DNA from: Nonlabens sp.
Lineage (GTDB): Bacteria > Bacteroidota > Bacteroidia > Flavobacteriales > Flavobacteriaceae
Length of the DNA stretch: 64,000 bases
NCBI GenBank assembly: GCA_020630715.1
Contig: JAHDIQ010000004.1
Location: forward strand, 1-64,000
Direction of reading: 5' to 3'
The position numbers and the translations under genes are program-made. This document shows positions 1 to 64,000 of the stretch, in pieces (within the stretch, counting starts at the first letter, position 1; each line of letters begins with the position of its first letter). The notes under the pieces are model-generated. The model did no database searches. It had not been told where the DNA came from and was given only the letters and a program-made list of their open reading frames with translations.

Positions 1-56
1 TTATTCGTTATTCGTTATTCGTTATTCGTTATTCGTTATTCGTTATTCGTTATTCA
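1..56. repeat. Heptanucleotide tandem repeat (TTATTCG)n
   Basis: The unit TTATTCG is repeated almost eight times without a mismatch at the left window edge, so the array may continue beyond it. It lies downstream of the minus-strand winged-helix gene. Other 7-bp arrays occur at 468-499, 617-637 and 61014-61107. Confidence 0.9.
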
Positions 57-99
57 ATGCTCTCAACTGTCGCTCGAGGTCGCATTTGTGTTGTAATTG

Positions 100-390
100 T
101 CATCCTTTCAATAATTTCTCAAGCGCCGTAATATGTTCTTTAAAAGCAACTTTGCCTAAATCTGTTGCAATGTATTTGGTGTTTGGTTTACGACCTATAA
201 AACTTTTTTCTACACGTATATATTCATCTTTTTCTAATGCTTTAGCATGACTCGCTAGATTACCGTCAGTCACATCGAGTAACTCTTTCAGTTCTTTAAA
301 ATCGGCATGATCGTTTACTACTAGAACAGACATAATGCCTAGCCTAATACGATGATCAAATGCTTTATTTAATTTATTAATGAGACTCAT
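100..390 (-). CDS. Winged-helix DNA-binding transcriptional regulator
   Basis: A 96-residue protein made up of a single winged-helix domain of the HTH_27 (ArsR/MarR-like) type. An N-terminal helix carries RLGIMSVL, a helix-turn-helix is seen around residues 30-55 (LKELLDVTDGNLASHAKALE), and the wing is near GRKPNTKYIATDLG. Proteins of this size and type bind DNA as dimers and have no effector domain. In related genomes they often sit beside a small membrane protein, as here with the 211-residue protein encoded upstream. The start is ATG. The target genes are not visible; regulation of the neighbouring membrane protein is an inference from position. Confidence 0.8.
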   Translation of the reverse strand: MSLINKLNKAFDHRIRLGIMSVLVVNDHADFKELKELLDVTDGNLASHAKALEKDEYIRVEKSFIGRKPNTKYIATDLGKVAFKEHITALEKLLKG

Positions 391-414
391 GAGTCTGTTA
401 TTGTTTTTTATTGG

Positions 415-637
415 GCGAATTCAATCCGCTAAAGGTTGTTGCTTCAACCTTAATTTTCAAAATTCACTAACCATTAACCATTAACCATTAACCATTAACT
501 AATCGGCAGACTGAAGTCTACCGCTACGTAGTTCATTCGTCGCCTTACGGCGTTCTGTTTTTTTTGCGGAATAAATTCCGCCAAATATTGTTGCATCAAC
601 CTTAATTTTCAAAATTCATTAACCATTAACCATTAAC
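415..637. repeat. Two imperfect direct repeats with TAACCAT heptamers
   Basis: About 75-85 bp ending in TTTTCAAAATTCA plus TAACCAT heptamers is present twice (about 415-499 and 563-637). Both copies share GTTGCNTCAACCTTAATTT. The heptamer is repeated four times at 468-499 and about three times at 617-637. The second copy starts with the hairpin TGCGGAATAAATTCCGCC (565-582), which reappears twice at 61.2-61.3 kb. No gene is seen in the 249-nt gap. Confidence 0.8.
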
Positions 638-639
638 TA

Positions 640-1275
640 CTACTGATCATACTTAAAATGCATTACAGCACCATAAATGATATGACAAACCCCAAAACCT
701 AAAGCCCAAAAATACAATCCGTAACCTATGAATTGGGTGTTGATCATTCCTAAAGCGATACAAGTAATTCCTAAATACTTCACGGTTCCTATGGTATATT
801 TTGAAGCATTCACACAGGATAATCCATAAAAGATAAGCATTGCTGGTGCCACTAATCCTATCAGTTTATACTGCATTAATACGAGTACAAACAATCCACC
901 AGTCGCTAGCGGAATCAAAAAGTTGAGGACTAACCTACGCGACTGGCTGGACCAGATGTTTTGGTTGTGTTTTCTCGCTTTCTTTATCGTTAAAAAATAG
1001 GCGGTGATGATCGATAGTCCAGCAACGATTAAGGCAGTTCCTATAATAATTAATCCATGATTAGAAAGGATATCGCCAGCAGTTAACTTCTCGTAACTAA
1101 AGGTGTTGAAGTAAATCTTCTGCGTATTGATAATGTAAAAACCTACCGCGCTACCTATCAGTCCGTAGATTCCTGCCATAATTCCACTCATACCAGATAA
1201 GGAAATAAATCGCGTCGATTTATCCATGATGGTACGTATTTCTTTTAAGTCGTCTAGATACTTTTCTTTCGTCAT
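640..1275 (-). CDS. Six-helix integral membrane protein of unknown function
   Basis: A 211-residue protein with six clear hydrophobic segments (about residues 28-50, 69-95, 112-135, 137-155, 163-180 and 185-205). There are short charged loops, including a KKARKHNQN loop between helices 2 and 3. I see no catalytic motif and recognise no named family. It is encoded directly upstream of the winged-helix regulator on the same strand. The two are separated by a 249-nt repeat-rich gap, so co-transcription is possible but not shown. A paired regulator-plus-membrane-protein module is common in Flavobacteriaceae; its function is unknown. Confidence 0.7.
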   Translation of the reverse strand: MTKEKYLDDLKEIRTIMDKSTRFISLSGMSGIMAGIYGLIGSAVGFYIINTQKIYFNTFSYEKLTAGDILSNHGLIIIGTALIVAGLSIITAYFLTIKKARKHNQNIWSSQSRRLVLNFLIPLATGGLFVLVLMQYKLIGLVAPAMLIFYGLSCVNASKYTIGTVKYLGITCIALGMINTQFIGYGLYFWALGFGVCHIIYGAVMHFKYDQ

Positions 1276-1361
1276 AATAAAGTACTTTGAAATACAAAGT
1301 AAAACTATTTTAATGATATAAGCACTATATTTTGGATAAAAAAATAGGGTTGTGGTGATTC

Positions 1362-1377
1362 CGCTTTCGCGAAAGCG
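1362..1377. repeat. GCTTTCGCGAAAGC palindrome, intergenic copy
   Basis: An exact copy of the 14-bp palindrome, flanked by CC on the left and GA on the right. It lies about 20 bp before the DUF1801 gene start. Confidence 0.9.
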
Positions 1378-1399
1378 AGATAACCGCTACTTTTAAGAC

Positions 1400-1759
1400 A
1401 TGAATCCAGCCCTAGAATATATTGATCAAACTCCAGAGCCTTATCGCAGTATCCTATTGCACTTACAATTACTAGTAGAAGCAACCATTCCTAGTGCTCA
1501 ATTAAAGTATAAGTGGCGATTACCTTTTTATTATCTAGATGAAAAAACCATGTTTTGTTTTTTTAATTTTAGAAAATCCTTTGTTGATTTAGGTCTAGCT
1601 TATGGTGATCAATTATCTAATAAACATGGCGCATTAGTAGCTGGCGAAGGAAGAAAAATGATGCGATCATTGCGGTTTTATACTCTAGAAGATATCGATG
1701 ATAGAATTGTGATAGAGACCTTACAAGAGCTTTACACATTGAGATCTAAATCAGTTTAA
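1400..1759 (+). CDS. DUF1801 (YdhG-like) domain protein
   Basis: A 119-residue soluble protein of the DUF1801/YdhG type. Typical family features are an N-terminal helix pair (YIDQTPEPYRSILLHLQLL), the core KYKWRLPFYYLDEKTMFCF, and a C-terminal arginine-rich segment (GRKMMRSLRFYTLEDID). The biochemical role of the family is not established. Its TAA stop is followed immediately by the ATG of the GH25 gene, so the two are probably co-transcribed and translationally coupled. A copy of the dispersed palindrome sits just upstream. Confidence 0.8.
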   Translation: MNPALEYIDQTPEPYRSILLHLQLLVEATIPSAQLKYKWRLPFYYLDEKTMFCFFNFRKSFVDLGLAYGDQLSNKHGALVAGEGRKMMRSLRFYTLEDIDDRIVIETLQELYTLRSKSV

Positions 1760-2533
1760 ATGGCTAGAAATAGATCTAATATTTTAGGAGCATTATTGAT
1801 TTTAATACTTACCATAGTTTGCTGTGCGTACTTTTTTAAATCTGATCTTCGACGATTTTATGGTAATTATCGCAGTGCCAGAGCTTCTACGATTTACCTA
1901 GAATCCCAAATCACAAAATACGACGTGCATGGCATTGATGTTTCTCATCATCAAGGCAATATCGACTGGTCAGACGTGAAACATCCTGATAGTACTAAAC
2001 AAATTAATTTTGCTTTTATAAGAGCAAGTGTAGGACTGGATAAGGATAAAAAATTCAACCGCAACTGGATAAAAGCACGCAAGGCTGGAATAACTACCGG
2101 TGCTTATCATTACTATTGGGCAAATGTAAATAGTGCAAAACAAGCAAGTATGTTCACCTCGCAAGTGTCACTTAAAAAAGGTGATTTGCCACCAGTGCTG
2201 GATATTGAAGATACTTCTAGCGTTCAGGATAATGCATCTTTACGTAAAGGACTTAAGAATTGGATCAAAATAGTTGAAGCCCACTATGGCGTGAAACCCA
2301 TTATCTATACTGGCCAGAGCTATTTTGAAGACTATCTTGCACCAGATGATTACTTTAAAGACTATCCGCGATTATGGATAGCAAACTACAACTTTGTAGA
2401 TGAACCTGATGTGATTGATTGGGATTTTTGGCAATACAGCGATCGCATCCCTGTTAGTGGTATTGAAACTTTAGTTGATGGAAATGTGTTTAAAGGGAAT
2501 GATGTAGCTTTTAAGAATTTACTTATCCGCTAA
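1760..2533 (+). CDS. Membrane-anchored GH25 family lysozyme
   Basis: A 257-residue protein with a single N-terminal hydrophobic segment (about residues 8-27) that acts as membrane anchor or uncleaved signal. It is followed by a complete glycoside hydrolase family 25 barrel. Diagnostic motifs are GIDVSHHQGNIDW at the first strand, FAFIRASVG, GAYHYYWAN, and the acidic pair in VLDIED, which matches the family's catalytic Asp/Glu. The family hydrolyses the MurNAc-GlcNAc bond of peptidoglycan, so a periplasmic role in wall remodelling is likely. It starts directly after the DUF1801 stop. It is convergent with the peroxidase gene, whose stop codon abuts its own. Confidence 0.9.
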   Translation: MARNRSNILGALLILILTIVCCAYFFKSDLRRFYGNYRSARASTIYLESQITKYDVHGIDVSHHQGNIDWSDVKHPDSTKQINFAFIRASVGLDKDKKFNRNWIKARKAGITTGAYHYYWANVNSAKQASMFTSQVSLKKGDLPPVLDIEDTSSVQDNASLRKGLKNWIKIVEAHYGVKPIIYTGQSYFEDYLAPDDYFKDYPRLWIANYNFVDEPDVIDWDFWQYSDRIPVSGIETLVDGNVFKGNDVAFKNLLIR

Positions 2534-3706
2534 TTACTGGTTCTCAAAAGGATTACTCCATTTAGGATTTGTATAGATATCATCACCGGTTAAGGTTTGT
2601 AAAAAATTAATGAGCGCTTGTTTGTCACTATTACTTAATTGTAACTGTTGTCCTATAGGACCATTAGGTCCAACACTTTGAAATAATAACGGATCTAATA
2701 GTTGTTGATTAGTCATATCAATATCGTTATAATGTTCTATCATTTCCATTAGTGAAGTGAATGAGCCGTTATGCATCATAGGTCCATTAAGGTTGCCACT
2801 AGGATTTTGTAAATCTCTTAAACTTGGTGAACGAGTGTTGGCGTGATCAAAAATATTTGGATCAGCAATTGTTGCGATTACTCCATTATTGTGTATATCA
2901 TCCTTTATAGCAAATTCTGGCGGTACATGACAACTTACACATCCCGCGCCGCCATTTTGTGGAGTTGTAGTAAAAAGAAATTTGCCTCGATTTTCCGACA
3001 TACTAAAATTAGGAAATGCAGGTCCAGGATCTCCAGTAAGTATCAGTCCTTGATCATATTTTGAGTCAAAAGATTGTATACTTAAAACAAATTGAGATAG
3101 TGTTTCTTGTAGTCTTTCTTCATTTATGGAAGTGTCTCCATATACATGATTAAATAGAATTCGATAATAATCGATTTCAGATAATTTAGTAAGTAAATCG
3201 TCAAAAGTAGGTGCTCCTTGTTCACCACTAAATCCCATTTCTGTGTGATCTTTTATGGGCTGGGTAACTTGACCTTCTAGTGAATTTACACGCTCATTCC
3301 AGAAGAAATTATTTCCAGGATGGAATCCTACGTTAACTAACCTCATACTGTGCCTACCGGTCACGCCGTTAACTCCTATACTGGCAATAGAATTATCACT
3401 AAAAGCAAGTTCCTGCTGGTGACAACTGGCGCAAGAGATAGAATTATCTGTAGATAGTTGTTTATCATAAAATAATACGCGTCCCAGTAATGCTTTTTTA
3501 TCCTCAATAGCATTCCCTTTATTTGAGAATCTAATATATGATGGAATGTTTTGATTGTTATAGGTCTCTGGAGAGCTTAAGTTGATATTATTACCAAAAA
3601 CACTTTCTAGTATAGCTTCGTCTGTAGGTTGATATTCATCTTGATTATTTTGACAAGAAAATAGTAGTAGAGCAAGAGCGATGAATGAAATGAACGGATA
3701 TTTCAT
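2534..3706 (-). CDS. Di-heme cytochrome c peroxidase family lipoprotein
   Basis: A 390-residue protein with a lipoprotein signal (LALLLFSCQNN) and two heme-binding CxxCH motifs, CASCH near residue 95 and CVSCH near residue 255. This is the organisation of the CcpA/MauG family. The bacterial enzymes reduce H2O2 using c-type cytochrome electrons in the periplasm; some relatives oxidise proteins or other substrates. Conserved surroundings such as LLGRVLFYDKQLS, MHNGSFTSLMEMIEHYN and the C-terminal ALINFLQTLTGDD support the assignment. It stands alone and is convergent with the GH25 gene with no gap. The specific electron donor cannot be told from sequence. Confidence 0.9.
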   Translation of the reverse strand: MKYPFISFIALALLLFSCQNNQDEYQPTDEAILESVFGNNINLSSPETYNNQNIPSYIRFSNKGNAIEDKKALLGRVLFYDKQLSTDNSISCASCHQQELAFSDNSIASIGVNGVTGRHSMRLVNVGFHPGNNFFWNERVNSLEGQVTQPIKDHTEMGFSGEQGAPTFDDLLTKLSEIDYYRILFNHVYGDTSINEERLQETLSQFVLSIQSFDSKYDQGLILTGDPGPAFPNFSMSENRGKFLFTTTPQNGGAGCVSCHVPPEFAIKDDIHNNGVIATIADPNIFDHANTRSPSLRDLQNPSGNLNGPMMHNGSFTSLMEMIEHYNDIDMTNQQLLDPLLFQSVGPNGPIGQQLQLSNSDKQALINFLQTLTGDDIYTNPKWSNPFENQ

Positions 3707-3816
3707 AAAGAATTTTATCTATCAGACTAATTATACAGTGGTAAGTTTAAAGTTACATATTCAATAATTTATAATCGTCTGTTTTCTATAAAATTTAAAA
3801 ACACATTGTTTGATAA

Positions 3817-4635
3817 TTAGAACGATTTTATAGTTTTTCTAATAGTCACTAGACGCGATAATAGGCCTTCTAGATATTGAAGATCTAACATATTTGCACC
3901 ATCACTTTTTGCATTTGCAGGATCAAAATGAGTTTCAATAAACAATCCATCCACATCATTTACGATTCCTGCACGTGCTATGGTTTCAATCATATCTGGT
4001 CTTCCACCTGTAACACCGCTGGATTGATTAGGCTGTTGTAAACTATGTGTTACGTCCAAAACCGTAGGTGCAAATTGCTTCATCGTAGGAATACCTCTAA
4101 AATCCACAATCATATCCTGATAACCGAACATCGTTCCACGATCTGTGATCCATGCCTTATCACTACCAGAATCTTTGACCTTTTGCACTGCGTGTTGCAT
4201 CGCTTCTGGTGACATGAATTGGCCTTTTTTAAGATTCACCACTTTACCAGTTTGAGCAGCAGCAACCACTAGATCTGTTTGTCTTACAAGAAATGCAGGT
4301 ATTTGAAGCACATCTACATATGCTGCTGCCTTTGCAGCATCACTTACCTCATGAATATCTGTTACGGTAGGAACCTTGAAAGTTTCTGATACTTTACGCA
4401 GTATTTTAAGTGCTTTTTCATCACCTATACCAGTGAAACTATCGATACGACTGCGATTAGCTTTTTTAAAACTACCTTTAAAAACATAAGGAATCTTTAG
4501 ATCATCTGTGATGCGTACTACTCGTTCTGCAATGCGTAGTGCCATTTCTTCACTTTCAATGGCGCATGGTCCTGCAAGCAGGAAAAAGTTATCAGAATTG
4601 GTATGTTTAAGTTGAGGTATTTGTGATAAATCCAT
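3817..4635 (-). CDS. kdsA: 3-deoxy-8-phosphooctulonate synthase (KDO-8-P synthase)
   Basis: A 272-residue enzyme that condenses phosphoenolpyruvate with arabinose-5-phosphate to form KDO-8-phosphate for the lipopolysaccharide inner core. Family motifs are all present: LLAGPCAIESEE at the N-terminus, FKGSFKKANRSR, TDIHE, LQIPAFLVRQTDL, LKKGQFMSPEAM and the C-terminal ETHFDPANAKSDGANML. Length is normal for the family. It is the last gene of a minus-strand run beginning with the metallo-beta-lactamase/rhodanese gene, only 9 nt behind the preceding rhodanese stop. It is therefore probably transcribed with sulfur-metabolism genes, which has no obvious functional logic. Confidence 0.95.
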   Translation of the reverse strand: MDLSQIPQLKHTNSDNFFLLAGPCAIESEEMALRIAERVVRITDDLKIPYVFKGSFKKANRSRIDSFTGIGDEKALKILRKVSETFKVPTVTDIHEVSDAAKAAAYVDVLQIPAFLVRQTDLVVAAAQTGKVVNLKKGQFMSPEAMQHAVQKVKDSGSDKAWITDRGTMFGYQDMIVDFRGIPTMKQFAPTVLDVTHSLQQPNQSSGVTGGRPDMIETIARAGIVNDVDGLFIETHFDPANAKSDGANMLDLQYLEGLLSRLVTIRKTIKSF

Positions 4636-4644
4636 GTAGAATTT

Positions 4645-5049
4645 CTATTCTTCTTTTAATACTATTTTACGACCACTAGCTTCCCAGCTGCTTAATCCAC
4701 CATCGAGGTCGTAGATTTTTTTAAATCCTTTTTCTTCTAGGATTTTAGCACATTCTGCGCTTTGACCACCTCGGTTGCAGTAAACCATTACAGGTTGATC
4801 ATTATCTAATGTCGCGATTAGATCTTCCAAGTTTTCACTTTCTACTGGAATATTGATTGCGTTTGCGATATGCCCAGCTTCAAATTGTTGTGCAGACCTC
4901 ACATCTACCAGAACAGCTTCCTCGGCATCTAGCAAGGTTGCCGCTTCATCCGGATTAATGATTTGGATAGATCCTGCTTTTGCTTCAAAACAGCTATTTA
5001 AGCTAAAAATGCTTACCAATAGCAAACAAAGAAATAAGATTTTTTTCAT
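4645..5049 (-). CDS. Rhodanese-domain lipoprotein
   Basis: I place the start at the ATG giving MKKILFLCLL rather than the ORF-track start. This yields a lipoprotein signal peptide (lipobox LNSC) and removes an overlap with the upstream gene. The mature part is a single rhodanese domain with AVLVDVRSAQQFEAGHI and the active-site loop VYCNRGGQSAECA, whose Cys carries the persulfide in this family. It would act in the periplasm on sulfur transfer. It is the third gene of the MBL-rhodanese-rhodanese-kdsA run. Confidence 0.85.
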   Translation of the reverse strand: MKKILFLCLLLVSIFSLNSCFEAKAGSIQIINPDEAATLLDAEEAVLVDVRSAQQFEAGHIANAINIPVESENLEDLIATLDNDQPVMVYCNRGGQSAECAKILEEKGFKKIYDLDGGLSSWEASGRKIVLKEE

Positions 5050-5051
5050 GG

Positions 5052-5366
5052 TTATGGTTGTGTTGTATCGCCGTCCCATTCAGAGAATCCACCTAATAAA
5101 TTATAAGTGGTTTCAAATCCCATCTGGTTCATGATCTGGCATGCCTGACCACTGCGCCCACCAGAGCGGCAATAGATATAATAGTTTTTTGATTTGTCTA
5201 GTTGTTCTAGAGCAGCCATCATTTCTTGAGGCTTAAAAATATCGTGATGCAATGCATTAGGTATCATACCTTCTGCCACTTCATCATCTGTACGTACATC
5301 AATGATTACAGCGTTGTCGTCTTGCGCTGTAAGTGATTTCCATTCTTCTTTTGTGATATCTTTCAT
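5052..5366 (-). CDS. Single-domain rhodanese-like sulfurtransferase
   Basis: A 104-residue cytoplasmic rhodanese domain without signal peptide. It has AVIIDVRTDDEVAEG and the active-site loop YCRSGGRSGQACQ, so the catalytic Cys is present. It lies 1 nt downstream of the MBL-rhodanese fusion gene and 2 nt upstream of the lipoprotein rhodanese. This arrangement puts one cytoplasmic and one envelope sulfurtransferase next to a presumed persulfide-processing enzyme. Confidence 0.88.
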   Translation of the reverse strand: MKDITKEEWKSLTAQDDNAVIIDVRTDDEVAEGMIPNALHHDIFKPQEMMAALEQLDKSKNYYIYCRSGGRSGQACQIMNQMGFETTYNLLGGFSEWDGDTTQP

Positions 5367-5367
5367 A

Positions 5368-6783
5368 TTATAAAGTACAAGAGGCTGTTTCTACAATTTT
5401 TTGCGAGCCTAAGTTAGTCTTTTTTATCGCACCAAAACCACCTTCTACATTGGTCATGTTAGAAATTCCATTTGCCACTGCTATACTAGCAAAAATAACA
5501 GATCGATATCCACCAGCACAATGTACATGATAAGATTGTGATGCGTCTAATTCTTTAACAATCTCATGAACATCATCCAGCGGATGCATAGGAACATCTT
5601 CTAGATGTGCTTTTTCATATTCACCAGTTTTACGAGCGTCAATAGGGTTAGTAACCATTCCGTTTTGTAAACCATCTACAAATTCTTGAGCAGTTACATT
5701 TTGAATCCTTTGTGTTTTATATCCAGCGGCTTTCCAGTTTTCCATGCCACCATCTAGATAGCCTAATGAATTATCATATCCTACACGAGCCAGTCTAGTC
5801 ACTGTTTCTTCCTCACGACCTTGTGGTGCGACAAAAATAATTTTCTGATCGATGTCTTCTATTAAAGCACCTACCCATGGAGCAAACTGTCCATCCAGAC
5901 CTATAAACCACGATCCTGGAATACTTTCTTTAGTATACTCTTGCGCACTGCGCACATCTAGTACTAGGTAGTCAGGATCATCTGCTAGTGCTTTAAAACT
6001 TTTTGCATTCATAGCAGTGTTTCCACGACGTAAAATCTCGTCTATGCTAGAATTCACACCTTTATTCATCCATACATTTTTAGGAAAATAGGCTGGTGGT
6101 GGCGCGATACCAGAAGTAATTTCTTTGATAAAATCTTCTTTACTCAAATCACTGGCGAGCGCATAATTTGTTTTTTTCTGATTTCCCAAAGTGTCATAGG
6201 TTTCTTTACTCATGTTTTTACCGCATGCACTTCCTGCGCCATGTGCTGGATATACGGTAATATCATCTGGTAAAGGCATGATCTCGTTGCGTAAAGAGTC
6301 GTATAGATGTGCGGCTAGATCTTCTTGCGACATATCTGATTTTACTGCTAGATCTGGTCTTCCTACATCGCCTATAAATAAGGTGTCTCCTGTAAAAATA
6401 GCTTTCTCGTCACCGTTTTCATCTTGCAATAAGTAGCAGGATGATTCCATAGTATGACCTGGCGTGTGCAATAGGGTAAAGGTGAGATTTCCTACCTCAA
6501 ACTGTTGTTTGTGTTTCGCTTTCGCGAAAGCGTAACTAGTCACAGCATTAGGACCTAAAACGATCGTTGCACCAGTTTTATCTGCTAGATCAACGTGTCC
6601 ACTCACAAAATCTGCATGAAAGTGAGTTAGGAAAACGTATTTAATAGTGGCATTATCTGCAGCAGCACGATCTATATATTGTTGTACCTCGCGCAAGGGA
6701 TCAATAATCACAGCCTCACCAGCCGAAGCTATATAATAAGCACCTTGCGCCAGACATTTTGTATAATGTTGTTCTAAAACCAT
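5368..6783 (-). CDS. MBL-fold persulfide dioxygenase-like protein with two rhodanese domains
   Basis: About 471 residues. The N-terminal half is a metallo-beta-lactamase fold of the ETHE1/persulfide dioxygenase type, with metal motif THFHADFVSGH, HTPGHTMES and GDTLFIGDVGRPDL. Two rhodanese domains follow. In the first, the loop at the active-site position reads VAPQGREEE and has no Cys, so it is probably inactive. The second has HCAGGYRS with the Cys. I prefer MVLEQHYTKC as start because a -7 element (TATTTTTG, 6800-6807) lies inside the longer ORF-track version. MGMVLE at 6789 is possible. An exact GCTTTCGCGAAAGC palindrome lies in frame and encodes AFAKAK. Likely role: persulfide oxidation or sulfide detoxification. 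Confidence 0.88.
   Translation of the reverse strand: MVLEQHYTKCLAQGAYYIASAGEAVIIDPLREVQQYIDRAAADNATIKYVFLTHFHADFVSGHVDLADKTGATIVLGPNAVTSYAFAKAKHKQQFEVGNLTFTLLHTPGHTMESSCYLLQDENGDEKAIFTGDTLFIGDVGRPDLAVKSDMSQEDLAAHLYDSLRNEIMPLPDDITVYPAHGAGSACGKNMSKETYDTLGNQKKTNYALASDLSKEDFIKEITSGIAPPPAYFPKNVWMNKGVNSSIDEILRRGNTAMNAKSFKALADDPDYLVLDVRSAQEYTKESIPGSWFIGLDGQFAPWVGALIEDIDQKIIFVAPQGREEETVTRLARVGYDNSLGYLDGGMENWKAAGYKTQRIQNVTAQEFVDGLQNGMVTNPIDARKTGEYEKAHLEDVPMHPLDDVHEIVKELDASQSYHVHCAGGYRSVIFASIAVANGISNMTNVEGGFGAIKKTNLGSQKIVETASCTL
6517..6532. repeat. GCTTTCGCGAAAGC palindrome inside the MBL/rhodanese gene
   Basis: An exact copy within the MBL domain, encoding AFAKAK on the minus strand between conserved segments. 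Confidence 0.9.
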
Positions 6784-6799
6784 TCCCATAAACTTTGTG

Positions 6800-6807
6800 C
6801 AAAAATA
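6800..6807 (-). promoter_or_regulatory. Bacteroidota -7 element of the MBL/rhodanese operon
   Basis: TATTTTTG matches TAnnTTTG and ends 17 nt before the chosen ATG. It lies within the longer ORF-track reading frame, which argues against that longer start. Confidence 0.65.
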
Positions 6808-6821
6808 CAATTTTGCTAAGC

Positions 6822-6857
6822 TTTAAAACAGAAAACCCTATGCGTAAACATAGGGTT
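6822..6857 (-). terminator. Intrinsic terminator after the thioredoxin-like gene
   Basis: The stem AACCCTATG/CATAGGGTT with a 6-nt loop is followed on the minus strand by TTTTCTGTTTT. It ends the 7588/6882 gene pair and insulates the MBL operon. Confidence 0.75.
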
Positions 6858-6881
6858 GCTATAAGAAAAATTGATAGTTGC

Positions 6882-7577
6882 TTAAGCTTTGATAGAACAG
6901 CCTATGGCTACCGTTTTGGTTTGTTTGATAGGTTCATTTGCAATAAGCGCATTTACGGCATCACGTAAATAGTCATTCTTAATTGCGTTAGCATCCTTAT
7001 GATTATCGTCTATGGCGCCTATGTATTTCACTACATTATTACCTTCTTCTTTTTTTAACAAATAGACATGAGGTGTTTTTGTAGCTCCGTATTGTGGATA
7101 TATTTTTTGACCAGCGTCAAATAAATACGGGAATGTAAAACCTTTCTCGCCAGCACGTTTTTTCATGTTTTCAAAACTATCCTCTGCATACGATTCAGGA
7201 TTGTTAGGATTGATAGCGATAACTGGATATCCTTGTGTTTTAAATTCTTTATCCAGTGCGATGATGCGGTCTTCATAGGCTACAGAATAAGGACAGTGGT
7301 TGCAGGTGAAGATCACGATATATCCATCTGCATCTGGGAAATCTCTTAAAGAAACCATAGAATCATCAATGTTCTTTAATCTAAAGTCTGTTGCAATGTC
7401 ACCTATGTCGTAACCTTTTGATTTAACAGGTGGTTTTATGGCTGTTGTGTTCGTGCTAGATTCTTGATCACTAAAGCTTTCACTTTCAGTGTTTTCTACA
7501 TTAGTGTAAGCCATAACGCCTATTACGACTGCTAGACCAAATATGGCTACTGTGGTTAATATTTTAAGAGTTTTCAT
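6882..7577 (-). CDS. Membrane-anchored thioredoxin/redoxin family protein
   Basis: A 231-residue protein with an N-terminal membrane segment (about residues 8-25), a short linker, and a redoxin (AhpC/TSA-like) domain. The domain includes FRLKNIDDSMVSLRDF and the CxxC site TCNHCPYS. This matches the family of thioredoxin-like proteins in which the peroxidase-type Cys pair is CNHC. Facing the periplasm it would reduce or exchange disulfides; the substrate is unknown. It is 10 nt downstream of the TlpA-like gene, so the two form a small redox operon ending in a clear terminator. Confidence 0.85.
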   Translation of the reverse strand: MKTLKILTTVAIFGLAVVIGVMAYTNVENTESESFSDQESSTNTTAIKPPVKSKGYDIGDIATDFRLKNIDDSMVSLRDFPDADGYIVIFTCNHCPYSVAYEDRIIALDKEFKTQGYPVIAINPNNPESYAEDSFENMKKRAGEKGFTFPYLFDAGQKIYPQYGATKTPHVYLLKKEEGNNVVKYIGAIDDNHKDANAIKNDYLRDAVNALIANEPIKQTKTVAIGCSIKA

Positions 7578-7587
7578 AATATGTTAT

Positions 7588-8073
7588 TTACAAAAAAGGT
7601 TCTATGGCATCTTCTAACTCGTCATAAGTAAATGACTGATTATAAAATCGTTTATCTGTTTTATTCTTAATTAAGGTTACTGGAATCGCTCCATCCCAGT
7701 GCGCATCTACCAGCGGAATCCATTCTGCTGCATAAGGATGCGTCATTAATTTTACCTGTGATTGAATCTCATTAGTAGCTAGAAAAGGATTTACTAGTTG
7801 TTCTAGATTTTCCTCATCATCTAGTGAGATTAAAATCACCTCTACATCATCACCATATTGCGCCTGTAATTTCTCAAAGGCAGGCAATTCTTCCACGCAA
7901 GGTTTACACCAAGTCGCCCAGAAGTTGATTACCTGTACTTTATCGCCACTGTTACTAGTGGTAATTTTAGTAAATTCTTCTAGGTCAATTAGCTGCGCTG
8001 TTTGTGGAACAGGCTTTTCACAAGCTGTAACTACAAACAATAACGATATCAAGATAATCAGACGTTTCATCAT
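7588..8073 (-). CDS. TlpA/ResA-like thioredoxin-fold lipoprotein
   Basis: A 161-residue protein with lipoprotein signal (FVVTACEKP) and a thioredoxin-fold domain with the active site FWATWCKPCVEELP. The family keeps cysteines reduced in the envelope, for example apocytochrome c heme sites. A link to the di-heme peroxidase nearby is possible but unproven. There are two adjacent ATGs (8073 and 8070). A -7 element (8076-8083) sits immediately upstream, so the transcript would be leaderless or nearly so. Confidence 0.88.
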   Translation of the reverse strand: MMKRLIILISLLFVVTACEKPVPQTAQLIDLEEFTKITTSNSGDKVQVINFWATWCKPCVEELPAFEKLQAQYGDDVEVILISLDDEENLEQLVNPFLATNEIQSQVKLMTHPYAAEWIPLVDAHWDGAIPVTLIKNKTDKRFYNQSFTYDELEDAIEPFL

Positions 8074-8075
8074 TG

Positions 8076-8083
8076 CAAAAATA
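8076..8083 (-). promoter_or_regulatory. -7 element immediately before the TlpA-like start codon
   Basis: TATTTTTG ends 3-6 nt before the two candidate ATGs, against about 20 nt at most other genes here. This predicts a leaderless mRNA or a still later start. Confidence 0.5.
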
Positions 8084-8190
8084 TTGAAGCCACTAAGGAA
8101 TCAATATTTTTTAACGACAATTAGTAGTGTGTTGTTAAAATGTCTTAAGTAATCGTTTAATTGTGAGCTAATTTCCTTAAAAATTAACAG

Positions 8191-8685
8191 TTACATAGGG
8201 ATGTTGCGTTTCATTTTTTCAACGATCTTAAAGGCTGCCGGACAGATCGCCGTGTTTTTTACGGTAAGAGTTCCTATTTGCTGAATCTTACGACGGTCTG
8301 TATGTGGATATTCTCTACAAGCTTTAGGACGCACGTCATATATAGAACAATAGTTGTCTGCTCCTAGAAAATGACAAGGCGTTTGTTGCAGTACGTAATC
8401 GTTATCTTCATCGATGCGCAAGTATTCATCAATAAAATCGCTAGGCTTCATTTTAAAATGCCTAGCGATTCTATCAATATCTTTATGTGTAAATAGTGGA
8501 CCTGTAGTTTTACAACAGTTTGCACAAGTAAGGCAATCTACTTCTTCAAAAGTTTCCTCATGTAAAGCGAGAACCTTACGATCTAGGTCTTTAGGTGCTT
8601 TTTTTTTGAGCTTTTTAAAGTATTGCTGGTTTTCTTTTTTCTTTTGGGCAGCCAGCGCTGGTAAAGATTGCAGGAATTCTTCCAT
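8191..8685 (-). CDS. YkgJ-type cysteine cluster protein
   Basis: A 164-residue protein with the YkgJ (zinc/iron-chelating, CxxCxxCC) pattern. CLTCANCC lies near residue 52, and CHFLGADNYCSIYDVRPKAC supplies further cysteines. Families of this kind bind an Fe-S cluster or zinc; the reaction is unknown. The start ATG overlaps the TAA stop of the upstream DUF2059 gene (TAATG), which indicates translational coupling. The N-terminal 45 residues are lysine-rich (KKKENQQYFKKLKKKAPKD). Confidence 0.85.
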   Translation of the reverse strand: MEEFLQSLPALAAQKKKENQQYFKKLKKKAPKDLDRKVLALHEETFEEVDCLTCANCCKTTGPLFTHKDIDRIARHFKMKPSDFIDEYLRIDEDNDYVLQQTPCHFLGADNYCSIYDVRPKACREYPHTDRRKIQQIGTLTVKNTAICPAAFKIVEKMKRNIPM

Positions 8686-9248
8686 TAACCACAGTTACCC
8701 ATAGGCATAGAGCTAGAGTAACCCATTTCTTTAAGCTGTGCGGTTACTTCACAAAATAATTCACGTGACCAGTACATACTAGCACTTTCTTTTGCTTTAT
8801 TAATGCGATCAATACGGCCGTAAAGCTTAGTACCGGTATTAGATTTTCTAAAGCTGTCAAACGCCATTTTATCTTGCTCGCTCATAGCGTTTGGATTTTC
8901 CTTTAATTGTTTTCCAGCGTTGCTCGTGTAAAATTCAATAAGGTTGCTTAGATCTTGTTTATCGTCAAAAATACTGCGGTATTCACTAGCGAGTATTCCT
9001 TTTAATTTTGCTACAGAGCCACCTTTATTTGCAGCTAATTTTTCCCACACCGTTGCTGGTACTTCTTGCGTTTGATAAGCATCTTTTATCATTTTAAGCA
9101 TTCCGTCGTAGGCGGCTTCATATTCTGTATCAATTCCAGATACTTTAAAGTATTCCATCATTAAGGATTGATAAGATTGTTGTGATTGCGCTTTTGCAAA
9201 AGCAGAACCTAACACGGCTACAGCAATAATAAGTACTAATTTTTTCAT
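8685..9248 (-). CDS. Secreted DUF2059 domain protein
   Basis: I start this gene at the ATG giving MKKLVLIIAVAVLGSAFAKAQ, which is a good signal peptide ending at AKA-Q. The longer ORF-track start adds 14 residues lying between promoter and signal. The mature protein is helical with the DUF2059 pattern (LASEYRSIFDDKQDLSNLIEFYTSNAGKQL), a family thought to be periplasmic and of unknown function. Its stop overlaps the start of the YkgJ-type gene. The signal peptide's AFAKA is encoded by a degenerate copy of the dispersed palindrome (GCTTTTGCAAAAGC). Confidence 0.82.
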   Translation of the reverse strand: MKKLVLIIAVAVLGSAFAKAQSQQSYQSLMMEYFKVSGIDTEYEAAYDGMLKMIKDAYQTQEVPATVWEKLAANKGGSVAKLKGILASEYRSIFDDKQDLSNLIEFYTSNAGKQLKENPNAMSEQDKMAFDSFRKSNTGTKLYGRIDRINKAKESASMYWSRELFCEVTAQLKEMGYSSSMPMGNCG

Positions 9249-9287
9249 GGGTTGTTTATTTACAAGATGCCTTTTCAAGGATCGTTC

Positions 9288-9295
9288 CAAAAATA
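9288..9295 (-). promoter_or_regulatory. -7 element of the DUF2059/YkgJ pair
   Basis: TATTTTTG matches TAnnTTTG, 40 nt before the chosen ATG. No clear -33 TTG is seen. Confidence 0.5.
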
Positions 9296-9328
9296 CGATA
9301 CTTGGTTTTAAAGTGAAATTTTAAATTT

Positions 9329-10216
9329 TTAGCGGTTTGCGATACGGTGTCTTTCTCTAGCCAGTAGAGTATTCTTAAGCAACATTGCAATGGTCATAGG
9401 ACCTACACCACCAGGAACTGGCGTGATGTAGCTTGCTTTTTTAGAAACGTTTTCAAAATCTACATCACCTGTTATATAATATCCACGTTCTCGAGAATCA
9501 TCTGGTACGCGCGTGATTCCTACGTCTATAACAACGGCATCGTCTTTAACCATTTCTGCTTTTAGGAATCCTGGAACACCTAATGCAGTGATGATGATGT
9601 CTGCCTGTGAGGTGATTTGGGTAATATTTTTAGTATGACTGTGTGTAAGTGTTACTGTAGAATTCCCTGGAAATCCTTTACGTCCCATTAGTATGCTCAT
9701 AGGTCTTCCTACGATATGAGAACGTCCTATCACTACGGTATGTTTTCCTTTTGTTTCCACACCATAACGATCCATAAGTTCCAGGATGCCATAAGGTGTT
9801 GCTGGAATAAAAGTACTCATGTCTAATGCCATACGTCCAAAATTAGTAGGATGAAATCCATCCACATCCTTATCTGGATCTACCGCCATGAGGACTTTTT
9901 GAGTATCGATTTGTTTAGGAAGTGGTAACTGCACGATAAATCCATCTATTTCTGGATTATCGTTTAATTCGTGTATTTCTCTTAGCAATTCTGTCTCGCT
10001 AGTAGTGTTAGGTAAACGTACCATGGTGCTTTCAAAACCTACACGTTCACAAGCACGCACTTTACTACCTACATAGGTTAAGCTAGCACCGTCATTTCCT
10101 ACGATGACTGCGGCAAGATGTGGTACTTTCTCACCGTTATCTTTCATTTCTTGGACTACCTCAGTAATTTCATTTTTAATGTCATTACTGGTTTTTTTTC
10201 CGTCTAGGATTACCAT
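9329..10216 (-). CDS. folD: Bifunctional methylenetetrahydrofolate dehydrogenase/cyclohydrolase
   Basis: A 295-residue FolD of normal length. It interconverts 5,10-methylene-, 5,10-methenyl- and 10-formyl-tetrahydrofolate with NADP for one-carbon supply. Visible signatures are the YxxxK catalytic pair in TYVGSKVRACE, VQLPLPKQID, DVDGFHPTNFGRM, the Rossmann segment VVIGRSHIVGRP and the C-terminal PVPGGVGPMT. It is separated from ffh, on the same strand, by an inserted four-helix-bundle gene. A possible -7 element lies at 10311-10318. Confidence 0.96.
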   Translation of the reverse strand: MVILDGKKTSNDIKNEITEVVQEMKDNGEKVPHLAAVIVGNDGASLTYVGSKVRACERVGFESTMVRLPNTTSETELLREIHELNDNPEIDGFIVQLPLPKQIDTQKVLMAVDPDKDVDGFHPTNFGRMALDMSTFIPATPYGILELMDRYGVETKGKHTVVIGRSHIVGRPMSILMGRKGFPGNSTVTLTHSHTKNITQITSQADIIITALGVPGFLKAEMVKDDAVVIDVGITRVPDDSRERGYYITGDVDFENVSKKASYITPVPGGVGPMTIAMLLKNTLLARERHRIANR

Positions 10217-10310
10217 CTTTTATATTTTAATTGCTTATTAAGCTCGCTACGCTTGCTTTATTGCTAATTACCGATTTATTTACTAATAATATCTTATGCT
10301 GTATTTAAAT

Positions 10311-10318
10311 CAAAAATA
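10311..10318 (-). promoter_or_regulatory. Candidate -7 element upstream of folD
   Basis: TATTTTTG about 95 nt before the folD ATG. The long leader contains short repeats of the type AAGCTCGCTACGCTTGC. No -33 element was found. Confidence 0.35.
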
Positions 10319-10361
10319 TACTGCTCAACTCTCTGAAAAGAGACACATTTACGATTTATAA

Positions 10362-10751
10362 TTAATCGTATTTATTCCCTTTGCGATCGCTATTTTTTAA
10401 ATATTTCATGAAACCAGAAATTTGACGTTTACAATCATCTATTTTGAAGATAATACCATTAAATTGTTCATGATCAATATATTTCCTGTCTAAACATCTG
10501 TATAGTTGAGACTTGGTTTCACCACAACTAGCTTTTGCAATACTCAAAAATTGTATGAACTCTTTATTTCCGTCACGATCAAAACCTTCTGCAATATTGT
10601 CCATTACTGATCCTGAACTTCTATTTATTTGATTCCATAATCCGTAATCTTTTTGAAGATCACTAGTTAGATACATATCAAAAATATCTTTTGAAATTTC
10701 TCTAGAACGTTTCCAGATTTCTAAATCCTCAAATGATTTATAATGAGCCAT
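10362..10751 (-). CDS. Four-helix-bundle protein (23S rRNA IVS/S23 family)
   Basis: A 129-residue all-helical protein of the family first described from intervening sequences in 23S rRNA genes. The family pattern is clear: FEDLEIWKRSREISKDIF at the N-terminus, INRSSGSVMDNIAEGF in the second helix, and FLSIAKASCGETKSQL in the third. Function is unknown; members are scattered as solitary genes through Bacteroidota genomes and act like mobile cassettes. Here it sits alone between folD and ffh. Short AT-rich non-coding flanks on each side fit an insertion. Confidence 0.88.
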   Translation of the reverse strand: MAHYKSFEDLEIWKRSREISKDIFDMYLTSDLQKDYGLWNQINRSSGSVMDNIAEGFDRDGNKEFIQFLSIAKASCGETKSQLYRCLDRKYIDHEQFNGIIFKIDDCKRQISGFMKYLKNSDRKGNKYD

Positions 10752-10815
10752 GTTGTTTAATTAATTAGCAATCATAAATTAAATTGCGATAGCAATTTGG
10801 AATAACTAATTTTTG

Positions 10816-12144
10816 TCACCTCATTTTCCCCATCGCGTTCATCATGGCTTTTCCTTTTCCACCTTGCATCATTTTCATCATTTTACTCATCTGGTCAAAT
10901 TGTTTGAGCAATTGATTCACTTCAGTAACCGTTGTACCACTACCTTTTGCGATACGTTTTTTACGCGAACCGTTAATGACTTGTGGTTTTGTGCGCTCTT
11001 CTTTTGTCATGGAATGAATTATAGCTTCTATTCCTTTAAAAGCATCATCATCGATGTCCACATCTTTCAACATTTTACCAGCACCAGGAATCATTCCCAT
11101 CAGGTCTTTCATGTTACCCATCTTTTTAATTTGCTGGATTTGTGAAAGAAAATCATCAAAACCGAATTGGTTTTTGGCAATTTTTTTACTCAGTTTGCGG
11201 GCTTGCTCTTCGTCAAATTGTTCTTGAGCACGCTCTACTAATGACACCACATCTCCCATTCCTAGAATACGATCTGCCATACGTTCTGGATAGAAAATGT
11301 CAATCGCTTCCATTTTCTCACCAGTACCTATAAATTTAATAGGTTTATTTACTACCGTTTTAATGGATAATGCCGCACCACCGCGCGTATCACCATCTAA
11401 TTTAGTAAGCACTACACCATCAAAATTCAAACGCTCATTAAAAGCCTTGGCCGTATTCACCGCATCCTGACCTGTCATAGCATCTACAACAAACAGTGTT
11501 TCTTGTGGTTGTACTGCTGCATGAACCTGAGCAATCTCTGTCATCATTTGTTCATCCACAGCCAGACGACCAGCAGTATCAATAATTACTGCATTAAAAC
11601 CATTTTGTTTTGCATGTGCGATAGCCGCTTCACTTATCTTAACGGGATCTTTCTCGTCACGATTAGAAAATACTTCTACACCTATAGATTCTCCTACTAC
11701 GTGTAATTGATCTATCGCTGCAGGACGGTAAATATCACAAGCTACTAAAAGAGGCTTTTTACTTTTCTTTGTCTTTAAAAAATTTGCCAGTTTTCCAGAA
11801 AAAGTAGTCTTACCAGAACCTTGAAGACCAGACATTAAAATCACTGATGGATTACCAGAAAGATTCATTCCAGCAGCATCGCCGCCCATAAGATCTGTCA
11901 GCTCATCTTTAACGATCTTAGTAAGTAACTGTCCTGGTTTTAAATTAGTCAGTACGCCTTGTCCTAGAGCTTTCTCTTTGGCACGAGCGGTAAATTCTTT
12001 AGCAATTTTATAATTGACATCTGCATCTACAAGAGCGCGACGTATTTCTTTAAGTGTATCTGCTACGTTAACTTCTGTGATGCTACCATGTCCTTTAAGG
12101 ACGTGCATCGCTTTATCCAGCTTATCTGTTAAATTATCAAACAT
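10816..12144 (-). CDS. ffh: Signal recognition particle protein Ffh
   Basis: A 442-residue SRP54 homologue, the GTPase that binds signal sequences and 4.5S RNA and docks to FtsY at the membrane. It has an N domain, a G domain with GLQGSGKTTFSGKLA, DTAGR and TKLDGDTRGG, and the methionine-rich M domain at the C-terminus (SKMMKMMQGGKGKAMMN). Length is typical. It has a good promoter (TTG, 20 nt, TATCTTTG) with the -7 element 27 nt before the ATG. Its partner ftsY is at 44.9 kb. Confidence 0.97.
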   Translation of the reverse strand: MFDNLTDKLDKAMHVLKGHGSITEVNVADTLKEIRRALVDADVNYKIAKEFTARAKEKALGQGVLTNLKPGQLLTKIVKDELTDLMGGDAAGMNLSGNPSVILMSGLQGSGKTTFSGKLANFLKTKKSKKPLLVACDIYRPAAIDQLHVVGESIGVEVFSNRDEKDPVKISEAAIAHAKQNGFNAVIIDTAGRLAVDEQMMTEIAQVHAAVQPQETLFVVDAMTGQDAVNTAKAFNERLNFDGVVLTKLDGDTRGGAALSIKTVVNKPIKFIGTGEKMEAIDIFYPERMADRILGMGDVVSLVERAQEQFDEEQARKLSKKIAKNQFGFDDFLSQIQQIKKMGNMKDLMGMIPGAGKMLKDVDIDDDAFKGIEAIIHSMTKEERTKPQVINGSRKKRIAKGSGTTVTEVNQLLKQFDQMSKMMKMMQGGKGKAMMNAMGKMR

Positions 12145-12170
12145 ATACTTAGCTTATTTTTTAAGAGTTG

Positions 12171-12201
12171 CAAAGATAGAATTTCATTAGATGAGGTTCA
12201 A
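12171..12201 (-). promoter_or_regulatory. Promoter of ffh
   Basis: The -7 element TATCTTTG (12171-12178) is preceded by TTG (12199-12201) with a 20-nt spacer. This matches the Bacteroidota primary sigma consensus. Confidence 0.75.
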
Positions 12202-12248
12202 GGGATTAGCACAATTTATAAAGAGGTTCTTTCATCTAGTCAAAGCAT

Positions 12249-12280
12249 AAAAAAAGTCAGCATGTATTCCTGCTGACTTC
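12249..12280 (-). terminator. Intrinsic terminator after the NAD(P)-binding gene
   Basis: The perfect stem AGTCAGCA/TGCTGACT with an 8-nt loop is followed by seven T on the minus strand, just after the stop of the 12304-12939 gene. Confidence 0.88.
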
Positions 12281-12303
12281 ATGATTTAAAATCTACTTTT
12301 TCT

Positions 12304-12939
12304 TTAGTGTTCTTGAATCGTTTCTAGAGCTTGGGTGATCATTTTTTCACCTTTAATAATCTCAAAAGTAGCGTTGTTTGCCACATCATCATGTAAGGAT
12401 CTTACTAATACCTGTGCTACATCTGCGCGCGGAATTTCACCTAGTGAATCGATACTGTGATCTAGTTTGATCTTATCTGTGGCATGGTCATTAGTTAATG
12501 AACCAGGACGCACGATACTATAACGTAAAGAACTGTTTTTTAAATGCTCATCTGCTTGTTGTTTTGCTTTTAGGTAGTCTTGTAATTCATCCTTTTGATC
12601 AGGTTGATCTGCTCCCATAGAGCTTAACATGACAAACTTTTTAATGTTGTTTTTTTGTGCATCATTGATAAGTTTTACCGCTCCATCACGATCTACACGT
12701 TCTACGTTTTTTCCTCCGGATCCTGCGGCAAAGATGACCTTGTCTATATTTTTAGTAATATCAGATAGGTCTTCCATTAAATCGCCCATCACGGTTTTGA
12801 TTCCACGAGAACTAAATGATTTTTTTTGCCCTTCTTTACGCACCATAGCGACTGGTGTAAAGTATTGATTGTTTTCTAATAAGTTAATAATTTGTTTTCC
12901 TGTTGTGCCTGTTGCACCTGCTACTAATATATTTTCCAT
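12304..12939 (-). CDS. NAD(P)-binding SDR-like protein (YwnB type)
   Basis: A 211-residue atypical short-chain dehydrogenase/NmrA-like protein. It has the Rossmann motif VAGATGTTGKQIINLL at the N-terminus, VIFAAGSGGKNVERVD and FVMLSSMGAD, followed by SIVRPGSLTND. These match the NAD(P)H-binding PF13460 group, which contains reductases and redox-sensing proteins. The catalytic Tyr-x-x-x-Lys of classical SDRs is not obvious (DYLKAKQQ is the nearest), so enzymatic activity is uncertain. It is monocistronic and ends in a strong terminator. Confidence 0.82.
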   Translation of the reverse strand: MENILVAGATGTTGKQIINLLENNQYFTPVAMVRKEGQKKSFSSRGIKTVMGDLMEDLSDITKNIDKVIFAAGSGGKNVERVDRDGAVKLINDAQKNNIKKFVMLSSMGADQPDQKDELQDYLKAKQQADEHLKNSSLRYSIVRPGSLTNDHATDKIKLDHSIDSLGEIPRADVAQVLVRSLHDDVANNATFEIIKGEKMITQALETIQEH

Positions 12940-13075
12940 ACTTCCATAATACTTGATGAACCTCTAGATTCCAAAAATCTAATCGCTTTTAACGGTAATT
13001 TAGGTCGGATTTAAGGAGCTATTAAGTTTTATGAGATGCTGTTAGAGTATTGATAGGTAGTAAGATTTTTAATTC

Positions 13076-13091
13076 CGCTTTCACGAAAGCG
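13076..13091. repeat. GCTTTCGCGAAAGC-type palindrome (one mismatch)
   Basis: GCTTTCACGAAAGC with perfect outer arms ATTCC/GGAAT. It lies in the divergent intergenic region before the 13146 gene. Confidence 0.85.
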
Positions 13092-13145
13092 GAATCCTTA
13101 ACAAATACAGAATTATATGTATTTTAGGACCTAACTCCAGCCATC

Positions 13146-13850
13146 ATGTCACAAATGAACCAACCATTACAACGATCTGATTACCGCATACGATTGCTCA
13201 TAGGATTCCTAGGAATCGCATTGCCAGCCGCTTTAATCATTGCAAAAGGTCGTGTGCTCGCATCCATAAGTCATTACTACTATGACGACGTTGCATCGTT
13301 GATTTTTATTGTCATTTTATCGGCTTTTGGGTTGTTTTTAATCTCTTATAAAGGTTATAAAATCGATCCAGAGACAGAAATGTTAAGTGACGATTTCCTG
13401 ACAAATATTGGCGGACTGGCCGCATTGCTAGTTGTCATTATTCCTACCGCTTGTGACGGTAGTGGCAGCACCCTAATTGATGGATTTTGTGGTAGCGGTA
13501 GAGAACCATTATTAGGTCATGTAAATAGCACAAAAAGCGTCATTCATCTAGTGGCTGCTGGAATTTTTATCCTGACCATGGGATGGATGTCTAGCTATAA
13601 ATTTACTCGAGGTGATGATGATGGTTTTCATGGTGTGTACCGCTGGTGTGGTTATCTGGTCTTTATTTCTGTAGGCTTAATACTTATAGGTAAACTGCTG
13701 GTCACGCTAGAAGTTCCTTTTTTTATAGAAGATTATTACGTCTTTATCTTTGAAACTACGGCGATTATTCCCTTTGGCATCTCGTGGTTGATCAAAGGAA
13801 AAATGGTGGAAGAAATGCAGGCGATGCGTGTCAAAATGTTTGGGGAATAG
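13146..13850 (+). CDS. Multi-pass membrane protein of unknown function
   Basis: A 234-residue protein with about six hydrophobic segments (roughly residues 17-35, 48-68, 84-102, 130-150, 167-187 and 194-215). SISHYYYDDV lies between helices 1 and 2, and a Cys-containing loop (ACDGSGSTLIDGFCGSG) lies after helix 3. The two loop cysteines could form a disulfide outside the membrane. I do not recognise the family; DUF998-like proteins are similar in size and layout, but that is only a resemblance. It stands alone, divergent from the SDR-like gene. Confidence 0.65.
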   Translation: MSQMNQPLQRSDYRIRLLIGFLGIALPAALIIAKGRVLASISHYYYDDVASLIFIVILSAFGLFLISYKGYKIDPETEMLSDDFLTNIGGLAALLVVIIPTACDGSGSTLIDGFCGSGREPLLGHVNSTKSVIHLVAAGIFILTMGWMSSYKFTRGDDDGFHGVYRWCGYLVFISVGLILIGKLLVTLEVPFFIEDYYVFIFETTAIIPFGISWLIKGKMVEEMQAMRVKMFGE

Positions 13851-14013
13851 CAGTAGTCACTTATCGATATTCTTCCTGATTTGAATCCCTTTTTCTCGCA
13901 TAATCCATCACGATCGCTTATATTCACATTCCCCTAAATCTTTCCTTTTTCCTACACGATAGGTAAGGAATGGTTTGGGGTGTTTTTAATTAATCTCTAT
14001 ATTAATCATTATT

Positions 14014-14433
14014 ATGAAAAAAGTTTATTTAACCTCTTTATTACTAGTGTTATGTGCAACGGTATATGCTCAAAAAGATTACAAAAAAGAATTGTCTGAA
14101 CCCATGGTAGAAATGATCGATGGTGAGCATGTTATTGAGGAATTTATGATCATAAAATCAAAAGGAAAGTCAAAACAACTTCATTTAAGATCACAGATGC
14201 CATCAGATTGTATCGTTCACAAGGATAATTTAATAGCAATTACTACGATGTTTATGACTAAACTGAGTGATGAAATAGGTGGCGAAGTAGAAGATATAGA
14301 TAGTCTTATAGGTGAAGCAGATATGATTATAAAAATATATGTAACTAACGACGGAATGCAGATTGCTATGAGCGCTGAAGGAGAGACTAAAAGAGAAACG
14401 CTTAGCTGGAAACAATTTTATGAAGAAATGTAA
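14014..14433 (+). CDS. Small secreted protein of unknown function
   Basis: A 139-residue protein with a clear signal peptide (MKKVYLTSLLLVLCATVYAQ, cleavage after AYAQ-type site) and a short acidic mature part with no recognised domain. Repeating beta-type segments such as MIIKIYVTNDGMQIAM are visible. It ends 22 nt before hsdR on the same strand. Its signal peptide and ordinary composition suggest it belongs to the host background rather than to the restriction system. Confidence 0.65.
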   Translation: MKKVYLTSLLLVLCATVYAQKDYKKELSEPMVEMIDGEHVIEEFMIIKSKGKSKQLHLRSQMPSDCIVHKDNLIAITTMFMTKLSDEIGGEVEDIDSLIGEADMIIKIYVTNDGMQIAMSAEGETKRETLSWKQFYEEM

Positions 14434-14455
14434 TAGTGAAGCTAAATAAAAAAAT

Positions 14456-17400
14456 ATGAGCGCTTTTAAATTCCTAGAGTCTGATTATCCACAGTTGTAT
14501 GTTATTGCAGAGCTTTCTGAACAACTGATTCATGTGGATCCTAGCTCGTCGTTGTCTAAGACTCGTTTGCTGGCTGAAAAGATGTCTCAATTGATTTGGG
14601 ATTTTGAGCAAATGGGTGATTTTAATGGCACTCAATTGGATAGGCTCAATAGATTGGCTTATTCAAATGTTTTACCAGAGGTTATTGAAGGTATTTTTCA
14701 TACCATTAGAAAATCTGGAAATCAGGCAAGTCATTCTGGAACTGGATCTTTTGAACAAGCTAAGTTTATTCTTAAAAAAGCCTTCAAACTATCGAAATGG
14801 TTTTATGAAACCTATGAAAACGATTTTCTTGAACTAGCAGCATATGAATTACCAGTAGTGGTTGATGAACGTGCTCATGAATTGCAAGGTCAATTAGATT
14901 TTTTAGAACAACAACTTCAAGATTATAAAGCTAAAATTGAAGAACTTAATCGTTCTAAAGAAGTTCAGGAGACTCGTAAATCACGTGCCAATAAAAGCGC
15001 GCGAAATATTGATCTTAACGAGCACGATACTAGAATACTTTTAATTGATCCAGCACTTAAAAAAGCAGGTTGGGAAGTAGATACAGATTTACTGAATTAT
15101 AAAACCCATAAAACACTTCCAGAAAAAGGCCGCAACATGGCAATTGCCGAATGGTACTGCGATGGGAAATGGACAGATTATGCTTTGTTTATTGGAACTA
15201 CTCTTTATGGCATCGTAGAAGCAAAAAGATACCGCAGTGATATTTCAACCGATTTAAGACAGTCTAAAATTTATGCAGAACGTGTTACAGATGCTCAAGA
15301 TATTGAGTTGTTAGGCAATTGGAATACTTACAAAGCACCATTTCTATTTAGTACAAACGGAAGAGCGTTTTTAAAACAACTGAAAACTAAAAGTGGTATT
15401 TGGTATCTAGATATCAGAAAAAAAGACAATCACGCTACTGCCTTAAAAGGATGGTTTTCACCTCAAGGTCTTGTAGAATTATACGAGCGCGATATAGATG
15501 AATCTAACAATCGATTAGAGAAAAGCGATTATGATTACCTAGCAGATAAAACAGGACTTTCACTACGTGATTACCAAATCGACGCCATTAAAAAGGTCGA
15601 GAAAAAAATTATAGAACGACCAGAAGAACAACGTTCTTTATTAGTCATGGCAACTGGAACCGGTAAAACCAGAACGGTAATTGGCCTTTCTTACCGACTC
15701 ATAAAATCAGATCGATTTAAACGCATTTTGTTTTTGACAGATAGAAGAATGCTCGCTACACAAGCGATAGGGAACTATCAAGATAACAAGATTGAAAACC
15801 TCAATACGTTTGCAGATGTTTACCAGCTAGAAGAATTAAAAGACACCACACCAGATGGTGAGACGCGATTGCATTTTGCTACCGTACAAAGTATGGTAAA
15901 ACGATTATTTTATAATGAAGATCCTTTACCTATAGATAGTTATGACTGTATCATCATTGATGAAGCACACAGAGGCTATAATCTAGATAAAGAAATTGAT
16001 GAAGACGACTTAAGTTTTAAAGATCAAGATGATTATGTGAGTCAGTACAAAAAAGTGATTGAGTACTTTAATGCTTACATCATAGGTTTAACAGCAACAC
16101 CAGCTTTACATACCACTCAAATTTTTGGAGAACCTGTGTTTAGTTATTCTTACAGACAGGCCGTTCTTGATGGTCACTTGATTGATTATGAGCCACCATA
16201 TAACATTAAAACCAAACTCAATTCAGAAGGAATAGTTTGGAAAAAAGGAGAACGTCCTAAAGCCTATAATCCAGAAACTGGTAAAATTGAAGAACTAGCC
16301 GCACTAGAAGATGAGTTAAAGTTTGAAATAGATCAATTCAATAAATTAGTGATTACAGAGCCGTTTAATCGCGCGGTGATCCAACAACTGGTACAGATTA
16401 TTGATCCTGAAAGTGAAGAGAAAACACTCATTTTTGCCGCTAGGGATTCTCATGCAGATTTAATCGTGAAAATATTCAAGGAAGAATTTAACGAGATAGG
16501 ATTAGCAGTAGAGCAAGGCACTATTGAAAAAATAACTGGAAATGTATATGATCCTCAAGAGTTAACGACGCGTTTCAAGAACGAAAAATTTCCAACTATT
16601 GCGGTAACAGTAGATCTATTAACTACAGGAATAGACGTACCTAAAATTACCAACCTTGTTTTTTTAAGACGTGTGCGTTCTCGTATTCTTTATGAGCAAA
16701 TGGTAGGTCGCGCGACTAGAAAATGTGACGAGATTAATAAAGAGGTTTTTAGAATCTATGATGCCGTGCGATTGTATGAAGCGCTAGAAGATTTTATACA
16801 AATACGTCCTGTGTCTGATCCACGTATATCGTTCCAGCAACTAGCTGAGGAAATGGAGCATATCGATAATGATGATCGTGCACAACGCCAGATGCAAAAA
16901 ATCATTGCAAAATTTCAGGTAAAGAAACGCCAGATCGATAAAGTAGATCGCAATGAAGAACTGCAATACAATGCTCAAGGTAAAACGGCAGATGAGCTAC
17001 TCAATGTTTTTAAGAAGGCACAAGGCAGTGAAGTAGCAGCTATTATAAAAGAGTATGGCAGTTTATGGAAATTTCTAGATCAAAAGTTTACTAGACCTGG
17101 CATGCAAATGGTGGCAGAACAAGAGGACGAGTTCATAGCCATGGAACAAAAATTTGGTGAGGCGCAAAAGCCTGGCGACTATATAGAAAGTTTCAATCAT
17201 TACATCGCGACACATCGCAATAAGGTGCTGGCTATTAAAACCATATTAACCAGTCCTAGTGCTCTAAACCGCGCATCGCTTAAGGAATTAAAGTTCATGC
17301 TGGATCAAGATGGCTTTAACGAGCGTTATTTAAATGCCGCATGGCGACAGTCTAAAAATGAAGATATCGCAGCAGATATTGTAAGTTACATTAGAACCGC

Positions 17401-17668
17401 TGCACTGGGAGAAGCGCTGGTTTCTCATGAAGACCGTATTAAGTCTGCTTTTGCGAAAGTGAAACAAACCAAAAACTTTAATGCCTTACAACTAAAATGG
17501 CTCAAACGTTTTGAAGCACAAATGCTAGCCGAAACCGTATTAACTAAAGAAGATCTGGACAAAGAACCTTTTAAAAGTGATGGTGGCTTTAATAGAATTA
17601 ACAAACAGTTTCAAGAAGAGGTAGAGCAAGTCATAGACGCTATTAATAATCAATTATATACTGCATAG
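14456..17668 (+). CDS. hsdR: Type I restriction endonuclease subunit R
   Basis: 1070 residues, in the usual HsdR range. The N-terminal 150 residues look like a DUF4145 helical domain (IRKSGNQASH). A coiled-coil stretch follows (FLEQQLQDYKAKIEELNRSKE). The HSDR_N nuclease domain has D and EAK residues in WTDYALFIGTTLYGIVEAKR. The SF2 translocase has MATGTGKTRT, IIDEAHRGYN, GLTATPALH, LLTTGIDVPK and QMVGRATRK, and a helical C-terminal domain recruits the M/S core. It would cleave unmodified foreign DNA with HsdM/HsdS. It is split from hsdM by abiH and a toxin-antitoxin-like pair, an unusual order. A degenerate palindrome encodes AFAKVK near the C-terminus. Confidence 0.95.
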   Translation: MSAFKFLESDYPQLYVIAELSEQLIHVDPSSSLSKTRLLAEKMSQLIWDFEQMGDFNGTQLDRLNRLAYSNVLPEVIEGIFHTIRKSGNQASHSGTGSFEQAKFILKKAFKLSKWFYETYENDFLELAAYELPVVVDERAHELQGQLDFLEQQLQDYKAKIEELNRSKEVQETRKSRANKSARNIDLNEHDTRILLIDPALKKAGWEVDTDLLNYKTHKTLPEKGRNMAIAEWYCDGKWTDYALFIGTTLYGIVEAKRYRSDISTDLRQSKIYAERVTDAQDIELLGNWNTYKAPFLFSTNGRAFLKQLKTKSGIWYLDIRKKDNHATALKGWFSPQGLVELYERDIDESNNRLEKSDYDYLADKTGLSLRDYQIDAIKKVEKKIIERPEEQRSLLVMATGTGKTRTVIGLSYRLIKSDRFKRILFLTDRRMLATQAIGNYQDNKIENLNTFADVYQLEELKDTTPDGETRLHFATVQSMVKRLFYNEDPLPIDSYDCIIIDEAHRGYNLDKEIDEDDLSFKDQDDYVSQYKKVIEYFNAYIIGLTATPALHTTQIFGEPVFSYSYRQAVLDGHLIDYEPPYNIKTKLNSEGIVWKKGERPKAYNPETGKIEELAALEDELKFEIDQFNKLVITEPFNRAVIQQLVQIIDPESEEKTLIFAARDSHADLIVKIFKEEFNEIGLAVEQGTIEKITGNVYDPQELTTRFKNEKFPTIAVTVDLLTTGIDVPKITNLVFLRRVRSRILYEQMVGRATRKCDEINKEVFRIYDAVRLYEALEDFIQIRPVSDPRISFQQLAEEMEHIDNDDRAQRQMQKIIAKFQVKKRQIDKVDRNEELQYNAQGKTADELLNVFKKAQGSEVAAIIKEYGSLWKFLDQKFTRPGMQMVAEQEDEFIAMEQKFGEAQKPGDYIESFNHYIATHRNKVLAIKTILTSPSALNRASLKELKFMLDQDGFNERYLNAAWRQSKNEDIAADIVSYIRTAALGEALVSHEDRIKSAFAKVKQTKNFNALQLKWLKRFEAQMLAETVLTKEDLDKEPFKSDGGFNRINKQFQEEVEQVIDAINNQLYTA

Positions 17669-17672
17669 TCCA

Positions 17673-18959
17673 TTGAATAGAATAGTATTAATAGGTAACG
17701 GCTTTGATCTCGCGCATGGGATGAAAACCTCATATAATGATTTTATAGAGTATTTGTGGGAAGATATTCTTAATGAGGTTAAATCTAGTGGTAAACTAAC
17801 TGTGGATAATGATTTATTTAAGGTTGCTGGACACCAAGGGAAGCAAGGGGAATTAGATAAAGACTTTCCAGCGAAACTTAAAATAGAAAGGTTGTTTAAA
17901 ACTAGATCTTTTAATAACGACTTTTTCAAAAAAATAGTAGAATGTCAATACATACAAGGTTGGGTAGATATTGAAAAAGAATTTTACATAAGATTGACAG
18001 AATGTTATAAAATAGATCAACAGCAAAAAACTGATGCTAGTAGAAATCAAATCGATAAATTGAATGCTGAATTTAAGGTTATTAAGAATAAATTAAATCA
18101 ATATTTAATTTCTATCGAAGAAAAGTTTAAAGAAAAGTATACGGGTGAAAAACCTGAATCTTGGAAACATAGAAAATCTATAGGTTCTAAAATATATAAA
18201 CGAGCAAGGCTAAAAGACTTTTCTGAAAACTACATCAATCAACGTGCGGTAGAAAAATTTAATCGATTTAAAGTAACTTTTGAAAGTTTAAAATCAGAGA
18301 AAATTGAAATTTCAGATTTAGAAGAAACTGATCAAATTTTTGTCGCTAATTTGAAAGGTGATTTTTCAATAAATGGAATTCGTAATTATCTTCTTACTGA
18401 AGATATGAATGGTGTCAAATATGTTCCAGTAAAACAATCATTATTACTCAGTTTCAATTATACTGCTACCACTAATTTTTACCAGCATTCGGATGTTTAT
18501 GTAAGTTTTCCAAAAGAAAAACCAGCATATATTAAACCTATTCACATCCACGGTTCTATTCATAAAGAAGACGACAATCCTATCATCTTCGGCTACGGTG
18601 ATGAGTTGGATGATGATTATTTAGAAATCGAAAAACTAGATGACAACCGCTACTTAGAAAATATTAAGTCTGTCAAATATCTAGATCGTGATAATTATAA
18701 AAGGCTTCTTGAATTTGTGAATAGTGATCAATATCAAGTAGTGATTATGGGGCATTCTTGTGGTAATTCAGATAGGACCTTACTTAACACTTTATTTGAA
18801 CATGATAACTGTGTTTCTATCAAACCTTATTATCATCAAAAAGAAGATGGAAGTGATAATTACAGCGATATTATACGCAATATTACTAGAAACTTTAATG
18901 ATAAACAGAAACTGAGAGATCGTGTAGTGAATAAACAATATTGTGAACCACTACTTTAA
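17673..18959 (+). CDS. AbiH family abortive infection protein
   Basis: 428 residues with the AbiH (PF14253) pattern: the N-terminal strand-loop IVLIGNGFDLAHGMKTSYNDF, the middle LSFNYTATTNFY and IHIHGSIH, and the C-terminal IMGHSCGNSDRTLL. AbiH proteins stop phage development in lactococci; the mechanism is not known, though the N-terminal loop resembles a nucleotide-binding fold. The only usable start is TTG, 4 nt after the hsdR stop, so translation probably depends on coupling to hsdR. The gene is visibly more AT-rich than hsdM, which suggests separate acquisition. Confidence 0.88.
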   Translation: MNRIVLIGNGFDLAHGMKTSYNDFIEYLWEDILNEVKSSGKLTVDNDLFKVAGHQGKQGELDKDFPAKLKIERLFKTRSFNNDFFKKIVECQYIQGWVDIEKEFYIRLTECYKIDQQQKTDASRNQIDKLNAEFKVIKNKLNQYLISIEEKFKEKYTGEKPESWKHRKSIGSKIYKRARLKDFSENYINQRAVEKFNRFKVTFESLKSEKIEISDLEETDQIFVANLKGDFSINGIRNYLLTEDMNGVKYVPVKQSLLLSFNYTATTNFYQHSDVYVSFPKEKPAYIKPIHIHGSIHKEDDNPIIFGYGDELDDDYLEIEKLDDNRYLENIKSVKYLDRDNYKRLLEFVNSDQYQVVIMGHSCGNSDRTLLNTLFEHDNCVSIKPYYHQKEDGSDNYSDIIRNITRNFNDKQKLRDRVVNKQYCEPLL

Positions 18960-18967
18960 TTTAATTA

Positions 18968-18983
18968 CGCTTTCGCAAAAGCG
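18968..18983. repeat. GCTTTCGCGAAAGC-type palindrome left of the HTH/NTase cassette
   Basis: GCTTTCGCAAAAGC, one mismatch, 9 nt after the abiH stop. Its partner at 20334-20349 lies on the other side of the cassette. Confidence 0.85.
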
Positions 18984-19028
18984 AAAACAAAATAAAATAG
19001 CACCTATTAAATATGATATCAAATATCG

Positions 19029-19093
19029 CGATATGCAATATTTAGATGACTATGTGACAATATAAAGAGAAAATTAGATTATATTGCATATCG
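19029..19093. promoter_or_regulatory. Inverted repeat operator candidate before the HTH/NTase pair
   Basis: CGATATGCAATAT (19029-19041) has a perfect 13-bp inverted copy, ATATTGCATATCG (19081-19093), ending 13 nt before the ATG at 19107. A nested palindrome TATCGCGATA overlaps the left arm. This is the layout expected for autoregulation by the HTH protein encoded next. Confidence 0.6.
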
Positions 19094-19106
19094 CAATACG
19101 CAATAA

Positions 19107-19640
19107 ATGAAGAATAAAACAATATTGAAACCGCAGGATATAGTGATTTTGTTAAAGATAGCGCTGCTAGGTGAGCAGTCATGGTTGCAGCAATCACTCG
19201 CTCAAGATTTACATATAAGCCAGTCAGAGATATCTGAGTGTATCTCTAGGTCTAAGTATGCAGGATTGCTCAACGCAAGTGGTAAGAAAGTAAATATGCT
19301 TAATTTCTTAGAGTTACTAGTGCATGGAGTAAAGTACATATTCCCGCAACGTCCTGGAGCGATCGTTAGAGGTATGCCTACGGCACATGCGGCTGCACCG
19401 CTTAATAGTAAAATAGTGAGTGAAGAGATTTATGTATGGCCTTATGCTCGCGGTACCCTACAAGGACAGTCTATAGAACCTCTTTATAAAACAGTGCCTC
19501 AAGCAGCGCTACAAGATGATAAACTTTATCAAGCACTGGCATTAATAGATGCTATACGTGTAGGTAAAGTAAGAGAACAACAACTGGCTATAGAATTATT
19601 AAAAAAACAACTCGCTCATGGCACAGGACTCGCAGCTTAA
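19107..19640 (+). CDS. Winged-HTH protein, probable antitoxin/regulator of the NTase
   Basis: A 177-residue protein with an N-terminal winged helix-turn-helix (about residues 10-70). WLQQSLAQDLHISQSEISECISRS has the form of an HTH, followed by AGLLNASGKKVNML as wing. The C-terminal half contains FPQRPGAIVRGMPTAHAA, a conserved block in a family that is usually found beside a nucleotidyltransferase. Its last 23 nt overlap the start of the NTase gene, so the two are translated together. By analogy with AbiE systems it would be the antitoxin and autorepressor; the inverted repeat upstream supports the repressor role. It is not a recognisable AbiEi homologue by motif. Confidence 0.75.
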   Translation: MKNKTILKPQDIVILLKIALLGEQSWLQQSLAQDLHISQSEISECISRSKYAGLLNASGKKVNMLNFLELLVHGVKYIFPQRPGAIVRGMPTAHAAAPLNSKIVSEEIYVWPYARGTLQGQSIEPLYKTVPQAALQDDKLYQALALIDAIRVGKVREQQLAIELLKKQLAHGTGLAA

Positions 19641-20307
19641 TCTTGAAGTGGTAGCGCAAGTAGCTGCAGCACTGGGTGATCTTAATGATCAGGTCGTTTA
19701 CATAGGTGGCGCGGTCATAAGTATTTATGCCACAGAACCAGGAGCAAACTTGCCTCGTGTGACTGATGACATAGACGTTTGTGTACAGGTTTCTACATTT
19801 GCTCAAATGGAATCATTGCGAGAACAACTGGCTGGTAAAAAGATCTATCCAGATCCTCAAGGAGTTCATTTGTATCGTTACCGCTATCAAGGAATTGCGA
19901 TTGATTTTATTCCTTTTGAAGAAACCGCTTTTGGACCTACTAACTCGTGGTTAAAAGCAGGATTTGATAAAGCTTTTAAAACCACTATTGGTGATGTGGA
20001 AATCGCTGTGTTGCCCGTTTCGCTATTTCTAGCTACTAAGTGGGAAGCCTTTAATAGTAGAGGTTCTGATCCTAGATATAGTCACGATTTTGAAGATATC
20101 ATATACGTCTTAGATAATAATAAGGAAGTAGTAATAGATACAACTGATGCAACTGCACCGTTAAAAGATACCTTGAAAAAAATGAGTGCTTTTATATTGG
20201 AACATCCTAATAGTGAAGAGATTATAGAATGTCATATTAATCAAACCACGGCTTTGGAACGTGGCGCATTTATTACAGCAACACTTCAGGAAATTTTAGA
20301 GCTTTAA
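19618..20307 (+). CDS. AbiEii/AbiGii-type nucleotidyltransferase, probable toxin
   Basis: A 229-residue protein with a minimal nucleotidyltransferase core: YIGGAVISIYAT followed by VTDDIDVCVQV, giving the family's GG and DxD catalytic pattern. A third acidic position is in GIAIDFIPFE. Members of PF08843 are toxins of type IV-like TA and abortive infection systems; some add nucleotides to tRNA acceptor ends. At 229 residues it is shorter than classic AbiEii (about 300). Its start overlaps the upstream HTH gene by 23 nt. The pair lies between two palindromic repeats inside the type I R-M locus. Confidence 0.78.
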   Translation: MAQDSQLNLEVVAQVAAALGDLNDQVVYIGGAVISIYATEPGANLPRVTDDIDVCVQVSTFAQMESLREQLAGKKIYPDPQGVHLYRYRYQGIAIDFIPFEETAFGPTNSWLKAGFDKAFKTTIGDVEIAVLPVSLFLATKWEAFNSRGSDPRYSHDFEDIIYVLDNNKEVVIDTTDATAPLKDTLKKMSAFILEHPNSEEIIECHINQTTALERGAFITATLQEILEL

Positions 20308-20333
20308 AATAAATAAGAGGATTATAATGATTA

Positions 20334-20349
20334 CGCTTTCGCGAAAGCG
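20334..20349. repeat. GCTTTCGCGAAAGC palindrome right of the HTH/NTase cassette
   Basis: An exact copy with TTAC on its left, 26 nt after the NTase stop and 58 nt before hsdM. Confidence 0.9.
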
Positions 20350-20407
20350 AGAACACAACAAACCACAGTTAACTATTAACTGATAACCATAAAACAGAGA
20401 ACCGAAT

Positions 20408-21904
20408 ATGAGCGCAGATGAAATTGCAAATAAATTATGGAACTTATGTAACGTCTTAAGAGATGATGGTGTGACTTATCACCAGTATCTCAATGAGTTG
20501 ACTTACATTTTGTTCTTAAAACTGACTGAGGTTAAGGATTTTGAAGAACATATACCAGAGGAATATCGCTGGCGTGGTTTTGTAGAAGAGCACGATAATA
20601 ATGAGGCGTTTGAACGTTACAAGAAATTTCTGGTTAGTATATCTGGTGTAACGACCAGTCCTAGTATTAAAGAGATTTATAATAATGCGAGTACGAGTTT
20701 ACGCAAACCGGTCAACTTTAATACGCTGGTACAGTCCATAGAGAAACTGGACTGGTATGAAGAGAGTGATCGCGATGTGATGGGCGATATTTATGAGAGC
20801 TTGCTCGAGAAAAATGCAGGCGAGAAAAAGAGTGGTGCCGGACAGTATTTTACACCACGACCATTGATTAATGTCATGGTAGAATTACTAGCGCCAAAAC
20901 TGGGCGAGCGATGGAACGATCCTGCGGCTGGAACTTTTGGCTTTATGATCGCGGCAAATGATTATTTGCGCAGCAAGTACAACGACTATTATGCACTTCA
21001 AGATAAAGATCGTAAATTCCAGAAAGAACAAGCTTTTAGCGGTGTAGAATTGGTAGGTGATGCACATAGACTAGCCTTAATGAATGCGCGATTGCACGGT
21101 ATGGAAAGTGAGATCATACTAGGCGATACGTTAACAGAGATGGGTAAAAACCTAAACGGTTATGACGGCGTGCTAGCAAATCCACCATTTGGCACAAAGA
21201 AAGGCGGCGAGAAACCTACCAGAGACGATTTTACCTTTCCTACCAGTAACAAGCAGCTTAACTTTTTACAGCATATCTATAGAAGTTTAAAGAAAGATGG
21301 CAAGTCACGTGCCGCAGTCGTGTTGCCCGATAATGTACTCTTTGAAGATGGCGATGGACAGAAGATACGTCGCGACCTCATGGATAAATGTAACCTACAT
21401 ACCATATTAAGATTACCTACAGGAATCTTTTATGCCGCTGGTGTAAAGACTAATGTGCTCTTTTTTACCAGAGGTAAAACAGAGAAAAACAATACTAAAG
21501 GTATCTGGTTCTATGACATGAGAACTAATGTTCCTAATTATGGAAAACGCACACCATTTACCAGAACTGCTTTCGCAGATTTTGTAAAAGCCTACACAGG
21601 CGGCAAAACCCTAGACGACCTAGAGAAAAACTATGATGGAACGGTAGATCATAAAAAACGAAAGGCTTTTCTAGAGCACAAATTATCTTCCTCTCCGCTG
21701 GAGAGGACCGAGGAGAGGTTGAATTACATCACCAGAGAACTCATCGCCTCAAAAAACGACAGCTTAGATCTAGGCCTGATCGCAGACGACAGCGTGAGCA
21801 AAGCCGAAGACCTGGGCGAACCAGTAGAAATTGCAACCGAAGCCCTAAACGAACTCAACGCCATTCAAAAACAACTGAAGGCGATGATAAAAGAATTAGG
21901 CTAA
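20408..21904 (+). CDS. hsdM: Type I DNA methyltransferase subunit M
   Basis: A 498-residue N6-adenine methyltransferase subunit. It has the HsdM N-terminal helical domain (NKLWNLCNVLRDDGVTYHQY), QYFTPRPLINVMVEL, SAM motif I DPAAGTFGFM, and catalytic motif IV NPPFG. It modifies the recognition sequence chosen by HsdS and forms the core to which HsdR binds. Its TAA overlaps the hsdS ATG (TAATG). A short inverted-repeat element (21690-21724) is inserted in frame near residue 430, adding SSSPLERTEERLN in a linker, so the conserved fold should be preserved. Confidence 0.96.
   Translation: MSADEIANKLWNLCNVLRDDGVTYHQYLNELTYILFLKLTEVKDFEEHIPEEYRWRGFVEEHDNNEAFERYKKFLVSISGVTTSPSIKEIYNNASTSLRKPVNFNTLVQSIEKLDWYEESDRDVMGDIYESLLEKNAGEKKSGAGQYFTPRPLINVMVELLAPKLGERWNDPAAGTFGFMIAANDYLRSKYNDYYALQDKDRKFQKEQAFSGVELVGDAHRLALMNARLHGMESEIILGDTLTEMGKNLNGYDGVLANPPFGTKKGGEKPTRDDFTFPTSNKQLNFLQHIYRSLKKDGKSRAAVVLPDNVLFEDGDGQKIRRDLMDKCNLHTILRLPTGIFYAAGVKTNVLFFTRGKTEKNNTKGIWFYDMRTNVPNYGKRTPFTRTAFADFVKAYTGGKTLDDLEKNYDGTVDHKKRKAFLEHKLSSSPLERTEERLNYITRELIASKNDSLDLGLIADDSVSKAEDLGEPVEIATEALNELNAIQKQLKAMIKELG
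21690..21724. repeat. In-frame CCTCTCC/GGAGAGG element within hsdM
   Basis: CCTCTCCGCTGGAGAGG is a 7-bp stem with 3-bp loop, followed by ACCGAGGAGAGG. The sequence resembles the REP-like elements with CTCTCC arms scattered in Flavobacteriaceae genomes. Confidence 0.6.
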
Positions 21905-23244
21905 TGGCAAAGCAATTACCAAAAGGTTGGGTGGAGACTCTATTAGGAAATGTTACTACTATTATAACGGGAAATACTCCTTCTAAGAAAATTCCCGAAT
22001 ATTATGGAAACAAATATCCTTGGGTAAAACCAGCTGATGCTAATCGAGAAGAAGTACTTGATTCATCAGAGGAATACTTATCTGAGCTTGGTTCAACTAA
22101 AGCTCGAATGTTACCAGTTGGTGCTGTAATGGTTACTTGTATCGGTAATTTAGGAAACGTAGCTATTGCAGGTGTAACATGTGCTACCAATCAACAAATA
22201 AATAGCATTGTAGATTACACGGAAAAGCTCAATTCTAAGTTCTTGTTTTATTATGCAAAACGACTGAAACCATGGTTGATTGATAATTCAACATCTACAA
22301 CAATATCGATGGTTAATAAATCAGTTTTTTCAACCGTACCTTTTTCATTTCCACCACGAGCAGAGCAAGACCGAATTGTGGCAAAAGTAGATGCGTTAAT
22401 GGCGCAACACGCTGCGATACAGCAATCTATGGAGCGTATTCCACAACTCTTAAAAGAGTTTAGGCAGCAAGTGCTCACTCAAGCGGTGACTGGAAAGCTG
22501 ACTGAGGAATGGCGTGTTGGGAAAGAGTTGGAAGGATGGGAAGAAACCAAAGAGAGAAAAAAGTATCGAGAATGGATTTTGAAGCTACCTTTAAAATGGA
22601 AAATGTTACCGTTTTATTCAGTGGCTAACATTGATGCAAACCTAGTAGATCCAAATAAATATTTGGATTATGTCTTAGTGGCTCCAAATCATATTGAAAA
22701 GTTAACAGGTCAACTTATAGAAAAAGTATTGACTAGAGACATTAAGCCTAAAAGTGATAAGCATCTTTTTAAAGCAGGCTCAATTGTTTATTCAAAAATA
22801 CGGCCTTATTTATCAAAATTGATTTTAACTGATTTTGACGGATTATGTAGTGCAGATATGTATCCTATTTCTTCTGAAATTAATATTCATTATTTATTTC
22901 TCTTTATGAAATCAGCTGAGTTTTTAAATTTTGCCACAACAGCTGGAGAAAGAAGTGTTTTACCAAAAATAAATCAAAAAGGATTAAATCAAATTCCAGT
23001 TCCAGTACCACCACTTCAAGAACAACAAGAAATCGTTCGTCGTGTAGAAAGCTTGTTTGAAAAAGCTACGGCTATTGAGCAGCGTTATGAGCAGTTAAAA
23101 TCACAAATAGACAGCTTACCACAAGCCATTCTACACAAAGCCTTTAAAGGTGAATTGGTACAACAACTAGATAGTGATGGTAGTGCGAGTGAGTTGTTGA
23201 AGGAGATTGAGGAGATGAGGATGGATAGTAAAAAGAGAAAATAA
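21904..23244 (+). CDS. hsdS: Type I specificity subunit S
   Basis: 446 residues with the two-target-recognition-domain design. TRD1 covers about residues 5-155. A conserved central region follows (AEQDRIVAKVDALMAQHAAI). TRD2 covers about 225-375, with a matching distal conserved region (PPLQEQQEIVRRVESLFEKA). Each TRD reads one half of a bipartite target, and the helices set the spacing. Its start overlaps the hsdM stop. The gene ends 1 nt before the deaminase gene, so the type I module is physically joined to the downstream defence genes. The target sequence cannot be predicted from the protein alone. Confidence 0.93.
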   Translation: MAKQLPKGWVETLLGNVTTIITGNTPSKKIPEYYGNKYPWVKPADANREEVLDSSEEYLSELGSTKARMLPVGAVMVTCIGNLGNVAIAGVTCATNQQINSIVDYTEKLNSKFLFYYAKRLKPWLIDNSTSTTISMVNKSVFSTVPFSFPPRAEQDRIVAKVDALMAQHAAIQQSMERIPQLLKEFRQQVLTQAVTGKLTEEWRVGKELEGWEETKERKKYREWILKLPLKWKMLPFYSVANIDANLVDPNKYLDYVLVAPNHIEKLTGQLIEKVLTRDIKPKSDKHLFKAGSIVYSKIRPYLSKLILTDFDGLCSADMYPISSEINIHYLFLFMKSAEFLNFATTAGERSVLPKINQKGLNQIPVPVPPLQEQQEIVRRVESLFEKATAIEQRYEQLKSQIDSLPQAILHKAFKGELVQQLDSDGSASELLKEIEEMRMDSKKRK

Positions 23245-23245
23245 A

Positions 23246-25201
23246 ATGAAAAGTCTAGACAATTTTTATAAACTGAGAAAGGATTTTATGATTATCGGTC
23301 TTACAGGAAAGATAAGATCTGGCGCAGATTTATTTGTGGATATTCTAACTCAACCTAAATTGAAAGATGAACAACTAAAGTTTATAAAAGAATTTCAAAA
23401 AATCTATCCAAATATTAGCGATAGTGAATCTAGAAAATTGAGACGTATAACTGATTTTTTTAATGCAGAAAATAATTGGGTTCAATTTGAAGTGATGGAC
23501 TATAGAAGTGTTGTTTTACTATTCATCTTGAATTATTGCTACGATGAAGATATAACCACTTATTTAGATAACCTTAGTGAGTGGATTATAGAATTGGGTA
23601 GTTATAAAGATTTTGAATATCCAAGATTTGGATCAGATAAACTCCATGAAATTTCAAAAGGAAGTAAAGAGTATTTAAGAAATGAATTCAAAGAAGAAAT
23701 TAAAACAGCCTTAGAAAGTCTGGATGTTAATTTTACTGAATCATCATTAAGTTCTTTTTTGAAAAAGGATTCCACTAATTTCTTTTTTACTGAGGCCTTT
23801 AAAAACTTAAACGATACAATCTTTAAAAGTTTAGATAGTTTTAGTCCATATTTAAGATATAAATTAATACACGTAACTGCATATATACTTCGAAGATTTG
23901 GAACTATTAATTTAAATAAAATTAAGAAAGACAATCCTATATCAAGCAACTTAAATTATATCTATACTATCGCCGATGTAATAAATAGACTGATAAAGAA
24001 TAATAGAAAACATAACGGAAGTGCGCATATCATCATAGATAGATTGAAAAATTCCTACGAGTTGATGTATTTTAAGGAGAAATATGGTGGCTTTTATATG
24101 GTAGGAACAAATTCAAAAAACAATGTTTCCTATGAAAGAATAGAAGAGAAATATATGTCCTATGAGTGCAGGACTGATTTAGAATTGAACAAAAAATTTA
24201 TCAAGGAATTAGACGATGTAGAGTATAAAGTAGATGAGTTTAAAGCAGGGTTATTTGAAGGTTTTGACGTAGAAAACTGTATGCAAAAAGTAGATTATCA
24301 TACATATCTGTCTAAATCATATAACTTAGATATTAGCATAGATACCTATAAAAATGCTGCCGATTTAATTAAGAATGATCATATTCCTAGAACTAATGAA
24401 TTTTATGTATACACGCCATTTCTAATTCAAATTCTGAAATTAATTGCTTTAATTCAGCAACCAGGTTTAATTGTTCCTACTTACATAGAGCGTATAATGC
24501 AAACAGCGCATATTGCTAAACTAAATTCAGGTTGTATTTCGAGACAAGTTGGAGCAGTCGTAACAGATTCTCATTTTTCGGTTAAGGGGATTGGTTGGAA
24601 TGAAGTGCCATTAGGGCAAATACCTTGTTCTTTAAGAGATATTAGGGATTTAGAAGACTCTAATGTTTCAGGCTTTTCAAACTTTGAAAAAGGAAACACG
24701 AAACATGTTTATGATGACGGAGAGAGTTTTAAAACTAAAATTTCAAGAAATTATGATCGAGTTTCAGCAAATTTAGATGAAAAGCTATCTGGAAGACCAT
24801 GTTCTATTTGTTTTAAAACGTTTCACAATGAGTATGAAGGTGTTAAAAATCAGGTTCACACTAGATCTTTACATGCAGAAGAAAATGCCATGCTTCAAAT
24901 CACAAAATATGGAGGGCAAGGATTAGAGAATGGAAACCTATTTACTACAGCTTCACCTTGTGAATTATGTTCAAAAAAAGCGTTTCAACTTGGTATAAAA
25001 AACATTTTTTACATAGATGAATATCCAGGAATATCTAGAGATCATATTCTTCATGGTGGCAAAGACTTGAAGAAAAACCCAAATCTTTTTCAGTATCAAG
25101 GAGCAATAGGTAGAGGATATCAGAGACTATACAAACCATTCATGTCTATCAAAGATGAAACTGTTCTCAGATCTGGTATTAAACCAAATAAGAAGGATTA
25201 G
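23246..25201 (+). CDS. Anti-phage dCTP/dCMP deaminase-like protein with degenerate P-loop N-domain
   Basis: 651 residues. The C-terminal 200 residues are a zinc cytidine-deaminase fold of the dCMP/dCTP type, with RSLHAEENAM (zinc His and catalytic Glu) and TASPCELC (zinc Cys pair). The N-terminus MIIGLTGKIRSGADLF resembles a P-loop kinase fold but lacks the GK[ST] of a canonical Walker A, as in AvcD-type anti-phage deaminases. These convert dCTP/dCMP to uracil nucleotides during infection and starve phage of dCTP. The central 400 residues are lysine-rich and unrecognised. It lies 1 nt after hsdS and 2 nt before mcrB, leaving no room for the regulatory RNA that precedes avcD in Vibrio. Confidence 0.85.
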   Translation: MKSLDNFYKLRKDFMIIGLTGKIRSGADLFVDILTQPKLKDEQLKFIKEFQKIYPNISDSESRKLRRITDFFNAENNWVQFEVMDYRSVVLLFILNYCYDEDITTYLDNLSEWIIELGSYKDFEYPRFGSDKLHEISKGSKEYLRNEFKEEIKTALESLDVNFTESSLSSFLKKDSTNFFFTEAFKNLNDTIFKSLDSFSPYLRYKLIHVTAYILRRFGTINLNKIKKDNPISSNLNYIYTIADVINRLIKNNRKHNGSAHIIIDRLKNSYELMYFKEKYGGFYMVGTNSKNNVSYERIEEKYMSYECRTDLELNKKFIKELDDVEYKVDEFKAGLFEGFDVENCMQKVDYHTYLSKSYNLDISIDTYKNAADLIKNDHIPRTNEFYVYTPFLIQILKLIALIQQPGLIVPTYIERIMQTAHIAKLNSGCISRQVGAVVTDSHFSVKGIGWNEVPLGQIPCSLRDIRDLEDSNVSGFSNFEKGNTKHVYDDGESFKTKISRNYDRVSANLDEKLSGRPCSICFKTFHNEYEGVKNQVHTRSLHAEENAMLQITKYGGQGLENGNLFTTASPCELCSKKAFQLGIKNIFYIDEYPGISRDHILHGGKDLKKNPNLFQYQGAIGRGYQRLYKPFMSIKDETVLRSGIKPNKKD

Positions 25202-25203
25202 TA

Positions 25204-27054
25204 ATGATAGAATTTGAAGATTTTGAAGATCTTATAAAAAAAATCGAAAATAATTTAGGTAATGATTTTAATAACAGATTTCGATTTATAAGAAAAGAAT
25301 TAAATAAAAGTAAAAAATTACCAAATCGGCAGATTTTGACTCAGTTTGATCAAAATAAATCGGAATGGGTCTATAACTATGGTGGGAAAAAGGAAATACA
25401 ATATCATTTATTTCTTAGAGATAACGTCCTAGGTTACGGTCTTGGAATTAATAGTCAACGTGGATCTTTCAATAATGATGATCCAGCCGCGACCGCAAAT
25501 TTAATTGGTGCTAGTTTTAAACAAAATTTCAAGTTGATATGTAAAATTTTACCTAATTATCATTTTGAAATTGGTTCATATGATCAATTGGGATCTATGA
25601 AAGAAGGAGAATTTATTCTTTTTGGAAATACAGTTAAAGTATCTGAAACTAACACCATAAAGAAGGCGGATTTCAATACAATTATTTATGATTTGACCGA
25701 ACAATTAAAAGCATACAGGCTAATCTTTAAAAAAAATGTCGAAATGAAATTGAATCAAAAAAATCTAACTAACCATATGGGTAGGATTATGGAGTTTGAA
25801 AAATTACTTTTAAATAAAAAACAAATCATTCTACAAGGTCCGCCAGGAACTGGTAAGACACGACTTGCTAAGGAGATAGCACACCAACTTATTTTTAATA
25901 AGCAAGCAGCATCTGATAAGGAGCAAAAAGTGGCTTTGTCAAGTTCTGAGCAATTTAAAATTGTTCAATTTCATGCGTCATATGGTTACGAAGATTTTGT
26001 TAGAGGTATTTCAATTGAGAATATCGACGGTAATATTATTTATGAAACTAAGAATAGAATACTAGGAGAGATCGCTTCAAAAGCAAATAGAAACTTTCTT
26101 CAAAGCAATGAAGATTTAGAAACATCTTATCAAGAACTTTTTTTAGACCAAGCATTTGATGAATTTGTAGCAGAAATAGCTGAAGAAACTGAAGGTGACA
26201 ATAAATATGAATTAACTGATAATATTTCGATTGTTAGTATAGACGAGGATGCCTTTAGATACAAAGGAGGAAAAGGCTGGTCAGAAAATGGAAACAGAAT
26301 GAAGTTTGCTGATATAAAGCAGGCTTTTAAAGACGGTAATATAAATAGACAAGACGTCAAAAAAAATAGAAATCTTGCACGGCTGGCTAACTGGCACTCT
26401 AGCTATTACGTAAGAGTGTTAAATGACTTTCAGAAATATTGGGATAATAATCTGGTGGAGAACGAAAAAGAGGACGAACAATCCAAAGTAGATGTCAAAA
26501 ATTATGTACTCATCATTGACGAGATTAATCGTGCCAATTTATCTTCTGTTCTAGGAGAATTGATTTATGCATTAGAATATCGAGGTGAACCTGTAGAAAG
26601 TCTTTATGATTTAAAAGGTAAAGGAAGGGAAATTGTATTGCCAGATAACCTATTCATCATAGGAACCATGAATACCGCAGATCGCAGTGTAGGACATATT
26701 GATTATGCGATACGCAGGCGTTTTGCTTTTGAGTCGGTACTTCCTCAGGATTTAAGTGGTCAGTTGGAAAGTGGTTACGCTTTTGCAAAAGATGAATTTG
26801 AAGAAGTGAAAGCTCTATTTGTAAACGATATCACCTTAGGATGGGATAATTCAGAACTTAAAAAATCTATACATTTATCAGACGAGTTTGATCCTAAGGA
26901 CGTTTGTATAGGTCATAGTTATTTTATTCATAAAGATGATGAAGATATCTCTCAACGTATGACGTATGAAATCAAACCTATACTAGAGGAATACATTAAG
27001 GATGGAGTTTTAAAAGAAAGCGATGCATTACGAACAGCATTAAAAGAATTGTAA
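25204..27054 (+). CDS. mcrB: McrB-family AAA+ GTPase
   Basis: 616 residues. An N-terminal domain of about 180 residues (DUF3578/MrcB-N-like; WVYNYGGKKEIQYHLFLRD) would recognise DNA. The AAA+ motor has Walker A LQGPPGTGKTRLAKEI, Walker B VLIIDEINRANLS and the McrB signature TMNTADRSVGHIDYAIRRRF. McrB hexamers use GTP to translocate and activate McrC for cutting modified DNA. The long insertion between Walker A and B (about residues 275-420) is lysine/acidic-rich. It is 3 nt upstream of mcrC. A degenerate palindrome encodes GYAFAKDE. The first two thirds are AT-rich like the deaminase gene. Confidence 0.92.
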   Translation: MIEFEDFEDLIKKIENNLGNDFNNRFRFIRKELNKSKKLPNRQILTQFDQNKSEWVYNYGGKKEIQYHLFLRDNVLGYGLGINSQRGSFNNDDPAATANLIGASFKQNFKLICKILPNYHFEIGSYDQLGSMKEGEFILFGNTVKVSETNTIKKADFNTIIYDLTEQLKAYRLIFKKNVEMKLNQKNLTNHMGRIMEFEKLLLNKKQIILQGPPGTGKTRLAKEIAHQLIFNKQAASDKEQKVALSSSEQFKIVQFHASYGYEDFVRGISIENIDGNIIYETKNRILGEIASKANRNFLQSNEDLETSYQELFLDQAFDEFVAEIAEETEGDNKYELTDNISIVSIDEDAFRYKGGKGWSENGNRMKFADIKQAFKDGNINRQDVKKNRNLARLANWHSSYYVRVLNDFQKYWDNNLVENEKEDEQSKVDVKNYVLIIDEINRANLSSVLGELIYALEYRGEPVESLYDLKGKGREIVLPDNLFIIGTMNTADRSVGHIDYAIRRRFAFESVLPQDLSGQLESGYAFAKDEFEEVKALFVNDITLGWDNSELKKSIHLSDEFDPKDVCIGHSYFIHKDDEDISQRMTYEIKPILEEYIKDGVLKESDALRTALKEL

Positions 27055-27057
27055 TTA

Positions 27058-28329
27058 ATGCTGACTTTACCAGAACAATATAATTATGGTGATGGAGAAG
27101 ATATTCTTTTATCTGAAGAAGTGCTTTCGATTAAAAAGGAGGACTTTGACGAAGATGTGAAACATATTTTTTTAGCTAGTAAAAACTTGTGTTTTAGTCT
27201 CAATAAAACAGAACAAGGTTACCGAGCTGAGACTTCTTATTACATAGGAATCGATCACATAGGGAATACAGGTGAAGTGATTCATGTACAACCTAAACTA
27301 GATAATGAACATCGAAAGATTGATTACTACAGCGTTTTAGAACAAGCCCTTTCTGGTGAATTAAAACCTGGAGAAACTAAAGGCTTGTTTGAGATAAAAT
27401 TTAATCAGCCGTTTATAGAAATAGATCAAAAACAGGATTACCTATCTCCATTGCTATTTACTCAGTTTTTACATCTATTAAAGAGCATTGTAAATAAAGG
27501 GTTGCGTAAATCTTATTACCGTGTAGAACGCAATATGACGGCAAAGGTAAAAGGAAAGATTCTAGTAGGAGCAACTATAAGAAGCAACCATGTTCATGGC
27601 CGTATAGATCGCACGATTTGTTCTTTTGAAGAATATGGATTGGATCATTTTGAGAATCGGTTACTTAAAAAGGCATTACAATTTGTGTCGGCAAATTTAC
27701 ATTCCCATAAAGCATTCAAATCACTTAGAAAGACGATAGCTTACTGTCGCCCTTCTTTTAGTAAAGTAAGTGAAACGGTAAATGAAAATCAAGTAAACAA
27801 CTTTAAAGTGAATCCGTTTTTCAAGGAATATGCAGCCGCTTTAAAATTAGCCAAGTTGATATTAAAACGTTATGGTTTTAAAATGGAAAATGCCACCAGT
27901 CAAAAAGTTTCTATACCACCATTCTGGATTGATATGTCTAAGATCTTTGAGTTGTATGTGTATCAACAGCTTAAATTAATTGATGATGGAAAGGCTAAGG
28001 TTTGGTATGAGCCAGTAGTTGACAGGTTAATACCTGATTTTTTAATTCAATCAGAGCATTTCACAGGTGTAATTGACGCTAAGTATAAACCTAGATATAA
28101 GACTAATAAAGTTGACGTTTCTGACTTTAGACAGGTGTTAGGTTATGCTAGAATGACTAAGGTTTATGATAAGCTTGAAATTGATCAAGAATCTCTGATA
28201 GATTGTCTCATTATATATTCAGATCAAGCTAATGATAGTGAGAACATTATTTTAAATGATAAGGTAGCAGAAACTAGCTATGTTCGGTTTTGGAAGTTGG
28301 GAATTAAGTTGCCAGAAAGTGATAATTAA
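27058..28329 (+). CDS. mcrC: McrC nuclease subunit
   Basis: 423 residues. The N-terminal region (FLASKNLCFSLNKTEQGYRAETSYYIGIDHIG) contacts McrB in this family. The C-terminal half carries the PD-(D/E)xK nuclease core RLIPDFLIQ...VIDAKYKPRY, which provides Asp, Asp and Lys. Length and layout match McrC (PF10117). With McrB it would cleave DNA carrying modified bases. The spacing to mcrB is 3 nt and the product ends the defence run. Confidence 0.93.
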   Translation: MLTLPEQYNYGDGEDILLSEEVLSIKKEDFDEDVKHIFLASKNLCFSLNKTEQGYRAETSYYIGIDHIGNTGEVIHVQPKLDNEHRKIDYYSVLEQALSGELKPGETKGLFEIKFNQPFIEIDQKQDYLSPLLFTQFLHLLKSIVNKGLRKSYYRVERNMTAKVKGKILVGATIRSNHVHGRIDRTICSFEEYGLDHFENRLLKKALQFVSANLHSHKAFKSLRKTIAYCRPSFSKVSETVNENQVNNFKVNPFFKEYAAALKLAKLILKRYGFKMENATSQKVSIPPFWIDMSKIFELYVYQQLKLIDDGKAKVWYEPVVDRLIPDFLIQSEHFTGVIDAKYKPRYKTNKVDVSDFRQVLGYARMTKVYDKLEIDQESLIDCLIIYSDQANDSENIILNDKVAETSYVRFWKLGIKLPESDN

Positions 28330-28415
28330 GATGTAGTGAGTCAGTATTTACGGGTAAATAAATAAATTCCCACAACCTTAACAAAACTTAAAACCACTCA
28401 CGTCTTTTCCTCGTA

Positions 28416-28423
28416 TATATTTG
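28416..28423 (+). promoter_or_regulatory. -7 element of the DUF4198/HupE pair
   Basis: TATATTTG ends 22 nt before the chosen ATG. The ORF-track TTG start lies inside this element, so it is not the start. Confidence 0.65.
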
Positions 28424-28444
28424 AAACCAAAAAATTTCAAAGCG

Positions 28445-29503
28445 ATGCGTAAGCCTTTATTCTTATTACTTCTTGCAGTGGTATTCCTGTGCAATCATGA
28501 TTTGTATCTTAAAATGGATACCTATTTCTTACAACCAGATCAACAGGCTACTTTAAACCTCTACAACGGGACTTTTGAAAACAGCGAAAACTTGATCACC
28601 AGAGATCGTATGCTAGATGCTTCTGTCGTAGCACATGGTAAACGTACGCCAATAGATCCAGCACAATGGAGCGATCAGGACAGTACGATCACACAGCTTA
28701 ATTTCACTACAGGAAAAGCAGGAACGTATGTCGCAGGTGTTTCTACTAAGGCTCGTAATATCGAACTTACCGCAACCAAGTTTAATAATTACCTAGAACA
28801 TGATGGGATTTTAGATATGCTACAACAACGTAAAGACGATGATCTATTAGATCAACCTGCCGTAGAAAACTATGCAAAACATGTGAAGGCTATTTACCAA
28901 GTAGGTGATGAGCGTACTAGTGACTGGAATACCGTATTAGGTTATCCTATAGAATTTGTACCACAAGAGAATCCGTATGCTAAGTATTCTGGAGATGAAC
29001 TAACCTTTCAGCTATTGTTAGATGGAAAACCACTAGCAAATCAGTTGGTTTATGCAGATTATAAAACGACGGCTCATAGTCATTCTCACACTTCGACTGC
29101 GCTCAATGCAAGTGATAATGCAAACGAACATTATCATGGTGATGAATCTCACAGCCATTCTCACTATGAAGCGACTACAGATGAAAATGAGAACAGCCAT
29201 TCCCATACTGGCGGACAACAATTACGCACAGATGCTAATGGAATGGTTACTGCAAAATTGCCAAAAGACGGTTTATATTACATACGTACCATTTACATGG
29301 AAACCACCACAGATGAAGGATTAACACATAAATCTTATTGGTCAACACTTACCTGGGAAGTCACTCATAAACACGATGCCAGCACGCATACACACAATCA
29401 TGATCATGAGCACGAGGATGAAATTCCATCATGGGTGTTTTGGTTAGGTAGTATTGCGATTATCGTGGTATTGTTTTTCATATTCCGCAAGAAAACTGCT
29501 TAG
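28445..29503 (+). CDS. DUF4198-like metal-binding membrane protein with His-rich loop
   Basis: About 352 residues from the ATG giving MRKPLFLLLLAVVF, a signal peptide. The exported part resembles DUF4198 (Ni/Co uptake accessory, NikK-like), with beta segments such as LTFQLLLDGKPLANQLVYADY. It has a very His-rich insertion (HSHSHTSTALN and HYHGDESHSHSHY), another His/Asp/Glu run near the end, and one C-terminal transmembrane helix (WVFWLGSIAIIVVLFFIF). The His clusters should bind Ni, Co, Zn or Cu. It is co-transcribed with hupE, 1 nt apart. A CTTCGACTGCGCTCA repeat encodes TSTALNA inside the His loop. Confidence 0.8.
   Translation: MRKPLFLLLLAVVFLCNHDLYLKMDTYFLQPDQQATLNLYNGTFENSENLITRDRMLDASVVAHGKRTPIDPAQWSDQDSTITQLNFTTGKAGTYVAGVSTKARNIELTATKFNNYLEHDGILDMLQQRKDDDLLDQPAVENYAKHVKAIYQVGDERTSDWNTVLGYPIEFVPQENPYAKYSGDELTFQLLLDGKPLANQLVYADYKTTAHSHSHTSTALNASDNANEHYHGDESHSHSHYEATTDENENSHSHTGGQQLRTDANGMVTAKLPKDGLYYIRTIYMETTTDEGLTHKSYWSTLTWEVTHKHDASTHTHNHDHEHEDEIPSWVFWLGSIAIIVVLFFIFRKKTA
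29091..29108. repeat. CTTCGACTGCGCTCA dispersed repeat inside the DUF4198 gene
   Basis: Matches on the opposite strand the sequence at 60038-60055 (CTTCGACTGAGCTCAGC), which lies inside the FeS photolyase gene. Both copies are in frame. Confidence 0.65.
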
Positions 29504-29504
29504 T

Positions 29505-30188
29505 ATGAGGTTCAATCGTCTCACATTTATGTTAGTTCCTATGGCGATGCTGTTTCCCATTCTCTCAATGGCTCATGACGTCACCGCCGCAGATCAGGAA
29601 ATACTCAATAATGGTGGTTTGCTATCCTATATTCAGGTAGGTGCCACGCACATGTTAACAGGATATGACCATTTATTATTTCTAGCTGGTGTGGTTTTTT
29701 ACCTCAATAGCTTTAAGGATATTCTTAAATTTATCACCGTGTTTACCATAGGTCATTGCGTCACGTTGATAGGAGCAACCTATGCCGGAATCACCGCAAA
29801 TGAACATCTGGTGGATGCCGTTATTGCTTTAAGCGTACTGTATAAAGGTTTTGAAAATCTAGGTGGTTTTAAAAAGCTTCAGGTAACATCTCCTAATTTA
29901 TTAGGAATGGTATTTCTGTTTGGATTGATCCACGGTTTTGGTCTATCTACAAGACTACAATCCTTTGACATAGGTGCAGATTCATTCCTTGCAAAAATTC
30001 TTTGTTTTAATGTAGGTGTAGAATTAGGTCAGGTACTGGCTTTGATTCCTATAGTTTTTGTGATTACGCTTTCGCGAAAGCGTAAACAATTTCCAGCTTT
30101 TTACCAGGCCTTAAACTGGTATCTAGTACTAGCTGGTATAGGTTTGTTTGTCTATCAGATCTATGGATATTTTAACGGTCAACACTAA
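29505..30188 (+). CDS. HupE/UreJ-type metal transporter
   Basis: About 227 residues, starting at the ATG 1 nt after the upstream stop (MRFNRLTFMLVPMAM). It has a signal-like first helix ending at SMAHD and six further membrane helices. The HupE/UreJ_2 motifs GATHMLTGYDHLLFL, FTIGHCVTL and LIHGFGLS with conserved His/Asp are present. The family transports nickel or cobalt into the cell; in Bacteroidota the metal is often unassigned. An exact palindrome at 30067-30082 encodes TLSRKRK in a cytoplasmic loop between helices. Confidence 0.85.
   Translation: MRFNRLTFMLVPMAMLFPILSMAHDVTAADQEILNNGGLLSYIQVGATHMLTGYDHLLFLAGVVFYLNSFKDILKFITVFTIGHCVTLIGATYAGITANEHLVDAVIALSVLYKGFENLGGFKKLQVTSPNLLGMVFLFGLIHGFGLSTRLQSFDIGADSFLAKILCFNVGVELGQVLALIPIVFVITLSRKRKQFPAFYQALNWYLVLAGIGLFVYQIYGYFNGQH
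30067..30082. repeat. GCTTTCGCGAAAGC palindrome inside hupE
   Basis: An exact copy with full arms TTAC/GTAA (30064-30085), in frame, encoding ITLSRKRK. Confidence 0.9.
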
Positions 30189-30237
30189 CAGATCATAAAT
30201 ACATGATTATTCTTATCAATGTTATTGAGGTTGGCTA

Positions 30238-31440
30238 TTAATCGTTTTTCTTTACGGTAAACGTAAATGTGCTGCCTTTTCCATAAATTGAGGAGACTTG
30301 AATTTCTCCTCCTAGACGTGATACTATATTTTTAACCGTCGCTAGTCCTATGCCGTTTCCTTGATTTCCATATCGATCAACCTCACCAAGTTTTTCATAG
30401 AGACCGAATATTCTATCGGTCAATTCGGCCTTGATACCTATACCATTATCTGCAATCTGGAACTTGTAAAAGTGTTGATCTTCATCTACTCTAATATGGA
30501 TGAGAATTTCTTCTTTATCGTTATACTTTATCGCATTTACCAGTAGGTTGTTCATTATTTGTAATAATGCTGGTTGATTAGCTTCTATAAAAGTTGTGTT
30601 GTTTTCTAGGGTTATAGATGCCTCAGAATGTACGTTACTTAATGATTGTATCTCATCAACGAGCCCTTTTGCTGTAAATCGGGAGGTTGTTACTGGAATA
30701 AATTCATCACTTTTATAGTATTCTAGAGTACCATTAATGTAGTCTTTCAATGCGTTTGAAGATTGCTGTAACATTTTAATATACCCTAAAGATTCACTTG
30801 ATAAATCAGGATTTTCTTGTTTTAGGAAATCGGTTAAAAGTAGGATGTTATTCACTGGTGATTTAAGGTCATGGGATACTAGTTCTGTGAATTTTTCTAA
30901 GTTTCTATTTTTTCTTTTAAGCTGTTCCTTGAGTAACTCTAATTCTTGATTTTTAAGAATTTGTTCTAGCAGTATTATGACTTGGTTTGCTAGGATTTTA
31001 AGGCTGCTTTTTTGGGATTCGTTAAGCTTTCTGGGTTTGGTATCGTAGACACAAATGGTACCTAATTTATATCCGTCTGGATTAATGAGAAGTGCACCGG
31101 CGTAGAATACGGCTCCTTGATCAGTAATTAGTGGATTATCGTGAAATCTAGGATCCTTACGGGCATCTTCAACGATCATTAAAGGTTCATCCTGGTTAAT
31201 TGCATGACCACAAAATGAGAGTTCACGTGGTGATTCATTAAACGGTATACCATGATGAGATTTTAGAAAATTACGATTCTTATCCAGTAGCGTGATTAAA
31301 GCAATAGGTGTTTCACAAATTTCTGAAATTATAGCGGTAAGCCCGTCAAAACGATCTTCTGGTAAGGTATCTAGTAGGCCGTAACTTTCTACGGCTTGTT
31401 GACGCTTATGTTCATTATCAGGAAATTCTGGTGAAATCAT
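30238..31440 (-). CDS. Soluble GAF-domain sensor histidine kinase
   Basis: 400 residues without membrane segments. A GAF domain (about 20-160; LTAIISEICETPIALITLLD and CGHAINQDEPLMIVED) is followed by a short coiled coil and HisKA with ELVSHDLKSPVNNIL, whose His is the phosphorylation site. The HATPase has NNLLVNAIKYND, DNGIGI and GNGIGLATVKNIV. Such kinases sense a small ligand, redox state or light through GAF. No response regulator is adjacent, so the partner is unknown. Confidence 0.92.
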   Translation of the reverse strand: MISPEFPDNEHKRQQAVESYGLLDTLPEDRFDGLTAIISEICETPIALITLLDKNRNFLKSHHGIPFNESPRELSFCGHAINQDEPLMIVEDARKDPRFHDNPLITDQGAVFYAGALLINPDGYKLGTICVYDTKPRKLNESQKSSLKILANQVIILLEQILKNQELELLKEQLKRKNRNLEKFTELVSHDLKSPVNNILLLTDFLKQENPDLSSESLGYIKMLQQSSNALKDYINGTLEYYKSDEFIPVTTSRFTAKGLVDEIQSLSNVHSEASITLENNTTFIEANQPALLQIMNNLLVNAIKYNDKEEILIHIRVDEDQHFYKFQIADNGIGIKAELTDRIFGLYEKLGEVDRYGNQGNGIGLATVKNIVSRLGGEIQVSSIYGKGSTFTFTVKKND

Positions 31441-31786
31441 TTATAGGGAATAATTGTTTACTATTAATATAGCCTAAATGTCGGAATTTTTTAACTTATG
31501 TTATGTTATGTTAATCTAAAGATTAAAAAAAAACTTATTGATCACTATTGATTCTTAAATCATGTAAAAATGGGTTAGTTAATTGATATTTCGTATTTGT
31601 TAGAATAATTCTTTATTTGGATAAGACGTATGGATGGGTAACAGTTCATGGATGATGTTTTTGACTAAATTAAAAGGCGAGATAGTAAGCAAGTAATCTG
31701 AATTATTTAAGTTTAAGTTCAAGTTGATTTTCGTTTTATTATTCATCTTGATTATACCTTTACTTTTTTTATCATTAAAAGCTTTC
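31441..31786. other. Intergenic region, nothing recognised
   Basis: A 346-nt AT-rich stretch between the divergent histidine kinase and DUF6642 genes. It contains TTATGTTATGTTA direct repeats near 31496-31512. I see no convincing ORF, hairpin terminator or TAnnTTTG element. The minus-strand 64-residue ORF here is low-complexity. Confidence 0.5.
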
Positions 31787-32374
31787 ATGAGCAAACTAGA
31801 AATCCCTATTACCGAGGTTGAAAATTTTATTTATTGTCTTGAGGTCGTTCCTGATGCAACGGTGGATCAAACGACAGAGATCGTGATCATTCTAGAAGAC
31901 ATGGTAGCACAACAAAACATTACCAGTATTTACAAAGCCTGCGATACGGTAGAAGGACTAGAAGATAGTATCAATCATTTGCTTTATGATGATCATAATT
32001 TTAAGGATTACGAGATTATTTATCTGGTGTTACCTGGAGAAGCAAATACTATTTTAATCAATGGTTATTACTACAGCATCCAGGAAATCGCCGAACTTTT
32101 TGAAGGGAAAATGGATGGAAAAGTGATCCATTTTGCTAATAAAAAAGTCCTAGATCTTACCGACGAGGAATCGCAATACTTCCTAGACGTTACTGGCGCT
32201 CGTGCTATTTCTGGTTATGGTGTGCCATCGCCACAATCTACTAGTACATACACGATAGATCGTGTGTTTTTCAGTCTGTTTTATGAGAATGATGATTTAA
32301 AAGAAGTCGTAGAGCGACTATTTTATAAGCAGTATCAATTGTGTAAGTTGATGGATTTTAGGTTGTATTATTAG
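31787..32374 (+). CDS. DUF6642-like protein
   Basis: About 195 residues from ATG (MSKLEIPITEVENFIYCLEV). The ORF-track start is a TTG 63 nt earlier and adds an isolated hydrophobic segment; either could be right. The core has alternating strands and helices (DYEIIYLVLPGEANTI, DGKVIHFANKKVLDL, FLDVTGARAISGYG) that resemble DUF6642, a Bacteroidota family of unknown function. No catalytic residues are evident. It is monocistronic and followed by a short hairpin. Confidence 0.6.
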   Translation: MSKLEIPITEVENFIYCLEVVPDATVDQTTEIVIILEDMVAQQNITSIYKACDTVEGLEDSINHLLYDDHNFKDYEIIYLVLPGEANTILINGYYYSIQEIAELFEGKMDGKVIHFANKKVLDLTDEESQYFLDVTGARAISGYGVPSPQSTSTYTIDRVFFSLFYENDDLKEVVERLFYKQYQLCKLMDFRLYY

Positions 32375-32390
32375 TGGATCGGCATCCACT
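32373..32390 (+). terminator. Hairpin directly after the DUF6642-like stop
   Basis: AGTGGAT/ATCCACT forms a 7-bp stem with a 4-nt loop overlapping the stop codon. There is no clean T-run after it, so termination is uncertain. Confidence 0.35.
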
Positions 32391-32483
32391 GCAGTACTCT
32401 ATTTTAATTAGCTGCCAAATTAAATAGATCTAGGAATAAAAAAAGCGCTCCGTCGCGGGAGGCTTTGGAGAGCATAAGTGGAG

Positions 32484-32512
32484 TAGGAGCGAAAGAGTTC
32501 GAACTTTTTGAA
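32484..32512. other. Sequence resembling the tmRNA 3' end; possible attachment-site remnant
   Basis: GTGGAGTAGGAG followed by TTCGAACT resembles the 3' end of the tmRNA gene read on the plus strand (GTGGAGTCGGAG...TTCGAACT at about 34187-34209), with 5 extra bases between the two blocks. The hipBST operon lies exactly between the two. I treat this as a weak candidate for an old att duplication; chance similarity is possible. Confidence 0.3.
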
Positions 32513-32550
32513 TGAGGATATTGAGGTGATTGTTTCACAATCAAATAGTT

Positions 32551-33498
32551 TTAAACATCAGCATTCAGTCTTTTATACCTTTCTTGTAAAATGTTGATGT
32601 AGTTAGTCTTCATTTCAGAGGATAAAAATGACGCCTGAATTAATTTGAAAGCTTTAGGACTATTTTTATTGAATCTTGAGAAAACGCCTTCAATTTGCTT
32701 TTTATTAAGTCCCAATTGGATACCAAATTCTTCGAAATTAGATTTAGTAATTTTTTTCTTTTTACCTAATAGACTTAACGCTAATTCCTCAGGATCCTCT
32801 GGATTTACTATAGTGACGTTAAGTAAATCATAAGCAGGAGATAATGCCCACCCATAATTCATTTTAATCATTGCGAAATTTTTAAGGTGCATATCATTAT
32901 TTCCAGTAATGAAGGAGAATACGGTAAGTTCAAAAAGGTATAACTTATCTAAAAGTGTGTTGCTGGTATATTTTCCTAGCGCTGTGCCAACACGTTCCAT
33001 CGAACTTTTGTATTTATCAAAAGCCTCAGTAATTTGAAACATATCAAGCATGTGTATTTTAGAACCATCGGGATTTCTATCGATACGTTTTGTTATGTAC
33101 GATAGTTCTCCTGATTTTAAACGTATTAAAGATGATGGAACAACATTAATTCCGTATGCTTGTGCTATTCGCATTGTTAGATGTTCGTTTTCTGGCATTT
33201 CAGCAAAGGCACTATTAGGTGGTTTAAATATATAATTTCCACCTAAAGCTCCTACCACAGTAAGTCTATGTTTTCTATCTTCTTGTTTATCATTAAATAG
33301 ACTCATAGATAACTTAGGTTGTACTCCTGGCACGGATATGCTTCTTAATACGACGTCCTTTGCGAGTTTATGCATTTCATCTAAAGAGTAGTTAAGTTCG
33401 GGAACTTCTTCAGTACCAAAAAAATCTAAAGCACAGAGCTTATGAAAATCGTTTCCTTGACCTATTTCCTTATAGCAATAGAGACAGTTATTCATCAT
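32551..33498 (-). CDS. hipT: HipT-like serine/threonine kinase toxin
   Basis: 315 residues carrying the HipA kinase core without the N-terminal subdomain 1, which is encoded separately by the upstream gene. It opens with a zinc-ribbon-like CLYCYKEIGQGNDFHKLC. RSISVPGVQPKLS follows, with the S-I-S motif (S53/S55) that is autophosphorylated in HipT, then the nucleotide-binding lysine region YIFKPP. The catalytic loop is GNNDMHLKNF and the metal motif is AYDLLN. HipA-type kinases inactivate aminoacyl-tRNA synthetases and cause growth arrest. The target here is unknown. It overlaps the hipS-like gene by 11 nt. Confidence 0.85.
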   Translation of the reverse strand: MMNNCLYCYKEIGQGNDFHKLCALDFFGTEEVPELNYSLDEMHKLAKDVVLRSISVPGVQPKLSMSLFNDKQEDRKHRLTVVGALGGNYIFKPPNSAFAEMPENEHLTMRIAQAYGINVVPSSLIRLKSGELSYITKRIDRNPDGSKIHMLDMFQITEAFDKYKSSMERVGTALGKYTSNTLLDKLYLFELTVFSFITGNNDMHLKNFAMIKMNYGWALSPAYDLLNVTIVNPEDPEELALSLLGKKKKITKSNFEEFGIQLGLNKKQIEGVFSRFNKNSPKAFKLIQASFLSSEMKTNYINILQERYKRLNADV

Positions 33499-33823
33499 CT
33501 TGATTCATTATAGATTCTACGCTCACGGCTCCAATACAGTTTTTACAACAAGCTAATAATAAACCCATTCTGTCATTAGGATTAATTTTCCAATTTTTAG
33601 TTGCTATATCTAGTAACCAACCTTCTGGGATAAGACCTTCAAAAAATGGGAATAGCCTATTTTCTTTATACAATGTATCATTAACAGGCATACTAAATGT
33701 TATAAAGGATTCAGGATAATTGGCTATATAGTCTTCGTTATATTGATAGGTATAATATCCATCATCTGTTTCTGTTAGTATTCCTGCAAGAATAGTGTTA
33801 TAAAAAATTTTAGCCTGTCTCAT
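33488..33823 (-). CDS. hipS: HipS-like antitoxin (HipA N-terminal subdomain)
   Basis: 111 residues corresponding to the N-terminal subdomain 1 of HipA (Couple_hipA). Motifs are AGILTETDDGYYTYQY, ITFSMPV, LFPFFEGLIPEGWLL and LACCKNCIGAV. In the E. coli O127 HipBST system this separate small protein, not HipB, neutralises the kinase. The same three-gene architecture here suggests the same role. It starts 6 nt after the XRE gene stop and overlaps hipT by 11 nt. The CCKNC cysteines are unusual at a position where many relatives have GDCxGA-type residues. Confidence 0.8.
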   Translation of the reverse strand: MRQAKIFYNTILAGILTETDDGYYTYQYNEDYIANYPESFITFSMPVNDTLYKENRLFPFFEGLIPEGWLLDIATKNWKINPNDRMGLLLACCKNCIGAVSVESIMNQDDE

Positions 33824-33829
33824 TTATTA

Positions 33830-34030
33830 TCATTTGTTTATAATGGGAGCTGCAATAAGTTGATGTCCAAACATTTTTAAAACTAGGTTTACTTTCTCCA
33901 TATTTAGATTGGTTTTTCCTTGTTCAATTTTTCTAACTACTGTTAATGCGACACCAGTGCGTTCAGCAAATTCTTCCTGCGTTAAGCCTACGGCTTTCCT
34001 TTTAGTTTTGACTAATTGTGCTAAATTCAT
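33830..34030 (-). CDS. hipB: HipB-like XRE-family DNA-binding protein
   Basis: About 66 residues from MNLAQLVKTKRKAVGLTQEEF. The ORF-track start adds 17 residues that would have to be read through the operator and promoter. The XRE helix-turn-helix is complete (LTQEEFAERTGVALTVVRKIEQGKTN). As in hip operons it should bind operator repeats and repress the operon, in complex with the HipS/HipT proteins. Two identical-arm palindromes flank its -7 element. Confidence 0.88.
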   Translation of the reverse strand: MNLAQLVKTKRKAVGLTQEEFAERTGVALTVVRKIEQGKTNLNMEKVNLVLKMFGHQLIAAPIINK

Positions 34031-34052
34031 TTTATATGTATTTAGATATAAA
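34031..34052. promoter_or_regulatory. HipB operator candidate O1
   Basis: TTTATAT-N8-ATATAAA, a perfect inverted repeat ending at the base before the hipB ATG. The arms and 8-nt spacer are identical to those at 34111-34132. The N8 spacer also matches the E. coli hip operator design (TATCC-N8-GGATA). Confidence 0.65.
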
Positions 34053-34059
34053 TATCTTA

Positions 34060-34067
34060 CAAAGATA
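34060..34067 (-). promoter_or_regulatory. -7 element of the hipBST operon
   Basis: TATCTTTG matches TAnnTTTG 30 nt before the hipB ATG. It lies between the two operator candidates, so bound HipB would block it from both sides. Confidence 0.65.
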
Positions 34068-34110
34068 GCAATTATATGCAATTAAATATAATATAAAGTT
34101 ATTTTCACTT

Positions 34111-34132
34111 TTTATATGTTTAAAGATATAAA
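34111..34132. promoter_or_regulatory. HipB operator candidate O2
   Basis: The second TTTATAT-N8-ATATAAA palindrome, 80 bp upstream of O1 (about 7.6 helical turns). Confidence 0.6.
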
Positions 34133-34151
34133 TTGTATTTAGAGCAAAAAT

Positions 34152-34186
34152 AAAACCCTTATAATCTATTGATTAAAAGGGTTTTT
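34152..34186 (-). terminator. Terminator of tmRNA
   Basis: AAAACCCTT/AAGGGTTTT stem directly after the tmRNA 3' end on the minus strand, followed by ATTTTTG. Confidence 0.8.
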
Positions 34187-34187
34187 G

Positions 34188-34583
34188 TGGAGTCGGAGAG
34201 ATTCGAACTCTCGTCCAAACGAGCGACTCAATCGCTTTCTACATGTTTAGTTTCTAATTAATTTCAGTCGTTGCACCGGTCAGAAACTACCAAAACAACG
34301 CTTGTCTTTACTTAAATTTCTCCTCAACATCAAAGCCCTATTGAGGATAGATTTACTTTTACGAAATCTCATAATCAGTCGCCGTAAATCAAGGCTTCTG
34401 AGAGATTTCCTGCTTGTCTACCTAGTAGACCGAGGCATTATCCTACTGTAATTCAGATTATGCAGCTAGGGCGTAGTTATTCTCGCCGTTTAAAAAAGTT
34501 GAAAAATGAGATTTAAGAGCTGTTTCCCAGCGCTCTACATGCTTACTATTAACTCGGTCTCGCTGTCAATACCAGTCGACCCC
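34188..34583 (-). ncRNA. ssrA: Transfer-messenger RNA
   Basis: A 396-nt tmRNA that rescues stalled ribosomes with SmpB. The 5' end GGGGTCGACTGG pairs with the 3' CGACTCC to form the tRNA-like acceptor stem. The T-arm GGTTCGAATCTCTC-type sequence is near the 3' end. The tag reading frame at 34487-34458 encodes G-E-N-N-Y-A-L-A-A-stop (resume codon GGC), the kind of tag seen in Bacteroidota. No CCA is encoded. A strong hairpin terminator follows. Confidence 0.93.
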
Positions 34584-34621
34584 AATTGTTGCGCTATCGC
34601 GCAAGTCCTAAATAAGTTGAT

Positions 34622-34650
34622 TTAAATTCCAAATTCCAAACTTTAAACCT
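34622..34650. repeat. Short AAATTCC heptamer repeats upstream of tmRNA
   Basis: AAATTCCAAATTCCAAAC plus degenerate TTTAAACC units. This is the same heptamer family as the array at 61.0-61.1 kb. Confidence 0.5.
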
Positions 34651-34742
34651 TAAACTTATCCAGACTGCAAATATAACAATCTTAATAACCGTAAATCCTA
34701 AAAGAATTGTCAAAAGATCATGCGCAACAAACATGCCAGCTC

Positions 34743-35645
34743 TTAATCATCTTCTCTAATCTGTGCCAGTAAATCTGGAGAAAGATTCCTGTTTTTATTT
34801 CGGCTTAAATAGTGTTTTAAAACACCGCCACGTACTTTATTTACATCAAATTCTATAATGAACGCATTTTCATCTATCGCGTCAATTAACTTTAAGGTTT
34901 TATTGATGTCTATACGGTTAATAATCACTTGAATGATTTGTAGATTTTCTGCTTTACCGCTACCGCCATATCCATGCGCATTATTAATAACCGTAATTCC
35001 AGCACCTATTTCTAGTTTGATCGCACGCTGTAAGGCTTCAGATTTTTTTGAGGTGATGTTCAATCCTATAAAGTTTTCAAAACCTTGGATAAAAATATCA
35101 ATCACTTTTGCAGTAACTAGATAGGCTAGTATAGAGTAGAGCGCAATTTCTATACTTAATAGATAAGCCGTAACGGCAAATAACAACACATTAAATGCCA
35201 TAATCGTTTTACCGATACTTATTCCGTATTTATTCATTAAGAATAATCCTAGTAACTCACTTCCGTCTAGCACTGCACCGTTGCGTATGGTGATCCCAAT
35301 TCCAGATCCTAAAAACATACCGCCAAAAATCGAAATCAGCAATTTATCCTCAGTAATCGTAGGAAAACTTTCCAGACTTATGGATAGTGCCAGTAGTGAT
35401 ATCGCTAGAATAGATTTAATCACGATACGGCGTGATACCGTATATACACCTAACACTAAAAATGGGACACTAATTAGGATAAGCAATATAGAAATATCTA
35501 AATCGATCTGCTGACTTGCTAAAATAGCAATACCAGTAACACCACCATCTAGAAATTGATTAGGTAATAAAAACGCTTTAAGACCTATACTGGCCAGTAA
35601 AATACCCAAAGCAATCTGTCCATATTCCTTAATTAGAGACCTCAT
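34743..35645 (-). CDS. YitT family membrane protein (DUF2179)
   Basis: About 300 residues from MRSLIKEYGQIALGILLASIG. The 15 extra ORF-track residues are dropped because they are unlike the family. Five membrane helices carry the YitT_membrane pattern (FLLPNQFLDGGVTGIAIL, GIGITIRNGAVLDGSELLGLFL). They are followed by a soluble C-terminal DUF2179 domain with TVINNAHGYGGSGK and VDANKVRGGVLK-like sequence. The function of the family is unknown; transport has been suggested. It is monocistronic. Confidence 0.9.
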   Translation of the reverse strand: MRSLIKEYGQIALGILLASIGLKAFLLPNQFLDGGVTGIAILASQQIDLDISILLILISVPFLVLGVYTVSRRIVIKSILAISLLALSISLESFPTITEDKLLISIFGGMFLGSGIGITIRNGAVLDGSELLGLFLMNKYGISIGKTIMAFNVLLFAVTAYLLSIEIALYSILAYLVTAKVIDIFIQGFENFIGLNITSKKSEALQRAIKLEIGAGITVINNAHGYGGSGKAENLQIIQVIINRIDINKTLKLIDAIDENAFIIEFDVNKVRGGVLKHYLSRNKNRNLSPDLLAQIREDD

Positions 35646-35710
35646 GTATTTTTTCTTTAAAGTTAAATCAAATATGAAGACACAAAACAAAAACAGAATA
35701 ATACTTCACA

Positions 35711-35747
35711 AAAAAAGCCGAAACGCAATACAGCGATTCGGCTTTAA
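35711..35747 (-). terminator. Terminator after the cupredoxin-like gene
   Basis: AAAGCCGAA...TTCGGCTTT stem. The minus-strand transcript runs into a stretch of T. Confidence 0.88.
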
Positions 35748-35766
35748 GAAATTGAGATGAATCTAC

Positions 35767-36174
35767 TTACTTTACAATCAGTAGATTGTCTGTAGCGGTA
35801 GGATTCATAGGGCAAAAGTATACATACTCACCGGCGGTAAGTGTGGTAGCTTTAGACTTTTCTGTAGTTCCAGTTGTAACAACTTTAGTCACATAGGCTG
35901 TTTTGATATGGTTTTCTGGCTTAGAAATGTCTTGACCTTTTTTTACAAGTACAAAACCTACATCGTGACCTACGTTATTATTTGCGACGGCAAACTCATA
36001 AGTTCCTGCATCTACGGTTATTTGTTTTTGTACAAATTCACCTTTTACTTGTTCTAATGAGATGGTTTTTACGGTGCTGTCCATAATCTTGTCTTTTTTC
36101 ATCATGCTGTCTTGAGCCTGAACGCTAAAGGTGAATAAAATGGCTGCGGTTAAAAATGCGATTACGTTTTTCAT
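35767..36174 (-). CDS. Secreted cupredoxin-like protein
   Basis: 135 residues with a signal peptide (FTFSVQAQ), a lysine/methionine-rich spacer (DSMMKKDKIMDS), and a single beta-sandwich domain. Copper-ligand-like positions are NVGHDVGFVLV (His) and YVYFCPMNPT (Cys, Met). The usual C-x(n)-H-x(n)-M order of plastocyanins is altered because no His follows the Cys, so copper binding is uncertain. It would be periplasmic. It has its own terminator and no linked genes. Confidence 0.65.
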   Translation of the reverse strand: MKNVIAFLTAAILFTFSVQAQDSMMKKDKIMDSTVKTISLEQVKGEFVQKQITVDAGTYEFAVANNNVGHDVGFVLVKKGQDISKPENHIKTAYVTKVVTTGTTEKSKATTLTAGEYVYFCPMNPTATDNLLIVK

Positions 36175-36425
36175 GTTTTGTTTTTTAGTGCCTATTTAAA
36201 AGGCGTTGTTATTAATTACATGGCAAATATGCGACGCTATCATACCTTCAATTTATGGGTTCTTTCCCGATGAATGTTATTTAATTCCTGATCTTAATAA
36301 AACACTGTTTCTCTTGCTTTAGGTACTTAGGCAGGTTACATGAAGTTTAGTAAAATAAAACAGCACAAGAAGCTTCATGAGATATATGTAGAACTCTATT
36401 TAAAACCAATGATTTTTTTGAATTT

Positions 36426-36441
36426 AGCTTTCGCGAAAGCG
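36426..36441. repeat. GCTTTCGCGAAAGC palindrome, intergenic copy
   Basis: An exact copy, 26 nt downstream of the stop of the T9SS PKD gene on the minus strand. Confidence 0.9.
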
Positions 36442-36467
36442 AGATAATACAAAAATAATAGTGAAAA

Positions 36468-38738
36468 TTACCTTTTTAGAGTAAAATGGCCATTGTGCAC
36501 CTCGCCATTAGAACGAATTACTTTAAACCAGTAATCAGATGATGGTACAGGAATTCCATTTAGAGTTCCATCCCAACCTACATCATCATGTGCAAGCTGT
36601 TTTAGTAATCTACCATACCTGTCATAGATGTAGATTTTGATATCTTGCTCTCTTTTAGAATTAAAAATTTGCCAGAAATCATTAAAACCATCACCGTTAG
36701 GAGTAAAAAAATTATTGTAGTACAATAAAAATAATGGATCACTAGTAACCTCTTGTAAACAATCTACGTCTCTTACATAAACTGTATAATCTCCTAAAGG
36801 TAAATCATTGAAAGTGGAAGAGTTTTGATAAATGACTTGATCTAGTGAATATTCATAATTACCGTCACCTTCTGTAATAATTTCAATAGAGTTGAGGTCT
36901 CTAGTCCAGTCATTTACAATGATTTCTTTTATAATGGGTGGATCTGGTATGGTTACCTCGATAACCGTTTGTGCTTCACAGGTAAAATTACCAAAGTCTT
37001 TTACCACAAATAGGGTGTAGTTACCTGGAGAACTTACCGTAATACTTTGGGTATTCTCGCCAGTAGACCACTCATAACTCAAAAATCCATCAGGTGCATT
37101 AATTGTTAGGTTTTCATTATTACATATACTTTGTTCCGTGTCAATATCAATGTCAATGAACTCTGGAGTTATTATTTCAAATTTTTGAATATCATAGCAG
37201 GTTAGGTTTTTCGAATTTTCCACTCTGACCCAAACTTCCTGAGATCCTATTACTGGAATGTACTCAATAACTTCATTGTCCTTCTTTAATGCATCGTCTT
37301 CTGTAAAATAGTAAGAGACACTAAATATTGAAGGATCTAATCCCGCTAGTATCTCGTCATTTTTATTTACAAAGAATAATGGTGTATCTGCGTTACAATT
37401 GTATATGTTTTCTGGTGCTGGAATCACCGGTGTATCATATATGATTAACTCTTTAGAGTCTGTAAAGGTGAGAACATTATTCATGTCATAAGCTTCCACG
37501 GTTACTTGATATGTTCCAGGAAGTGCATAATTGTGCAACACGTTTTCACCATTTGCGGTATTTCCATCACCTAAATCCCATTGATAGGTAGCACCTATTA
37601 AAGAAGTGTTATAGTTTAACTCTGTAGCTTCTCCTTCACAAATGTTAATAAATGATATACCTTCTGGATATTTAGATAATAAAAAAGTGGGTAAATCTAA
37701 AAGCATGTTAGTGCTTAGATTTATAAATGCAGGGTTATAATTACAACCAGCACCTAATATATTAGGGTTCTCGATTGCAGGCATTGAAGTTTCTCCTCTA
37801 CGCGAAACAAATATTTTACCATCAGGTCCACGTTTTAGGTATGCGTAGTTTGAAGAACCAGTAACAATTGTATTTCTAGCTGGAATATTTTGTGGATCAG
37901 ATATGTCGTATTGTTGAATACCATCACCATTATAGGTGGTGTATAAAATATTATTGTTTGAAGAGAATTCAACAGCAGTAAAGGGTCCTAGACCGTCGGT
38001 TTGGTCTGTTTCTTCCTCTTCATATAATAATTCTAACTTACCCGTTAAATCGTCAAATTCTAGTAGGAATAACTTCCTAAATGTAGGAAATCCTGCTGCA
38101 ATTAATTTGTTATTAGGAGAAATCTCCATTACTCCAAAATTTATGCTGTTAACATCAAAGAAATTCACGCCAGCTGTTGATGAAACTGGAGTAGTAGAGA
38201 TGCCATTAGGAGTTATAAGGTATGATAGCCATTGTCCTTCTCTTAAACATATAAGCCATGAATCCCTGCCATTTGCATGTCTTGCAACAACCATATGTTG
38301 AGTAACATTGTTATTTAGTAACGTATGAATATTATCAGGATCTAATCCACCCAAACCATTATCCATGGTCATGTCTACTATGTTATAACTTAATCTTTTT
38401 CTTAAACCGTCTTGTATGCTTACAAATACATAAAAGCGGTTTTCATTTCCTGGATCTCTGGCGATTGCTGCCTGTGATTCCCAAAATGCATACTCTTGAG
38501 TGGCTGCATTTTCTAAATTTTGATGATTCCTGTTTTTAAAAATTCTTCCGTCAGAATAGAACATTAAATTTCCATCATCGTCATTTGCACAAATGATATT
38601 ATCAGGACCTTCGATTTGACCAAAGAATATAACACGTTCGATAGTGTTATTACCTATTTCGACATAATTAGTACCATCATATTCCATTCCAGCCTTCTGG
38701 CCAAAATACCAAATATTCCGTTCTTTCTGGGCCGTCAA
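36468..38738 (-). CDS. T9SS type B-sorted PKD-domain secreted protein
   Basis: At least 756 residues. An N-terminal propeller-like region covers about 1-345. A PKD domain is near 375-430 (YQWDLGDGNTANGE), followed by Ig-like segments and the gliding-motility-type C-terminal domain for type IX secretion (FFTPNGDGFNDFW...IYDRYGRLLKQL). The start is odd. The ORF-track TTG truncates the signal peptide: the frame continues upstream as KLKFSHTRLILPFLFFCLLL to an ATT at 38796-38798, with no ATG/GTG before the in-frame stop. A -7 element at 38823-38830 fits a start near 38798-38801. Confidence 0.85.
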   Translation of the reverse strand: MTAQKERNIWYFGQKAGMEYDGTNYVEIGNNTIERVIFFGQIEGPDNIICANDDDGNLMFYSDGRIFKNRNHQNLENAATQEYAFWESQAAIARDPGNENRFYVFVSIQDGLRKRLSYNIVDMTMDNGLGGLDPDNIHTLLNNNVTQHMVVARHANGRDSWLICLREGQWLSYLITPNGISTTPVSSTAGVNFFDVNSINFGVMEISPNNKLIAAGFPTFRKLFLLEFDDLTGKLELLYEEEETDQTDGLGPFTAVEFSSNNNILYTTYNGDGIQQYDISDPQNIPARNTIVTGSSNYAYLKRGPDGKIFVSRRGETSMPAIENPNILGAGCNYNPAFINLSTNMLLDLPTFLLSKYPEGISFINICEGEATELNYNTSLIGATYQWDLGDGNTANGENVLHNYALPGTYQVTVEAYDMNNVLTFTDSKELIIYDTPVIPAPENIYNCNADTPLFFVNKNDEILAGLDPSIFSVSYYFTEDDALKKDNEVIEYIPVIGSQEVWVRVENSKNLTCYDIQKFEIITPEFIDIDIDTEQSICNNENLTINAPDGFLSYEWSTGENTQSITVSSPGNYTLFVVKDFGNFTCEAQTVIEVTIPDPPIIKEIIVNDWTRDLNSIEIITEGDGNYEYSLDQVIYQNSSTFNDLPLGDYTVYVRDVDCLQEVTSDPLFLLYYNNFFTPNGDGFNDFWQIFNSKREQDIKIYIYDRYGRLLKQLAHDDVGWDGTLNGIPVPSSDYWFKVIRSNGEVHNGHFTLKR

Positions 38739-38822
38739 TAAGAGGCAGAAAAAGAGGAATGGTAAAATCAGCCTGGTATGTGAAAACTTTAGTTTAATAA
38801 TGTCACCTATTTACGATATGAA

Positions 38823-38830
38823 CAAATATA
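38823..38830 (-). promoter_or_regulatory. -7 element of the T9SS PKD gene
   Basis: TATATTTG. The usual 17-25 nt leader would place the start at the in-frame ATT codons 38798/38801. Confidence 0.6.
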
Positions 38831-38954
38831 GGTGTCAAATCATAAAAAACGTTTAAAACGTTCTTAATGTAATTCCTTTGGGTATGCCATATCTATTGGG
38901 ATTACAACAGTATAGAATTTACTTTTCCTTATCTTGCTCGCTTAAATAAGGAAT

Positions 38955-40178
38955 ATGAAATTTGGTATCATTAAAGAGCGCAAGAATCCGCCAGATAGAC
39001 GTGTAGTGTTCTCTCCAGAGCAGTTAGCTCATTTGAATCACGCTTTCGCGAAAGCGGAATTCATAGTAGAATCGTCACCTATAAGAATCTTTACAGATCA
39101 ACAATACACTGCTCATGGAATAGAAGTGCGCAACGATGTAAGTGATGCAGATGTAATGCTAGGCGTGAAAGAAGTTCCTGTGGACGCATTGATACCTCAT
39201 AAAAGATACTTTTTTTTCTCGCATACCATAAAGAAACAACCTTATAATAAGGAGTTATTACAAGCCATACTAGCCAAAAACATCGAGCTATACGATCATG
39301 AAACCATCGTAAAAGCAAGCGGAGCTAGATTGATCGGTTTTGGTAGATATGCAGGAATAGTAGGAGCCTACAATGGTTTTAGAGCCTTAGGATTGCGCGA
39401 TGGATTATTTGAACTACCTAAAGTAGAGTCACTACCGGATTATCAAGCGCTTAAAGCAGAATTGAGACGTGTGAAATGCGATATTCCTCCTATAAACATT
39501 GCCATTACAGGTACCGGAAAAGTTACTGGTGGTATCGTAGAGATTTTAGATGAATTAGGAATTCATGGATTAAAACCTAAAGAATATCTACAATTATCAC
39601 AATTTAAAAATCTGCAAACGGTGTATACCAGACTAGATGTAACTGATTATTACACTAGAAAGGATGGCTATAGACCTACAAAAACAGAATGCTATAACAA
39701 TCCAGAATTACTCAAAAGCGATTTCATGAAATACGCAAAGGTGACTGATATGTTAATCACAGGTCATTTTTATGGGAATAACGCGCCGTACTTTTTTACC
39801 AGAGAAGATATGAGATCACCAGATTTTAATATCAACCTCGTGGCAGATGTAAGTTGTGATATCGATGGACCTATTGCTTGTACCATCAGACCTAGCACCA
39901 TCGCAAATCCTATTTATGCCTATGATCCAGCTACAGAAAAAGAAGTGCCTTTTAAAACTGATAGTGCGATTACCGTTATGGCGGTAGATAATCTACCATG
40001 TGAATTGCCTAAGGATGCAAGTGAAGGATTTGGCGAGATGTTTAGTAAGCATGTGATTCCAGCATTCTATAATGGTGATAAAGATGGAGTTCTCGCTAGA
40101 GCGCAAATGACCACTAGTAATGGAAAACTGACAGATCGTTTCAGTTATTTACAGGATTATGTAGATGGTAATGAGTAA
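38955..40178 (+). CDS. Saccharopine/alanine dehydrogenase-like NAD(P)-dependent oxidoreductase
   Basis: 407 residues with the AlaDH/PNT N-terminal fold (MKFGIIKERKNPPDRRVVFSPEQ, VMLGVKEVP, FFSHTIKKQ). The central nucleotide fold IAITGTGKVTGG and C-terminal VADVSCDIDGPIACTIRPS are typical of saccharopine dehydrogenase (lysine-forming) relatives. The physiological substrate is unclear because no lysine degradation genes are nearby. An exact palindrome near residue 30 encodes HAFAKAEF in a surface-type segment. Confidence 0.82.
   Translation: MKFGIIKERKNPPDRRVVFSPEQLAHLNHAFAKAEFIVESSPIRIFTDQQYTAHGIEVRNDVSDADVMLGVKEVPVDALIPHKRYFFFSHTIKKQPYNKELLQAILAKNIELYDHETIVKASGARLIGFGRYAGIVGAYNGFRALGLRDGLFELPKVESLPDYQALKAELRRVKCDIPPINIAITGTGKVTGGIVEILDELGIHGLKPKEYLQLSQFKNLQTVYTRLDVTDYYTRKDGYRPTKTECYNNPELLKSDFMKYAKVTDMLITGHFYGNNAPYFFTREDMRSPDFNINLVADVSCDIDGPIACTIRPSTIANPIYAYDPATEKEVPFKTDSAITVMAVDNLPCELPKDASEGFGEMFSKHVIPAFYNGDKDGVLARAQMTTSNGKLTDRFSYLQDYVDGNE
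39041..39056. repeat. GCTTTCGCGAAAGC palindrome inside the 38955 gene
   Basis: An exact copy in frame, encoding AFAKAE. Confidence 0.9.
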
Positions 40179-40227
40179 TCCACAAGGTTGAAAAGCTTCT
40201 GGATAACTAAATATTAGGATTTCCTAA

Positions 40228-41757
<1,530 letters not shown>

Positions 41758-41758
41758 T

Positions 41759-42373
41759 ATGAAGATTATATGTATAGGTCGTAATTATGCACAGCATATT
41801 GCCGAGTTAGAAAACGAGCGACCATCAGAACCAGTGGTGTTTTTAAAACCAGATACCGCAATATTATTAAGTAAACAACCGTTCTTTATACCAGAGTTTA
41901 CAAATGATGTACATCATGAAGTTGAGGTAATTGTAAAAATCAACCGATTAGGAAAACACATCGATCAAAAGTTTGCTCATAAATATTATGATGAGATAGG
42001 TCTAGGAATTGACTTTACAGCTCGCGATGTACAGCAACAATGCAAGGAAAAAGGCTTACCGTGGGAAAAAGCAAAATCATTTGATGGCGCTGCTGTAGTA
42101 TCGCAACAGTTTATAAAGAAAGAGGAGCTAGGCGATTTAAATAATTTAAAATTTGAATTATTTAAAAACGATACCTTGCAACAAGAAGGAGATACCAGTC
42201 ATATGTTATGGGATATTGATGCTATTATAGCGCACGTGTCTCAGTATTTCACCCTTAAAATAGGTGATCTTATTTTTACAGGAACACCAGCAGGTGTGTC
42301 ACAAGTCGTTCCTGGCGACACACTAAAAGGAATACTAGCAAATCGCGAAATGTTCCACATCAAGGTTAAATGA
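41759..42373 (+). CDS. Fumarylacetoacetate hydrolase family protein
   Basis: 204 residues of the FAH domain (MKIICIGRNYAQHIAEL, VVFLKPDTAIL, metal-binding glutamates in HHEVEVIVKI, GIDFTARDVQ, and FTGTPAGVSQV). Members include oxaloacetate decarboxylases/tautomerases and acylpyruvases; the substrate cannot be assigned here. It follows guaB by 1 nt. Its TGA stop overlaps the ATG of the Hpt-like gene by 4 nt (ATGA). Confidence 0.9.
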   Translation: MKIICIGRNYAQHIAELENERPSEPVVFLKPDTAILLSKQPFFIPEFTNDVHHEVEVIVKINRLGKHIDQKFAHKYYDEIGLGIDFTARDVQQQCKEKGLPWEKAKSFDGAAVVSQQFIKKEELGDLNNLKFELFKNDTLQQEGDTSHMLWDIDAIIAHVSQYFTLKIGDLIFTGTPAGVSQVVPGDTLKGILANREMFHIKVK

Positions 42374-42705
42374 AAAAAAGAAATTACAATTTAGATAAAC
42401 TTAAAGAGTTAGCAGAAAATAACCAGGAGTTTATAGACGATATGGTAGCGGTTTTCCTGAAAGAAATCCCATCAGATCTTACCCAATTATCAGGCGCTGT
42501 AAGTTCTGGAAATAGAATGGTTGTGAGTGAATACGCAAGTAAGATCAAACCTACTATTGAATTATTTAGTTTAGAATGCCTTTCAGACCTTAGCGTCTTG
42601 CTGGAATGGAGTAATTCTAATGATCCTATGGTAATTACACCTTACTTTAACCGTGTCGATCAAGAAATAAGAACGGTTATTTCCCAACTTAAAGAAGATT
42701 TTTAA
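42370..42705 (+). CDS. Hpt-domain-like protein lacking the phosphorylatable His
   Basis: A 111-residue helical bundle that resembles histidine phosphotransfer domains (FIDDMVAVFLKEIPSDLTQL, then the second helix EYASKIKPTIELF). In active Hpt domains this second helix contains H-x-[KI]-K; here the position is Ser (ASKIKP). It may therefore be a degenerate member that binds but does not relay phosphate. The position between FAH and cinA genes is conserved in Flavobacteriaceae as far as I know. It abuts cinA with no gap. Confidence 0.7.
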   Translation: MKKRNYNLDKLKELAENNQEFIDDMVAVFLKEIPSDLTQLSGAVSSGNRMVVSEYASKIKPTIELFSLECLSDLSVLLEWSNSNDPMVITPYFNRVDQEIRTVISQLKEDF

Positions 42706-43956
42706 ATGCAGGCTACCATTATTACTATAGGAGATGAAATCCTAATAGGTCAAATCGTGGATACAAATTCGGCATGGATGGCACAGGAGCTCAATAAAAT
42801 AGGAGTTCATGTTCATGAAATTATGTCTATAAGTGATGACAGTGATCATATTAAATCCGCTTTCGCGAAAGCGGAATCAGAATCAGACCTAGTACTTATC
42901 ACAGGCGGTTTAGGTCCTACAAAAGATGATGTCACTAAAAAGACCATTTGCGAGTATTTTCAAGATGAGTTGGTTTTAAATGAGCAGGTTTTAGACCACG
43001 TTACCGCGATTTTTGAGAAATATGTCAAAGCTCCTATCGTTCAAATGAACAAAGATCAGGCACTAGTACCATCAAAAGCACAAATCATAACAAATGAATA
43101 CGGCACTGCGCCAGGAATGTGGTTAGAATCTAATGATACCATATTTGTATCTATGCCTGGTGTACCGTTTGAGATGAAAAATCTCATGACTAACGGCGTA
43201 TTACCTAAGGTAAAAAGCCTAGGAAAATTACCTTTTATATATCACCGTACGATTTTAACCGCTGGACAAGGTGAAAGTACCATAGCCACGCGCATTGAGG
43301 ATTGGGAGAATTCTTTACCGGCACAAGTAAAACTAGCATATTTACCTAGTTTAGGAACCGTGAGACTACGTTTGTCATCTAGTGGTATGGATAAATCACA
43401 AGTGATGAAAGATGTAGATCATGTCGTAGATCAATTATATACGATTATCGATGATATTATCGTAGGAGAAGATACAGGCGATAGTATGGTGCAAACGGTA
43501 ACTCAATTGCTTAAGGAAAAAGAAAAAACACTTGCTATTGCCGAGAGTTGTACCGGTGGAAAGATCGCTAGCCTAATTACAGAAATCCCTGGTGCATCTC
43601 AAATTTTTAAAGGAAGTACTGTGACTTATGCTACGATGTCTAAGGTTGATGTGTTACAAGTGAATCAAGGACTTATAGAACGCGATACGGTAGTAAGTGA
43701 ATCTGTTGCAACGGCGATGGCTTTAGGTGTGCAACAACAATTCAAATCAGATTATGCGCTAGCAACTACTGGGAATGCAGGACCATCTAAAGGCGATAGT
43801 GACGCTTCTATAGGAACTGTTTATATAGGTGTTGCCACACCGTCAAAAAGCTATGCGTTAAAATTCATGATGGGTAATCATAGAGAACGTGTTGTACAAA
43901 AAAGTGTGAACAAGGCACTAGAGCTATTACATAAAGAATTATTAGCCATAAATTAA
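42706..43956 (+). CDS. cinA: CinA family protein (NMN deamidase-related)
   Basis: 416 residues. The N-terminal MoCF/COG1058 domain has ITIGDEILIGQIVDTN and GGLGPTKDDVTK. The C-terminal domain has the NMN amidohydrolase signature AIAESCTGGKIASLI and TGNAGPSKGD. It may recycle nicotinamide mononucleotide and ADP-ribose. It starts immediately after the Hpt-like stop. An exact palindrome encodes SAFAKAES near residue 55. Confidence 0.92.
   Translation: MQATIITIGDEILIGQIVDTNSAWMAQELNKIGVHVHEIMSISDDSDHIKSAFAKAESESDLVLITGGLGPTKDDVTKKTICEYFQDELVLNEQVLDHVTAIFEKYVKAPIVQMNKDQALVPSKAQIITNEYGTAPGMWLESNDTIFVSMPGVPFEMKNLMTNGVLPKVKSLGKLPFIYHRTILTAGQGESTIATRIEDWENSLPAQVKLAYLPSLGTVRLRLSSSGMDKSQVMKDVDHVVDQLYTIIDDIIVGEDTGDSMVQTVTQLLKEKEKTLAIAESCTGGKIASLITEIPGASQIFKGSTVTYATMSKVDVLQVNQGLIERDTVVSESVATAMALGVQQQFKSDYALATTGNAGPSKGDSDASIGTVYIGVATPSKSYALKFMMGNHRERVVQKSVNKALELLHKELLAIN
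42858..42873. repeat. GCTTTCGCGAAAGC palindrome inside cinA
   Basis: An exact copy with arms TCC/GGA, in frame, encoding AFAKAE. Confidence 0.9.
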
Positions 43957-44119
43957 TGAATTCAGTATTAGGTTAATGAGTTTAAAACCAATTGATTAAT
44001 ACTCCATCAGGCTGTTTTTAATCACTAATTTAATTTTTTTAAAAAAAGGCGTCGAATTACACTTGTAGGAATGAATAAATATTCGTTATTTTGCATTCCG
44101 ATTTTAAACACAGATAATC

Positions 44120-44359
44120 ATGTCACGAGTTTGTGAAATTACTGGTAAAAGAGCGATGAGCGGTAACAACGTTTCTCACGCTATGAACAAAACTAAACGT
44201 AGATTTAACGTAAATCTATTTACTAAGCGTTTCTACCTACCAGAAGAGGATAAGTGGATTTCTCTAAAAGTATCTGCAAAAGCAATTAAAAACATCAATA
44301 AAAAAGGTATTACTGCTGTATTAAAAGAATCCCGTGCAAAGGGAATCTATACAAAGTAA
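44120..44359 (+). CDS. rpmB: 50S ribosomal protein L28
   Basis: 79 residues with [21 protein letters not shown] and [15 protein letters not shown], a standard L28. It is the first gene of the L28-L33-DUF4295 cluster that is conserved in Bacteroidota. It probably shares a promoter upstream; a near-consensus TTATTTTG lies about 27 nt before the ATG. Confidence 0.97.
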
Positions 44360-44380
44360 TCTTTTACAAAGATCATATAG

Positions 44381-44563
44381 ATGGCAAAGAAAGGTAATAG
44401 AATTCAGGTAATCCTAGAATGTACTGAGCACAAGGCAACTGGTGAATCAGGTACATCACGTTACATTACTACAAAGAATAAAAAAAATACGCCAGATCGT
44501 CTTGAATTGAAAAAATTCAACCCGATTTTAAAGCGTATGACAGTTCATAAAGAAATTAAATAA
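44381..44563 (+). CDS. rpmG: 50S ribosomal protein L33
   Basis: 60 residues ([32 protein letters not shown]). It is the Cys-poor C-minus form, without the two CxxC zinc pairs. It is 21 nt after rpmB and 7 nt before the DUF4295 gene. Confidence 0.97.
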
Positions 44564-44570
44564 GTAAGAC

Positions 44571-44723
44571 ATGGCAAAGAAATCAGTAGCAACCCTACAA
44601 ACTGGGTCAAAGAGATTAACAAAAGCCATCAAGATGGTGAAGTCTCCTAAAACTGGAGCTTATACTTTTGTAAGTGCTATCATGGCACCTGAATTAGTAG
44701 ACGACTTCTTGAATAAGAAATAA
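44571..44723 (+). CDS. DUF4295 small basic protein
   Basis: 50 residues, not in the ORF track: MAKKSVATLQTGSKRLTKAI...MAPELVDDFLNKK. It matches DUF4295, a Bacteroidota protein always found after rpmG and probably ribosome-associated. A strong terminator follows at 44747. Confidence 0.9.
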   Translation: MAKKSVATLQTGSKRLTKAIKMVKSPKTGAYTFVSAIMAPELVDDFLNKK

Positions 44724-44746
44724 GTTGATTAGGTTAAAACGAGTAG

Positions 44747-44782
44747 AAACCGTTCTGTGAAAAACAGAACGGTTTTTTTATG
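44747..44782 (+). terminator. Terminator of the rpmB-rpmG-DUF4295 operon
   Basis: A perfect 12-bp stem AAACCGTTCTGT/ACAGAACGGTTT followed by a T-run. Confidence 0.93.
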
Positions 44783-44873
44783 TTGACCATTTTTGGCAGT
44801 AATCTCATTGTGGTCTGTAATTTGACTTTATTGTTTTGTAGGTATCTATTAGAAGTTAAATAGGTATTATCAG

Positions 44874-44881
44874 TAACTTTG
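44874..44881 (+). promoter_or_regulatory. -7 element of ftsY
   Basis: TAACTTTG, 20 nt before the ftsY ATG. Confidence 0.65.
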
Positions 44882-44900
44882 CCTAACCCAACCCTATAGT

Positions 44901-45854
44901 ATGAGTTTTTTCAAGAAAATATTTTCAAAAGACAAAAAAGAAACCCTAGATAAAGGATTAGAGAAATCTAAAGCCTCATTTTTTGACAAACTAGGAAAAG
45001 CCGTAGCAGGAAAAGCTACCGTAGATGCAGTTGTTCTGGATGATCTAGAAGATGTTTTAATTTCTAGTGATGTAGGTGTGGCAACTACCATTAAAATTAT
45101 AGATCGTATAGAAGAACGAGTAGCTAGAGATAAATATCTAGGAACTAGTGAGCTTAATGCGATTTTAAGAGATGAAATCGCAAACCTCATGAGTGAGGTG
45201 AATGCTGGTGATGCTACAGAATTCTCGATTCCAGAAACAGATGGGCCTTATGTCATTATGGTCGTAGGTGTTAATGGTGTAGGTAAAACTACCACTATAG
45301 GTAAACTGGCACACCAGTTTAATAAAGCAGGAAAGAAAGTTGTTTTAGGAGCTGGCGATACCTTTAGAGCCGCTGCAGTGGATCAATTACAAATTTGGGC
45401 AGATCGCGTGAATGTAGAAATTGTAAAGCAAGCTATGGGAAGTGATCCTGCTAGTGTTGCTTTCGATACCTTACAAAGTGCCGTAGCTCAAAATGCAGAC
45501 GTCGTTTTACTAGACACCGCAGGAAGATTGCACAATAAAGTAAACCTGATGAATGAGCTTACTAAGGTAAAGCGCGTGATGCAAAAAATCATCCCTAATG
45601 CACCACATGATGTGATGTTAGTTTTAGATGGTTCTACAGGACAAAATGCCTTTGAACAGGCAAAACAATTTACCGCAGCTACAGAGGTGTCATCACTAGC
45701 AGTTACTAAATTAGACGGAACTGCAAAAGGTGGCGTAGTGATAGGTATTTCAGATCAATTCCAGATTCCTGTGCGATACATAGGTGTAGGTGAAGGAATG
45801 GATGATCTTCAAGTATTTAATAAAGTCGAGTTTGTAGATAGTTTCTTTAATTAG
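44901..45854 (+). CDS. ftsY: Signal recognition particle receptor FtsY
   Basis: 317 residues, the SRP receptor GTPase. It has a short lysine-rich N-terminus (MSFFKKIFSKDKKETLDK) in place of the long acidic A domain, then an N domain and a G domain with VVGVNGVGKTTTIGKLA, DTAGRLHNK and TKLDGTAKGG. It docks Ffh-ribosome complexes at the membrane. It has its own promoter and terminator, downstream of the ribosomal protein cluster. Confidence 0.97.
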   Translation: MSFFKKIFSKDKKETLDKGLEKSKASFFDKLGKAVAGKATVDAVVLDDLEDVLISSDVGVATTIKIIDRIEERVARDKYLGTSELNAILRDEIANLMSEVNAGDATEFSIPETDGPYVIMVVGVNGVGKTTTIGKLAHQFNKAGKKVVLGAGDTFRAAAVDQLQIWADRVNVEIVKQAMGSDPASVAFDTLQSAVAQNADVVLLDTAGRLHNKVNLMNELTKVKRVMQKIIPNAPHDVMLVLDGSTGQNAFEQAKQFTAATEVSSLAVTKLDGTAKGGVVIGISDQFQIPVRYIGVGEGMDDLQVFNKVEFVDSFFN

Positions 45855-45877
45855 AATTCAAACTCACATAGATATAT

Positions 45878-45920
45878 TCTCTTAGTTCTAGTAATAGCGC
45901 TAAGAGATTTTTTATTTTAG
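45878..45920 (+). terminator. Terminator of ftsY
   Basis: TCTCTTAG...CTAAGAGA stem followed by TTTTTTATTTT. Confidence 0.82.
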
Positions 45921-45934
45921 CAAAAAATTGATTC

Positions 45935-47551
45935 ATGCGTATTTTTTATTCTTTGGTAGTGATTTGTTTAGTCTTCTATAGCTGTAAGACTCAGGAAAAA
46001 GCAACTCAAACTACCACAACAAAAGCTAAGTCTTCTGATTTTAGAGAATTTAAAGTTTTAGACTCTAAATACATTACTAGAGAAAGTGTCTTTAAGGCGT
46101 ATACGGCAGAGATTCCAGAATTTGAAAAGATGGATCAATACAACGATTTGATTGTTGAAAAATCTATTCCAGAATTACAACAGGCTGTTTATGATGGTAT
46201 CTTATCCTATAAAACGATCACATTGTTCTATTTAAGTAGAATCTATAAATATGACCGGAATAATAAAAAATCATTGAATACAGTGATTTCTTTAAATCCT
46301 AAAGCTTTAGAAGATGCTCATTCTTTTGATTTAAGAATGGAAGAATTAAAAAGAGAAAACAGCTCTTTTAGCCCTTATACATTGATGGGTATGCCTATCT
46401 TACTAAAAGATAATATCAATACTTCTGGAATGCCTACTACAGCAGGTGCGGCAGCATTAATAAAAAATCAAACTGGTGATGCTAATTTAGTACGTAACCT
46501 GATTGAAAATGACGCTATCATATTAGGAAAGGCAAATCTAAGTGAATGGGCGTATTACTTTTGTGGTGATTGTCCTAGTGGATATAGCGCGGTAGGCGGA
46601 CAAACTTTAAATCCTTATGGTCGTAGGACTATGGATACAGGTGGATCCAGTAGCGGTAGTGGTGCATCTGTAGCGGCAAATTTTGCGGTAGCGGCAGTAG
46701 GATCAGAAACGGCTGGTAGTATTTTATCGCCATCCTCACAACATAGTTTAGTAGGCTATAAACCTACAGTAGGAAGTATCAGTGGTAGTGGTGTGGTTCC
46801 TATTTCTAGCTATCTAGACACCGCAGGACCTATGGCAAAATCTGTTATAGATAATGCCATTTTAATGCAAGCCATGCAAACCATGGATGTGGTGAATCAG
46901 GAAATGATTAAAAAGCTAGAAACCGCATCGCTTAAAGGTAAACGATTTGGGGTTTTTCCAGCTTTTAAGTCTAATCCGTTATATGTAAATGCTATTCAAA
47001 AAATGGAAGAATTAGGAGCTACTATGATTGAATTAGAAGAAAAACAATTGTCTTTAGATGGTTTTATCAAACTTTTGAATGCAGATATGAAAAGAGATTT
47101 ACCGTCATACTTTCTAGGACAGGCAGCATCACCATACCGCAACTGGGATGTCAAAAAAGTAATGGAATGGAATAGAACTAATGATTCATTAAAAACCATG
47201 CCTTATGGACAGCGATTGTTTCAAGGAATTATAGAGGAACCAGCTATAGATGATGGTGAATTCTACACTTTTAAAACAGATATGACCACTAGAGCACAAG
47301 ATTACTACTACTATTATACCCAAACCCATAATCTAGACGGTTTTGTATCTATTAACAATTATAGTGCAGCAGGTGCGGCGATAGCAATGTTTCCTGCTAT
47401 GACAGTTCCTATGGGATATGATGAAAAAGGGCAGCCTTATGGTCTTACTTTTATCGCTCCTAGTGAGGAAGATTCACTATTGTATTATTGGGCAGCAGCT
47501 TATGAGAATGCCACTAGACATCGCAATATCCCAGAAAACTACAACGATTAA
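45935..47551 (+). CDS. Amidase-family lipoprotein
   Basis: 538 residues with a lipoprotein signal (LVFYSCKTQ) and a full amidase-signature domain. It has the catalytic Lys in PILLKDNINTSGMPTTAGA and the Gly/Ser-rich GGSSSGSGASVAANF that carries the Ser-cisSer-Lys triad, with SETAGSILSPS. Related envelope amidases hydrolyse peptide amides; the substrate is unknown. Its TAA overlaps the next gene's ATG (TAATG). Confidence 0.92.
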   Translation: MRIFYSLVVICLVFYSCKTQEKATQTTTTKAKSSDFREFKVLDSKYITRESVFKAYTAEIPEFEKMDQYNDLIVEKSIPELQQAVYDGILSYKTITLFYLSRIYKYDRNNKKSLNTVISLNPKALEDAHSFDLRMEELKRENSSFSPYTLMGMPILLKDNINTSGMPTTAGAAALIKNQTGDANLVRNLIENDAIILGKANLSEWAYYFCGDCPSGYSAVGGQTLNPYGRRTMDTGGSSSGSGASVAANFAVAAVGSETAGSILSPSSQHSLVGYKPTVGSISGSGVVPISSYLDTAGPMAKSVIDNAILMQAMQTMDVVNQEMIKKLETASLKGKRFGVFPAFKSNPLYVNAIQKMEELGATMIELEEKQLSLDGFIKLLNADMKRDLPSYFLGQAASPYRNWDVKKVMEWNRTNDSLKTMPYGQRLFQGIIEEPAIDDGEFYTFKTDMTTRAQDYYYYYTQTHNLDGFVSINNYSAAGAAIAMFPAMTVPMGYDEKGQPYGLTFIAPSEEDSLLYYWAAAYENATRHRNIPENYND

Positions 47552-47880
47552 TGAGCGATAAAAACACTCCACCTATTCTTACCGCACGCAGTTTAGAATT
47601 AACCACAAAAGTGGTAGCAATTTATTGTGCATTTTATTTAGTAACAGTACTATTTAAATCCTATGCAGATTATGTTTCAGAGGATGCTTCTATGTCGCAA
47701 GAATATATCGTTCCTATGTTTATTATCGCTGGTTTGCATCTCGTGATTATGTTAATCACCATATTTTCTATTATTAAAAAACAATTCTCGTGGTTAGTTA
47801 CGATACTCATGATTTGCATTGTCTTGGCCAGTAGAATATGGTTTGAAGAGTTTGCTGTTTGGATTAATTCTACGTTTTAA
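47551..47880 (+). CDS. Small three-helix membrane protein
   Basis: 109 residues with three hydrophobic helices (about 20-40, 53-75 and 80-97) and no family I recognise. It is translationally coupled to the amidase by a TAATG overlap, so the two may work together. It is convergent with the next gene at a 2-nt distance. Confidence 0.65.
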   Translation: MSDKNTPPILTARSLELTTKVVAIYCAFYLVTVLFKSYADYVSEDASMSQEYIVPMFIIAGLHLVIMLITIFSIIKKQFSWLVTILMICIVLASRIWFEEFAVWINSTF

Positions 47881-47882
47881 TA

Positions 47883-49118
47883 TTATAAAAATCTATATCC
47901 TACGCTTACTGAAAGTCTACTATAGGAATGATTTGTTGTAAAAACTGGATATCCGTTAGGTTTGAATATCTCACCACCTGCGCTCCATAAGTTCTTAGGT
48001 TGATAAACAATATTGATATTGTATTTTTTGAATAATTCAATTCCTGAACCTAGCGTGAAACCAATATCATTTTTTAAATCTCCACCTATTAGTTCTTGTT
48101 CTGAAATCATTTTTAATTCTAGGAGTAAGTCTACATTTAATCTCAAAGAATTAGTTAAATAGAAATATTTTCTTGGGCCTAAGGAAACACCTAGGTACTT
48201 GATTTGGATTTCTTGAGGATATTCTACGCCTTGGTCAATTGCTCTAATTGCTTCAAAATTGTAAGGTTGATAGTAACTTAAGGATGTTAATAAAGACCAT
48301 TTATTTGAAATTAGATCCAATCGATATTCTAACGTTGCATTTACGAAAAGGCCGATTTCGTTTCCATAATCATAATTGTTTGAACCAGAACTATTGCCAA
48401 GAAATGTATCAAACCTTCTAAGTTTACCAGTAGTGGTGTGGGATGCTAAACCTATATTCCCTATTAGAGAAATAGGCTTATGTTTGTTTTTTCGAGAATA
48501 CTTAACTGCGCTAACATTTCTACAATTATTTTCTTGAATAATATATTGTGTAAGAGATTCTTTTTGATATTCAACTTTAGCTAGTTGATCAAATTTAATT
48601 TCATCACATTTAGAAATGTCATATAATTGTTTTAAATATTTCTTTGTGTTTGATCTGGTAGTGTTATTTTGAAAGCGTTTATAGGTTAATAAGGTAATAG
48701 TTTCGTGATTTACTTGATAATAAAATCGAGTATTCAAGTTAGTGCTGTAGGAGAATAGACTAACATCACCTTCAACTAATTGTCTTAAAAAAACGGTTTC
48801 AGTTTTTGTTTTTGATTCTTTGGTAGGACTTAAATTATTTGATTTCTCACTTGATAAATCTACTAGAACATCGGCTTTAACAAACTTTAAGCTACCATCG
48901 TATAAACCAAATTCCTTTATATCGTTTAAACTATATTTTTTGAATTCTTCACCATCTTTGACCCTTACGCCAACTGGGTTAATATTATAATTAACAATTG
49001 GTATTAAAACATCATATTTGATATTGTCGTTAGTAATAAAGTATCCCGGTTCAAGATTTGATTGCGAATAAAGAATTGTGAAATTCAGAATTATAAGAAA
49101 TGAAATAAAAATTTTCAA
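47883..49118 (-). CDS. Probable outer-membrane beta-barrel protein
   Basis: About 411 residues starting at TTG to give MKIFISFLIILNFTILYSQ, a clear signal peptide. The ORF-track version begins 39 codons earlier, inside the rimO promoter region, and has no Met between. The mature part has an N-terminal domain (YFITNDNIKYDVLIPIVNYN) and C-terminal alternating strands ending in SRLSVSVGYRFL, with a terminal Phe-x-aromatic pattern typical of outer membrane barrels. No named family recognised. It is divergent from rimO. Confidence 0.65.
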   Translation of the reverse strand: MKIFISFLIILNFTILYSQSNLEPGYFITNDNIKYDVLIPIVNYNINPVGVRVKDGEEFKKYSLNDIKEFGLYDGSLKFVKADVLVDLSSEKSNNLSPTKESKTKTETVFLRQLVEGDVSLFSYSTNLNTRFYYQVNHETITLLTYKRFQNNTTRSNTKKYLKQLYDISKCDEIKFDQLAKVEYQKESLTQYIIQENNCRNVSAVKYSRKNKHKPISLIGNIGLASHTTTGKLRRFDTFLGNSSGSNNYDYGNEIGLFVNATLEYRLDLISNKWSLLTSLSYYQPYNFEAIRAIDQGVEYPQEIQIKYLGVSLGPRKYFYLTNSLRLNVDLLLELKMISEQELIGGDLKNDIGFTLGSGIELFKKYNINIVYQPKNLWSAGGEIFKPNGYPVFTTNHSYSRLSVSVGYRFL

Positions 49119-49224
49119 AAAAGTAAATTTTAAATAGTTTACGAAACTAAGATTTTTAAATAATATCTCCACATTTGTGCACTGTAAAATAATTGTTAGA
49201 TTAACGCATCTAGTTGTTAAGTCG

Positions 49225-49232
49225 TATTTTTG
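49225..49232 (+). promoter_or_regulatory. -7 element of rimO
   Basis: TATTTTTG, only 10 nt before the ATG at 49242, giving a very short leader. Confidence 0.6.
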
Positions 49233-49241
49233 CAACCGCTT

Positions 49242-50543
49242 ATGAGAACTAAATCAAGGAAAAAGAATAGGATCAACGTTATCACTTTAGGATGTTCTAA
49301 GAACGTCTATGATAGTGAGGTGCTAATGGGCCAGTTAAAGGCTAGTGGTAAAGACGTTGTGCATGAAGAGGAAGGAAACGTAGTCGTGATTAATACCTGT
49401 GGATTCATTGATAATGCAAAGGAGGAATCTGTGAATACCATCCTAGATTTTGTGGAGCGTAAAAATAGAGGTGAGGTAGATCAAGTATTTGTATCTGGAT
49501 GTTTATCAGAACGGTACAAGCCCGATTTACAAAAAGAAATTCCTGATGTGGATCAATATTTTGGAACCACGGAATTACCATCATTATTAAAAGCACTAGG
49601 AGCAGACTATAAGCATGAATTGATAGGTGAACGCGTAACGACGACTCCTAAAAATTATGCCTACTTTAAAATTGCCGAAGGTTGTGACCGTCCTTGTTCC
49701 TTTTGTGCTATTCCATTAATGCGAGGTAAGCATAAAAGTACGCCCATAGAACACCTCGTTATAGAGGCAGAGAAACTAGCTGCAAATGGCGTGAAAGAAT
49801 TGATCTTAATTGCACAGGATCTAACCTACTACGGTCTAGATCTTTATAAAAAACGTCGCCTAGCAGATTTATTAAGAGCACTTGTAAAAATAGATGGCAT
49901 TGAATGGATACGTATGCATTATGCATTTCCCACAGGTTTTCCTGTGGACGTACTAGAGGTTATGAATATAGAACCTAAAGTGTGTAACTATCTAGATATC
50001 CCATTACAACATATTTCTACACCAGTTTTAAAGTCCATGCGTCGTGGGACGACTTTTGAGAAGACAAATGATTTGTTATTACGCTTTCGCGAAAGCGTAC
50101 CTCAAATGGCCATACGTACTACCTTAATCGTAGGATATCCTGGAGAGACTGAGGAAGATTATCAGATTTTAAAACAATGGGTAAAAGACCAGCGATTTGA
50201 CCGTATGGGTTGTTTTACCTACTCGCATGAAGAAAATACACATGCCTATCATCTAGAAGATGATGTTCCAGAAGAGGTGAAGCAAGAACGTGCTAATGAA
50301 ATCATGGAAATTCAGTCCCAGATCTCCTGGGAATTGAACCAGCAAAAAATTGGAAACATCTATCGAGTAATGATAGACCGCAAACGTGGTAATTATTTTG
50401 TGGGACGTACAGAATTTGATAGTCCAGATGTGGATAATGAAGTGTTAATAGATGCCACACAGCATTACGTATCTGTAGGAGAATTTGCCATGGTTAAAAT
50501 CACCGCTGCCGAGGATTTTGACCTTTATGGTGAGCCGGTTTAA
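49242..50543 (+). CDS. rimO: Ribosomal protein S12 methylthiotransferase RimO
   Basis: About 433 residues from MRTKSRKKNRINVITLGCSKN. It is a radical SAM enzyme with the N-terminal MTTase domain (ITLGCSKNVYDSE), the SAM [4Fe-4S] motif CDRPCSFC, and a C-terminal TRAM domain. It adds a methylthio group to Asp of S12. An exact palindrome near residue 285 encodes LRFRESV. The start was set by the -7 element; the ORF-track TTG lies within it. Confidence 0.95.
   Translation: MRTKSRKKNRINVITLGCSKNVYDSEVLMGQLKASGKDVVHEEEGNVVVINTCGFIDNAKEESVNTILDFVERKNRGEVDQVFVSGCLSERYKPDLQKEIPDVDQYFGTTELPSLLKALGADYKHELIGERVTTTPKNYAYFKIAEGCDRPCSFCAIPLMRGKHKSTPIEHLVIEAEKLAANGVKELILIAQDLTYYGLDLYKKRRLADLLRALVKIDGIEWIRMHYAFPTGFPVDVLEVMNIEPKVCNYLDIPLQHISTPVLKSMRRGTTFEKTNDLLLRFRESVPQMAIRTTLIVGYPGETEEDYQILKQWVKDQRFDRMGCFTYSHEENTHAYHLEDDVPEEVKQERANEIMEIQSQISWELNQQKIGNIYRVMIDRKRGNYFVGRTEFDSPDVDNEVLIDATQHYVSVGEFAMVKITAAEDFDLYGEPV
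50082..50097. repeat. GCTTTCGCGAAAGC palindrome inside rimO
   Basis: An exact copy with TTAC/GTAC flanks, in frame, encoding RFRES. Confidence 0.9.
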
Positions 50544-50576
50544 TTTAAAGGTTTATCAAAATTCGAATCAACACAA

Positions 50577-50607
50577 AACCTGTAACTATCGTTGCGGGTT
50601 TTTTTGT
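50577..50607 (+). terminator. Terminator of rimO
   Basis: AACCTGTAAC/GTTGCGGGTT stem with G-U pairs, loop TATC, then seven T. Confidence 0.85.
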
Positions 50608-50742
50608 AGATAATAAGGGATTAATTTCATTGATCCCTACATCACACGCTCGTGACAATAAAGCCCGATATTGCTATCGCAATATCTGATCTTTTTGTTT
50701 GTATTCATTTAAAAACGTTATAACGTTTCACATTCATAAAAA

Positions 50743-50776
50743 CAAAAAGCTCGATTTTCAATTGAAAATCGAGCTT
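50743..50776 (-). terminator. Terminator of tRNA-Ser
   Basis: A perfect 28-bp palindrome (50748-50775), read on the minus strand after the tRNA and followed by TTTTTG. A second palindrome (AAACGTTATAACGTTT) lies just beyond. Confidence 0.85.
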
Positions 50777-50785
50777 TGCTCTAAG

Positions 50786-50870
50786 CGGAGAAGAAGGGAT
50801 TCGAACCCCTGGAAGTGTTACCTTCGCTGGTTTTCAAGACCAGTGCATTCGACCACTCTGCCACTTCTCC
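50786..50870 (-). tRNA. tRNA-Ser (anticodon UGA)
   Basis: 85 nt. The acceptor stem is GGAGAAG/CTTCTCC with discriminator G, and the anticodon loop CTTGAAA gives TGA. A long variable arm typical of serine tRNAs (GCGAAGGTAACACTTCC) and T-loop TTCGAAT are present. CCA is not encoded. Confidence 0.96.
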
Positions 50871-50975
50871 TGAATGCATAAAAGATTTCTCTCTTTTGCG
50901 GTTGCAAATATAGTGGATTCATACTCTTATTTACAAGACATTTTTAAATAAAACAGATGTTTTTTTAAATGTCCT

Positions 50976-51632
50976 TTAAATGTCATGGCTTAAACTACTA
51001 TCTCCTGTAATAGGAATCTTAGGACCGTCATAGGTAGGCTTTTTATCGATATGCAATTCGATCCATGCTTTTATATTAGCCAGCCATTCTCTTCGTTTAA
51101 AATGAGGATTCCCTGAATATTCACGACGATCTGCGATAAAACCGGTGACTTTTAAATCCATGTGCTGTCCTACATAAATAGCACGTGGTAAATGAAATTC
51201 TTGAGTAATCACAATTAATTCTGATGCTTCAAAAACGCTACGTGCTCTATACATACTGTCATAGGTGTCAAAACCTGCGTGGTCTAAAAAAATATCAGCA
51301 TCGGGAACACCTTTGTCGTTTAAGTAGTTTTTCATGGCGTTGACTTCGTCATAATCTTCCTGTCCATGATCACCACTTAATAAAAACTTTTTGATCTTTC
51401 CATTTGTGTATAGTTCATAAGCGCTGTCTACACGATCTTGTAGAATAGGAGATAAGGATTTATCAGGTCGCACACTCGCGCCCAGTACTAGTCCTACATA
51501 ACTAGCTTCTATCTGGTCTATGTCCTTATAAATATGCGGTTTTGAAACTCTATTCACGTGAAATTGAAGCAGTAAAACAGCTAGTACGGTTGCTACTAAA
51601 GCAAAAACCAAAAAATTAATAAATTTTCTCAT
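50976..51632 (-). CDS. SanA/YdcF-like DUF218 membrane protein
   Basis: 218 residues. An N-terminal transmembrane segment (INFLVFALVATVLAVLLL) is followed by a DUF218 domain with GLVLGASVRPDKSLSPIL, KKFLLSGDHG and VITQEFHLPRAIYVG. It is closest in pattern to SanA, an envelope barrier protein needed for vancomycin resistance at high temperature in enterics. The ATG overlaps the stop of the upstream thioesterase gene (TAATG). Confidence 0.88.
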   Translation of the reverse strand: MRKFINFLVFALVATVLAVLLLQFHVNRVSKPHIYKDIDQIEASYVGLVLGASVRPDKSLSPILQDRVDSAYELYTNGKIKKFLLSGDHGQEDYDEVNAMKNYLNDKGVPDADIFLDHAGFDTYDSMYRARSVFEASELIVITQEFHLPRAIYVGQHMDLKVTGFIADRREYSGNPHFKRREWLANIKAWIELHIDKKPTYDGPKIPITGDSSLSHDI

Positions 51633-52018
51633 TACAGGATAGCCGTAGGTTTTTTATCATCATTAACGGCTACAAATGTGAAGGTCCCAGAAACCACCTG
51701 TTCACGTTTATAGCTATACATATCTTCCATAAACATTGTGGTGCTTACCACGCAACTGGTGTTTCCTACCTTTTCTATGCGTCCTATGAGTTCTACGATA
51801 CTACCTTCTGGAATAGGTTTTTTAAAATCAATTTTATCTGTACTTATGGTCACAACTTTTTTTCTAGAAAATCTCGTCGCACAAATAAAAGCTACTTCAT
51901 CCATCATGTGCAGTGCTGTACCGCCAAATAAGGTGTCATAATGATTTGTCGTATTAGGAAAAACTGCTTTAAAAATTCTGGTTTCAGAATTAGCGATACG
52001 TTCTTCAATGGTGTGCAT
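51632..52018 (-). CDS. Acyl-CoA thioesterase (hotdog fold)
   Basis: 128 residues of the YciA-type hotdog acyl-CoA thioesterase family: FPNTTNHYDTLFGGTALHMMDEVAF with the catalytic acid, DKIDFKKPIPEGSIVEL, and a final beta strand. It hydrolyses acyl-CoAs in the cytoplasm. It is coupled to the SanA-like gene by stop/start overlap. A -7-like TATATTTG lies about 120 nt upstream, with a palindrome copy in the leader. Confidence 0.9.
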   Translation of the reverse strand: MHTIEERIANSETRIFKAVFPNTTNHYDTLFGGTALHMMDEVAFICATRFSRKKVVTISTDKIDFKKPIPEGSIVELIGRIEKVGNTSCVVSTTMFMEDMYSYKREQVVSGTFTFVAVNDDKKPTAIL

Positions 52019-52098
52019 AGAATTCCTTTATTGAATTATTAACGTAAGTGTGTGAACCTCGCTTTACTTTTGTGATTGATAAAAGTGGTTAAGAATTA

Positions 52099-52114
52099 CG
52101 CTTTCGCGAAAGCA
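52099..52114. repeat. GCTTTCGCGAAAGC palindrome, intergenic copy
   Basis: An exact copy between the divergent thioesterase and nitroreductase genes. Confidence 0.9.
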
Positions 52115-52159
52115 AAATAACAACAACTCAACTGCCCACAAATATAACGTAAAGCACGA

Positions 52160-52786
52160 ATGAAAAGTATTGAAAATTTAAAATGGCGCTATGCTACCAA
52201 AAAATTTGACTCACAAAAAAAACTGTCTAAAGACCAACTGGATGTTTTAATTGAAGCCTTTAATTTAACAGCAACTTCTTACGGCTTGCAACCACTACAT
52301 CTAGTGGTCGTAAATGATCAGAAAATGAAAGATGCTATGATAGAAGCATCATACGGCCAGCGACAAGTTGCAGATGCTAGTGCGGTATTAGTTTTATGTA
52401 CTAAAGATGTGGATAGCGCTTTCATTGAAAATTATTTTAAACTGGTAAAGGACATAAGATCCACACCAGATGAAATTTTAGCACCGTTTAAAAATCAGCT
52501 TACTTCTAGTTTTGATAAAAAAACAAAGGATGAGGTTTTTCAATGGGCAAAAAATCAGGCTTACATCGCTTTAGGTAATTTAATGAATGTATGTGCTGTA
52601 GAACGCATCGATTCCTGTCCTATGGAAGGATTTGTACCACAACGTATCGACGAACTACTAGGTTTAGAGGAGAAAAATTTAAAATCTGTATTACTACTAC
52701 CAGTAGGATACAGGCATGATGATGATCTATTTGCTACGATGAAAAAAGTGCGCCGTTCACAACAAGAAATGGTAACGCACGTTTAG
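52160..52786 (+). CDS. Nitroreductase family NAD(P)H-dependent oxidoreductase
   Basis: 208 residues of the FMN-binding nitroreductase fold (LKWRYATKKFDSQKKLS, the FMN-binding Arg/Lys segment; ATSYGLQPLHLVVV; SCPMEGFVPQRID; LLPVGYRHDDD), resembling NfsB. It would reduce quinones or nitro compounds using NAD(P)H. It is monocistronic and divergent from the thioesterase pair. Confidence 0.92.
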   Translation: MKSIENLKWRYATKKFDSQKKLSKDQLDVLIEAFNLTATSYGLQPLHLVVVNDQKMKDAMIEASYGQRQVADASAVLVLCTKDVDSAFIENYFKLVKDIRSTPDEILAPFKNQLTSSFDKKTKDEVFQWAKNQAYIALGNLMNVCAVERIDSCPMEGFVPQRIDELLGLEEKNLKSVLLLPVGYRHDDDLFATMKKVRRSQQEMVTHV

Positions 52787-52802
52787 TTTTATGGCAAGGT
52801 AA

Positions 52803-52833
52803 TTGACCTAGTCTAGAAAACTTCCTATTTTTG
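52803..52833 (+). promoter_or_regulatory. Promoter of the thioredoxin-family gene
   Basis: TTG (52803-52805), a 20-nt spacer, then TATTTTTG (52826-52833), 20 nt before the ATG. This is the clearest full promoter in the window. Confidence 0.75.
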
Positions 52834-52852
52834 GTAAACTAAAAAACGAATC

Positions 52853-53344
52853 ATGCGTGTTTTTTCAATCTTAATATTACTATGTTTTTCCCTGTCTATA
52901 ACTGCACAGGAGTCTTTTAATGAGCAAGTTATAGATGCTCAGGTTACTTCTGTAGAGCCTGAATGGATTACTAATCTGGATGAGGCAAAACAAATTGCAA
53001 AAAAAGAAAAGAAACCTATGCTGGTTTATTTTACAGGTAGTGACTGGTGCACACCTTGTAAAAAATTAAAAAATGATTTTTTTAATACTCAAGAATTTGT
53101 GGACGCTTCTAGTGAGTATGTTGTGGTGATGTTAGATCTTCCTTATAGAGATGATATCATTTCTATGGATGCTAAAAAAGCAAATAAAGAAGCTCAAAAG
53201 AAACTTAAGGTAAGTGCATTCCCTGCATTATTAGCATTAGATTATAGAGGAAAAGAGCGCAATCGCATAGAGCGTTACAGTTACCCAGATCCTCATTATT
53301 ACTGGGAATTCATGAAAAAAAATGCTAGACTTTTCAGTCTGTAA
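52853..53344 (+). CDS. Secreted thioredoxin-family protein
   Basis: 163 residues with a signal peptide ending at ITAQE and a thioredoxin fold of the DUF255/thioredoxin_7 type with YFTGSDWCTPCKKLKNDF (active CTPC). A conserved VSAFPALLALD provides the cis-Pro. It acts in the periplasm in disulfide exchange; the partner is unknown. It is convergent with the DUF4249 gene, 3 nt apart. Confidence 0.88.
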   Translation: MRVFSILILLCFSLSITAQESFNEQVIDAQVTSVEPEWITNLDEAKQIAKKEKKPMLVYFTGSDWCTPCKKLKNDFFNTQEFVDASSEYVVVMLDLPYRDDIISMDAKKANKEAQKKLKVSAFPALLALDYRGKERNRIERYSYPDPHYYWEFMKKNARLFSL

Positions 53345-53347
53345 TTC

Positions 53348-54157
53348 TTATTGCTCTACAACAGTATAAGAAATCTCAAATACCTGTGTCACGTTAAAGT
53401 AACCAAATGCAAAATTAGTTGCATCTGTGGTGTTTACAATGTTTCCTCTTACAGTAGCAGGTTGCGTGTCAAAAGGACCACCGCCACCATCTGCAGTTTG
53501 CTGGATCAACGTTTCATAAAATTGAAATCCTCTAGAATCTAAACCTCTTACGGTTAATTCAATATCTGTTCCTGGTTCTAACTCGTCGTTAAAAAACACG
53601 GTGATAGATTCATTACCATCAGAGAAGTCATCATTTCCAGTATCGATTTCAAATTCATCAGGATCTTCATAGCTAAAAAGATAGAAGTTAGGTTCACCTG
53701 CTGGATCGTTAAAAAAGCCTGTGATTCGTATCACATCATCGCCAAAACCGCTTACCGTTTCCTGTTCTACTCTTGTGAAAGGAACCGTAGGAACAAATTC
53801 TTGTGTAGCTCTATAACTGTTACTTCCATCAATGATATTTAAAACATAGGTTTCACCTGGTGAGGCAATAATGGTATTATTAGTATAAAAACCATTACTG
53901 TCTAAAGTGAAGTTGTGAACCACACCAGCACCATCTGTCATGGTGATGGTAGCATTATTCACCACATCGATGATCTCTTGATAAAAAGCAGCAGATCTGG
54001 TAAGTAACACTGTTGCCGTTGTGCTTCCATCGCTATTTAATTCTAGTCTAGCGTCTATGACTAGTTTAGGATCTGCATTATTTAGATCTAACTGGATCAC
54101 ATCCTGACATGATGTAATCGTTAGTATGGTTATAAAAAGGAATATGATCTTCTTCAT
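53348..54157 (-). CDS. DUF4249 lipoprotein
   Basis: 269 residues with a lipoprotein signal (ILTITSCQD) and the DUF4249 pattern (VIQLDLNNADPKLVIDARL, TTATVLLTRSAAFYQ, YRATQEFVPTVPF). It is a Bacteroidota family almost always encoded right after a TonB-dependent receptor. It is thought to be a surface or periplasmic partner of that receptor, as here with a 2-nt gap. The ligand is unknown. Confidence 0.9.
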   Translation of the reverse strand: MKKIIFLFITILTITSCQDVIQLDLNNADPKLVIDARLELNSDGSTTATVLLTRSAAFYQEIIDVVNNATITMTDGAGVVHNFTLDSNGFYTNNTIIASPGETYVLNIIDGSNSYRATQEFVPTVPFTRVEQETVSGFGDDVIRITGFFNDPAGEPNFYLFSYEDPDEFEIDTGNDDFSDGNESITVFFNDELEPGTDIELTVRGLDSRGFQFYETLIQQTADGGGGPFDTQPATVRGNIVNTTDATNFAFGYFNVTQVFEISYTVVEQ

Positions 54158-54159
54158 GA

Positions 54160-56523
54160 TTAAAACTTAAAGTTATAAGTAACTGCTGGCACGGCACCAA
54201 AAATGGCGAGCCTAGTTGCTTCATTACGACCGGTATCTTGATTTTGGGCAAAGCTTACAGACGCTGCATTCATTCTATTATAGGCATTGTATAAACTAAA
54301 TACCCAGCTGCCTTGCCATCCTTTAGTCTTTTCTGGTTTAGGAACATAAGTAGCAGATAAATCTAACCTGTGAATTAGTGGTAATCTACTACTGTTTCTA
54401 GCTTCATAAGTAGGAATAAATAAGCCGTTAAATTCATACTGGCCATTAGGGAATGTTACGGGCAATCCAGTCTGAAGCGTGAAATTAGCGCCAAAACTCC
54501 ATTTTTTATTCAGTTCATAGTTTCCTGTAATGGTAAGATCATGTGTCTTATCCCATGGTGAGCTATACCAGTCGCCATTATTAATTCCTGTTTCTTGAGC
54601 AGTACGTCCTGGTGTACGTTGTTCACTGCGTGATAAGGTATAGGCAATCCAGCCTTGTAATCTACCTCTGTTTTTACGCAGTAGTAATTCCAGACCATAA
54701 GCTCTAGCTTCTCCAGAAAGTAGGATGCGCTCTACAGCATCGTTTGCAATAAGATCTGCACCATCGATGTAATCTAGTCTATTATCTACAAGTTTGTAAA
54801 ATGATTCTACTTCTAGTGAGTAGTCTCCTATGTTTTTAAAGTACCCTACCGCAACTTGATTACCTATTTGTGGATCAATAAACGGTCCACTAGGCGCATA
54901 TAAATCAAATGGAGTAGGAGCGTTAGTATTACTTATTAAGTGAATGTATTGTGCAATGCGCTGGTAACTTGCTTTAAAACTAGTATCATCATCCAGTGAG
55001 TAAGAAACCGCAAGTCGTGGCTCTAAATTTGCAAACGTGCTTAAGGATTCGCCGCGACTGCTACTTACCGTTCCAGTAGGTGTTGCGCTTTCATAAATTT
55101 GTAATTCTTCATTAAATAGTAATGGACCGTTCTCATCATAGGTATTTAATTCATCCTGTCCTAAACGGTTAAACGTACTTAATCGTAATCCAGCATTTAT
55201 GTTTAGTTTTTCTGATATTTTGAATTCGCCATCGATGTAAAGACCGTTTTCAAAAGCATATTTTTTAGTAAGTTCATCTGCCGTAATCGGGCTGTCATCT
55301 GTAGTAGGAGAGATCTGTCCTGGATCAAACTGATAATAAATCGAATTCAAACCATATTTTAATTTCACTTTATCATTAACATAATGAGTCAGATCATACT
55401 TAGCATTTAGGTTAGTGATACCACTGTCAAAAACAAATTCTACAAATTCCAGCTCTAAACCATAATTGTAATCAGAGTAAATTACAGAAGCGTTAGAAAA
55501 CAACTTGCTATTAAAAATATGATTCCATCTCACGTTTACAAATGAATTTCCAAAGGTGTTTCCAAACAATCCATTCACGTCAAAAACATCTCTACCAAAA
55601 TAGGATGACATATACAATCTATTCTTATCGTTTAAAGTGAAACTAAGTTTTGCATTTAGATCATAGAAATAGGCCTGATTTTCAATATCAAATAAAGGCA
55701 AAAATAAATGAGCATAACTACTACGACCACCTATTAAGAACGATGATTTTTCTTTTTCAATAGGACCTTCTAGCAATAATCTACTAGAAACGATTCCTAT
55801 CCCACCAGTAGCACTTAAGTTTTGTCTGTTTCCATCACGCTGGTAAATATCCAGCACACTAGAAACGCGACCACCGTAGCGTGCAGGAATTCCACCTTTA
55901 TAGAGTTTTAAGTCCTTAATAGCATCTGGATTAAATACAGAAAAGAAGCCAAATAGGTGATCACTTTGATATAGTGTTGCTTCATCTAGTAATACCAGAT
56001 TTTGATCTGCAGCGCCACCACGCACGTTAAATCCAGCAGCACCTTCACCAGGATTTGTAACACCAGGTAATAGGGTTAGCGCTTTAATTAAATCTGTTTC
56101 ACCTAGTACAACAGGAACCTTTTTAATGGTTTCAATATCTAGCGAGTTCACACTCATTTGCGGTGATCTGGTGTCTAGTTTTTCCACATCTGCTTTAATG
56201 ACGATAGCGTCTAACTCTTCACTAGCTTCGGCTAATGCGATATCTAGTTTTGTGTCCTGCGTTAAATTTACTTTCTTAACAATATTCTTAAAACCTATAA
56301 AGGAGTAGGTGATTTCGTATTGTCCTGCGGGCAATGAGATGGAATAAAATCCATATTCGTTTGAGGTTGTTCCGGTTTCTAATGCTGCGATTAGCACATT
56401 GACACCTATCATGGTCTCGCCGTTGCTTTCTTCAATGATGGTTCCAGATAGGGTGTATTTTTGTGAGTACGCTTTCGCGAAAGCGAAACAGCATAACAAT
56501 ACTACTACTAATTTCTTATTCAA
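54160..56523 (-). CDS. TonB-dependent receptor with carboxypeptidase-like N-domain
   Basis: 787 residues. It has a signal peptide (FAFAKAYSQ) and a CarboxypepD_reg-like domain (about 24-105; TLSGTIIEESNGETMIGVNV). A plug domain follows (EADLIKALTLLPGV-like VLGETDLIKALTLLPG; GAAGFNVRGGAADQNLVLLDEA), then a 22-strand barrel ending in AVPAVTYNFKF. It belongs to the group paired with DUF4249 proteins and imports an unknown substrate using TonB energy. The signal peptide's AFAKA is encoded by an exact dispersed palindrome. Confidence 0.92.
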   Translation of the reverse strand: MNKKLVVVLLCCFAFAKAYSQKYTLSGTIIEESNGETMIGVNVLIAALETGTTSNEYGFYSISLPAGQYEITYSFIGFKNIVKKVNLTQDTKLDIALAEASEELDAIVIKADVEKLDTRSPQMSVNSLDIETIKKVPVVLGETDLIKALTLLPGVTNPGEGAAGFNVRGGAADQNLVLLDEATLYQSDHLFGFFSVFNPDAIKDLKLYKGGIPARYGGRVSSVLDIYQRDGNRQNLSATGGIGIVSSRLLLEGPIEKEKSSFLIGGRSSYAHLFLPLFDIENQAYFYDLNAKLSFTLNDKNRLYMSSYFGRDVFDVNGLFGNTFGNSFVNVRWNHIFNSKLFSNASVIYSDYNYGLELEFVEFVFDSGITNLNAKYDLTHYVNDKVKLKYGLNSIYYQFDPGQISPTTDDSPITADELTKKYAFENGLYIDGEFKISEKLNINAGLRLSTFNRLGQDELNTYDENGPLLFNEELQIYESATPTGTVSSSRGESLSTFANLEPRLAVSYSLDDDTSFKASYQRIAQYIHLISNTNAPTPFDLYAPSGPFIDPQIGNQVAVGYFKNIGDYSLEVESFYKLVDNRLDYIDGADLIANDAVERILLSGEARAYGLELLLRKNRGRLQGWIAYTLSRSEQRTPGRTAQETGINNGDWYSSPWDKTHDLTITGNYELNKKWSFGANFTLQTGLPVTFPNGQYEFNGLFIPTYEARNSSRLPLIHRLDLSATYVPKPEKTKGWQGSWVFSLYNAYNRMNAASVSFAQNQDTGRNEATRLAIFGAVPAVTYNFKF
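56470..56485. repeat. GCTTTCGCGAAAGC palindrome inside a signal peptide coding region
   Basis: An exact copy in the TonB-dependent receptor gene, encoding AFAKAY at the signal peptidase region. Confidence 0.9.
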
Positions 56524-56665
56524 TTTGATGGACTTTTACTGCTAGAATACAGTGAATTACTACACAAAGTTAGACCGATTGTAGGGCTATTCATATACCT
56601 TAACTAGAGATTAACTTTAATAATTCCTTGTTATGCACTGCATAAGGTTATTAACGAGGTTTAAG

Positions 56666-56673
56666 TACATTTG
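56666..56673 (+). promoter_or_regulatory. -7 element of the nitronate monooxygenase-like gene
   Basis: TACATTTG, 17 nt before the chosen ATG at 56690. It lies within the longer ORF-track frame. Confidence 0.6.
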
Positions 56674-56689
56674 TTACAAATATATATTT

Positions 56690-57658
56690 ATGGCTTCTTC
56701 ACAATTTATCAATGAACTTAGTTTACCTGTGGTGGCAGCACCTATGTTTTTAATTTCTGGTCCAGAACTAGTAATTGCTTGTTGTAAAGCAGGAATTGTA
56801 GGAACTTTTCCAGCATTAAACCAGCGTAGTACAGTAGGTTTTGAAGAATGGGTGATCCAGATAAAAGCAGAGTTGAAGCAATGGGAAGAAGAAACTGGAA
56901 AAAAGGCAGCACCTTTTGGAGTAAATCTGATCGTTCATCATAGTAATCCACGTGTGCAGGCAGACCTTGAAATCTGTATGAAACATCAGGTGCCATTGAT
57001 TATAACTTCGCTAGGAGCGGTAAAAGAACTAGTACAAGCCGTGCATTCTTATGGTGGTTTAGTATATCATGATGTAATTAAAAAACGCCATGCAGAGAAA
57101 GCTGCAGAGGCTGGAGTGGACGGTTTAATCCTAGTTTGCGCAGGTGCTGGTGGACATGCAGGCACGTTAAACCCTATGCCATTTGTACAAGAAGTAAAAT
57201 CCTTTTTTAAAGGAACTGTTTTATTATCTGGAAGTATGAGTAATGGTCGTGATGTAGCCAGCGCGATGCAAATGGGCGCAGATCTAGCGTACCTAGGAAC
57301 GCGTTTTATCAATACTACAGAATCTAAGGCTACACCAGAATATCGCGATATGATTATCAATGCAGGATCATCTGATATTATTTATACCGCAGCGATTTCT
57401 GGAGTAAGTGCTAACTTTTTAGGTGCTAGTTTAAATGCGGCTGGAATTACAGAAGAGCAGTTGAAAGCAACAGGTAAGATCGATTTTGGTAAAGAAATGG
57501 ATACTGAGGCAAAAGCATGGAAAACCATCTGGAGTGCTGGTCAAGGTAGTGCCACTATTAAAGATTCAAAACCAGTAGCAGATCTGGTCGCAACTATGAA
57601 AGAAGAATTTATCGCTGCTATTAAAGAACAACAGCAGACGCTGGAGCGTTACTCTTAG
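56690..57658 (+). CDS. Nitronate monooxygenase-like FMN enzyme
   Basis: About 322 residues from MASSQFINELSLPVVAAPMF. It is a TIM-barrel FMN enzyme of the NMO/2-nitropropane dioxygenase family. It shows SLGAVKELVQAVHSYGG, LVCAGAGGHAGTL with the FMN/catalytic His region, VLLSGSMSNGRDVASAMQMGADLAYLGTRF, and the phosphate-binding loop. It would oxidise alkyl nitronates such as propionate-3-nitronate. The start follows from the -7 element. Its last 38 nt overlap the convergent gene on the other strand. Confidence 0.9.
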   Translation: MASSQFINELSLPVVAAPMFLISGPELVIACCKAGIVGTFPALNQRSTVGFEEWVIQIKAELKQWEEETGKKAAPFGVNLIVHHSNPRVQADLEICMKHQVPLIITSLGAVKELVQAVHSYGGLVYHDVIKKRHAEKAAEAGVDGLILVCAGAGGHAGTLNPMPFVQEVKSFFKGTVLLSGSMSNGRDVASAMQMGADLAYLGTRFINTTESKATPEYRDMIINAGSSDIIYTAAISGVSANFLGASLNAAGITEEQLKATGKIDFGKEMDTEAKAWKTIWSAGQGSATIKDSKPVADLVATMKEEFIAAIKEQQQTLERYS

Positions 57659-58082
57659 TAGGCGTGTAATCCATTAACTGGTTTACATCCAGAACATTTT
57701 TAATTCCGTCCAGTTTACATAAAACGGTGATGGCCTCGCACAACCCTTCAAATTGAGTATCCATACTTTGTGGATTGTTAGGCTTGATACCATTGTGCCT
57801 TAATGGGATGCCATAACCGCAACCGCGTAAAAAGGCGTTTTCTATTTGGAGTAATTCTGCTGGAGTGTAACCGTTAAATCGCTTTCCAAATTTCTGATTC
57901 ACCACACCTACATAGTTAAGTTGAAGCGATCCATGATCATCACTTAGATTTTTCCAAAAGTCCTTACGATCTAGAATATTCCCTACCGCACAATTACAAG
58001 AACATTCTGGATGCAACGTACCACTATGAAAAGCTTCATAGAGTTTGTTAATTGCATTTTCTAAACGGTTATTTAGGTTCAT
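57621..58082 (-). CDS. Conserved Bacteroidota protein with Cys-rich N-terminus
   Basis: 153 residues, no signal or membrane segment. It has an N-terminal CSCNCAVGNILDRKDFWKNLSDDHG region with clustered cysteines, then NYVGVVNQKFGKRFNGYTPAELLQIE and FLRGCGYG. Similar proteins are frequent in Flavobacteriaceae and are sometimes labelled as an Na+-NQR subunit F, which the sequence does not support. Function unknown; metal binding is plausible. Its 3' end overlaps the nitronate monooxygenase-like gene by 38 nt. Confidence 0.7.
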   Translation of the reverse strand: MNLNNRLENAINKLYEAFHSGTLHPECSCNCAVGNILDRKDFWKNLSDDHGSLQLNYVGVVNQKFGKRFNGYTPAELLQIENAFLRGCGYGIPLRHNGIKPNNPQSMDTQFEGLCEAITVLCKLDGIKNVLDVNQLMDYTPTKSNAPASAVVL

Positions 58083-58183
58083 AATTACAATGCTTCGTTA
58101 GTTACGTAGATAAATTTAAGTAATCCTTACTAATTTTCTCCATTCATTATACGCTATAAAATATCATTTTCTAGGAAATAGAA

Positions 58184-58218
58184 GAAAAAAAGTCGCCTCA
58201 AAAATTTGAAACGACTTT
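58184..58218 (-). terminator. Terminator of the small lipoprotein gene
   Basis: AAAGTCG/CGACTTT stem with an inner TCAAA/TTTGA, followed on the minus strand by seven T. Confidence 0.8.
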
Positions 58219-58241
58219 GAATTATTAAAATAAATGGAGTG

Positions 58242-58382
58242 TTAGTCTACAGCATCTTCCACATCATCTGCGGCACTTTCAACTGCGTCCTCTACCTTTT
58301 CACCTGTTGATTCTTCACGACAACTAGAAATGCTAATTGTAAAAATTGCAACCAGTGCTATTGAAATTATCTTCTTGATCAT
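58242..58382 (-). CDS. Small acidic lipoprotein
   Basis: 46 residues, missing from the ORF track. MIKKIISIALVAIFTISISSC gives a lipobox, followed by the acidic tail REESTGEKVEDAVESAADD. The amphipathic VEDAVESAADDVEDAVD repeat resembles small stress-related envelope proteins (entericidin or YtxH-like). It lies just downstream of the Lmo0937-type gene and has its own terminator. Confidence 0.75.
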   Translation of the reverse strand: MIKKIISIALVAIFTISISSCREESTGEKVEDAVESAADDVEDAVD

Positions 58383-58409
58383 AGTTTTGAATTTTATTTG
58401 AATTAATTT

Positions 58410-58589
<180 letters not shown>

Positions 58590-58683
58590 TTATGGTTAAA
58601 TTCTTAAAATATTAAATTCGATTACATAATTACTTAATATTAATTTAATTAATGTTTATTTATGTTAAAAATTTAGAAAATCA

Positions 58684-59345
58684 CTAATTAATTATAATTA
58701 TAGGAGCCGAGCTTCTAGCATTCTCGTAGTAATTGGACCTAGAGTATTCATCATTTAAAGAAAGAAAATGAATCGCAATTATGACTTGTATGTCAGGATC
58801 ATTTACATCGATGTCAAGCTCATTATAATTGATCTGATTAATCGTTAATTCTAACGAACTAAATGCACCAGATTCTTTTAAGTTGTTGAGATATTCTGCT
58901 ATGTAAGGATATTTAGCACTTACAGTTTTAAGATATTTTTGATATTCACTTTCAGGTTGTGGACAAAGATCGTCAGTAAAAGTTTTGCCTCTATCGCTAG
59001 TTGATCTACAATAAGTCCATATTTTGTCAAAAGTACTTTTTGAAATATTATCGTAAAGTTGTTTTTGTTTTTCAATATCAATTTGTTCGAGGAAGGATAT
59101 TCCCTTAACTCCATCTGGATCTATTTGTTCAAAACAAGACCGTAAATCAGCATTAGAGTCAATACAAAGTTGTTCTTTAAAAAATCTACTAATTTTTTTA
59201 GGTCCTGTATTTCCTGTTCTGTGAAGTGAATAGCTTGTTTTGATCTATCAATAGTTGTTTTACATGACAGTACAGTAGTTAGGGTTACTGCACACATCAC
59301 TAAGGCAATAGGCTTAATTAATGCATTTAGAATCTTATAGCTCAA
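58684..59345 (-). pseudogene. Lipoprotein gene with a -1 frameshift at a TTTTTTA run
   Basis: Frame 1 starts at a TTG and gives MSYKILNALIKPIALVMCAV with lipobox TVLSC, then EQEIQDLKKLVDF. It runs into a stop 19 codons later. From the T6 run the -1 frame continues openly for about 165 residues (FKEQLCIDSNADLRSC...YNELDIDVNDPDIQVI) to the stop at 58684. The fused product would be about 220 residues. Either one T was lost from a run of seven, or the site (T TTT TTA, a classic slippery heptamer) allows programmed frameshifting. No family recognised. Confidence 0.65.
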
Positions 59346-59362
59346 AATCTAAAGATAATAAT

Positions 59363-60928
59363 CTAAAACCGTTCTGGATGATCAATCACCTGTTGCGCTC
59401 TAGATTTATGACGATCTAATTTTTCTGGATCCATTTTCTTTAACAAATTAAGCATCATTCCCATGCGCTGGTTGTTTTGAAAATGCTCTTTTTTCTCGTC
59501 TAGAAAATTCCAGTATAGGGAATTAAATGGACAGGCATCATCCTCTGCATTTTTCTTTGAGACTTTATAGTTACAGCTTTTACAGTAGTTACTCATTTTA
59601 TTGATATAACTTCCGCTAGAAACATAAGGCTTTGTAGCAACGATGCCACCATCTGCCCATTGAGACATTCCACGCGTATTTGTAATTTCTACCCATTCTA
59701 TGGCATCAATGTAAATTCCCAAATACCATTCATCTACGTAACTAGGTTCTGTCATGTTTAATAATGCATAATTCCCAGTTACCATTAAACGCTGGATATG
59801 ATGTGCATAAGCGTTATCTAGTGAATTGTTAATCGCATGACTTAAACAGTTCATTTTAGTCTCGCCAGTCCAGTAGAAATCAGGTAGTTTGTTTTGGTTT
59901 TCTAGTTTGTTTTTGGTTTGATAATCAGGCATTTCTTTCCAGTAAATTCCACGCATGAATTCACGCCAGCCTAGTATCTGTCTTATAAATCCTTCTACTT
60001 GGGCAATATCGATGGTAGGTTTTTTGCTGGAGTTTATGCTGAGCTCAGTCGAAGTGCGAAAGCGTACTAAAACGGCATCTATTACTTCTCGTGGGCTGAG
60101 TAGTTTGCTATTCATCGCAAAGCTTAATCTGGAATGATAGAGGAAAACTTCGTCTGTATGCATCGCATCCTGATAGGTGCCAAATTCCACTAACAAATGC
60201 TCACAGAAGTAATTCAGAACGTCTAATCCGTCTTGTCTAGTCGTAGGCCAGTTGAAGTTGCTAGGATCGATACGACCTATGGTTTTTACGCCTTCTTTCT
60301 CTAATAAATCAACAATATCGCTCACATCTTTTCTAAAACCGCGCTCATGTGGTATCTCTGTCTCGCCTTTCCACTGGTTGCGATTACTGTGATCATAATT
60401 CCACTTGCCACCTTCGGGATCCTTATTCTCATCGATCATGATGTTGTGTTTCTTACGCATATCGCGGTAGAAGTATTCCATGGTGAGGCGTTTTTTACCT
60501 TCAAAGAATTGCGCTACATCCTTACGTTTTGTAAAAAAATGCTCTGTATCATAACCTTGCCATTCTATATCCAGATCGTTACAAAATTGCTTCAACTGTT
60601 CGTCCAGTCGCCATTCATCCGGTGCTAGGTATTCAAACTTTTCAATGTTGTGCTTTTTGATGAGTTGGTTCAAGTTTTTTACCAGATCCTGCTGGTTATC
60701 CTTATGATCTAGTTCATAGTAAACACTGTTCCATCCACGTTCTTGAATCCATTCATTAAAACCTCGCATCGCCATAAAAAATGCCACCACTTTCTGGATA
60801 TGATGGGTGACGTAATCTGTTTCTTGTCGCATCTCTGCCATGAAGTAAATCACATGATCCTGATCACCATTAAACCATGAATGCTTGTGATTCAATTGAT
60901 CACCTAAAATAAGTCGTAGTGTTTTCAT
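59363..60928 (-). CDS. Cryptochrome/photolyase family protein, FeS bacterial (6-4) type
   Basis: 521 residues of the FeS-BCP/PhrB-like class. An N-terminal antenna domain (LRLILGDQLNHKHSWF) is followed by a helical FAD domain with RQILGWREFMRGIYW and GMSQWADGGIVATKPYVSSG. Cysteines for the [4Fe-4S] cluster are in TKMNCLSHAI, YCKSCNYK and DACPFNSLYW. Characterised members repair (6-4) photoproducts. An in-frame composite repeat (60038-60070) encodes FRTSTELS. It is separated from the cry-DASH gene by a repeat-rich gap. Confidence 0.92.
   Translation of the reverse strand: MKTLRLILGDQLNHKHSWFNGDQDHVIYFMAEMRQETDYVTHHIQKVVAFFMAMRGFNEWIQERGWNSVYYELDHKDNQQDLVKNLNQLIKKHNIEKFEYLAPDEWRLDEQLKQFCNDLDIEWQGYDTEHFFTKRKDVAQFFEGKKRLTMEYFYRDMRKKHNIMIDENKDPEGGKWNYDHSNRNQWKGETEIPHERGFRKDVSDIVDLLEKEGVKTIGRIDPSNFNWPTTRQDGLDVLNYFCEHLLVEFGTYQDAMHTDEVFLYHSRLSFAMNSKLLSPREVIDAVLVRFRTSTELSINSSKKPTIDIAQVEGFIRQILGWREFMRGIYWKEMPDYQTKNKLENQNKLPDFYWTGETKMNCLSHAINNSLDNAYAHHIQRLMVTGNYALLNMTEPSYVDEWYLGIYIDAIEWVEITNTRGMSQWADGGIVATKPYVSSGSYINKMSNYCKSCNYKVSKKNAEDDACPFNSLYWNFLDEKKEHFQNNQRMGMMLNLLKKMDPEKLDRHKSRAQQVIDHPERF
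60038..60070. repeat. Composite repeat inside the photolyase gene
   Basis: GCTGAGCTCAGTCGAAG (reverse of CTTCGACTGAGCTCAGC) is fused to GCGAAAGCGTAC, the right half of the GCTTTCGCGAAAGC palindrome. Both are read in frame. Confidence 0.55.
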
Positions 60929-61423
60929 ATGTTAAATTTTCATGCCGTTGCAGGACAGATTTTTTTAAATCTAAACTTAAACTTAAATCAAAATCAAAAT
61001 CAAAATCAAAATCAAGTTCCAAGTTTCAAGCTCCAAAGTCCAAGTTCCAAAGTCCAAGTTCCAAAGTCCAAGTTCCAAATTCCAAATTCCAAATTCCAAG
61101 TTCCAAACTTCAAAAGTTGGAATTAGGCATTATTTGATGTTTTTTTTCAAACCCGTGCGGAATAAATTCCGCACTAACTTTCTTTGTTTTCGACTTCACT
61201 ATCCACAATAAGTCGTTTGTCTGTAGTCAACTGATCGTACTTCTTAAGACAGCGAGCCATCTTTTGTCTATTTTCTTTTCAAACCCGTGCGGAATAAATT
61301 CCGCACTAATTGTCTTTTCTTTCGATTTTACTATTCGTAATAAGTCGTTCGTCTGTTGTCAACTAGTCTGTCGTCTTAAGTCAGCGAGCGCAGCGCGCCA
61401 TCTTTTGTCATTTGTATATTTTC
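60929..61423. repeat. 495-nt non-coding repeat region between photolyase genes
   Basis: It contains (ATCAAA)n at about 60986-61014 and a heptamer array (AAAGTCC-AAGTTCC three times, then AAATTCC/AAGTTCC) at 61014-61107. Two imperfect copies of a segment of about 134 nt follow (61142-61275 and 61276-61420). Each begins with hairpin GTGCGGAATAAATTCCGCAC (61155-61174 and 61287-61306). No credible gene is seen; the repeat-encoded ORFs are artefacts. Confidence 0.85.
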
Positions 61424-62749
61424 TCAAAACAGTCCTTCCTGCAACCAGAGTCTTTGAAATTTGCCGTCACCATCATAACGACTTGCTTGTAGTTGTATGT
61501 TAAAGGTTCGATTTCTAGGATCATTTCCTACGCCACTGTTGTACATCCAGTTTCCATAATTGCTATGCACGTCATAATCTATAAGGATGTGTTCAAAATA
61601 TGCGGCGCCTATGCGCCAGTCTTGTTCGCGATGCATGGACCAGTAACTCGCCACATTCTGTCTACCACGATTGCTCATCCATCCTGTAGTGGCGATTTCT
61701 TTCATGTTTGCGTTTACAAATGGCTCATGCGTTTCACCATTGATCCATTTTTCTAGTTCGCGTTCACTGGTTTTCCACTCATAATCATGATGTAAAATAC
61801 CACCTAACTGAAAAATATTAGAACGATGTTTTAAAGAAACGTATTTAAAGAAATCACGCCAGATCAATTCAAAAATGAGCCAGTAGGTATCTTGATTTTT
61901 TTTCACTTCTTTTTCAAAGTGTTGTACTTCCCAGTAAATTTCTCTAGCACTAATACATCCTATGGCCAGCCATGCACTTAACTTACTACTGTAATCAATT
62001 CCTACTAAACCATTTCGTGTTTTTTTATAGTACTGCAACTTTTTTGTTTCCCAGAAATAGTGGTCTACACGATCCCATGCGCTACTAGCGCCACCTTTCC
62101 ATGGGAATGCACTGCGTGAATCACGTTCAAATGGTTCTAAACCTAAATCAACTAGAGTAGGAGTAGTGGTTTCGTTAACCTTAGGCATTTCTTGTTTATA
62201 ATCATCAATGTTAACTAGATCACGCACGTCGCTTTGTTTTTCACACGCCTTACGAAATTGTGTAAACACTTTAGGAATCTCATGAAACTCACGATACGGA
62301 ATATCGTCTGGATGAAATAAAAATTGATCATAGACTCTATGACCTTTTGGTTTGTGTTCTAATTGATCTAATGCTTCACCTAGAAGTTGTTCTTGTGCTA
62401 CTTCATCTCTAGTCCATTCCTTTTGTAAATAAATGTCTGTGATTTGAAATTCTTCCACTAGTTGTGGAATCACTTTTGACGGACAGCTATTATAAATCAA
62501 CAACGGAATTCCATGTTTGCCTAGTTCATTCTTTAAATCTTCAACAGCTTCTAGAATGAATTGTGCTCTATATTTACCCGTTTTCCCGAATGGTAAATCG
62601 ATTCCTATATCTAATCCAAAATCACTTTCTTGATAATACCTTGGATCAAAACAATACAACGCGATGACATCACCATCATTTTCACAAGCACTTTTTAGGC
62701 TATGGTTATCTGTTGTTCTTAAGTCGTTTCTATACCAGATTAAATTCAT
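61424..62749 (-). CDS. DASH-family cryptochrome
   Basis: About 441 residues from MNLIWYRNDLRTTDNHSL, the canonical start; the ORF-track start adds 11 residues. It has a photolyase-like antenna domain (RVYDQFLFHPDDIPY typical of DASH) and an FAD domain with YSSKLSAWLAIGCISAREIYW, WRDFFKYVSLKH and GWMSNRGRQNVASYW. DASH proteins repair CPDs in single-stranded DNA and may signal. It lies downstream of the flavin reductase and DUF2256 genes on the same strand. Confidence 0.93.
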   Translation of the reverse strand: MNLIWYRNDLRTTDNHSLKSACENDGDVIALYCFDPRYYQESDFGLDIGIDLPFGKTGKYRAQFILEAVEDLKNELGKHGIPLLIYNSCPSKVIPQLVEEFQITDIYLQKEWTRDEVAQEQLLGEALDQLEHKPKGHRVYDQFLFHPDDIPYREFHEIPKVFTQFRKACEKQSDVRDLVNIDDYKQEMPKVNETTTPTLVDLGLEPFERDSRSAFPWKGGASSAWDRVDHYFWETKKLQYYKKTRNGLVGIDYSSKLSAWLAIGCISAREIYWEVQHFEKEVKKNQDTYWLIFELIWRDFFKYVSLKHRSNIFQLGGILHHDYEWKTSERELEKWINGETHEPFVNANMKEIATTGWMSNRGRQNVASYWSMHREQDWRIGAAYFEHILIDYDVHSNYGNWMYNSGVGNDPRNRTFNIQLQASRYDGDGKFQRLWLQEGLF

Positions 62750-62813
62750 TTGTAGGTTTGTTAGTCTGTTAGTTTTTAGCACTTAGCAATTTGCTATTGT
62801 TTATCACTAATCT

Positions 62814-62960
62814 CTATTTAACACTCTTACATTTTTTACTACAGTATACCACATGATCCCAATCTTTTTCCCATTTTTTACGCCATGTGAATTCGCGATT
62901 ACAGCTGGGACACATTTTTGTAGGTAAGTTATGTGGATTGCGTGCTTTATGCGTTGCCAT
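62814..62960 (-). CDS. DUF2256 zinc-ribbon protein
   Basis: 48 residues, missing from the ORF track: CPSCNREFTWRKKWEKDWD followed by VVYCSKKC, i.e. two Cys pairs for zinc. DUF2256 proteins are strongly associated with cryptochrome/photolyase genes, sometimes fused to them; function unknown. The ATG overlaps the stop of the flavin reductase-like gene (TAATG). Confidence 0.9.
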   Translation of the reverse strand: MATHKARNPHNLPTKMCPSCNREFTWRKKWEKDWDHVVYCSKKCKSVK

Positions 62961-63607
62961 TATTTTGTAGTAGGTAGTGATTGAAGTTCTTTTTCCGCAG
63001 TTGCATAAGACCAGCGTTCTTGAATTGTTGCAGTTCCATAACCATCTAGACCATTAATGACAGCACTTCCAGCTTCACTTAGATTAACAAACCCATCTTC
63101 TAGTAAATGATCTTCATTAAGAAATACATCTGTGATTTTACAAATGACTAGCCTGCAGTTATTTTCTTGTATCAAATAATCATTAACATAAGACGCGACA
63201 ACTTGGATTCTTGCTTCCTTTACAAATGGAGCATGAAAACCATCGCGCTCTTGTTTTTCAATAGCTAATAGCTCAAACTCTGACTGATCAGGAGCATATT
63301 TTGCACTGGACTGATGTGCTTTTTTAATCAAATTACTGTTGATGTGATTCAAGGTAATCTGTCCTGTAGATTTTAGATTTTCGTAGGTGTGTCCTGCACC
63401 ATACCCTAATGGTCGCTGGATAAAACTAAACATCGCAGGATTACTTCCTAAATGAGTAACACTACTAAAAACAGCAACATTATCTACACCATATTTAGAT
63501 CGTGTGGCTAAAAGGCTGGCACTTTTAAAACCTGTTATACTATTGATGAGATTACCACGGTAAAAACGATCCATTTCTTGGATAGCAGTAGAGGATAAGT
63601 GTTTCAT
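62960..63607 (-). CDS. Flavin reductase-like split-barrel protein
   Basis: About 215 residues from MKHLSSTAIQEMDRFYRG. The ORF-track start overlaps the -7 element at 63626-63633 and is rejected. The FMN-binding split barrel has FYRGNLINSITGFKSASLLAT, FSFIQRPLGYGAGHTYENL and HQSSAKYAPDQSEFELL. Members reduce FMN/FAD with NAD(P)H or bind flavin. It is first in the run flavin reductase-DUF2256-cry-DASH, so supplying or reducing flavin for the cryptochrome is an attractive inference. Confidence 0.85.
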   Translation of the reverse strand: MKHLSSTAIQEMDRFYRGNLINSITGFKSASLLATRSKYGVDNVAVFSSVTHLGSNPAMFSFIQRPLGYGAGHTYENLKSTGQITLNHINSNLIKKAHQSSAKYAPDQSEFELLAIEKQERDGFHAPFVKEARIQVVASYVNDYLIQENNCRLVICKITDVFLNEDHLLEDGFVNLSEAGSAVINGLDGYGTATIQERWSYATAEKELQSLPTTK

Positions 63608-63625
63608 TTGTTTAAGTAATTTACT

Positions 63626-63633
63626 CAAAAGTA
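63626..63633 (-). promoter_or_regulatory. -7 element of the flavin reductase/DUF2256/cry-DASH run
   Basis: TACTTTTG, 19 nt before the chosen ATG, with a TTG 17 nt further upstream. Confidence 0.65.
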
Positions 63634-63745
63634 AAACAAAATGAATGTAGCAAAAAACTTGAACTGTTTAAACTTTGCCAAAGTATCTTTTCTACTCGTG
63701 TTTAACTCCTATAGCTTAAGGAAATGTACGATTGTTACGTAATTA

Positions 63746-63761
63746 CGCTTTCGCGAAAGCG
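63746..63761. repeat. GCTTTCGCGAAAGC palindrome, intergenic copy
   Basis: An exact copy with TTAC on its left, just beyond the terminator of the T9SS gene. Confidence 0.9.
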
Positions 63762-63763
63762 AA

Positions 63764-63803
63764 ACAAAAAAGCCTGAATACATCTATATGCATTCAGGCT
63801 TTA
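63764..63803 (-). terminator. Terminator of the T9SS type A gene
   Basis: AAAGCCTGAAT...ATTCAGGCTTT stem with minus-strand TTTTTTG after it. Confidence 0.85.
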
Positions 63804-63821
63804 AAGAACTACGATACCGTT

Positions 63822-64000
63822 TTATTCTTTTATAAAGCGCCTTGTGATCGTTTGATCTGCAGTGCTTAGCTCTAGAATATAAACTCCTGTTGCTAGTTGG
63901 TCCAGATTTGTGAGCGTGATTAAATTACTACCAGTCACTGATTCTTTACGTACTTGCTGTCCTAAACTATTGTAAATCGTAATCGTTGCATCATTAATAG
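63822..64000 (-). CDS. T9SS type A sorting domain protein (3' end only)
   Basis: The last 59 codons of a gene running off the window. The peptide ATITIYNSLGQQVRKE...LDQLATGVYILEL...RRFIKE matches the T9SS type A (Por secretion) C-terminal sorting domain, so the protein is exported by type IX secretion. The rest of the protein is outside the window. Confidence 0.85.
   Translation of the reverse strand, partial: INDATITIYNSLGQQVRKESVTGSNLITLTNLDQLATGVYILELSTADQTITRRFIKE

Follow-up and report, generated by a model that had tools for sequence, protein, structure and literature searches.

The window, a 64,000-nucleotide stretch of a Nonlabens sp. genome, carries on its minus strand a hip operon of adjacent and overlapping ORFs in the order hipB-hipS-hipT. 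The first gene, hipB (33833..34030), encodes a 66-aa HTH_3 protein (Pfam HTH_3, 1.7e-11) with the recognition helix GVALTVVRKIEQ; hipS (33488..33823) encodes a 111-aa protein resembling the HipA N-terminus (Couple_hipA, Pfam 8.8e-23), and hipT (32551..33498) encodes a 315-aa HipA_C kinase (Pfam 4.9e-43; PDB 7vkb/8ezr, E ~3e-53). The domains are split as in HipBST systems, with PF13657 (Couple_hipA) in hipS and PF07804 (HipA_C) in hipT alone. The closest solved structure to the window HipT is Legionella HipT (7vkb, 8ezr), with which the kinase motifs SVPGVQPKLS (Gly-rich), GNNDMHLKN, and SPAYDLLN align.

The operon lies directly downstream of a tmRNA gene (ssrA, 34187-34583), and ssrA is a common integration site. 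One other Nonlabens genome has a close copy of hipB (L086); what stands at the equivalent place there is just a broken fragment resembling the 3' part of a tmRNA. A fragment resembling a tRNA/tmRNA 3' end, GTGGAGTAGGAGCGAAAGAGTTCGAAC, follows hipT in the window (32478-32504); similar fragments flank the hip genes of L086, where an apparent second HipA-like gene is found next door. It is possible that these fragments are cassette boundaries. A duplicated tmRNA 3' end marking the limits of an island was rejected, since only the degenerate tRNA-like fragment and no clean repeat was present. A gene for a DUF6642 protein (31724-32374) is convergent with hipT.

Three palindromes, all on the minus strand, surround the hipB promoter. 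O1 (34031..34052) and O3 (34111..34132) are exact copies of TTTATAT-N8-ATATAAA, whereas O2 (34071..34092) is a perfect palindrome with slightly different arms, ATTATAT-N8-ATATAAT. A Bacteroidota -7 element, TATCTTTG (consensus TAnnTTTG; 34060..34067, read from 34067 to 34060 on the minus strand) lies between O2 and O1. O1 occupies the stretch between this box and the hipB start codon and abuts the ATG (34030-34028); O2 adjoins the box on its upstream side, over the expected -33 region, and O3 is upstream of the promoter. No -33 TTG was seen at the hipB promoter of the window. The initial annotation had described twin operators with identical 7-bp arms and an N8 spacer, one of them touching the start codon, with a -7 element between them. 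Both palindromes and the element are exactly as described, but the pair is in fact a triple, as O2 had been overlooked. The start-to-start steps are 40 and 40 bp, and O2 is therefore exactly midway, giving the array a period of 40 bp.

In 5,000 dinucleotide shuffles of the region, none produced two perfect palindromes with the same arms or three at 40 bp, which rules out a chance origin of the array. The 2.98 Mb genome (17 contigs) has no exact match to TTTATAT-N8-ATATAAA other than O1 and O3, so a wider HipB regulon built on this exact site was also ruled out.

To follow the array among relatives, one HipT scan of GTDB genomes was used. It yielded 80 loci at 61-89% identity, and HipB could be placed in 79; the genomes belong to Flavobacteriales, Cytophagales, Bacteroidales, and Sphingobacteriales, apart from a few MAGs that carry a Chlorobiota or Delongbacteria label. 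A position weight matrix learned without any spacing constraint found the triple array again in 74 of the 77 relatives with sufficient upstream sequence. Counting the window, 71 loci had three sites; another five had four, and in three of these the fourth is a true copy at 39-40 bp. These loci (class A) share ancestry and their counts are not independent events; 143 of the 154 successive spacings are exactly 40 bp, seven are 39, and four are 41, and four further short spacings, left outside the 154, are overlapping secondary matches of the matrix. The class A consensus is TTATAY-N6-RCATATAA, with arms TATATG/CATATA. O1 mostly runs into the start codon (CATATAATG), and column conservation in 66 aligned loci places TATATTTG at a fixed position between O2 and O1. 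For the O3-O2 spacer, pairwise identity averages 0.39, where composition alone predicts 0.36 and the operators reach 0.76-0.84; it is thus the length of the spacer, not its sequence, that is held. Across the same loci, the hipB-to-hipT distance takes 19 values.

More distant systems were sampled through 60 loci taken from 396 Bacteroidota genomes. Three classes of operator could be distinguished. In class A the HipB recognition helix is GVALTVIRKIE. Class B has the helix GVGLRFVRDLE and sites TATACC-N6-GGTATA, spaced at 40 bp (33 steps) or 41 bp (32 steps). Class C has the helix GVGKTVVFDIE and sites TTACYG-N6-CRGTAA at 70-73 bp, with a mode of 71; the Legionella adelaidensis locus belongs here by helix, arms, and spacing (~71 bp). 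In the HipT tree, classes A and C each form a single group with 100/100 support, and A arises within B. Operator type follows this tree, and the position of A within B means that the arm sequences were replaced on the way from B to A with the 40-bp period left intact. The difference between the two periods (71 - 40 = 31 bp) corresponds to about three helical turns.

Blind scans of bacterial genomes with the arm patterns alone, left the spacing free over a 31-bp range. Class A pairs turned up in 5 of the 396 Bacteroidota genomes scanned; for classes B and C the scans covered 386 genomes and recovered pairs in 13 and 8 of them, respectively. Spacings were all 40 bp in A, 39-41 in B, and near 71 in C. 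Every locus was at a hipB gene or a hipB remnant except one (L404 in G320, 1536-1593), a class B pair where no hipB was found and whose neighbors resemble, by eye, an AbiE-type toxin-antitoxin pair. Arrays were kept beside orphan or decayed hipB genes (L091, L092, L096, L403). Among them, L092 (G125) and L091 (G216) are orphan hipB genes with operator arrays where hipS and hipT were not found, and L096 (G125, 1501-1900) is a decaying hipBST locus, in which a three-site array is followed by an inverted-repeat element that has inserted there and by a hipB interrupted by an in-frame stop. The proposal that the palindromes are HipB operators thus gains from their recurrence upstream of hipB in the 74 relatives, from an arm class that follows the HipB/HipT clade, and from their persistence beside orphan or broken hipB in scans of the phylum. 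The search of other Bacteroidota hip operons for N8 palindromes suggested with it found them present and did not refute it.

Known hip systems share some of these features. In EMSA, the HipB of Legionella binds three 18-nt operators separated by even gaps of 53 bp (PMC10653801), with which the L. adelaidensis locus agrees. As in the window, the L. pneumophila array consists of three evenly spaced sites upstream of hipB in a HipBST operon; however, its period is ~71 bp (18 + 53) instead of 40, and the arms, TTACYG-N6-CRGTAA as taken from the L. adelaidensis locus, go with another HipB recognition helix and differ from those of the window. The L. pneumophila HipBST operators belong to class C. 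In E. coli K-12, HipB binds its operators (PMC3376134), and, as the initial annotation had stated, these have the N8 spacer with other arms: TATCC-N8-GGATA against TATAT-N8-ATATA in the window, both in an 18-bp frame. Although several sites surround the promoter in both, the K-12 array has four at uneven steps of 28/39/28 bp, and it serves a two-gene operon, hipBA, with a fused HipA instead of the three-gene hipBST. What is conserved is the 40-bp spacing between sites rather than N8 alone. E. coli O127:H6 HipBST has the same gene order as the window; its HipT is only distantly related (7ab3-5, E ~1e-16), the operon is reported to lack the Legionella operator motifs, and its HipB represses its own promoter (PMC10627512).

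The same sites occur in viral records. IMG/VR was scanned with the arm patterns of each class and free spacing; the records are mostly fragments without host assignment. Class A arms gave at least 120 stretches, and of the 80 loci read, 62 had a spacing of exactly 40 bp and another 10 one of 39 or 41 bp. Class B gave 90 stretches (of 80 loci, 62 at 40-41 bp and 14 at 27), and class C gave 22, with 17 at 69-72 bp. The E. coli-type pattern TATCC-N8-GGATA gave at least 120, and 61 of 80 loci were at 28 bp and 16 at 27, compared with 28 bp in K-12 hipBA. Controls with permuted or scrambled arms returned only 0, 4, 1, and 7 stretches with scattered spacings, compared with 22 to at least 120 for the real arms. 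The loci with HipB-class operator pairs are L168-L247, L291-L370, L381-L402, and L417-L496. They are related by descent, and the class A pairs fall into 35 groups at 75% identity. The patterns left the inner N6 bases of the viral sites free, and these bases fit the cellular model of their own class best. The 27-bp TATACC-N6-GGTATA pairs (L292, L294, L300, L304, and others), in part a single phage lineage with recurring neighbors, were set aside as a class. Two viral contigs, 3300036886_000258 (L341/L401) and 3300005613_000002 (L331/L389), each combine a class B pair with a class C-like one.

The viral elements are pairs, with a third site absent in 60 of 62 class A and 59 of 61 class B cases, and they are mostly intergenic. 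Their neighbors include terminase, endolysin, tail, and head-maturation genes, and two of the neighboring proteins have relatives in named phages, including those of Flavobacterium, Cellulophaga, Polaribacter, and Bacteroides; Flavobacterium phage 11b has no such operator array. Some E. coli-type pairs are beside genes that look by eye like lysis or HNH/terminase genes, and others, in phages, have a replication endonuclease gene on one side and a dinI-like gene on the other. Neither hipB, hipS, nor hipT was present in any of the 80 class A viral loci read, and the class B loci read lacked hip genes in all cases but L340, which has a full hipBST. One class C locus had a HipB-like HTH nearby, and the E. 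coli-type pairs had none within 700 bp. The possibility that the phage arrays are misassigned hip loci was ruled out by this absence of hip genes. For classes A-C, operators of a phage HTH_3 repressor were rejected too, as 92 of the 100 records, several of them longer than 100 kb, had no HTH_3; PF01381 was found in the other eight, in three over the family cut-off. Promoter function was discarded given the lack of TAnnTTTG between class A sites and of any orientation preference.

Phage records that carry the same site pairs without hipB make it conceivable that the palindromes are operators of another host regulator, in an array common to an unrelated regulon. We regard this as improbable. The arrays found blindly in bacteria are, with one exception, at hipB loci or remnants, the arm class changes together with the HipB recognition helix, and the E. 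coli-type viral pairs match the HipB consensus known from experiments as well as the spacing found in K-12. Common ancestry alone, preserving a spacing that has no function, would agree with the fact that all class A loci form one clade, but it is slightly less probable still: the O3-O2 spacer keeps its length at near-random identity, class B has a 40-41 bp period with other arms, and phage pairs with unrelated spacers show the same spacing. It is most unlikely that the palindromes are RNA hairpins of the 5' UTR or simply AT-rich low-complexity DNA, even though the DNA here is AT-rich and O1 probably falls within the leader, since O2 and O3 precede the -7 box, arms permuted without a change in composition show no enrichment, and shuffles never yield the array.

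Our analysis established the array, its 40-bp period, the promoter element, and the tracking of the HipB and HipT clades. We conclude with considerable confidence that the three sites are the operators through which the HipBST toxin-antitoxin operon regulates itself; that the window HipB binds them cooperatively and represses the operon is what we infer. The uneven steps of K-12 hipBA and the missing -33 TTG speak against this reading. HipB dimers would sit on three operators of 18-22 bp exactly 40 bp apart, with O2 covering the -33 region, O1 the likely transcription start up to the start codon, and O3 further upstream. Occupation of O1 and O2 would shut off the TAnnTTTG promoter. A strict period kept while the sequence between the sites drifts suggests that protein complexes on adjacent operators touch, and they would do so at a fixed distance and helical phase. 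E. coli HipA dimerizes within HipA/HipB/operator complexes, and the hipA7 variant is thought to weaken this dimerization (PMC7029023); HipS is the counterpart of the part of HipA involved, but the interface residues differ (PMC6581861). Contacts between neighboring complexes would probably be made through HipS/HipT, like the HipA-HipA contacts on E. coli hipBA.

The phage pairs are probably binding sites of HipB-class proteins, and judging from sequence, they are best read as putative phage-borne HipB decoys or scaffolds. Extra operator copies can capture a repressor, a titration by decoy operators. The phage elements are similar in principle, but they are paired with a class-specific spacing, which points to a scaffold more than to a lone decoy. 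HipB operator DNA slows the degradation of HipB by Lon in vitro (PMC3376134), and a different type of HipA-family kinase, HipAD, protects against phage (PMC13092281, PMC12548924); considered together, these observations suggest that a phage pair could stabilize the antitoxin and park the toxin in a silent DNA-bound assembly. We tentatively propose, at somewhat less than even odds, that the intergenic pairs in phages of several bacterial groups are a DNA-encoded countermeasure, matched to the HipB class of each host in both sequence and exact spacing, which would dock two neighboring HipBA or HipBST complexes, shield the antitoxin from proteolysis, and keep the kinase toxin silent or titrate HipB during infection. 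Alternatively, a pair could titrate the repressor or place a phage gene under the host HipB. In the E. coli class, temperate-phage repressors are possible readers; many of these records are apparently prophages of isolate genomes, maybe with repressors of their own, and a phage reader is therefore less well excluded there. The open-access papers searched contained no description of HipB operator pairs carried by phages.

Bacteria that diverged deeply have kept the geometry of the hip promoter to the exact base pair, even as the operators changed in sequence. Contact between complexes on the DNA is likely a conserved principle of HipBST control, which spacing mutants could probe. If our reading of the phage pairs is true, they open the disputed contribution of Hip kinases to phage defense to a direct test by means of a single element of 46-60 bp.
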